Virus record (IMG/VR): IMGVR_UViG_3300049847_000519
Span: 1 to 25,820 of that record
DNA length: 25,820 nucleotides
From: a virus
Reading direction: 5' to 3' (one strand)
Shown: piece by piece, positions 1-25,820 of the stretch
How positions within the stretch are numbered: position 1 is the stretch's first letter
Layout of the letters: each line of letters starts with the position of its first letter
Made by a program: the position numbers and the translations under genes
Notes under the pieces: model-generated
Databases searched by the model: none
What the model was told of the DNA's origin: nothing
The model's input: only the letters and a program-made list of their open reading frames with translations

Positions 1-362
1 CCAACTTCGAGCGCCGCATCTTTCACACCAGGCTTTCGACCGAACTTATCTTTGAAAAATGTACCCATCTCACGCCATGCGGTGTTTATAACTTCTTCGG
101 GAATATCTTCGACATCCATGACGCGTGCACATGTCCCAGCAGGTGAAGACTTGTGCTTCAGTAGCACGCACGCAAATGATCCGACGTATTCCCAGTCACG
201 ATCTTCAAAGACGGGGCCGAAAGACTTGAGCGTTTCCCAGGCTTTTCTAGCCTTTTCTGAGGATGAATCAAGTGTCTCACGATGCACGTCACGTTTAGTT
301 GAGAGCCCAGGCCTGGAAGCTTTGAGAGCGTTCAATTTTTTACTTGTGTCTTCTGTGTCCAT
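1..362 (-). CDS. Hypothetical protein, 3' end beyond window
   Basis: An open frame on the minus strand begins with ATG at 362 and stays open to the left edge, giving about 120 residues without a stop. The N-terminus reads MDTEDTSKKLNALKASRPGL and is charged; the middle (SFACVLLKH) is more hydrophobic, and the end (FFKDKFGRKPGV) looks soluble. An AGGGG ribosome-binding site lies three bases before the ATG, so the start is fairly sure although the spacing is short. No family is recognised. It is divergent from the gene at 424, with a 61-base gap that must hold both starts. The plus-strand frame over the same bases gives a low-complexity Ser/Cys-rich translation and is a shadow. Confidence 0.7.
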   Translation of the reverse strand, partial: MDTEDTSKKLNALKASRPGLSTKRDVHRETLDSSSEKARKAWETLKSFGPVFEDRDWEYVGSFACVLLKHKSSPAGTCARVMDVEDIPEEVINTAWREMGTFFKDKFGRKPGVKDAALEV

Positions 363-423
363 GTTCCCCTGTTTCTGTGTAATCAGAAGTCTTGCACTCC
401 AAAGGATTTCATGTAAAGAAAAA

Positions 424-792
424 ATGATGAAAGATTTTGAAATATCTGTGACTCGACGTGGAAAGAAATACGCTGGAATATATCCGTGCCCTGAGGGAAC
501 GCTGGAAGCGATTCAGAAATACGGTGATGACTACGTGTTCAAAGCGTTCGTAGAAAAATGGACACGAGATCGACAACAGGATTTACTTGTCGACTCTCGT
601 GCGAAAAAGGTTCGTTACTTGCGATTGGATCTCAGGAAGTTGAGCGCCTCGGAGCTTGATTCCTTGAAACGCTCTGGGCTTATGAAAGGCAAGCTTGTGA
701 AGGAAGAAAAGCCCGATGAGAGCAGCATCAATGATGCCGTCGTGCCTGACGTGCCCCAGCTCGGGGTAAAGTTTAGAAAACGCAAAGGCTGA
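424..792 (+). CDS. Small basic hypothetical protein
   Basis: A 122-residue frame starting MMKDFEISVTRRGKKY. The frame is open further upstream, but that part is antisense to the minus-strand gene ending at 1, so the start is placed at the paired ATGATG (424/427) after a weak AAAGAAAAA leader. The protein is rich in Lys, Arg, Asp and Glu and predicted to be mixed alpha/beta (KYAGIYPCPEGTLEAIQKY, then FVEKWTRDRQQDLL), ending in a basic tail (KFRKRKG). A nucleic-acid-associated role is possible but not shown. Its last 210 bases overlap the 3' end of the RuvC-like gene on the other strand, in register codon for codon. The family is unknown. Confidence 0.6.
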   Translation: MMKDFEISVTRRGKKYAGIYPCPEGTLEAIQKYGDDYVFKAFVEKWTRDRQQDLLVDSRAKKVRYLRLDLRKLSASELDSLKRSGLMKGKLVKEEKPDESSINDAVVPDVPQLGVKFRKRKG

Positions 793-1155
793 TCTTTTCT
801 TCGCAAGCCCCGCACCTTGAAGCTCCATCGGAGCCATCGTCGAGAATAGTTGCGTCCAGATCCGTGGTGAAATGAATTCGGGCACGATGGACTTCGTCGC
901 TAGAATCCCTAGTAAAACGCCGTAATTTCTGCCGAATGAAAATGTGGCACGCGCTGCTGCTCCGTGGATTGCGTGGACTTCTTCCAATGCCCAGTTTGGG
1001 GTCGCTGCATGGGATAGAAGAAGGCTGGCGAGGGGAGAGAGGATCAGGCCTGGGGAGAAGGGGTGGGTTCCTACGATGCTCCCGTCTTGTGCGAGGGTTA
1101 CGAGTGCACCTTTTGAGCCTGGATCGAGGGCTGCGATATATGGCGTTTCATCCAT
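583..1155 (-). CDS. RuvC-like Holliday junction resolvase
   Basis: This 190-residue protein has the RuvC/RNase H-fold layout. It would cut branched DNA (Holliday junctions) made during phage replication and recombination, before packaging. Visible active-site candidates are Asp11 in IAALDPGSKGALV, Glu58/Glu59 in WALEEVHAIHG, and Asp139 and Asp143 in RHDGIIDAALIG. FSFGRNYGVLLGIL (residues 73-86) matches the conserved middle segment of the family, and length is normal. The ATG at 1155 has no clear Shine-Dalgarno sequence, but starting later would remove Asp11. The last 69 codons, including both C-terminal Asp residues, are antisense to the gene at 424-792. The fold is confident; biochemical specificity (resolvase or other branch nuclease) is inferred. 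Confidence 0.85.
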   Translation of the reverse strand: MDETPYIAALDPGSKGALVTLAQDGSIVGTHPFSPGLILSPLASLLLSHAATPNWALEEVHAIHGAAARATFSFGRNYGVLLGILATKSIVPEFISPRIWTQLFSTMAPMELQGAGLAKKRSAFAFSKLYPELGHVRHDGIIDAALIGLFFLHKLAFHKPRAFQGIKLRGAQLPEIQSQVTNLFRTRVDK

Positions 1156-1185
1156 GAGAGAATAGAGTCAGGGGGGATTGGTTTC

Positions 1186-1500
1186 ATGGCAAGTAGAAAG
1201 TTACTTCTGTGTGCTGCGGTCGCGGCTTATGTTTTTCTCTGGTCCTGGTCAGCACTGGGTCGAGTACCGCGTGGAAAGCTACCGACGTGTGATCAGCTTT
1301 CGTTTTACGCATCGAAAGAATTTCAAGAAGCAGCCTTTTTTACGTGCATTGATGAGGGAATGAAGCGTGTGTGCGATGTGCGTGGACGCAAGGTTGATAC
1401 GGATGACTGTCTTAAGGCAGTAGGTAAAATTTGTCGCGAAGCACTCTCGGAATTCAATCAGGATCTAGCGCTCATGAAGCGTCGCCTTAGCTGCAAGTAG
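1186..1500 (+). CDS. Exported cysteine-rich small protein
   Basis: A 104-residue protein with a typical Sec signal peptide: basic start (MASRK), hydrophobic core (LLLCAAVAAYVFLW) and a likely cut near Ala23-Leu-Gly25. The mature part of about 79 residues carries six cysteines (LPTC, FFTC, KRVC, DDC, KIC, LSC), an even number that suggests three disulfides in the periplasm. The rest looks helical and charged. AGGGGGGA, eight bases before the ATG, is a strong ribosome-binding site. It is divergent from ruvC with a 30-base gap and followed by about 170 untranslated bases containing hairpins. Function is unknown; export and cysteine pairing fit an envelope role during infection. Confidence 0.75.
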   Translation: MASRKLLLCAAVAAYVFLWSWSALGRVPRGKLPTCDQLSFYASKEFQEAAFFTCIDEGMKRVCDVRGRKVDTDDCLKAVGKICREALSEFNQDLALMKRRLSCK

Positions 1501-1529
1501 TCTATTGCATTCCCTGAGAGAGAAATAGA

Positions 1530-1565
1530 AAGGGCCCAGCGAGTCTTGACGACTGGTGAGCCCTT
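1530..1565. terminator. Imperfect hairpin after the exported protein gene
   Basis: AAGGGC (1530-1535) can pair with GCCCTT (1560-1565). Inside, CCAG can pair with CTGG, and AGTC with GACT across the loop TTGAC. It lies 30 bases after the stop at 1500. No U-run follows, so intrinsic termination is doubtful; it may instead protect the 3' end of the mRNA. Confidence 0.3.
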
Positions 1566-1590
1566 GTGAAACCTAACTAGCACGCAAATG

Positions 1591-1637
1591 CTATTGCTGA
1601 TGTCTTTTCTCGCAATTCTGCGAAACATTAGCAATAG
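1591..1637. repeat. Long inverted repeat upstream of replication operon
   Basis: CTATTGCTGATGT (1591-1603) pairs with ACATTAGCAATAG (1625-1637), with one G-T wobble. A smaller TCGCA/TGCGA stem with loop ATTC sits inside. A further CTATTGC copy lies at 1502-1508. The element ends 32 bases before the start codon of the replication initiator-like gene and is followed by AT-rich sequence (TAAAATACAAATTTTT). It could be a terminator, an operator, or a binding site for the initiator encoded next to it. Confidence 0.5.
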
Positions 1638-1669
1638 TAAAATACAAATTTTTAAGGGGATGGACATCA

Positions 1670-2413
1670 ATGGCACGCATTCGTTATTTGAAACCTGAAA
1701 CGGCAACTGATGAGGTTTTAGCTAAGGTTTCCATTTTAGCGCGACTTTTTTATCGAGATCTTTGGTGCCATATGGACCGTCAAGGCGTGGTTGAGAACTC
1801 CCCAAAAATGCTCAAAGGTAAGATTTTTCCATTCGATGATTCCATCACTGGGAAGAAAGTTGAGGGATTAATAAACGAATTAGTCGGGATAAAGAGATTG
1901 TTCAGATTTATTTACAACAATAAAGATATGTTATTCTGTCCAAGTTTGAGGAAGCATCAAAATTTCCATCCAAGTGAGCGACCTCATTGGAATATTCCGG
2001 AGAGCAACTTACTAGCAGCTTGTAAGCAACCTGCTGAGCAGTATACAAGCACAATGGGTAATGGGGAATTGGTAATTGGTAATGGGGAAGCCTCCGAGCA
2101 GCTGCGCTGCGTCGAGGGCGCCGTCGGATTGGAGGATTTCTGGGGGATATTTAGAGACAGAGGAGTTAGCTCGGATAATCAGGAAAAGTTACTTAGGGCA
2201 TTTCCTGATCCGGTTTGGGTTCGGCATGAAATTCACAAAGCCATTTCTTGGGAGTCAGCAAATCCAAGACGGAAGAAAAAAAACTTTGCGCCTTTCTTGC
2301 ACCGCTGGTTAACCAAGGGCTGGGATCAATTTCGTTCAACGCCGTCTCCCTCAATTCGAAAAGAAGTGTCAGCTGAGGAAGCTCTGAAATTAATTGAGGC
2401 TGGAAAATTATGA
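1670..2413 (+). CDS. Phage replication initiator / replisome organiser-like
   Basis: A 247-residue protein whose N-terminus follows the pattern common in phage replisome organisers with a winged-helix N-domain: MARIRYLKPE, then LARLFYRDLWCHMDRQG, then KMLKGKIFPFDD and SLRKHQNFHPSERPHW (residues 1 to about 110). A polar linker follows. The C-terminal part (WGIFRDRGVS, KKKNFAPFLHRWLTKGWDQF) resembles the helical tail that contacts helicase or DNA in such proteins. It probably binds origin DNA and recruits the helicase encoded by the next gene, whose ATG overlaps this stop (ATGA at 2410-2413). AAGGGGAT lies upstream of the chosen start, and a long inverted repeat ends 32 bases before it. Family assignment is by pattern; the origin-binding role is inferred. 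Confidence 0.7.
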   Translation: MARIRYLKPETATDEVLAKVSILARLFYRDLWCHMDRQGVVENSPKMLKGKIFPFDDSITGKKVEGLINELVGIKRLFRFIYNNKDMLFCPSLRKHQNFHPSERPHWNIPESNLLAACKQPAEQYTSTMGNGELVIGNGEASEQLRCVEGAVGLEDFWGIFRDRGVSSDNQEKLLRAFPDPVWVRHEIHKAISWESANPRRKKKNFAPFLHRWLTKGWDQFRSTPSPSIRKEVSAEEALKLIEAGKL

Positions 2414-3315
2414 GCGGAAAAAAAACCGAACCTACTCATATTGAAAACATGAGAGACGTATTCGAAGCGATGATGGAAGATCGGATGAATCCTCCGCCTT
2501 CGATTCTTCTCCCCAATTGGCCGATCTTCAATCAGATCACGGGAGGCTTTCGCATGAATGAGTTTTCAATCATCACGGGATCGACTGGTGTTGGGAAAAC
2601 GACTGTGTTAGCAAATATTTCTTATCAGCTGATGTTAGCTCATGCAAAACAACTCGTGATGTCGGTAGAAACTGGAGCACGTGATTACATGGCAAGAGTG
2701 ACAAGTGTATTCGCTGGTCTAGATTTAAATACTGGCGAAGCTGTGAAGCCTGAAGTGTTCTCGAAAATCATCGACGATCACCAGCAACACATTCTTGGAA
2801 ATTCTACTTTCTTTTCTCTCTACGAAGATCGAATCAGTGTGGAGCAAATCAAACAAGATATTAAATACGCAGTAGATAAATTCGGAGTGCAAATAGTATT
2901 CATAGACAATTTAAATTATCTGATGGAAGTAACAAGATCGATCGATGCTGTTATCGAAATGGACCGAGTGATTCACGAGCTGATTGTATTTTGTAAGCAG
3001 ACGAAAGTTCACATCGTGATGGTAATGCATGCGAGGAAGCCAGATTCAGACAAAGTAGATTTTGGAAGACTTGAAAATGAATTTCAAATCAAGGGAAGTT
3101 CAACAGCTGTGCAAGAAGCACAGAATGTTTTTTTATTTAACCGACCAAGAAAAAGAGATGTGGAAGATGGAAAAAGAAAATCAACAGACAGAGAAATTAT
3201 CTTTGCAAAAATGCGCAGACGCGGAACGTATATCGGAGCTGAGCTCGTCTTCGAGAATAGGAATACGAAATACTTCGAAAAGTCATTTTCTAACTTTTCT
3301 GGGAGCCTTGACTAG
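2410..3315 (+). CDS. DnaB-type replicative helicase (RecA-like domain)
   Basis: A 301-residue ATPase corresponding to the C-terminal RecA-fold domain of DnaB/T7 gp4-type helicases. Walker A is GSTGVGKTT (residues 57-65), Walker B is QIVFID (161-166), and VMHARKP (205-211) contains the conserved His region. SSTAVQEAQNVFLF (230-243) and KMRRRGTY (267-274) match later helicase motifs, including a likely arginine finger. The NWPIFNQITGGFRMNEFSII lead-in is typical. No DnaB N-terminal domain or primase domain is present, so it is a short form that should hexamerise and unwind the fork. Its start overlaps the initiator gene by four bases, indicating coupled translation. Confidence is high for fold and general role. 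Confidence 0.88.
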   Translation: MSGKKTEPTHIENMRDVFEAMMEDRMNPPPSILLPNWPIFNQITGGFRMNEFSIITGSTGVGKTTVLANISYQLMLAHAKQLVMSVETGARDYMARVTSVFAGLDLNTGEAVKPEVFSKIIDDHQQHILGNSTFFSLYEDRISVEQIKQDIKYAVDKFGVQIVFIDNLNYLMEVTRSIDAVIEMDRVIHELIVFCKQTKVHIVMVMHARKPDSDKVDFGRLENEFQIKGSSTAVQEAQNVFLFNRPRKRDVEDGKRKSTDREIIFAKMRRRGTYIGAELVFENRNTKYFEKSFSNFSGSLD

Positions 3316-3691
3316 AATTCATCAGGAAATAAATGCACTCGGAATTAAAGCTCAACATGGATTCGGTGATGGTCTTGAGGATCCTGAGATTCTTCTTGGA
3401 ATGATTGGTTCAAAAATAAATAATGGTAAGACTCACGAGGAAGCAGTTAGTAAATTAGAGTCTGGCGAAATTACAATCGAAGAATATTGTGATCGCATGA
3501 TTAAACTCGTTCAGGAATTTGCAAGACTAGTTTCAATCACTAAGTTGCACAGTAGCATAGATAGATTTCAGGCTAAGAGATTAGCTGAGAGAGTTGAAGC
3601 CGCATCAGGTTTGAAAGTTGATCCATGGCTCGCAGAAAAATATGAGAACATGCAAAAAGAATTCAATCAGTTTCGGGAGATACAGAATTAA
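3308..3691 (+). CDS. Small helical protein after the helicase
   Basis: About 127 residues starting with TTG at 3308 (TRIHQEINALGIKAQHGFGD), overlapping the helicase stop by eight bases. In-frame ATGs lie far upstream at 3062 and 3077, but using them would read some 250 bases of helicase in another frame. The next internal ATG, near 3401, would delete sequence that looks coding. GGGAG lies only two bases before the TTG, so the start is uncertain. The protein is charged and mostly helical (KTHEEAVSKLESGEITIEEYCDRMIKL, split by turns) with a possible coiled-coil end. It is the third gene of the replication operon. Its function is unknown. Its 3' end overlaps the convergent gene by 29 bases. Confidence 0.6.
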   Translation: MTRIHQEINALGIKAQHGFGDGLEDPEILLGMIGSKINNGKTHEEAVSKLESGEITIEEYCDRMIKLVQEFARLVSITKLHSSIDRFQAKRLAERVEAASGLKVDPWLAEKYENMQKEFNQFREIQN

Positions 3692-4016
3692 CTTTCTTTT
3701 TAGCTTTAACTTTCTGAAACTGATTAATCTCTGCAAGCTGTTCATCGGGACTCAAACCATTCCATCGATCTGCAAGCATCACGAGTGAGCCTCCATTCGG
3801 AAGATACACGCGAACGATTCCTAATTCTTGGATTACGTCATCGAGGACGATTCCATGCGTGCGACATACTTTCGCATACTCACGAGAGAGATCTCCCCAT
3901 GTGAGTGTGGAGGCATAAAACTCACGAATGTATGTGAGCTGTTCACGGAGCTTCGCACGCAAGCCATCTAGCCATGCTCCACGCTCAAGATTACTTAACT
4001 CTTTTTTCGCTGCCAT
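3663..4016 (-). CDS. Hypothetical protein, last gene of leftward operon
   Basis: A 117-residue protein starting MAAKKELSNLERGAWLDGLR. The frame also has ATGs at 4067 and 4028, but the one at 4016 has GGAGG five bases upstream and overlaps the previous gene by only 26 bases. It begins with amphipathic helix (LRAKLREQLTYIREFYA); a motif-like segment (LTWGDLSREYAKVCRTHGI) could be helix-turn-helix, and the tail is Lys-rich. A small DNA-binding regulator is possible; no family is recognised. The stop overlaps the convergent replication-operon gene by 29 bases. Confidence 0.65.
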   Translation of the reverse strand: MAAKKELSNLERGAWLDGLRAKLREQLTYIREFYASTLTWGDLSREYAKVCRTHGIVLDDVIQELGIVRVYLPNGGSLVMLADRWNGLSPDEQLAEINQFQKVKAKKKVNSVSPETD

Positions 4017-4410
4017 CGTCGCCTCCATCACGCTTCGAGAATTGATATTGAAATAGTGGCATGTCACTCATGGTTCGAGATTCATTGTCGATGATCGTGA
4101 GATGTAAATTGCCATGAACTATTGTGAGAATGAATTGTCGATCTGACTTTTCAGTAGGGTCAGCAAAGTGAACATCAAGATCTTCGTGAAGCAGATTCAA
4201 TCCGAGCTGCAACGTGGGTGCGAGCAATACATGCGAAACGGAGCTTTGCAGGCTACCAATTGCGCCATGAAGAAAGGTCCTAGCAATCAGCTTTGCAATC
4301 CCATCCTCGCTGCCCCCTTCCACGTAAAGGCGCAGGAACGCATTTCCATTGGCACCAATCACAGAGATCTTCGATCGGAGGATTCTATTTCTAAGCTGCA
4401 TTGTCGCCAT
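3991..4410 (-). CDS. Hypothetical protein
   Basis: A 139-residue frame (MATMQLRNRILRSKISVIG) whose start overlaps the stop of the zinc-binding gene upstream by 20 bases. An alternative ATG at 4401 is better spaced from the GGGATGG stretch and may be the true start. The protein alternates short beta-like hydrophobic runs (FLRLYVEGG, FILTIVHGNLHLTIID) and lacks a signal peptide or membrane segment. The IARTFLHGAIGSL and LQLGLNLLHEDLDVHF pieces suggest a compact alpha/beta domain. The Asp/Lys-rich end (KRDGGDDGSEKRVK) overlaps the next gene. No family is recognised. Confidence 0.6.
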   Translation of the reverse strand: MATMQLRNRILRSKISVIGANGNAFLRLYVEGGSEDGIAKLIARTFLHGAIGSLQSSVSHVLLAPTLQLGLNLLHEDLDVHFADPTEKSDRQFILTIVHGNLHLTIIDNESRTMSDMPLFQYQFSKRDGGDDGSEKRVK

Positions 4411-4648
4411 CCCAGTTAGAGTCGCAATTCATACAGAGACCATTCAATCCATCTTCAGCGTCAGCTGATTCGCAATTCTTGCACACGCTCTCCATGCATG
4501 GGACACATAAGTCGTAATGGTTCATTGGTGAAAGTACGATCTTCCCGCGATGACCGCATCGCTCGCATTTCTTCTCGACTCGGAGTCGTCTTGCTTCGTC
4601 TTTCGTGATCCCAACCATCAACTCGAAATAATCTTTACCGTCACTCAT
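4391..4648 (-). CDS. Small zinc-ribbon protein
   Basis: An 85-residue protein with four CxxC knuckles: CERC (near residue 28), CVPC, CKNC and CMNC. This is enough for two structural zinc sites. The first is flanked by basic residues (RRLRVEKK), the last by an acidic end (NWDGDNAA). Such proteins usually mediate protein-protein or nucleic-acid contacts. GAGAGGA sits nine bases before the ATG at 4648. The gene starts three bases after the small lipoprotein gene stops and overlaps the next gene, so it belongs to the leftward operon. The function is not known. Confidence 0.75.
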   Translation of the reverse strand: MSDGKDYFELMVGITKDEARRLRVEKKCERCGHRGKIVLSPMNHYDLCVPCMESVCKNCESADAEDGLNGLCMNCDSNWDGDNAA

Positions 4649-4651
4649 GAT

Positions 4652-4765
4652 CTATTTTCCTCTCAGTAATCGGATTGCATGTCCCGCATCTCTTGCTAAC
4701 TTGCATCCCGTGAATGCTGAAGTCGAAAGAATTGCAATCATGATTGCTATTGCAAATCGATTCAT
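4652..4765 (-). CDS. 37-residue predicted lipoprotein
   Basis: A short gene that length-based gene finders are likely to miss. It reads MNRFAIAIMIAILSTSAFTG, then Cys21 and KLARDAGHAIRLLRGK. The first 20 residues are a lipoprotein signal peptide with lipobox FTG-Cys21. The mature peptide is only 17 residues, cationic and probably amphipathic. The ATG at 4765 overlaps the TGA of the upstream lipoprotein gene (ATGA), so translation is probably coupled. Size and topology resemble o-spanin (Rz1) or small entry-exclusion lipoproteins, but there is no proline-rich stretch and no clear i-spanin partner, so neither role is assigned. Confidence 0.6.
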   Translation of the reverse strand: MNRFAIAIMIAILSTSAFTGCKLARDAGHAIRLLRGK

Positions 4766-5094
4766 TTTGACACCTGCTCAATCTGTATTCGCTGCACTGG
4801 CATTGCAGTCGTATTGAAGTCGCCCTGACGTCCGAATGCTCGCACCTTGCCGTCTTGAATCATCACGTAGTAGGGGCTCGGACGATTCAGAATGCGGTTA
4901 TCGCTCGTTTCGAATAGTCCGTAGTTCAGGAATCTGATGCCTGGCGCTTCGGATACGCTTGTGGGGTCACCCATGACCTCCAGAACTGAATCCTCACTCA
5001 TTCCCAATCGAAGGTGTGCAATTTTCCCAGACGTCGCACAGCCGCTCCAGACGACGAATAAGGCCATTAACGAAATTAGTTTAATTACTCTCAT
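4762..5094 (-). CDS. Lipoprotein with BamE/SmpA-like domain
   Basis: A 110-residue protein with a lipoprotein signal peptide (MRVIKLISLMALFVVWSG before Cys19) followed by a segment of the BamE/SmpA/OmlA pattern: KIAHLRLGMSEDSVLEVMGD, then PTSV, a Tyr-containing strand (FLNYGLF) and YYVMIQDGKVRAFG. In bacteria this fold sits on the inner leaflet of the outer membrane and helps beta-barrel assembly. A phage copy could interfere with a receptor or with assembly, but that is inference. An AAAGGGAAAAC ribosome-binding region precedes the ATG at 5094, which also overlaps the stop of the upstream membrane-peptide gene. Confidence 0.75.
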   Translation of the reverse strand: MRVIKLISLMALFVVWSGCATSGKIAHLRLGMSEDSVLEVMGDPTSVSEAPGIRFLNYGLFETSDNRILNRPSPYYVMIQDGKVRAFGRQGDFNTTAMPVQRIQIEQVSK

Positions 5095-5237
5095 TTTGTT
5101 TTCCCTTTCGATTTAGGAATTGGTTTGACTATCTCGACGACTTCAATTTCGTCTACCGTCTCCGAAGGAGACTCCGGATTGCTAAGTACGATCGTCGTAC
5201 AGATTGCATTGAATGCGATGAATGCGGCGATGATCAT
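5091..5237 (-). CDS. 48-residue single-pass membrane peptide
   Basis: A short gene bracketed by ATGA overlaps on both sides (start at 5237 in the stop of the preceding gene; stop at 5091 in the start of the lipoprotein gene). The peptide begins with a hydrophobic segment (MIIAAFIAFNAICTTIVL) that could be a membrane anchor or uncleaved signal. It continues with an acidic stretch (SNPESPSETVDEIEVVEI) and ends in a basic Pro/Lys tail (KPIPKSKGKTK). Exact fitting between its neighbours is the main evidence that it is real. A membrane role in the same envelope cassette is likely; no family is recognised. Confidence 0.62.
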   Translation of the reverse strand: MIIAAFIAFNAICTTIVLSNPESPSETVDEIEVVEIVKPIPKSKGKTK

Positions 5238-5521
5238 TTTGCTCTCCAACTGCAAGTGAATGCACTACCGAATTTCTTACTGAAGAACTTCGCCGTATCA
5301 ACTCCGAGTTGTTTCAGTGTTTCAATTGCTGAGTCGCGATTGAATTCTTTCTTCTCGTTGTTTGAATACTTAATCCAGTACGGTCCGAGTGGAAGTTCTT
5401 TGTCTGCTGTGTTCATAGCTAATAGTCGCAGATCCTCTTCGAGCTCTAATTGCTCTGACTTGTAGCCGTTGATCAGGGCCTGTAATTCTGCACATCGCTG
5501 TGCTTTTTTTTCGGGAGTCAT
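5234..5521 (-). CDS. Coiled-coil-like protein, first gene of leftward operon
   Basis: A 95-residue protein starting MTPEKKAQRCAELQALINGY. The frame is open back to 5566, but the ATG at 5521 has GGAG nine bases upstream and a small hairpin just before that. Residues 5-50 form a probable coiled coil (KSEQLELEEDLRLLAMN). A compact domain follows (LGPYWIKYSNNEKKEFNRD, then TLKQLGVDTAKFFSKKFG). It resembles small cytoplasmic phage early proteins, but no family is named. It leads the operon and its stop is fused to the start of the membrane-peptide gene. Confidence 0.65.
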   Translation of the reverse strand: MTPEKKAQRCAELQALINGYKSEQLELEEDLRLLAMNTADKELPLGPYWIKYSNNEKKEFNRDSAIETLKQLGVDTAKFFSKKFGSAFTCSWRAK

Positions 5522-5534
5522 GATTTGTTTCTCC

Positions 5535-5549
5535 ATGCTCGTAGAGCAT
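5535..5549 (-). promoter_or_regulatory. Leader hairpin abutting ribosome-binding site
   Basis: ATGCTC and GAGCAT form a six-base-pair stem with a three-base loop directly upstream of the GGAG site that serves the first gene of the leftward operon. A hairpin touching the ribosome-binding site could tune translation of the coupled gene chain. The pairing is seen; the effect is inferred. Confidence 0.4.
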
Positions 5550-5588
5550 TGCATCGATCGTGCCACCCTCAGGGACGATATGTCGATA

Positions 5589-5650
5589 GGTGACGCATTA
5601 GGTGACGTGTACTGTCAGTTCGGGTGACGCACTAGGGTCGATTGGTGACG
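5589..5650 (+). repeat. Four phased GGTGACG direct repeats
   Basis: Exact GGTGACG copies start at 5589, 5601, 5623 and 5644. Spacings of 12, 22 and 21 bases are close to one, two and two DNA helical turns, so a bound protein would sit on roughly one face. This is the pattern of iterons or tandem operators. Likely readers are the initiator-like protein at 1670 or a regulator encoded outside the window. Confidence 0.6.
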
Positions 5651-5666
5651 ATAACCGTCATTGTGC

Positions 5667-5679
5667 GTTGCAGTGCAAC
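5667..5679. promoter_or_regulatory. Perfect 13-base palindrome
   Basis: GTTGCA-G-TGCAAC is a perfect 6-1-6 inverted repeat just downstream of the GGTGACG array. Size and symmetry fit a dimeric repressor or initiator site. Its position between divergent operons supports a regulatory role; no binding protein is identified. Confidence 0.4.
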
Positions 5680-5710
5680 ATATGATCACGGCCTATCGAC
5701 CCTGAGCTAC

Positions 5711-5740
5711 TTGACATAATCCAGCCCGTCTACCGATAGC
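5711..5740 (+). promoter_or_regulatory. Weak candidate rightward promoter
   Basis: TTGACA (5711-5716) is a perfect sigma70-type -35 hexamer. An 18-base spacer leads to GATAGC, a poor -10 element with three matches. If used, it would transcribe the foldable segment at 5739-5797. Only the -35 box is convincing. Confidence 0.25.
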
Positions 5741-5797
5741 CAACTAGAGTTGGCACTCACCTGCAGCATATTCGATATGAGCGATACAGGCAGGTGA
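5739..5797 (+). other. Foldable segment, possible structured RNA
   Basis: Three pairings occur within 59 bases: GCCAACT (5739-5745) with AGTTGGC (5748-5754); TCACCTGC (5757-5764) with GCAGGTGA (5790-5797); and, inside the latter, CATAT (5767-5771) with ATATG (5775-5779). This gives two adjacent hairpins, the second with a branch. No tRNA arms or T-loop consensus are seen. It could be a small RNA, a leader, or DNA structure at an origin. Confidence 0.35.
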
Positions 5798-6009
5798 AAG
5801 GCCCTCGTCCCCACCCGAAAGGAACACCGTTTTCCTAAACCAACGCATGCCAGCAAACCCAGCTCAACCCCCGGATCCACCCGAGATCGTGGATCGTAGG
5901 GCAAACCAGGCCCTAACAGCCCCTAGCCAGCCTGTATTCGATCCCAGCCATGGTCCAGGTACCCCCTTGATCCATGACCTAGGCTAGGCATGAATCTAAT
6001 TAGTAAGAA

Positions 6010-6077
6010 TTGCGCGCAACTAAATCAGTTGATTCGTAAATGGAAGTGATTAAAATTCCTGGAATGTTAACGAATCA
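6010..6077. repeat. Cluster of inverted repeats in AT-rich DNA
   Basis: TTGCGCGCAA (6010-6019) is a perfect palindrome, CAACT/AGTTG (6017-6021 and 6027-6031) a short stem, and TGATTCGT (6030-6037) pairs with ACGAATCA (6070-6077). The surrounding bases are AT-rich. Such a cluster could be operator sites or part of an origin. Confidence 0.4.
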
Positions 6078-6188
6078 TGAATGCCCGACCATGGGTGAGT
6101 CTACGTTCGAGTGTGTGCGTATAGTCTCCCCCGGAATTTTTCCCCCGATTCCCTATTTCCATACTGAAATACTCGGAATACCGTCAGA

Positions 6189-6206
6189 ATGGTCATAATT
6201 GACCAT
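6189..6206. promoter_or_regulatory. Operator-like palindrome over a -10-like box
   Basis: ATGGTCA-TAAT-TGACCAT is a perfect 7-4-7 inverted repeat. Its centre contains CATAAT (6194-6199), five of six matches to a -10 element, 60 bases before the start at 6259. No good -35 box was found. The arrangement fits a repressor site covering the promoter of the 6259-7730 gene group. Confidence 0.42.
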
Positions 6207-6258
6207 ATTCTTGAATTCCATCGAAAGACGGGTGAAGATGCGGAAAAGGGGAGAAGAC

Positions 6259-6528
6259 ATGGCAGAACGTGGAAAAACGGGGTTTACAGAGCAACAAGGG
6301 CGTATCCTACGCAATATCAGGACTGCGAATGGCAGACGGTTGATGGAACGGGTGTACCGAGGGGAGGCTGGCAGGGCGGGGGCAGTCAAGGCGAAGTGCT
6401 ATGACTGTGTGGGTCACGAAGATCTTCATGCACGCGTGGGTCACTGTGCTTCGACGGGGTGTCCGTTGCATGCGTTTCGCCCGATCCGGTGTTCCCACAC
6501 GAACGAGGAGTGTGATAAGCTGAAGTAG
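6259..6528 (+). CDS. Cys/His-rich small phage protein
   Basis: An 89-residue protein starting MAERGKTGFTEQQGRILRNI. An earlier in-frame ATG exists at 6199, but AGGGGAG five bases before 6259 makes that the best start. The basic N-terminal half is followed by Cys pairs in the order KCYDC, GHCASTGCPL, IRCSH and EECDK. The KCYDC...C-x4-CPLHAFR pattern recurs in small phage proteins with a presumed zinc site, often near packaging or replication genes. A DNA-associated role is plausible but unproven. The DNA is clearly GC-richer than the late region. Confidence 0.75.
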   Translation: MAERGKTGFTEQQGRILRNIRTANGRRLMERVYRGEAGRAGAVKAKCYDCVGHEDLHARVGHCASTGCPLHAFRPIRCSHTNEECDKLK

Positions 6529-6543
6529 CAGGAGAAAATGCGC

Positions 6544-6954
6544 ATGGGAAAAAAGGAAATGGGCGATGACGCGAAGGTAGCTGTTGACAAGTTAGCGGGA
6601 CCTAACGACGAGCATGGTTTGGAAGCTGAATATGAGATCCTTGACCACATGCCTCCAGGCACCGACGATGAGTACTCTTGTGCCTACATGGACAAGGAGT
6701 CCGGGATCAAGGTTCATGGGTCGAGCGAAGGCTCCTCCCTCCGAGGATATCTTGGCCATTTCGCTGGAGATTCCGTGTTGAAGGCGGGTCACAATACTTC
6801 TGAGAAGAACATGCTTGGCGCAGCTGGTAAACGGCCTTCGGCACCATCGATGAAGATGGGTGGAAAGTCAGGCAATGTGGGTAAGATGGCGCGCCTTGCT
6901 GAGACATCGAGTCATGTGGGTTTCAGCAAGAAGAAGTCCAAGTATGGCTGCTAG
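6544..6954 (+). CDS. Hypothetical protein with YLGHF-GHN motif (first copy)
   Basis: About 136 residues from ATG 6544 (MGKKEMGDDAKVAVDKLAGP); an ATG at 6538 is also in frame but only three bases after AGGAG, whereas 6544 has proper spacing. It is acidic at first (EYEILDHMPPGTDDEYSCAY), then glycine-, serine- and lysine-rich and probably disordered (KRPSAPSMKMGGKSGNVGK). The segment YLGHFAGDSVLKAGHN has the same spacing as YLGHFSKAKYLDRGHN in the next gene, so part of the two proteins seems related. The stop overlaps the next start by 11 bases. No family is recognised. Confidence 0.68.
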   Translation: MGKKEMGDDAKVAVDKLAGPNDEHGLEAEYEILDHMPPGTDDEYSCAYMDKESGIKVHGSSEGSSLRGYLGHFAGDSVLKAGHNTSEKNMLGAAGKRPSAPSMKMGGKSGNVGKMARLAETSSHVGFSKKKSKYGC

Positions 6955-7207
6955 AAAACCATCCTCCCATTCTCGCATGAAGGATCACAAGTACCTCGGT
7001 CATTTCTCGAAGGCCAAGTACCTTGATCGTGGTCACAATGACGTGGTGAGTCCTGATCTCCTAGCTCAATTGGGGCTCTCGTCTAATGCGACGAAGGCGA
7101 TGTCGGCTGACCAGGCTGTTCCGCCGCCGGCCTCTGGTGGGGTGGTCAATGCTCCCATCATCGCTGATGATCAGGCTATGAAAGCAAAGCAAGCCAAGCT
7201 ACCCTAG
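6944..7207 (+). CDS. Hypothetical protein with YLGHF-GHN motif (second copy)
   Basis: An 87-residue protein starting MAARKPSSHSRMKDHKYLGH. The frame is open upstream to 6860, but that region belongs to the previous gene, and the 11-base overlap at 6944 is typical of coupled phage genes. After a basic head comes YLGHFSKAKYLDRGHN, matching the motif in the gene before. The rest is Ala/Pro/Lys-rich (VPPPASGGVV, QAMKAKQAKLP) and likely flexible. It ends four bases before the oxygenase-like gene. Function is unknown; a small virion or adaptor peptide is possible. Confidence 0.62.
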   Translation: MAARKPSSHSRMKDHKYLGHFSKAKYLDRGHNDVVSPDLLAQLGLSSNATKAMSADQAVPPPASGGVVNAPIIADDQAMKAKQAKLP

Positions 7208-7211
7208 GTCC

Positions 7212-7730
7212 ATGTTGATCTTCGATGGGGTCTTACAAGATCCCCTTTCCTATCGCACAAGAATCATGGCGGAGCCATTCACCGAGATGACTTATCAGGG
7301 AACCACCTTCCCCGGCATGAGAGAAGCCCCCGTCACCACCTTGGAATGGGCAGCCCTGTTTGCCCTCACCCCTCGCTGCCTGTCCCGCCCGAAGGGCTCT
7401 GCCTTCCGACTCAGTTCCCCGAGCGGAGCACCCAATCCCGCATGGATCCACTCCGATGAATCCATCTCCACCTTCGCTGCCGTTTTGTATCTGACTCCGG
7501 ATGATGCTGGGCAGGGAACCTGCTTCTGGGCTCACCGTGAATGGGGTTCCGTGAACGACGGCACTCGCCCCTGGGCGACGTGCTCGGAGGATCTTTCCGT
7601 CTGGACTCCGCAAGTATTTGTTCCGGGTTTATTTAATCGTTTATTAATCTTCGATGCGAAGTTATTTCACTCCATCTACCCCAAGAAGCCTTTGTCTGAA
7701 CGGTTGGTCCAGGTCTTTTTCTACGATTGA
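7212..7730 (+). CDS. 2OG-Fe(II) oxygenase-like protein
   Basis: A 172-residue protein with the jelly-roll signature of non-haem iron, 2-oxoglutarate oxygenases. The WIHSDE segment gives the HxD pair (His80, Asp82), followed by strand FAAVLYLTP and TCFWAHREWG. NRLLIFDAKLFHSIYPKKPL gives the distal His153, and Arg164 in SERLVQVFFYD is placed to bind 2-oxoglutarate. The shape is close to DUF6445-type prolyl-hydroxylase-like proteins. The substrate is unknown. It starts four bases after a small gene and ends in a 69-base overlap with the convergent phosphoesterase gene, inside which His153 and Arg164 are encoded. Most of its DNA is far GC-richer than the late genes, suggesting acquisition from another source. 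Confidence 0.72.
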   Translation: MLIFDGVLQDPLSYRTRIMAEPFTEMTYQGTTFPGMREAPVTTLEWAALFALTPRCLSRPKGSAFRLSSPSGAPNPAWIHSDESISTFAAVLYLTPDDAGQGTCFWAHREWGSVNDGTRPWATCSEDLSVWTPQVFVPGLFNRLLIFDAKLFHSIYPKKPLSERLVQVFFYD

Positions 7731-8405
7731 GATAGGACAGAACCGTGGGCCTAGTTCGTCGATGATGGCAAATCCATTCGTCCACTTACAATATGTAGTT
7801 TCTCGGTACTTCATAGGTGTGGAATGTCGATCTGCTGCGAGTCCTGCGTTTAATTCCCAAATAACTTTTCCATCTCCTCGTGCATGGTACACAACTCCAC
7901 CAACGTGAGTGTGTCCTACTACACAAGATTCATTGAAATACTTTGCGTGATCGCCAAGTTTTGCGAGCCATCCGTGATGGAAAATTATACCTTCCAATTT
8001 TATTTCTGATTTCGCATCAGGAGCGACTATTACTTCTGGGAATCTAAAATACTTCTTCATGTCCATGAATGTGAGAAGTTCAGGAGCTTGGTCTAGGAGA
8101 CGCTTCCATGGACGTGTTTCATGGTTTCCTAGTAACATAATCATTTGTGCATGGGATTTCTTTAGCTTTCGTACTTTATCCCAGAATTTTGTTAGTTTTT
8201 CAAATGATTCTCTGATTTCATCTTCTGGCGTTATTAGATCGTGTGTGCGTGCAAATCGTGATGCTGAGAAGAAATCAAACGCATCTCCCATTTGTACTAT
8301 GTAATCGTAATCTCCTCTCACTAATTCGGTTAAGAATGCCTGCTCCGTCTTCGGACATCCCCATTTCTCATGCTTGTCACCCAAGATTAGAAAGTTTTTA
8401 TTCAG
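7662..8405 (-). CDS. Calcineurin-like metallophosphoesterase
   Basis: All metallophosphoesterase motifs are present in order: GDKH (Asp and His of the DxH motif), QMGDAFD, LLGNHETR, FHHGW and GHTHVG. These residues bind two metals and hydrolyse a phosphoester; the substrate (nucleotide, RNA end or protein phosphate) cannot be read from sequence. The first beta strand (NKNFLIL) lies before the only standard start, TTG at 8384, so the start is placed at CTG 8405, nine bases after GAGGG. With TTG the protein would have 240 residues and lose that strand; with CTG it has 247. The gene follows the zinc-ribbon gene with an eight-base overlap and runs 69 bases into the convergent oxygenase gene. Confidence 0.85.
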   Translation of the reverse strand: MNKNFLILGDKHEKWGCPKTEQAFLTELVRGDYDYIVQMGDAFDFFSASRFARTHDLITPEDEIRESFEKLTKFWDKVRKLKKSHAQMIMLLGNHETRPWKRLLDQAPELLTFMDMKKYFRFPEVIVAPDAKSEIKLEGIIFHHGWLAKLGDHAKYFNESCVVGHTHVGGVVYHARGDGKVIWELNAGLAADRHSTPMKYRETTYCKWTNGFAIIDELGPRFCPISIVEKDLDQPFRQRLLGVDGVK

Positions 8406-8655
8406 AAGAAATTACCCTCAACATTCTAGGTTGGACGAATTGCAGTATTACCCCAGCGTCATCGCATACAGGGCATGAGTTAAGTCCATATTCTGCTACG
8501 AGATAGTCGTCGTCTCCACCTTTACAAACTTTGCATTGCACAAGATTGACGTAGAAATCTTTTTTCTTTGTGTCATCACCGAATGAGGTGCGAATTTTTA
8601 GATCGTAGTGTCTTGGTTCTCTTAGAAAGACTGTAGTTTTGGATGCCTCTCCCAT
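8398..8655 (-). CDS. Small zinc-ribbon protein
   Basis: An 85-residue protein with CKVC and CPVC knuckles about 20 residues apart (QCKVCKGGDDDYLV and NSCPVCDDAG), enough for one zinc ribbon. The N-terminal half is basic and strand-rich (TTVFLREPRHYDLKIRTSFG). No Shine-Dalgarno sequence precedes the ATG at 8655, only AT-rich promoter-like DNA. It starts the two-gene leftward unit with the phosphoesterase and may be its partner. Function is unknown. Confidence 0.72.
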   Translation of the reverse strand: MGEASKTTVFLREPRHYDLKIRTSFGDDTKKKDFYVNLVQCKVCKGGDDDYLVAEYGLNSCPVCDDAGVILQFVQPRMLRVISSE

Positions 8656-8687
8656 TATTCTATTTTATAGTATAATCATAGTAAGTG
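8656..8687. promoter_or_regulatory. Very short AT-rich divergent promoter region
   Basis: Only 32 bases separate the zinc-ribbon start (8655) from the TerS ATG (8688). They contain TATAAT on the plus strand (8671-8676) and TATACT on the minus strand over almost the same bases. Neither gene has a good ribosome-binding site, so very short or leaderless transcripts are possible. No -35 box was found on the plus strand. Confidence 0.35.
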
Positions 8688-9371
8688 ATGAGTGAAAAAG
8701 AAGATTTTTATATTGATTCAGTGTTAAAAAAGGATCCTCAGCGAAAATTTGCCATGCGTGGTGGTAAACGGGTCTATGATCCTGATGAACTCCTTGCTTT
8801 AAAGCGCTCTGGATTGCCAAAGCCTGCTGATTGTACTTGGGCTCAGTGGAATGGACCGAAGCAGGGGCTCACTGAGCGTATGAAGTGGATGGCTTACCTT
8901 CGTGTCAATGGTGCTACGAATGAGAATATTGCTCGTGAAGTAGGAATTTCATTGTCTCGTGTCTCAATCATTTCTTCATCACCACGATTTAAAGAATACG
9001 TTTCATACCTTCGATACAAGATCTTCGGAGAAGACACAGAAGATCGTCTAAAGAAGCTTGCTCCGTTATCAGTTGATGTGATCACGGAGACACTTAAATC
9101 ATCTATTGAGAAAGGTTCAGTCAAAGCTGACGTAGCCTTCAGGCTACTTGATCGTGTCTACGGTAAGCCTCAGCAGAAGATTGAACATACTGGGTCTGGG
9201 ATTCGGGAATTAATTGAACGCATCGATCGATCAGGTCGTGAGGCTAATGTTATTGAGGCTGAATATCGTGATGCTAAGGCTTCACTAGATAAATCTGATC
9301 CTGCTGTTGTAGAATTTATTAAAACTTTACCAGGGGTGGTTTCTGAAGAAGAAGAAAAAGATTCGTCATAA
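8688..9371 (+). CDS. terS: Terminase small subunit
   Basis: A 227-residue protein (MSEKEDFYIDSVLKKDPQRK; a GTG three bases earlier is also possible). A helix-turn-helix of the TerS type is visible: MAYLRVNGATNENIAREVG followed by SLSRVSIISSSPRF. It is followed by a helical oligomerisation region and the LLDRVYGKPQQKIEHTG segment that recurs in small terminase subunits. It would bind the packaging site on phage DNA and load it onto the large subunit. The acidic C-terminus (GVVSEEEEKDSS) is typical. It opens the late region, although the large subunit lies about 4.4 kb further on. The stop overlaps a minus-strand zinc-finger gene by six bases. Confidence 0.8.
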   Translation: MSEKEDFYIDSVLKKDPQRKFAMRGGKRVYDPDELLALKRSGLPKPADCTWAQWNGPKQGLTERMKWMAYLRVNGATNENIAREVGISLSRVSIISSSPRFKEYVSYLRYKIFGEDTEDRLKKLAPLSVDVITETLKSSIEKGSVKADVAFRLLDRVYGKPQQKIEHTGSGIRELIERIDRSGREANVIEAEYRDAKASLDKSDPAVVEFIKTLPGVVSEEEEKDSS

Positions 9372-9524
9372 ATCTTCTATGCGTATGAAGGTCGGTTCTA
9401 ATTTGGAATTGTCTTCTTTACATTTATTGCAAAGTCTAATGAAGAGAGAAGTAGATTCGAAAGATTTGTTGCACTTTAAACATTTCTTTCTTTTTTTATT
9501 TCTAGTTTTAATTTTTCTAGCCAT
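9366..9524 (-). CDS. 52-residue zinc-finger protein
   Basis: A short minus-strand gene within the rightward late region: MARKIKTRNKKRKKCLKCNK, then SFESTSLFIRLCNKCKEDN and an acidic end. CLKC and CNKC give a four-cysteine zinc finger of the kind often found as a tiny gene beside phage terminase genes. The very basic head suggests nucleic-acid binding. There is no clear ribosome-binding site, and the DNA is strongly AT-rich. It is convergent with terS (six-base overlap) and divergent from the gene at 9543 (18-base gap). The cysteine pattern and intact frame support it. Confidence 0.65.
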   Translation of the reverse strand: MARKIKTRNKKRKKCLKCNKSFESTSLFIRLCNKCKEDNSKLEPTFIRIEDL

Positions 9525-9542
9525 ATTATTTATTTTACCAAT

Positions 9543-9755
9543 ATGAAAAAGCGTGGACTATTTGATTGGAGTAAGCAAATAAATCCTCGTCGTGAGGATG
9601 TAGTACCGCCAATTTCTTTTCGGAATAACGCACAGAAGCGTGTTGACAGGCTTGGAAATTCTTCTATGCTTACAGCACAGGGAACTCCTGATATAAAAGC
9701 GCTTCGTGCTGATTTTGCGGAACGCATGAAGCGTATGCGTAGGGGGCTGAAATAA
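9543..9755 (+). CDS. Small basic hypothetical protein
   Basis: A 70-residue protein, MKKRGLFDWSKQINPRREDV and onward, ending in a basic helix (FAERMKRMRRGLK). It has no signal or membrane segment and no recognised family. No Shine-Dalgarno sequence is visible before the ATG, which follows a long AT-rich stretch that could hold a promoter. It stops one base before the next gene starts. Coding is supported by its position and charged composition. Confidence 0.6.
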   Translation: MKKRGLFDWSKQINPRREDVVPPISFRNNAQKRVDRLGNSSMLTAQGTPDIKALRADFAERMKRMRRGLK

Positions 9756-9756
9756 G

Positions 9757-10122
9757 ATGCAAGTAACAGTTGAAGGTGGTTTAGCTACTGAGAAAACTCT
9801 TTCTTCTTTACTTGCTGCAAGTGGTGTTATTCCAGGGGTAAATGCAACACTATCAAACGTTGCTGCTTCAACCTCATCAGTTACTATTCTTGCTTCCAAC
9901 GCTTCTCGTAATGGTGGCATATTAGTGAATGACTCTACGTCTATCTGTTATGTTAAGTTTGGATCTACTGCATCATCCACCTCATTCTCTGTAGAGATGC
10001 CGGGAAGAACTGCGGCACAGTCTTCAATATTATTCTTAGAAAATGCTCCAAATTACATTGGAATAATCACAGCTATCTGGGTAACTGCCACAGGATCTAT
10101 GCGTGTGACGGAGTTCGCATAA
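9757..10122 (+). CDS. Small virion-associated beta protein
   Basis: A 121-residue Ser/Thr/Ala-rich protein. The core ILASNASRNGGILVNDSTSI, then YVKFGSTASSTSFSVEM and ITAIWVTATGSMRVTEF follows a pattern repeated in many small phage structural proteins near head and tail genes (an 'N-x-R-G-x-x-I-x-N-D-S' strand pair and an Ile-x-x-x-Trp end). It is probably a beta-sandwich accessory protein of head or fibre. It is followed, one base later, by the large fibre gene. The specific place in the virion is unknown. Confidence 0.65.
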   Translation: MQVTVEGGLATEKTLSSLLAASGVIPGVNATLSNVAASTSSVTILASNASRNGGILVNDSTSICYVKFGSTASSTSFSVEMPGRTAAQSSILFLENAPNYIGIITAIWVTATGSMRVTEFA

Positions 10123-10123
10123 T

Positions 10124-11623
10124 ATGTATCTAACCACCCCAAGCACAGGCGGCGGAGGCGGTGGGATTAGCGGTAGTGGTACCGACAATCATATTGTTCG
10201 GTGGGATGGAACATCTGCCGTCCAAGACTCTTTAGTTATTATTGACGATGCTGGAGCAGTGACAGGATCTACGTCAATCACCATGGGTCAGACGACGTGG
10301 AACAACGTCAACGGGATGGTTTCAACCCAAGACCTTAGCTTCACTTGTGGAAGTAATTTTGATTTAAATTTCACTGGTGGCTTTGCCGTAAGCAATGTGA
10401 ATTTCGTTGCCTCTGGTGGGGCTGTAAACATTGTAGCTCAAAATGATTGCACCTTCGGTAGCGTTGGAGGTGCCTTTATCTTCAATAGTGGAACCTCCAT
10501 TGATTTAAATGCTGGAACACAAATCAACGCCAATCAAAACATTGTAATGGGATCTAAGGCTATTCTTTGGGGAACCTCAAACGAGGGCTCGATAAGCTAT
10601 GACGGCATTGGGTTCATATTCAATTCCGGTCCAACCGTAGCAAGTGAAATGGTCGTAGGCACGACATCGGGCACTGCTGATAGAAACCTTCGCGCATTTC
10701 GCATGGGTCTCCTAGGATCAGCTACATCGGGCACTGTGGGGCTTAACTGTGTTGTTACCGGAGCTGTAAGAACGGCGCTCAATTTCATATTTACAGTAAC
10801 ATCGGGAACCATCCTTGCTCCGCTAGTTTTAAATACTATTAACTCAACCAGCGGAACTGCGACCATATTCGCTAACACGTTCGAGTATACCCACAATACA
10901 ACAACGGCTACTGGCTCAGTCAGTATTGAGATGTTTCGCGTCAACATGGGTACGGCTGCCGCAATATTATTACCTGCAACTACACATTACATTCGTGGAA
11001 TGACCCTAGATTTAACTGGAAAAGGTGCCGGTGGGGTTCATGTAGCTGGTGCGATAATTAGAAATACAGGTATTTTTCAACCTCGAATGACCCTTTATGC
11101 GGGTGCAGCTACTAACGATAATAACGGTAGTTTCTGGGGCGATGACGTAGTTCTTCAAAGCGGGACAAAGCTGCTTTTTGAAGGTAGCGAAACACACGCA
11201 TCAACCTCTCTTACTATCACCAAGGGCGACACCTATATGGTGTACGATACAGGGACGACTGAACTTCAGACATTTGTAAACGGTGTAAAAGTTCTTAGTG
11301 CTACGAGTACGGCCATTAACGCACTTGTGCCTGTCACTGGAGTTGCAAACTTTGCTACTGCGTCGGTAGATTTTGGATTCGCTTCAGGAGAAGGGGGCGA
11401 TGTTGCGACTGTTACCGTCGCCGCTACTTGGGTTCTAGCCGGATCAAAAATATTATGTGTTCCATTCGCAGTTGCCACGGCGGATCATGACCCCGAAGAC
11501 TATGCACTTGAGGGTATTACGGCCTATGCTACAAATATTATTGCAGGTGTTAGTTTTGATGTGATCGCCAGTGCGCCTAATGGTACATTCGGTTTATATA
11601 CAATTCATTGTGTGGGAGTTTAA
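10124..11623 (+). CDS. Tail fibre / appendage protein
   Basis: A 499-residue protein with a glycine hinge (TPSTGGGGGGISGSGT) and then DNHIVRWDGTSAVQDSLVII, a trimeric-fibre motif widespread in phage tail fibres. A long repetitive beta region of Gly, Ser, Thr, Asn and Ala follows (about residues 60-390). The last 100 residues (DFGFASGEGGDVATVTVAAT onwards) resemble C-terminal modules shared by fibres of different phages. It probably binds the host surface. GGAG lies ten bases before the ATG. Its position between the two terminase genes is unusual. Confidence 0.75.
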   Translation: MYLTTPSTGGGGGGISGSGTDNHIVRWDGTSAVQDSLVIIDDAGAVTGSTSITMGQTTWNNVNGMVSTQDLSFTCGSNFDLNFTGGFAVSNVNFVASGGAVNIVAQNDCTFGSVGGAFIFNSGTSIDLNAGTQINANQNIVMGSKAILWGTSNEGSISYDGIGFIFNSGPTVASEMVVGTTSGTADRNLRAFRMGLLGSATSGTVGLNCVVTGAVRTALNFIFTVTSGTILAPLVLNTINSTSGTATIFANTFEYTHNTTTATGSVSIEMFRVNMGTAAAILLPATTHYIRGMTLDLTGKGAGGVHVAGAIIRNTGIFQPRMTLYAGAATNDNNGSFWGDDVVLQSGTKLLFEGSETHASTSLTITKGDTYMVYDTGTTELQTFVNGVKVLSATSTAINALVPVTGVANFATASVDFGFASGEGGDVATVTVAATWVLAGSKILCVPFAVATADHDPEDYALEGITAYATNIIAGVSFDVIASAPNGTFGLYTIHCVGV

Positions 11624-11626
11624 AAA

Positions 11627-13084
11627 ATGTCAGTAATTATCAAATCAGGCGCTACTAGTGACACATTAACAGTAGATACAACTTCTAAGGCAGCAAGAAC
11701 ATCTTTGTATGAGAGTGGTTCTGCAACTGCTTTAGATAAAACAGATAAGCTTGCTTCTGGTTGGACTTCTACTAGTAAGGGCTTACCTGTCATGGGTGTT
11801 GATTATAAAACACCACGAGCAATTAGAGTTAACTCCGATGGATCTCTGCCAGCACCTGAATCACTTGCATTTTTAGAACAAGTTGAAGGCGCAACACTAA
11901 ATACTGTGTTGTGGACTAACACCAACACGACGATGACCGTTGCTCAAGCTGCTGGGTTGATTACTTTAAACAACTCAGCAATAACGACAACAACGACGGG
12001 TAACCTACTACTTTCTAATAGATCATTCGCGATTACATCTCGTGGAAAAATTATTTTCCGATCACGTCAACGGCACACAGCACACGGGACTAATAACTTA
12101 ATTGAGCTTGGTTTCGGCACCACTGCAAGTGCCACGGCTGCGGGTATTGGTACTGGAGCATGTTGGAGAAAAGATGGAACAGGCCAATACGTTCCGGTTA
12201 TTTCGGTTGTTAACGGAACAGAAACGCTTGGCACTCCAATTTCAAACGCTACGTTTGTAGCCGCAATTCCTGCGACGGACTATGCAATTTTTGAGATTGA
12301 AATGGAATCGTCTCAATGTACTTTTAGGATTCTTACTTCTCTTGGTGTTCTAGTTAACGAACAACAAATAGACCTAACTGCTATTACCGGGAACTATCAA
12401 GCTACACACGTTCAAGCTATGATTCGTTTGTATCATGCAGGAGCAGCCGGTGCCGCTACACAGGCATTGATTGCAAATGCTTCTGTATGGGTAATGGATC
12501 AATTACAAAATAAATCATGGCCAGCGATTCAATCTGGTTATGGATTAAACTCCCTTGCAAGCCCAACAGCATACACACAGCTTGCGAACTGGACAAACTC
12601 CGCAGCACCAACGACAAGAACACTTGCAAACGGAACGGCAGCAGAAACAACGCTTGGCGGATTACTGGTAGCTAACTCTATTGCTGGCGGTAACACAGAT
12701 TTGATTATGTTCGGGTTCACAGTTCCATCGCCGTACACATTCTATTTCACAGGAATTAGAATCTCCCCACCACTCAACCAAGTAGTTGCCGTGGCTACTA
12801 CCGCGACTCTATTTATTTATGGGATGTCAATCAACAACACCGCACCGACTAACTTGGGATCAGGTACACATTTCCGTGTAGGGCTTCAGGGATCGCATAA
12901 CGCTGCAATTGCGTTAGCTGCAAACGCACAATTTTCGGGCAACGACGTTGTGTGGACTCCCGCAACTCCTATGGCGGTCGCACCTGGTCGTGGTTTAACT
13001 GTGTTTTGCCGAGAACTCGTGGGTACTGCCACAGCAACGGAAACATATTTATGGTCGGTAGCAATAGATGGATGGTTTGAGTAA
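11627..13084 (+). CDS. Virion structural or fibre-associated protein
   Basis: A 485-residue beta-rich protein starting MSVIIKSGATSDTLTVDTTS, an opening shared by phage virion proteins of unknown role. A lectin- or laminin-G-like middle can be suspected from strands such as GKIIFRSRQRHTAHGTNNLI and YAIFEIEMESSQCTFRILTS. The C-terminal third (GSGTHFRVGLQGSHNAAIAL and on) is another beta domain. GGGAG eight bases before the ATG supports the start. The stop overlaps the next start by one base. It may be a second host-binding or decoration component. Confidence 0.65.
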   Translation: MSVIIKSGATSDTLTVDTTSKAARTSLYESGSATALDKTDKLASGWTSTSKGLPVMGVDYKTPRAIRVNSDGSLPAPESLAFLEQVEGATLNTVLWTNTNTTMTVAQAAGLITLNNSAITTTTTGNLLLSNRSFAITSRGKIIFRSRQRHTAHGTNNLIELGFGTTASATAAGIGTGACWRKDGTGQYVPVISVVNGTETLGTPISNATFVAAIPATDYAIFEIEMESSQCTFRILTSLGVLVNEQQIDLTAITGNYQATHVQAMIRLYHAGAAGAATQALIANASVWVMDQLQNKSWPAIQSGYGLNSLASPTAYTQLANWTNSAAPTTRTLANGTAAETTLGGLLVANSIAGGNTDLIMFGFTVPSPYTFYFTGIRISPPLNQVVAVATTATLFIYGMSINNTAPTNLGSGTHFRVGLQGSHNAAIALAANAQFSGNDVVWTPATPMAVAPGRGLTVFCRELVGTATATETYLWSVAIDGWFE

Positions 13085-13383
13085 TGGCTTTGTTTAAGGA
13101 AATAACCTCAGACTCAGGAGTCGTAGCCACTTATCATAAGATTGTAAGTTTTAATGACAATCGTCTTAGTAAGGTTGCGACAATTGAATTGTCTTCTTTC
13201 CTTAGTGAAGCAACAAAACACTTAGAGCCTATTTCCTCACAGACGTTACTATTTGAAGTAAACGCAACGCTTCCATATGAATTTGAAGCAGTTTATATGG
13301 ATGTTGTTGGTATGAATCATATTAAGAAATGTTATGACATCATCAAAACAATGACCGACTTTATAGGAGCGTTAGACGTATAA
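13084..13383 (+). CDS. Small hypothetical protein
   Basis: A 99-residue protein (MALFKEITSDSGVVATYHKI) linked by a TAATG overlap to the gene before. It has strands in the first half and a short Cys-containing helix near the end (HIKKCYDIIKTMTDFIGAL). Small phage proteins starting 'MALFKEI-x-x-x-SG' are often found near fibre genes, which suggests an accessory virion role. No membrane segment or known motif is present. Confidence 0.65.
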   Translation: MALFKEITSDSGVVATYHKIVSFNDNRLSKVATIELSSFLSEATKHLEPISSQTLLFEVNATLPYEFEAVYMDVVGMNHIKKCYDIIKTMTDFIGALDV

Positions 13384-13601
13384 TGGCACAATTCTCAATC
13401 ACACTTACAGTACCAGACGGAACGGTTGCATCGGCGCTGGCGGCACTTCAAGTTGACTATCCGTTGCATCAGGGTGAGACAAACTTGGTTTACATTAAGA
13501 GAGTGATTAAAGAATTATTAGTAAGACAAGTAACAGAGGGGCAAGCTAGGATTGCTCAAAACGCAATAACATTGCCAGACCTTGGAGTTGTAACGTCATG
13601 A
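13383..13601 (+). CDS. Small hypothetical protein
   Basis: A 72-residue protein starting MAQFSITLTVPDGTVASALA, with a beta strand, then a helix (YIKRVIKELLVRQVTEGQAR) that could oligomerise. Its ATG shares one base with the preceding stop and its TGA overlaps the next ATG (ATGA at 13598). This shows a coupled run of small genes. Similar small proteins accompany fibre genes in other phages; the role is unknown. Confidence 0.65.
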   Translation: MAQFSITLTVPDGTVASALAALQVDYPLHQGETNLVYIKRVIKELLVRQVTEGQARIAQNAITLPDLGVVTS

Positions 13602-13762
13602 ATAAAGAACGTATTGATGCTGCTATTAAGAATGTAGAGTTAATGTGTGAACAGATTCAGGCGAATCTAAAGACACATCAACAGCTTCAGAGTGATTTAC
13701 AGATATTAAAAGATCTTCAAAAATTTTGGTTAGAAAAAAAGGAAACATCTGAATCAGTCTGA
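13598..13762 (+). CDS. 54-residue coiled-coil protein
   Basis: A short gene reading MNKERIDAAIKNVELMCEQI, then QANLKTHQQLQSDLQILKDL and a basic/acidic end. Regular spacing of Ile, Leu and Val gives a continuous amphipathic helix, probably a coiled-coil dimer or trimer. Its start lies in the stop of the gene before (ATGA), and its last 14 bases overlap the proposed CTG start of the terminase ATPase gene. A connector or regulatory peptide is possible; the function is unknown. Confidence 0.6.
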   Translation: MNKERIDAAIKNVELMCEQIQANLKTHQQLQSDLQILKDLQKFWLEKKETSESV

Positions 13763-14417
13763 GTCATCTATTCTCGGGAGAATCCAGTTATTCAAGAATG
13801 ATCCTTGGGCTTTCCTTACTCATTGTGTTTATACGATTGATCAGGCGGACAAGTTAGATTCAATCAAACGATTCCCGTCTGATCTAAAGTATCTTGAATA
13901 CTACACGCGCGCATGGCAGATGACGGATCGTATTGCTATTCCGAAGTCTCGTCGCATGCTTCTCTCGTGGGTGAATATTGCACTTCATCTTCACATGGCT
14001 ATGTTTAACATAGGTAAGGCTGTGGCATTCGTATCTAAGAAAGAAGAAGATGCTGATGAATTGATAAAGAAAGCAAAATTTATCTACGATCGTATTCCTG
14101 AGACTGAGATACCTAAAGAATATAAGCCTCGTGTTGAATATAAATTTTGTCAGATGAATTTTCCTGAACTAGATTCTTCTATTAGGGGATTTCCTCAAGG
14201 TGCGGACCAGCTTCGTCAGTTCACCTTTTCTGCTATAATGGCAGATGAAATGGCATTCTGGGAAAACGCTCAACTTATGTATGCAGCTTCGTTTCCGACA
14301 CTTGAAGGTGGAGGTAAATTTACTGCCATCTCATCTCCTGCTCCAGGATTCTTCAAACGTTTAGTTTTTGATCGTCTTGAAGACAATGTGGCTAATGATT
14401 CATCGGAGTCAGGATGA
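13749..14417 (+). CDS. terL: Terminase large subunit, ATPase domain (split gene)
   Basis: The frame holds the N-terminal part of a large terminase: LFKNDPWAFLTHCVYTIDQA, then IPKSRRMLLSW in the Walker A position (a degenerate form seen in some phage terminases), SAIMADEMAFW as Walker B with Asp-Glu, and FTAISSPAPG as the coupling motif. The first standard start, ATG 13920, would cut off essential sequence. CTG at 13749 has AAGGA five bases upstream and fits; ATT 13770 and ATC 13782 are weaker options. With CTG the protein has 222 residues. It powers DNA entry into the prohead. The frame ends at TGA 14415-14417, and the nuclease domain continues in another frame at 14414. Confidence 0.78.
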   Translation: MNQSESSILGRIQLFKNDPWAFLTHCVYTIDQADKLDSIKRFPSDLKYLEYYTRAWQMTDRIAIPKSRRMLLSWVNIALHLHMAMFNIGKAVAFVSKKEEDADELIKKAKFIYDRIPETEIPKEYKPRVEYKFCQMNFPELDSSIRGFPQGADQLRQFTFSAIMADEMAFWENAQLMYAASFPTLEGGGKFTAISSPAPGFFKRLVFDRLEDNVANDSSESG

Positions 14418-15310
14418 AGTTACAACCAGGAGAGCGCGCTTATCCATGTGAAGGTGTAGAAGTTTGGGTAAATCCAAAGAATAAGTTCACTGTATTTCAA
14501 ATTCATTACTCAGCGGACCCTAAAAAACGCTCTAAAGCCTATCGTGATAATATTAAGTCAGCGATGCCGATCCGACAGTTCATGCAAGAATATGAACTAC
14601 GTTGGGAGTCATTTTCAGGCTTGCCAGTATTTCCCGATTGGGATTCTAGGGTGCATGGGTCCAAGGAAGGACTCTCACCCGTAGCAGGATTACCTTTACT
14701 TCGTGCATGGGACTGGGGATTAACGCCAGCTTGTTTAATATGTCAGATGCAGGAAGATACACTTGTAGTCTTGCGTGAGATTACAGAGATCAACATGGGT
14801 GCGGATAGATTTTCAGATAAAGTTCTTGCTATATGTCAGGCTGAATTTCCTCAGTGGTGGAATATGGAACAACATTGGATTGATTTCATAGATCCTTCTG
14901 GAGAATTTCGTAAAGATACGGACGAGAATACTTGCGCGCTGATTCTGATAAAGAAGGGCATGAAACCCATTCCTGGAGCGATAGCTTGGGAAGAACGTCG
15001 TCAGTCGGTAGAGCATTTCTTAACTAGATCTATTCGCGGTAAGTCATGTTTTAAAGTTGATGCGACGAAGTGTCCCGTTTTGGTTCGTGGGTTTGAGGGG
15101 GGTTATCGATATGATGAAAAACATATTGATCTTGAACCTACAAAGGTACGACCATTGAAAGATGAGCACTCACATATACAAGATGCACTTCAGATGGTAA
15201 CTTCTCGAATACGGACACTAAAGCGTAGTGGAATTGTTTCAGTACCGTCCCCTTATTATGCATTTGGAAAGGTAACTACTCATGGCAGAGATGGTTTCGG
15301 AAGATACTGA
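14414..15310 (+). CDS. terL: Terminase large subunit, nuclease domain (split gene)
   Basis: A 298-residue protein that carries the rest of TerL: a linker (RQFMQEYELRWESFSGLPVF) and an RNase H-like nuclease with acidic residues in AWDWGL (Asp100), WIDFIDPSG (Asp157/Asp160) and HIQDALQMV (Asp257). It would cut concatemeric DNA at the packaging site. It begins with ATG at 14414, fused to the stop of the ATPase gene (ATGA), with GGAG upstream. The reading frame is closed by TGA at 14396-14398, so any frameshift fusion would have to happen within 19 bases, where no slippery sequence is seen. Two separate, coupled polypeptides are the simplest reading. Confidence 0.85.
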   Translation: MKLQPGERAYPCEGVEVWVNPKNKFTVFQIHYSADPKKRSKAYRDNIKSAMPIRQFMQEYELRWESFSGLPVFPDWDSRVHGSKEGLSPVAGLPLLRAWDWGLTPACLICQMQEDTLVVLREITEINMGADRFSDKVLAICQAEFPQWWNMEQHWIDFIDPSGEFRKDTDENTCALILIKKGMKPIPGAIAWEERRQSVEHFLTRSIRGKSCFKVDATKCPVLVRGFEGGYRYDEKHIDLEPTKVRPLKDEHSHIQDALQMVTSRIRTLKRSGIVSVPSPYYAFGKVTTHGRDGFGRY

Positions 15311-17195
15311 TCAGGAAGTTCTAAGGGCGATACAGGATTACGTTGAGGAAGCGACATATGCGAAGCGTATTCGCATGGAAGATAATTCTCGTAATTTCGA
15401 CTCTTATCACATGAAGCAAGACTTCTCCCATAAGCGTAAGGGTCAGTCTAAAGAGTTCTTACCGAAGCAGTCGATGGCAGTTGAGCAGATCTCTGCATTC
15501 ATGGAGCAGGGATTGATTGATGTAGGTCAGTTCTTCAAGGTTGAGCCCATGCCTGGTAATGTGGCTCCTGTATTTACTACGGATGAGATTTCTAAGATTG
15601 TTCTAGCACAGTTAAATAAGAATGATTTCCCTGCATACGTGTCGGACTCTTTGAAGTTAGGACTTCTCGGATCGCTTATGATCTCAAAAGTTCATGGATG
15701 CATGGTATCTAAATCTAAATTTGTTGTCGAAGATGACCTCAAGGTTGTGGGCAAGGTAAATCTTAAGAAGAAAGAAGATATGGTCTGGCAATTGAAGCTA
15801 GATCTAGTCCGACAAGAGGACTTCTTCCCAGATCCTACGGGTCGTGGACTGTATCAGATTCAGCGCATTGAAATGGATAAGCATGAGCTTATTCGTTTAG
15901 CTAAGAAGAATACAAAAATTTTCAATATGGAAGCCATTGAGTCTTTGAATGCTATGGCTGAAGGTGAGCAGGATAATAGAAAGTATTCTGAGACCAATCA
16001 ACAGCAAGACATGATAACGCGCTCTCGTCGAAAACCTGTCATCGTTCATGAACTCTGGGGGACAGTGCTAGATTCTACTGGCAATGTTTTACGAGAAGAT
16101 GTCGTGGCGTCATCTGCAAATGAGAATCAATTGATTCGTAAGCCATCTGATAATCCATTCTGGCATGGTAAGTCTCCATTCGTAGTATCTCCGTTGATTC
16201 GGGTTCCAAAATCTGTCTGGCATCGCGCACTAATGGATGCTCCTACTGCGCTAAATGCTATTGAGAACGAGCTTTACAATTTAATGCTCGATGCTGGAAT
16301 GATGTCCGTTCACGGTATTCGTCAGCTTCGTGAACAATGGTTAGATGATCCTTCGCAAGTGAAGGAAGGCGTATTTGCAGGGGACACGTTGATTGTTAAT
16401 TCTTCCTGCCCTCCAGGCGGCAAGGTTCTTGAGCGTGTGGATTCTTCTGAAGTTCCTGCTGAAGCAATATCTGTGTTGAATCTTACGGATAAGGAATTTC
16501 AGGTATCTGCACTTACGAATGATCTTCGCTTGGGCATACTGCCTACGCGCGCGGTGAAGGCTACGGAAGTAGTAGCAGCGAATCAGAGCATTTCAGGGAT
16601 ATTCTCTGCAATCGCACGCATTGTCGAGTCGACATACATTGAGCGCATCATTGATCTTGCATGGATGAATACGGTTCAGCATTTCCATGAACTTGATCGA
16701 GATGAACTCATTGCACTTATTGGAAAGGATAGAGCGAATGAATTACTGGCGTTATCGCCGGAAGAGATATTTGCGGGTTCTGTTAATGGACACAAGTTCA
16801 AGGTATTCGGTATATCTCTCACGCTCGATAAACAAAAAGATTTCAGAAAGCTTACGTCCTTGCTTCAAACGATTGCGGGAAGCGAATCGCTTGTCCAAGC
16901 ATTCACAGAGAAGTACTCGTTTTCTAAGTTACTTGGAGAAATCGTCAAGTCACTAGATATGAATGAGGAGAAGATTAAGATTGATGCCGCTTCGCCGAAA
17001 GATATGGGTGAGAAGCAGGACATTCGACAGATGTTGATGTCACAAATCATGGGCGGCAAAGGTGCAGGTGGTGCGCAGCCAGGGGAACAATCTCAGATGC
17101 CGCAAGCTTCGGCAGGGAGTGCTAATCCTCAACCTGGAGGCGAAGCATCGCAGTTGAATACCGGAATGATTCCTACTGCTGGAGCAAATAGATGA
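15282..17195 (+). CDS. Portal protein
   Basis: A 637-residue protein with the order and motifs of podovirus-type head-tail connectors: an acidic N-terminal helix (EDTDQEVLRAIQDYVEEATY), a central domain with strands (KLDLVRQEDFFPDPTGRGLY), and the helical crown and stem region around RALMDAPTALNAIENELYNL. The Gln/Gly/Ala-rich C-terminus is disordered. Twelve copies would form the ring through which DNA is pumped, docked to the terminase at one face and to the adaptor at the other. AAAGG lies nine bases before the ATG, and the gene overlaps the nuclease gene by 29 bases. Family placement is confident. Confidence 0.85.
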   Translation: MAEMVSEDTDQEVLRAIQDYVEEATYAKRIRMEDNSRNFDSYHMKQDFSHKRKGQSKEFLPKQSMAVEQISAFMEQGLIDVGQFFKVEPMPGNVAPVFTTDEISKIVLAQLNKNDFPAYVSDSLKLGLLGSLMISKVHGCMVSKSKFVVEDDLKVVGKVNLKKKEDMVWQLKLDLVRQEDFFPDPTGRGLYQIQRIEMDKHELIRLAKKNTKIFNMEAIESLNAMAEGEQDNRKYSETNQQQDMITRSRRKPVIVHELWGTVLDSTGNVLREDVVASSANENQLIRKPSDNPFWHGKSPFVVSPLIRVPKSVWHRALMDAPTALNAIENELYNLMLDAGMMSVHGIRQLREQWLDDPSQVKEGVFAGDTLIVNSSCPPGGKVLERVDSSEVPAEAISVLNLTDKEFQVSALTNDLRLGILPTRAVKATEVVAANQSISGIFSAIARIVESTYIERIIDLAWMNTVQHFHELDRDELIALIGKDRANELLALSPEEIFAGSVNGHKFKVFGISLTLDKQKDFRKLTSLLQTIAGSESLVQAFTEKYSFSKLLGEIVKSLDMNEEKIKIDAASPKDMGEKQDIRQMLMSQIMGGKGAGGAQPGEQSQMPQASAGSANPQPGGEASQLNTGMIPTAGANR

Positions 17196-17455
17196 GCCTA
17201 GATCCGAAAGCGTACGAGGCTGCGAATAAGGGACGAGTCGCTTCTATTCTGATTTCTAATCTTTCGCCATATATGGAGACAATGAGAAAACGCTTGATTT
17301 CTGATCTCATGTCCCATTATCGTGAAGGGAAAATGGATGCTGTGTTTTGTTTCTCCCGAATAGCAGCATTATGTTCGATGGATGATCTTGAGAACATGCT
17401 GTCATCTGCAGTTCACAAGGGAGAAAAAGTTACGGGGGAATATAATAATGTCTGA
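17192..17455 (+). CDS. Small protein between portal and scaffold
   Basis: An 87-residue helical protein (MSLDPKAYEAANKGRVASIL). The ATG overlaps the portal stop (ATGA) and the end overlaps the scaffold start by eight bases. The core VASILISNLSPYMETMRKRL, then LISDLMSHYREGKMDAVFCF resembles small helper proteins found at this position in N4-gp56-type genomes. It may assist portal or scaffold assembly. No enzymatic motif is present. Confidence 0.65.
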   Translation: MSLDPKAYEAANKGRVASILISNLSPYMETMRKRLISDLMSHYREGKMDAVFCFSRIAALCSMDDLENMLSSAVHKGEKVTGEYNNV

Positions 17456-18125
17456 TAATCAAACTACTAATCCTGAAGTTACTGCACCTGCAATCAGTGA
17501 TATTGCACCAGCTGCTGCGCCTCAGGCTGCGCCACAAGTTCCATTTAAATCAGTTCAAGAATTGATGGATCATAATGAGAAGATGCGACTTCAGATTCAG
17601 CAATATGACCAGCTTCTACGTAGTGCTCAGTTAGGCCAGCAGACGACTGCTACACATACGGCACCTGCTTCTACTGGTATTAAAGATATTGGTGACATGT
17701 GGTGGGAGAATCCTGCAGAAGCAGTAAATAAGTTGAAATCTGACTTCGATAAAGAAGTTGATAAGAAACTTCAACAAAAAGAATATGAGCGTAATTTCTG
17801 GGAATCTTTCTATACTTCTAATCCAGATCTTCGACAATTTAAGGACGAAGTGAACTCGATAGCTAGTAGGAATATGAAGTCATGGTATGATTTACCTACA
17901 GACGAAGCTGCGAAGAAATTATCCGCTTCGACGAGAGATTATATTAAAAGTGTTCGCGATAGGATGACAGATGGTAAACCAATGCCTGAGCGAGGCTCCG
18001 ATGTTACACTTGGAGCGACTCATCAGGAAGTTCAGATGCCTGTTTTATCCCCAGAGGATGCAGCAGGTGTTTCCTTTGTTGACCAGATTAAATCCCTTCG
18101 TCGAAAAGCTACTATGTCTTCTTAA
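17448..18125 (+). CDS. Probable scaffolding protein
   Basis: A 225-residue protein from ATG 17448, with GGGGGAA seven bases upstream; an earlier in-frame ATG at 17382 lies within the previous gene and is unlikely. It has an Ala/Pro-rich flexible head, a coiled-coil stretch (KSVQELMDHNEKMRLQIQQY), then helices rich in charged residues (KLKSDFDKEVDKKLQQKEY) and a basic end (FVDQIKSLRRKATMSS). Composition, length and the position directly before the capsid gene are those of scaffolds that guide head assembly and are then lost. Sequence alone does not prove the role. Confidence 0.7.
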   Translation: MSDNQTTNPEVTAPAISDIAPAAAPQAAPQVPFKSVQELMDHNEKMRLQIQQYDQLLRSAQLGQQTTATHTAPASTGIKDIGDMWWENPAEAVNKLKSDFDKEVDKKLQQKEYERNFWESFYTSNPDLRQFKDEVNSIASRNMKSWYDLPTDEAAKKLSASTRDYIKSVRDRMTDGKPMPERGSDVTLGATHQEVQMPVLSPEDAAGVSFVDQIKSLRRKATMSS

Positions 18126-18265
18126 CAAAAGGCATCCCTAGCGGGGGCATAGTGGTATTGGGTGTCCAGCCAGGAATGGTAGTGGGCATACATGGAACAG
18201 TGCTATTGGGGTGAAGTGGGTTCCCACGGATTGTGGGGTTCCTGCGCTACAATTGGAGGTAGCTA
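18126..18265 (+). promoter_or_regulatory. G-rich leader before the capsid gene
   Basis: This 140-base stretch has six runs of three or more G (first GGGGG near 18142, last GGGG near 18235) and a GTGGG/CCCAC mini-hairpin. TATTGGG appears twice (near 18156 and 18204). It ends with GGAGG six bases before the capsid ATG, the strongest ribosome-binding site in the window. It may hold the capsid promoter or an mRNA-stabilising leader; no clear -10/-35 pair was found. Confidence 0.45.
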
Positions 18266-19213
18266 ATGGCTACATTTACATGGGGTTTTGATGCCCCAAG
18301 TGGAACCTTCAAGCAAAATGCCCTTTCATCTCTACTTCGTAATGCTGCAATCGCTGAAGCGAAATTTTTGCAGTTTGTGAAACCAGAGCCAGGGTATGGG
18401 AAAAAAATGGGTGAAAGTGTTACTCTCACTCGTATTTCCAACTTGACGACTCCCACAAGCGGACGTTTGACAGAAAACATTAAGATTCCTGAAGATGCAT
18501 TGTCGATCACGACTGTATCTATCACGGTATCTGAGTGGGGCCGCTCGGTTCCATTCACAAGCTTCTCAGAAGATCTGATGAAGTTTAATCTTGAGAACAT
18601 CGTGCAGATGAAGTTGAAAGATCAGATGAAACTGGTCCTCGACAATGCTTGCTGCGATGCTTTTCAGACTGCAAAGATTAAGTATGTACCTACTGGCGTA
18701 GCCTCAAATTCTATCGCTACGAACGGAACGGCACCTACTTCAGCTCTTGCAAACCTAAACGTATTCCATGCTGAACAGATTCGTGACTACTTGTATGCGA
18801 ATCTTTTCGCTCCAGGCTACGAAGGTGATGACTATATTGGTCTCGTGTCTACAAAAGGTAAACGCGGACTTATGTCTGATCCAGCTTGGGAAGAATGGCA
18901 TAAATATACAGATCCACAATCGAAGTACAATTCTGAAGTCGGTAGACTTGAGAACATTCGATGGATTGAAGTTAACAACACTGGAGCATTGTCGGGATCT
19001 CTCGGCACTGGTTCGGTCCTTGGTGAAGCTGTTGTCTTCGGCGCTGACGCTGTAGCAATGGCTGTTGTGACAGATCCAGAATTACGAGCAATGATTCCAC
19101 AAGATTTCGGTCGCAGTAAGGCTGTAGCTTGGTATGGTGTCCTTGATTTCGGTATTATCTGGGATACTGGTAACCCTGGTGAAGCACGTATCGTGCACGT
19201 AACCAGCACCTAA
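18266..19213 (+). CDS. Major capsid protein, N4-gp56 type
   Basis: A 315-residue protein of the N4-gp56 major capsid family (HK97 fold). Typical blocks are ALSSLLRNAAIAEAKFLQFV, GKKMGESVTLTRISNLT, LTENIKIPEDALSITTVSIT and WGRSVPFTSFSEDLMKFN, then the A-domain and the C-terminal strands (VFGADAVAMAVVTDPELRAM). Several hundred copies would form the head shell. Start and ribosome-binding site (GGAGG) are clear, and it follows the scaffold gene. There is no sign of an N-terminal maturation (delta) domain. Family and role are both confident. Confidence 0.9.
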   Translation: MATFTWGFDAPSGTFKQNALSSLLRNAAIAEAKFLQFVKPEPGYGKKMGESVTLTRISNLTTPTSGRLTENIKIPEDALSITTVSITVSEWGRSVPFTSFSEDLMKFNLENIVQMKLKDQMKLVLDNACCDAFQTAKIKYVPTGVASNSIATNGTAPTSALANLNVFHAEQIRDYLYANLFAPGYEGDDYIGLVSTKGKRGLMSDPAWEEWHKYTDPQSKYNSEVGRLENIRWIEVNNTGALSGSLGTGSVLGEAVVFGADAVAMAVVTDPELRAMIPQDFGRSKAVAWYGVLDFGIIWDTGNPGEARIVHVTST

Positions 19214-19231
19214 TAGGAGAGGGGAAATAAT

Positions 19232-19642
19232 ATGTATACAGAAAAAGGTAATATGCTTCTCCAAATCGGCGCACTCGGTCCACATACTCTTTCGGGTACT
19301 GGACAGTTTGGCCGAGTCATTGCTGGTCGTAACTGTGTAGTTCGTCGCGCGTACGTTGTACTCTCGACAGCTACAACTGGTGCATCTGCAACGGCGATTG
19401 TGAAGATTCGACCAATCAGTGGATCTTCGTCAGGTGAAGTAACAGTTTCGACATTGACCATTCCTAACCTTGCAGCTGGAGTAACCTTGTATAAGGATTT
19501 CTCTGGTGTAGTGGTTAAGGAAGGTTATGAGATCTGTTTAGATGTGACAGTAGCGGCTGGTGCCGGTGCTGGACATGTCTACTTCTTAGTTGAAGAAGAT
19601 CCTGAGACTCTTGCGAATCTCGGAATGACTGCTTCTGCTTAA
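19232..19642 (+). CDS. Head decoration-like protein
   Basis: A 136-residue Gly/Ala/Val-rich protein (MYTEKGNMLLQIGALGPHTL) with regular beta strands (RRAYVVLSTATTGASATAIV, YKDFSGVVVKEGYEICLDV) and an acidic end. GGAGAGGGG precedes the ATG, indicating high expression right behind the capsid gene. Similar proteins beside N4-gp56 capsid genes are taken to decorate or stabilise the head; this is by position and composition. A terminator-like hairpin follows 12 bases after the stop. Confidence 0.65.
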   Translation: MYTEKGNMLLQIGALGPHTLSGTGQFGRVIAGRNCVVRRAYVVLSTATTGASATAIVKIRPISGSSSGEVTVSTLTIPNLAAGVTLYKDFSGVVVKEGYEICLDVTVAAGAGAGHVYFLVEEDPETLANLGMTASA

Positions 19643-19653
19643 TTGATTCGATT

Positions 19654-19696
19654 GGTCCTAGCTTATCTGCTTAATCCTTCGGGGTAGGCTAGGACC
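19654..19696 (+). terminator. Hairpin with UUCG loop, probable terminator
   Basis: GGTCCTAGC (19654-19662) pairs perfectly with GCTAGGACC (19688-19696). A second stem inside, ATCC-TTCG-GGGT, is capped by a stable UUCG tetraloop. TTTCGTT follows. It lies behind the capsid and decoration genes and would let those two be expressed far above the genes downstream. The U-tract is imperfect, so read-through is likely. Confidence 0.65.
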
Positions 19697-19722
19697 TTTC
19701 GTTCCTACATAGGAGTTTTAAA

Positions 19723-20097
19723 ATGGCTGATATAGCTGCAAGTGATGTGACTTATACCGCTAACAATGATCGATATGGAAAGAGCGTTCTTGCTGGTAGT
19801 GGAATGCGTAAGAATGATGTGACCGTTGCATTCGGTAACGGAGCGCTGACGTATCCTGCTGGTGGAGTACCACTGACGAAAGCGAAATTGGGATGTCCTA
19901 ATTTCCTTCAGTCTGTAGAAATTTTTGATGCATCTAGTGCTAATGGTTTTCTATATAAATACGACCGGACTAATGAGAAGATTCGTATTTATCAGGGTGA
20001 TAACGATAACGTTGCAGATGCTGCTTTGATTGAACTCATTGGCGGTTCTGCTGCACCGGCTGCTGTTTCACTCAAGGTAAATGCAACAGGTTTCTAG
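19723..20097 (+). CDS. Small virion structural protein
   Basis: A 124-residue protein (MADIAASDVTYTANNDRYGK) with AGGAG eight bases before the ATG. It is strand-rich; DVTVAFGNGALTYPAGGVPL, then YKYDRTNEKIRIYQG and the Ala-rich end VSLKVNATGF match a small protein found beside capsid genes in many tailed phages. Virion location (head vertex or joining region) is likely; the exact role is unknown. Confidence 0.65.
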   Translation: MADIAASDVTYTANNDRYGKSVLAGSGMRKNDVTVAFGNGALTYPAGGVPLTKAKLGCPNFLQSVEIFDASSANGFLYKYDRTNEKIRIYQGDNDNVADAALIELIGGSAAPAAVSLKVNATGF

Positions 20098-20108
20098 GGA
20101 GTGACGAG

Positions 20109-20321
20109 ATGGCTTTTGATTATACAACTGATGTTAGGGATAAGAAGACCGGCAAGATAGTTGCCGAACAGCACTATGTTCGTGTGACAGATTCTAAAGG
20201 TACACGTCTTGAGAGACCACCGGGATCTGGTAAGTGGTACACAGAGAGTGGCGAATTAATTAAATCCCATGACATGGAAGTTGAATCTTCGAAAGCTGCC
20301 AAGGTATCTAGCTCTAAGTAA
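20109..20321 (+). CDS. Small basic protein
   Basis: A 70-residue protein (MAFDYTTDVRDKKTGKIVAE) with GGGAG seven bases before the ATG. It is strand-rich and charged (EQHYVRVTDSKGTRLERPPG), with a Ser/Lys tail (SSKAAKVSSSK). It ends at TAA 20319-20321, and the same reading frame is open right after that stop into the next gene, so a read-through product is conceivable. No family is recognised. Confidence 0.65.
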   Translation: MAFDYTTDVRDKKTGKIVAEQHYVRVTDSKGTRLERPPGSGKWYTESGELIKSHDMEVESSKAAKVSSSK

Positions 20322-20345
20322 GAGCGAGAGGGATCTGGTGCGCTT

Positions 20346-21083
20346 CTGGGACAGTTTAGCGGTTACACCGAATTTTTTACTACGTCCTACGGGATAAAGG
20401 CAAAGACTAGCGTTCTTTCGCCTGCCGTTGGAAAGCAGATCCTTCTTTATTCAGCAGCCGTTCACAATCGCTCTGGATCCCTCGCCAGCCTTGGCCTTCT
20501 GAGAAAGCTCGCATTGCGCGATTGGAAGATCTACACGGTCACTGGTTCAAACAATGACGTGACGACATCCATTCAGGGTGGAACTCCGGTTTCATTCTTC
20601 GCTAGTAATGGAAATGGATTCTTGATCGCATGCGACAGGCCATTTGGACTTGTTGGTGTGAATGTATCGACTGCTGATTCTGGAGATGGAGTATTTGTAG
20701 CAGAGTATTTCAATGGGTCGTCGTTTGTTACACTTACGACTATCGAGGTACAGACCGCATATGCACTTGGAACCAAGCTTCATGTTTTTCTTAGTCCTAT
20801 TGATTGGGCTGTGTCTTCTGGCATCACAGGAGTGACGAATGGGTTGTATTGTGTGCGTTTTAGATCAACTACAGCGCCTAGTACAACACCTGCTTTCAAT
20901 GACGCATGGGTTGGATCATTCATAACATTCCGTGAAGATGTAGCTGATAATGGATATCTTGGGATTGAAACCTATGAGAATCGTCCTATAGTATTTGAGG
21001 GACAGGAATCATTATTACCGTATTTCTCTGGCACTGCTAATGCGGCGAATTACGTTGAGGGATCTTTTTCGAAACACGATTGA
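20346..21083 (+). CDS. Virion structural protein, uncertain non-ATG start
   Basis: The open frame runs from just after TAA 20319 to 21083. The only standard start, TTG 20514, would drop a stretch that looks clearly coding (LGQFSGYTEFFTTSYGIKAK, then SVLSPAVGKQILLYSAAVHN). CTG at 20346 is proposed, 12 bases after GAGAGGGA, giving 245 residues; read-through of the preceding TAA is an alternative. The protein is beta-rich (VTGSNNDVTTSIQGGTPVSF, GLVGVNVSTADSGDGVFVAE) and may be a head-to-tail or baseplate component. Function is unknown. A sequencing error that removed a start codon is also possible. Confidence 0.55.
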   Translation: MGQFSGYTEFFTTSYGIKAKTSVLSPAVGKQILLYSAAVHNRSGSLASLGLLRKLALRDWKIYTVTGSNNDVTTSIQGGTPVSFFASNGNGFLIACDRPFGLVGVNVSTADSGDGVFVAEYFNGSSFVTLTTIEVQTAYALGTKLHVFLSPIDWAVSSGITGVTNGLYCVRFRSTTAPSTTPAFNDAWVGSFITFREDVADNGYLGIETYENRPIVFEGQESLLPYFSGTANAANYVEGSFSKHD

Positions 21084-21095
21084 TAGGGGATAGAT

Positions 21096-21413
21096 ATGGA
21101 TAAGGGAAATAAACCGTTTTTAAGTGTGCAGATTGATACGTCGGCGAATGCGCTTGATGGAACGTACGATCAGATTTCTGCAGCACTTCCGCAAGAAGCA
21201 GCGAAGGTAAGATTCTCTGCATCTGCTGCAATGGGAGTTATCTTGGCAGTAGGAGCATCTTCATCTGAAGTAGTTCAGTGTTGTATGGCAGTGCCTGCTC
21301 AAGGATCTACGGAGACGATGATTGTAATTACTAAGGGTGTAAGAGTAGCAGTGAAGTCATTATCTGGAGCATCTATTTCTGCTGGGATTTACTCTTTAGA
21401 TTTCTTTCACTAG
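21096..21413 (+). CDS. Small structural protein
   Basis: A 105-residue protein (MDKGNKPFLSVQIDTSANAL) with a GGGG ribosome-binding region. It is Ala/Ser/Val-rich (KVRFSASAAMGVILAVGASS, then ETMIVITKGVRVAVKSLSGA) with strands throughout and no membrane segment. It lies between two virion-type genes and is probably a minor head or neck component. No family is named. Confidence 0.6.
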   Translation: MDKGNKPFLSVQIDTSANALDGTYDQISAALPQEAAKVRFSASAAMGVILAVGASSSEVVQCCMAVPAQGSTETMIVITKGVRVAVKSLSGASISAGIYSLDFFH

Positions 21414-21422
21414 GAGGTTCTG

Positions 21423-22631
21423 ATGTCTACACTTCGGTCCATGAAGGATATCAAGCGTAGTGTGCTTCGTCGTGCAGGTGAAGTTGTAGACGGATCGTCG
21501 TCCTATGATGCAATAGCTGAGGAATACATTAATAATGTATTCTTCTCTATTCTATCGGGATCATCAGAATTTGAATTAGATCTTGGCGAGAGATGGCAAT
21601 GGGCGAAGAATAAGAATCCCGGAACCTTGGTGCTACAACCCGTCTACGCAAGCGGCAGTGTTTCTCTTACGGCTGGATCTGCGTCGGGAACCTTTTCTAT
21701 TGCTCCTGCTGCGAGCCAGGTCAACCGCTACTTGAAGATTGATGGGCGGCAAGAGGTTTTCAGAATAACAGCACATACTGCTGGCGCTAGTCCATTCACA
21801 ATTGAGTGTGCCTACACTGATACTACGGGTGCGGCCCTTTCGTTTAAGTCCATTCCTCTTGAATACGAATTGGATACTACAGTCTTGCGGCTCATTGATG
21901 GCTTTACTGTTTATAAAGCTCAGAACCTTTTTGAGGATCGGGAGTTTAAGATCTACGAGACGGATCTCTACTCTCTTAACCGTGATTTCCCTCTTACGTT
22001 GATTGACCAGGGAATTCCTACTAGGTTTGCAAAAGTCTTTGAAGATGATGGGAAGATTACTATCAGATTCAATAAGTATGTGGATGTTACTACAAAGCTC
22101 GATTACGATTTCATAGCTTTCCCAAATGACTTGCGAGTTAAAACCTTCGCTGACACTGACGTTACTGTTGGAACGGATTTGATTACAATTGCGTCGCATG
22201 GATTTCGAGATGGTGATGCGGTTCAGTTTGAGAATGCGGATGGAGCATTACCTACTGGCCTTTCTATAGAGACAACGTATTTCGTGGTGTCATCTGCATC
22301 AGGGACATTCAAGGTGAGCGCATCTCGTGGCGGTACTGCTGTAGACATAACGGCTGCATCAGGTGGTGGAACACATACGGTCTCTACAGTACCTATTTTA
22401 CCACGTGAGCATCGGGTGTGCCTTGAGTACCCAGCTGTGTACTGGATCATGGTTGATAAGTCTGATGACAGGGCTGGGGCTTACATGCAGCTTGCGCAGA
22501 TTAAATTGAAGTCTTTGATTGAAGCTAACAATAAAGAGATGACTCAGACTGGTAAGAATAAGGGACGATTAATACCGCGTCCTGAGCAGACAAAAGAGAA
22601 GCGTGTATTTACAGCTAATCCGGGGAATTAA
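21423..22631 (+). CDS. Head-tail adaptor-like protein with inserted beta domain
   Basis: A 402-residue protein with AGGAGG five bases before the ATG. The helical ends (MKDIKRSVLRRAGEVVDGSS; MVDKSDDRAGAYMQLAQIKL) are of the kind found in adaptor or tail tubular A-type proteins that sit under the portal. A beta region lies between (residues 80-240). Residues about 245-320 (DLITIASHGFRDGDAVQFEN, then FVVSSASGTFKVSASRGGTA) form a separate 'HGF-x-x-GD-x-V' beta module found in unrelated phage tail proteins, so an insertion is likely. The stop overlaps the next start by one base. Confidence 0.7.
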   Translation: MSTLRSMKDIKRSVLRRAGEVVDGSSSYDAIAEEYINNVFFSILSGSSEFELDLGERWQWAKNKNPGTLVLQPVYASGSVSLTAGSASGTFSIAPAASQVNRYLKIDGRQEVFRITAHTAGASPFTIECAYTDTTGAALSFKSIPLEYELDTTVLRLIDGFTVYKAQNLFEDREFKIYETDLYSLNRDFPLTLIDQGIPTRFAKVFEDDGKITIRFNKYVDVTTKLDYDFIAFPNDLRVKTFADTDVTVGTDLITIASHGFRDGDAVQFENADGALPTGLSIETTYFVVSSASGTFKVSASRGGTAVDITAASGGGTHTVSTVPILPREHRVCLEYPAVYWIMVDKSDDRAGAYMQLAQIKLKSLIEANNKEMTQTGKNKGRLIPRPEQTKEKRVFTANPGN

Positions 22632-24607
22632 TGTCATATAGTGGGCAAGTAGCAACAATACAGCTTGGACAGGGTGGTCTTCGGACGGATGATCCTCAGT
22701 CTCAAATTCCTGCGAATGCTCTTATTTCAGCAATCAATGTTTCGTATAGACCGCAACTCCTTGAGAAGGAGCCTGGTTCTGCGCGCTGGAATAAGCGCGG
22801 AGCTATTCCAGGTGGTATTGCAGCTTTTAAGGAAGTGTATTTTCAGGAAATCAATCGACGTGTATTTGTAGTGTCGAAACTTGGGAAAGTCTACAAATAC
22901 ATTGATCCCAATAACTACATTGAAATTACGCCGGTTGGTGCAGCGCCAGTATCTCTGAATGTGACAGGTCAGCCTGTAATTGTTCAGGGTGGTCGAGAGT
23001 CATCGACGAAGCCTGATAAAATCTTTATCCTTACAGGGAATGATCAGATTCAAGTGATTTCTGGGGATGGAACGACGAGATCGAATATCGCATTGCCTGC
23101 TGCTGATTGGCCTAATGGGTCGACATCTTACCCATCATTCGGAATCATTCACAGAGGACGCCTCTTTGTGATGGGCTCATCTCTTAAGAATCCTCATTTC
23201 CTGTATGCATCTGATGATGATTCGCATGAAGACTTTCAGAATACGGATATCTACTTTGAAAATATTTACCCAGGTGAAGGTGAAGTGTTATTTTCTGCTG
23301 TAGTATTCAAATCGCGACTCTTTACGTTTAAGCGTCCACGCGGAGTATATTTTTTGAATGACGACAATGTATCGAAGGCGCAATGGTTCTCACAGAAGTT
23401 ATCTGGTACTTTCGGGTCTGCAGCACCATTTGCAGCAGTTCAAGTTCTTGATGATCTCCTGGTCGCCAACTCTGAAGGTGGAGTAACATCCATGCAAGCC
23501 GTACAGGCGCTAGGAGACATTGAGTCTTCAGATCTTTTCTCACTCTTGAAGTGTTCATCAGCGATCAGAGATCAGTTAACACCATTCGGATTTCGAGAGA
23601 GATGGTCGTATTTCTATCCTGATAAGCAGATCGTGTATTTCTCGTATCGCTCTCAGGGTGGTAGCACGAACGACAGACTTGTTACCATCGACTACTCTAT
23701 TCGTAATTCTCCACGCGTATCTATTACAGATAAGAACATGCCAGCCTGTCTTAGCTTCATTTCTGATGATCTACGAGTGCAGCGACCGTTCTATGGTGCG
23801 GATGATGGATATCTCTATTCGCTAGATTCAGCAGACAGAGAAGTGAAGACACTTGAAGCTCCCCCTGATTCCCCCTCGGCAGCCCTTGCCGGTCTTGGCG
23901 CAGGAAACCTGTCGGCGGGCACTTATAGATATAGAACTACTTTCGGCGACTCCACGCGTGAGACTGATGGCGGCTTCATCTCTGCAGCTGTAACTGTTGC
24001 AAACCCTGCAGCGAATGGTCAGGTAGCCGTTACGGACATTATTGTGGATCCTACTGGGACTGCGACGAAGCGAAAGCTCTATCGCACCAAGGCATCAGAT
24101 ATTTCTCAATATTATCTTGTTACGACCATTAACAATAATACGACGACTACATTCACCGATAACGTGTCAGACGCTAGTCTTGGTGCCATCGTGCCAACGA
24201 TTAATCAGTTTGCTTCAGCGTATCGCTTTGAATTTCAGACACCACACATGGATTTCGGTTACATGAATGCGGTATTCGCTGAACAAATGAAACTCTTTGA
24301 TTTCCTAGAGATCTCATTTGAATCTTCTGGAACATGGCAGATGTCCGTAGATGTATTCATTGATGGTGAATTGAAGGAAACCATTCAATTTCAGACATCA
24401 CATGGATCTGTACTAGACACATTGGTACTAGATACGGATACAATAGCAGGACGAATTCCGACATCATTACGTAAGCCGTTACATGGAATAGGTCGAAGAA
24501 TCAGCTTCAAATGTTATAATGTTGGACAAGGACAGAATGTGAAGATTCAGTCACTGAATGTCTATTTCAGGATTTCAGCGCAGCAACAGATTGCATTGAA
24601 ACCATAG
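22631..24607 (+). CDS. Large beta-propeller-like tail protein (nozzle/hub)
   Basis: A 658-residue protein with propeller-like repeated strands: NRRVFVVSKLGKVYKYIDPN, KIFILTGNDQIQVISGDGT, FGIIHRGRLFVMGSSLKNPH and VFKSRLFTFKRPRGVYFLND. Placement after the adaptor gene fits tail tubular protein B of T7-type tails, which forms the nozzle. Residues about 413-530 (PSAALAGLGAGNLSAGTYRY, then TKRKLYRTKASDISQYYLV) are a fibronectin-like module, encoded by noticeably GC-richer DNA, and may be inserted. The C-terminal strands resume the propeller. GGGG lies before the ATG. Role by family pattern and position. Confidence 0.75.
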   Translation: MSYSGQVATIQLGQGGLRTDDPQSQIPANALISAINVSYRPQLLEKEPGSARWNKRGAIPGGIAAFKEVYFQEINRRVFVVSKLGKVYKYIDPNNYIEITPVGAAPVSLNVTGQPVIVQGGRESSTKPDKIFILTGNDQIQVISGDGTTRSNIALPAADWPNGSTSYPSFGIIHRGRLFVMGSSLKNPHFLYASDDDSHEDFQNTDIYFENIYPGEGEVLFSAVVFKSRLFTFKRPRGVYFLNDDNVSKAQWFSQKLSGTFGSAAPFAAVQVLDDLLVANSEGGVTSMQAVQALGDIESSDLFSLLKCSSAIRDQLTPFGFRERWSYFYPDKQIVYFSYRSQGGSTNDRLVTIDYSIRNSPRVSITDKNMPACLSFISDDLRVQRPFYGADDGYLYSLDSADREVKTLEAPPDSPSAALAGLGAGNLSAGTYRYRTTFGDSTRETDGGFISAAVTVANPAANGQVAVTDIIVDPTGTATKRKLYRTKASDISQYYLVTTINNNTTTTFTDNVSDASLGAIVPTINQFASAYRFEFQTPHMDFGYMNAVFAEQMKLFDFLEISFESSGTWQMSVDVFIDGELKETIQFQTSHGSVLDTLVLDTDTIAGRIPTSLRKPLHGIGRRISFKCYNVGQGQNVKIQSLNVYFRISAQQQIALKP

Positions 24608-24617
24608 GGAGACGGGG

Positions 24618-25820
24618 ATGCCAGGTTTATATTCACGAATTAAGAATTGGGTAGCAAAGGAAAAGCTACTTTTCTCCGATCTAAACAATGAATTCAATAA
24701 CGTTATAAATAACTTTGAGCCCCTTAAGTTCGATGACTACTCTGCAAACGTTACACAGATGCAGACTCAGTCTTCTCCTGGTGGAGTGGGATCTGAATCA
24801 CTTGCTACTACCCTTGCAGGCGAACTAGAGCGTATACGATATGCTATTTCTCGCATCGTAGGTAAAACCTACTGGTATGAGGACCCAGGTACGAACTTGC
24901 AATCCGTATCTGAATACCTTGCAGCTTATCTCCCATTTGAGGAGAAGGATGGAATTGCGCAGTCTGTAGTTGATTCATGTATTTCACGTGGCGTGATCAT
25001 TAATGCGAAGACGTATAATGCTGTAGATTTCTCGACTACGAACCTAGATTCTACGAATAAGAAATTCGGTTCATATTCGGCATCATTCGGATCTGGAAAA
25101 GTTCTCGCTTATCCTGGGATGTATGGCTCTAAGAATATAGGTAGTCTTTCTTGTCACTTCAGAAACGTTCTTCCGAATGAGTACATCGCATGGAATCCGA
25201 ATCTTGGGATTGCGTTGTACATGGATGGTAGCGGAAACATAGTCTCAGAGATCACACAATCTACTGCTGCTACACAGACTACGAAATCAAAGTCTACAGT
25301 TACAGGAGTGGGCGGAGCGGGATCAACATCTTTCCAGCATGCTTGCATTCGTTGGTTAACGAACAATTCAGGCAATGATCTATTGAAACTCTCTCTAGCT
25401 GGAGCAGCAACAGGATCACAATTGACTGCTCAGACAATCAGAACGAATCCTCACGGTAAACAAGGTGTGTGGTTCTTCGGAATGAAGCCAAATAATCCTA
25501 CGTGGACGAAATTCTCAGCTATGTCAGTAACTCCAGATGCTGAGTCATCAGTACCTTGGACAGTAGCTGCAGGCTCTGGAGCGAATGGAACCGTTAGCAA
25601 TGGGATACTCACCGTTGCAGGGCATGCGGTTTATCAGCAGACTGCTAACGTTGACCTATCGAACATGATCATTGATTTCAAAGTACAAGTATCTTCATTT
25701 TTTGCTTCATCGGAAAATCATTCGCCAATAAGAATAACTATTCGTGATGATTCGATGGATAGATCTTTTACATTTTATATTGGAAAAAATTCAATCCAAT
25801 ATGCCTTTGGAATAAGTACG
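24618..25820 (+). CDS. Tail fibre / spike protein, 3' end beyond window
   Basis: The frame is open from ATG 24618 to the right edge (401 codons, no stop). GGGAG is near the ATG. The N-terminus (MPGLYSRIKNWVAKEKLLFS, then DLNNEFNNVINNFEPLKFDD) is the attachment type of phage fibres: 'IKNW...L-x-x-SDLN-x-EFNN-x-x-NN'. The LATTLAGELERIRYAISRIV segment, then TYWYEDPG, completes that module. The rest is beta-rich (YPGMYGSKNIGSLSCHFRNV, KQGVWFFGMKPNNPTWTKFS) and may recognise the host. It follows the nozzle gene by ten bases. Confidence 0.8.
   Translation, partial: MPGLYSRIKNWVAKEKLLFSDLNNEFNNVINNFEPLKFDDYSANVTQMQTQSSPGGVGSESLATTLAGELERIRYAISRIVGKTYWYEDPGTNLQSVSEYLAAYLPFEEKDGIAQSVVDSCISRGVIINAKTYNAVDFSTTNLDSTNKKFGSYSASFGSGKVLAYPGMYGSKNIGSLSCHFRNVLPNEYIAWNPNLGIALYMDGSGNIVSEITQSTAATQTTKSKSTVTGVGGAGSTSFQHACIRWLTNNSGNDLLKLSLAGAATGSQLTAQTIRTNPHGKQGVWFFGMKPNNPTWTKFSAMSVTPDAESSVPWTVAAGSGANGTVSNGILTVAGHAVYQQTANVDLSNMIIDFKVQVSSFFASSENHSPIRITIRDDSMDRSFTFYIGKNSIQYAFGIST

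Follow-up and report, generated by a model that had tools for sequence, protein, structure and literature searches.

The large terminase (TerL) of an uncultivated phage, represented by an IMG/VR virus record of 25,820 bases (the window, meaning the whole stretch analysed), is probably made as two polypeptides. As read from the sequence, chain 1 would hold the ATPase core, and chain 2 would hold the hinge and nuclease, preceded by the final strand and helices of the ATPase domain. The TerLs of T4 (gp17), D6E, P74-26/G20c, Sf6 and HK97 contain the same ATPase and RNase H-fold nuclease domains, and T4 gp17 and other two-domain TerLs are single polypeptides. In contrast, the window phage carries these motifs on two ORFs, which lie in different frames and share a stop/start overlap. 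Comparison of related loci indicates that the split is a real and recurrent trait of a large uncultivated group.

The ATPase frame runs from 13734, directly after a TAG, to the TGA at 14415–14417. The nuclease frame is open from 14399 to 15310, and the first ATG in it is at 14414. The translations located the ATPase and nuclease motifs where the sequence-only reading had placed them, in different frames joined by ATGA, and reproduced the opening of the nuclease frame. The features of the locus are summarized in Table 1. Pfam returned no match to either TerL half. Genes for the portal, the capsid (at 18266) and a candidate small terminase subunit are all present, which points to a normal packaging module. 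Elsewhere in the window, the ORF at 7212–7730 resembles a 2-oxoglutarate/Fe(II) oxygenase by eye (HSDESI...HSIYPK...R).

Table 1. Features of the split terminase locus and its surroundings in the window.
Feature	Position	Strand	Evidence
Candidate small terminase subunit, GTG start	8685..9371	+	PHROG phrog_2538 terminase small subunit, E 1.8e-5
Small upstream ORF, 54 aa, 3' end overlapping the ATPase ORF	13598..13762	+	Sequence
AGGA, Shine-Dalgarno-like, five bases before CTG 13749	13740..13743	+	Duplex -5.6 kcal/mol
TerL chain 1, ATPase core, 222 aa from the proposed CTG start	13749..14417	+	PHROG phrog_2 terminase large subunit, E 2e-7
Walker A-like motif PKSRRMLLSW, lysine at motif front	13941..13970	+	K66 S67 R68 R69 M70 W74 invariant in 13 sequences
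Walker B and catalytic carboxylate, AIMADEMAFW	14232..14261	+	D166 E167 invariant in 13 sequences
Motif III / coupling motif, Ser-Ser	14331..14336	+	Aligned near T4 gp17 286-288
GGAG, Shine-Dalgarno site for chain 2, within the 3' end of the chain 1 ORF	14405..14408	+	Duplex -6.1 kcal/mol
ATGA stop/start overlap of the two ORFs	14414..14417	+	Sequence; same overlap in L017, L018, L075
TerL chain 2, 298 aa	14414..15310	+	PHROG phrog_10250 terminase large subunit, E 2.5e-7; structure matches
Chain 2 content: end of ATPase domain, hinge, RNase H-fold nuclease	14414..15310	+	
Chain 2 residues 1-67, ATPase-domain segment in fused relatives	14414..14614	+	Fused L012 model; structure matches
Nuclease domain, chain 2 residues 68-272	14615..15229	+	Z 21.1 to D6E TerL; Z 14.2 to T4 gp17 361-560
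Catalytic Asp codons of the nuclease domain	14711, 14891, 15182	+	D100, D160, D257 invariant in 20 sequences
Portal protein gene, overlapping the chain 2 end by 29 bases	15282..17195	+	PHROG phrog_1216 portal, E 2.9e-15

Chain 1 is 43–63% identical to 12 homologues and has the ATPase core of a TerL, in which K66-SRRM, D166 E167 and S195 are invariant across 13 sequences; the surveyed split relatives have the same AIMADEMAFW motif. Similarity to relatives is seen from about 13770 onward, but no ATG, GTG or TTG occurs in the ATPase frame between 13734 and 13920. For this reason CTG 13749 is proposed as the likely start of chain 1, which would overlap the preceding small ORF by 14 bases. The related locus L017 has an ATG with comparable spacing to the conserved DPWAF. 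A non-standard start would be the second oddity in the same gene, a point against the two-polypeptide interpretation.

The second ORF had been described as the nuclease by the sequence-only reading. Its WDWG motif (Asp at 14711–14713) and HIQDALQ motif (Asp at 15182–15184) bear this out, and the three invariant acidic residues and the similarity in fold to TerL nucleases (Z 14–21) identify an RNase H-fold nuclease, but the description does not fit the first ~67 residues, which belong to the ATPase domain. Chain 2 matches TerL nuclease domains only from residue 67–70 onward (T4 361), which indicates that the preceding segment completes the ATPase domain in fused relatives. In the predicted structure of the fused L012 TerL (mean pLDDT 91.9), residues 1–281 align to the crystallised T4 gp17 ATPase domain (101–358) with a Z score of 25.3 and an rmsd of 2.4. 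The window cut corresponds on this model to about L012 residues 209–224, the loop that connects the GFF helix to the YPMEGVEV strand, and lies near T4 residue 300 when interpolated from motif III at T4 286–288. On this prediction, the ATPase domain itself is interrupted, in a single loop ~65 residues N-terminal to the nuclease domain. When chain 2 is folded alone, its first ~67 residues have a pLDDT of ~50–74, whereas most of the nuclease domain reaches ~90 or higher. This is as expected if the segment needs chain 1; it could instead reflect a shallower alignment (20 versus 66 sequences).

According to the passages of PMC3012670 and PMC9958956 that cite Kanamaru 2004, T4 gp17 cut at the hinge keeps both activities and translocation is abolished. 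The window cut differs in lying upstream of the hinge. The cuts in all natural splits surveyed leave the hinge intact, and a mechanism that spares it would agree with the T4 result.

The junction has the anatomy of a translationally coupled gene pair, in which the ATGA overlap is preceded by a GGAG site within the upstream ORF. This GGAG lies five bases 5' of ATG 14414, is conserved in L017 and is predicted to form a stronger duplex (-6.1 kcal/mol) than the median of the 558 ATGs in the window (-2.7). The 14 bases around the ATG (GGAGTCAGsATGAA) are identical at 13 positions between the window and L017, against an overall identity of 59%; the start region ranks in the top 0.9% of 14-base segments for similarity, and these conserved bases sit in an otherwise variable linker. 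Two other 4-base overlaps occur in the window operon (the 13383–13601 ORF into 13598, and the portal gene into 17192), and two more gene pairs overlap by 1 base, with Shine-Dalgarno sites of comparable strength. The proposal of coupled termination and re-initiation is supported by this resemblance of the overlap and ribosome-binding site to those of other operon gene pairs, and translation of chain 2 may depend on termination of chain 1. A stop/start overlap recurs in 10 other relatives, which argues that the overlap is not a product of chance.

Relatives were collected by profile scans of IMG/VR and bacterial genomes, which gave 45 loci in the first survey and 80 in the second (375 candidates). 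They were classified as fused or split by two profile HMMs and reduced to 84 non-redundant representatives: 57 fused and 27 that are either split or ATPase-only. The latter comprise 15 splits with adjacent halves and 12 with distant halves or the ATPase alone; ATPase-only short contigs (e.g. L037, L043 and L046) are called split by kinship to L040, L045, L049 and L056 only, whose nuclease genes were located. Two Selenomonadales bin loci (L150 and L151) were left out of the intact splits because of their short nuclease matches; the nuclease half that follows the split ATPase appears broken or shortened there. Among bacterial bins, those of Synergistaceae, Selenomonadales, Latescibacterota and Bacillota also contain split loci; the two Megasphaera isolates carry a fused TerL. 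No close relative was found among cultured phages, in which the best tblastn matches are below 60% identity; the annotated matches examined are fused TerLs, except that of Aeromonas phage PX29. Close to the first catalytic Asp, the nuclease domain of two fused relatives (L133:3024-5555 and L134:1-2130) contains a ~330-residue insertion that is probably an intein.

By protein identity, the homologues nearest to the window include both fused and split forms, which counts against the two-polypeptide reading. Of the relatives found first, L002 was the closest; its TerL is a single uninterrupted 554-residue chain, 57–59% identical, and L012, found by the ATPase-half scan, is also fused. The tree partner of the window is L017, which is split and 64% identical over the ATPase half, with modest support for the grouping (87/82), a further point against that reading. 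The ATPase tree requires 9 changes between the two states, of which starred branches force at least 4, and the joint ATPase and nuclease tree requires 8 (bootstrap range 7–9), at least 3 of them forced. Strongly supported pairs mix the states, such as L002 (fused) and L018 (split). The forms appear to have interconverted about 8 times on the tree, counted without direction. The sequence-only reading had suggested aligning related genomes to check conservation of the split; among the relatives the split recurs at the same loop. Relatives with one continuous frame had been named as evidence against the split; L002 and 56 other representatives are literally of this kind, yet they make a weak test, since fused and split forms alternate on the tree.

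The splits take several forms. In eleven loci including the window, adjacent halves have a stop/start overlap of 4 bases (the window, L017, L018 and L075), 8 bases (L029, L032 and L073), 11 bases (L033) or 14 bases (L028, L076 and L079), in two frame relations. In L050, L054 and L142, the ATG lies a few bases 3' of the stop. Other relatives have unrelated genes separating the two halves. In L016, found by the same scan as L012, the ATPase half ends at the same place and is followed by four small ORFs before the nuclease gene. The halves are also apart in L052, L053, L055 and L057–L060 (0.4–0.8 kb between the halves) and in L036, where the nuclease lies 3.7 kb downstream of the ATPase half. In the clade of L040, L045, L049 and L056, the two genes are on opposite strands, ~5–8 kb apart when L049 is taken as circular. 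Catalytic motifs are retained in the split halves surveyed, and nothing points to a second complete TerL, as phrog_2 gives at most one match per record in 15 records. Readthrough of a TAG stop was considered for L050, whose halves share a frame, and was rejected because its close kin L052–L060 differ in stops, frames or intervening genes. Near the split terminase genes, a tRNA gene lies upstream in L053 (L053:885-957), and a GroEL-like gene (~520 aa) with a small GroES-like gene was recognized by eye downstream in L052, L053 and L057.

These varied arrangements bear on two explanations that would restore a single chain, a sequencing or assembly indel in an ordinary terL and a programmed frameshift at the junction. 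Fused close relatives such as L002 exist, and a small indel in the variable linker would leave no trace in the protein alignment, but an indel would not create an ATG precisely at the stop together with its Shine-Dalgarno site. The same ATGA junction also occurs in L017, which comes from another dataset, and the split falls at the same loop in many contigs, with differing frames, intervening genes or opposite strands. We regard an indel as very unlikely. A frameshift that yields a fused TerL, whether as the sole product or together with the short chain, is about equally improbable. The frames share 19 bases in the window, where a -1 shift would produce a fusion; a programmed event, with a slippery site and one conserved frame relation, is not what the loci display, as no X XXY YYZ heptamer was seen by eye in 14399–14417, in line with the sequence-only reading, and the two frame relations among relatives would require -1 in some and +1 in others. 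Frameshifting is also unable to join genes that are separated or on opposite strands. Together, relatives with varied overlaps and frames, intervening genes and opposite strands disfavour both explanations and back the production of two polypeptides.

Decay of the gene, in a phage that is defective or uses another packaging motor, is less probable still. The lack of an ATG, GTG or TTG start for the conserved ATPase N-terminus could be taken as a sign of decay, but all catalytic residues are kept, the portal, capsid and small-terminase genes are present, and phrog_2 finds only the one terminase match.

The known broken terL genes raise the explanation that the halves are rejoined by an intron or a split intein. 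In vibriophage ICP1, terL (gp129-128) consists of two ORFs whose transcript is spliced to one coding sequence, as found by RNA-seq and RT-PCR (PMC10448857); the splicing is also described in PMC9040626. Aeromonas phage PX29 has two gp17 ORFs (17A/17B), and the halves are probably joined by protein trans-splicing, given the annotated N- and C-inteins and GIY-YIG endonuclease. In Mic1, inteins lie within TerL (PMC7156551). All three are expected to yield one TerL. The window shares two terL ORFs with ICP1 and PX29, but rejoining is extremely improbable in it: the 4-base overlap leaves no room for an intron between the ORFs, the Rfam search found no intron in the window or in ten relatives' loci (which gave only a tRNA), and the inteins and endonuclease of PX29 are absent from the window terL, where chain 1 ends ~20 residues past the conserved GFF and chain 2 starts ~10 before the conserved YPxxGVEVW, ends as short as the 25–40-residue linker of fused relatives and too short to hold intein pieces.

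The sequence comparisons make it very likely that the split gives two proteins that assemble. We propose that ribosomes finishing chain 1 would re-initiate at the overlapping ATG and yield chain 2 in amounts matched to chain 1. The N-terminal segment of chain 2 would then dock on chain 1 and complete the ATPase fold, as in the fused model, so that the working motor subunit would be a non-covalent heterodimer with an intact hinge. A more far-reaching and doubtful suggestion is that the motor of this clade has two separable parts, the ATPase ring and the hinge-nuclease chain, with chain 2 exchanged or present in other numbers than chain 1, and translocation and headful cutting set by a bound partner rather than a fixed hinge. 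The opposite-strand clade would be the extreme case if this is true.

Two-polypeptide TerLs touch on the question of how force is transmitted from the ATPase via the hinge and nuclease domain to the DNA. Phages have cut TerL repeatedly at a loop other than the hinge, with the motor apparently still working, and nature may already have tested whether the engine and cutter of a packaging motor need to be joined. The split marks a site where the chain can be broken and predicts that the inseparable piece is the end of the ATPase domain with the hinge and nuclease. In such natural two-part motors, the parts could be mixed, swapped and titrated.

No published description of a TerL left as two polypeptides was found in the open-licence literature. 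The known broken terL genes (the ICP1 intron and the PX29 split intein) are rejoined. Many 'truncated' terL genes in metagenomes may be real and complete as pairs, which is a caution for annotation. Chain 2-type proteins match short PHROG 'terminase large subunit' families (phrog_10250, 5653 and 6672, with 228, 199 and 145 positions), and thus short nuclease-type terminase entries are already in databases, as clusters with no described split arrangement or function.
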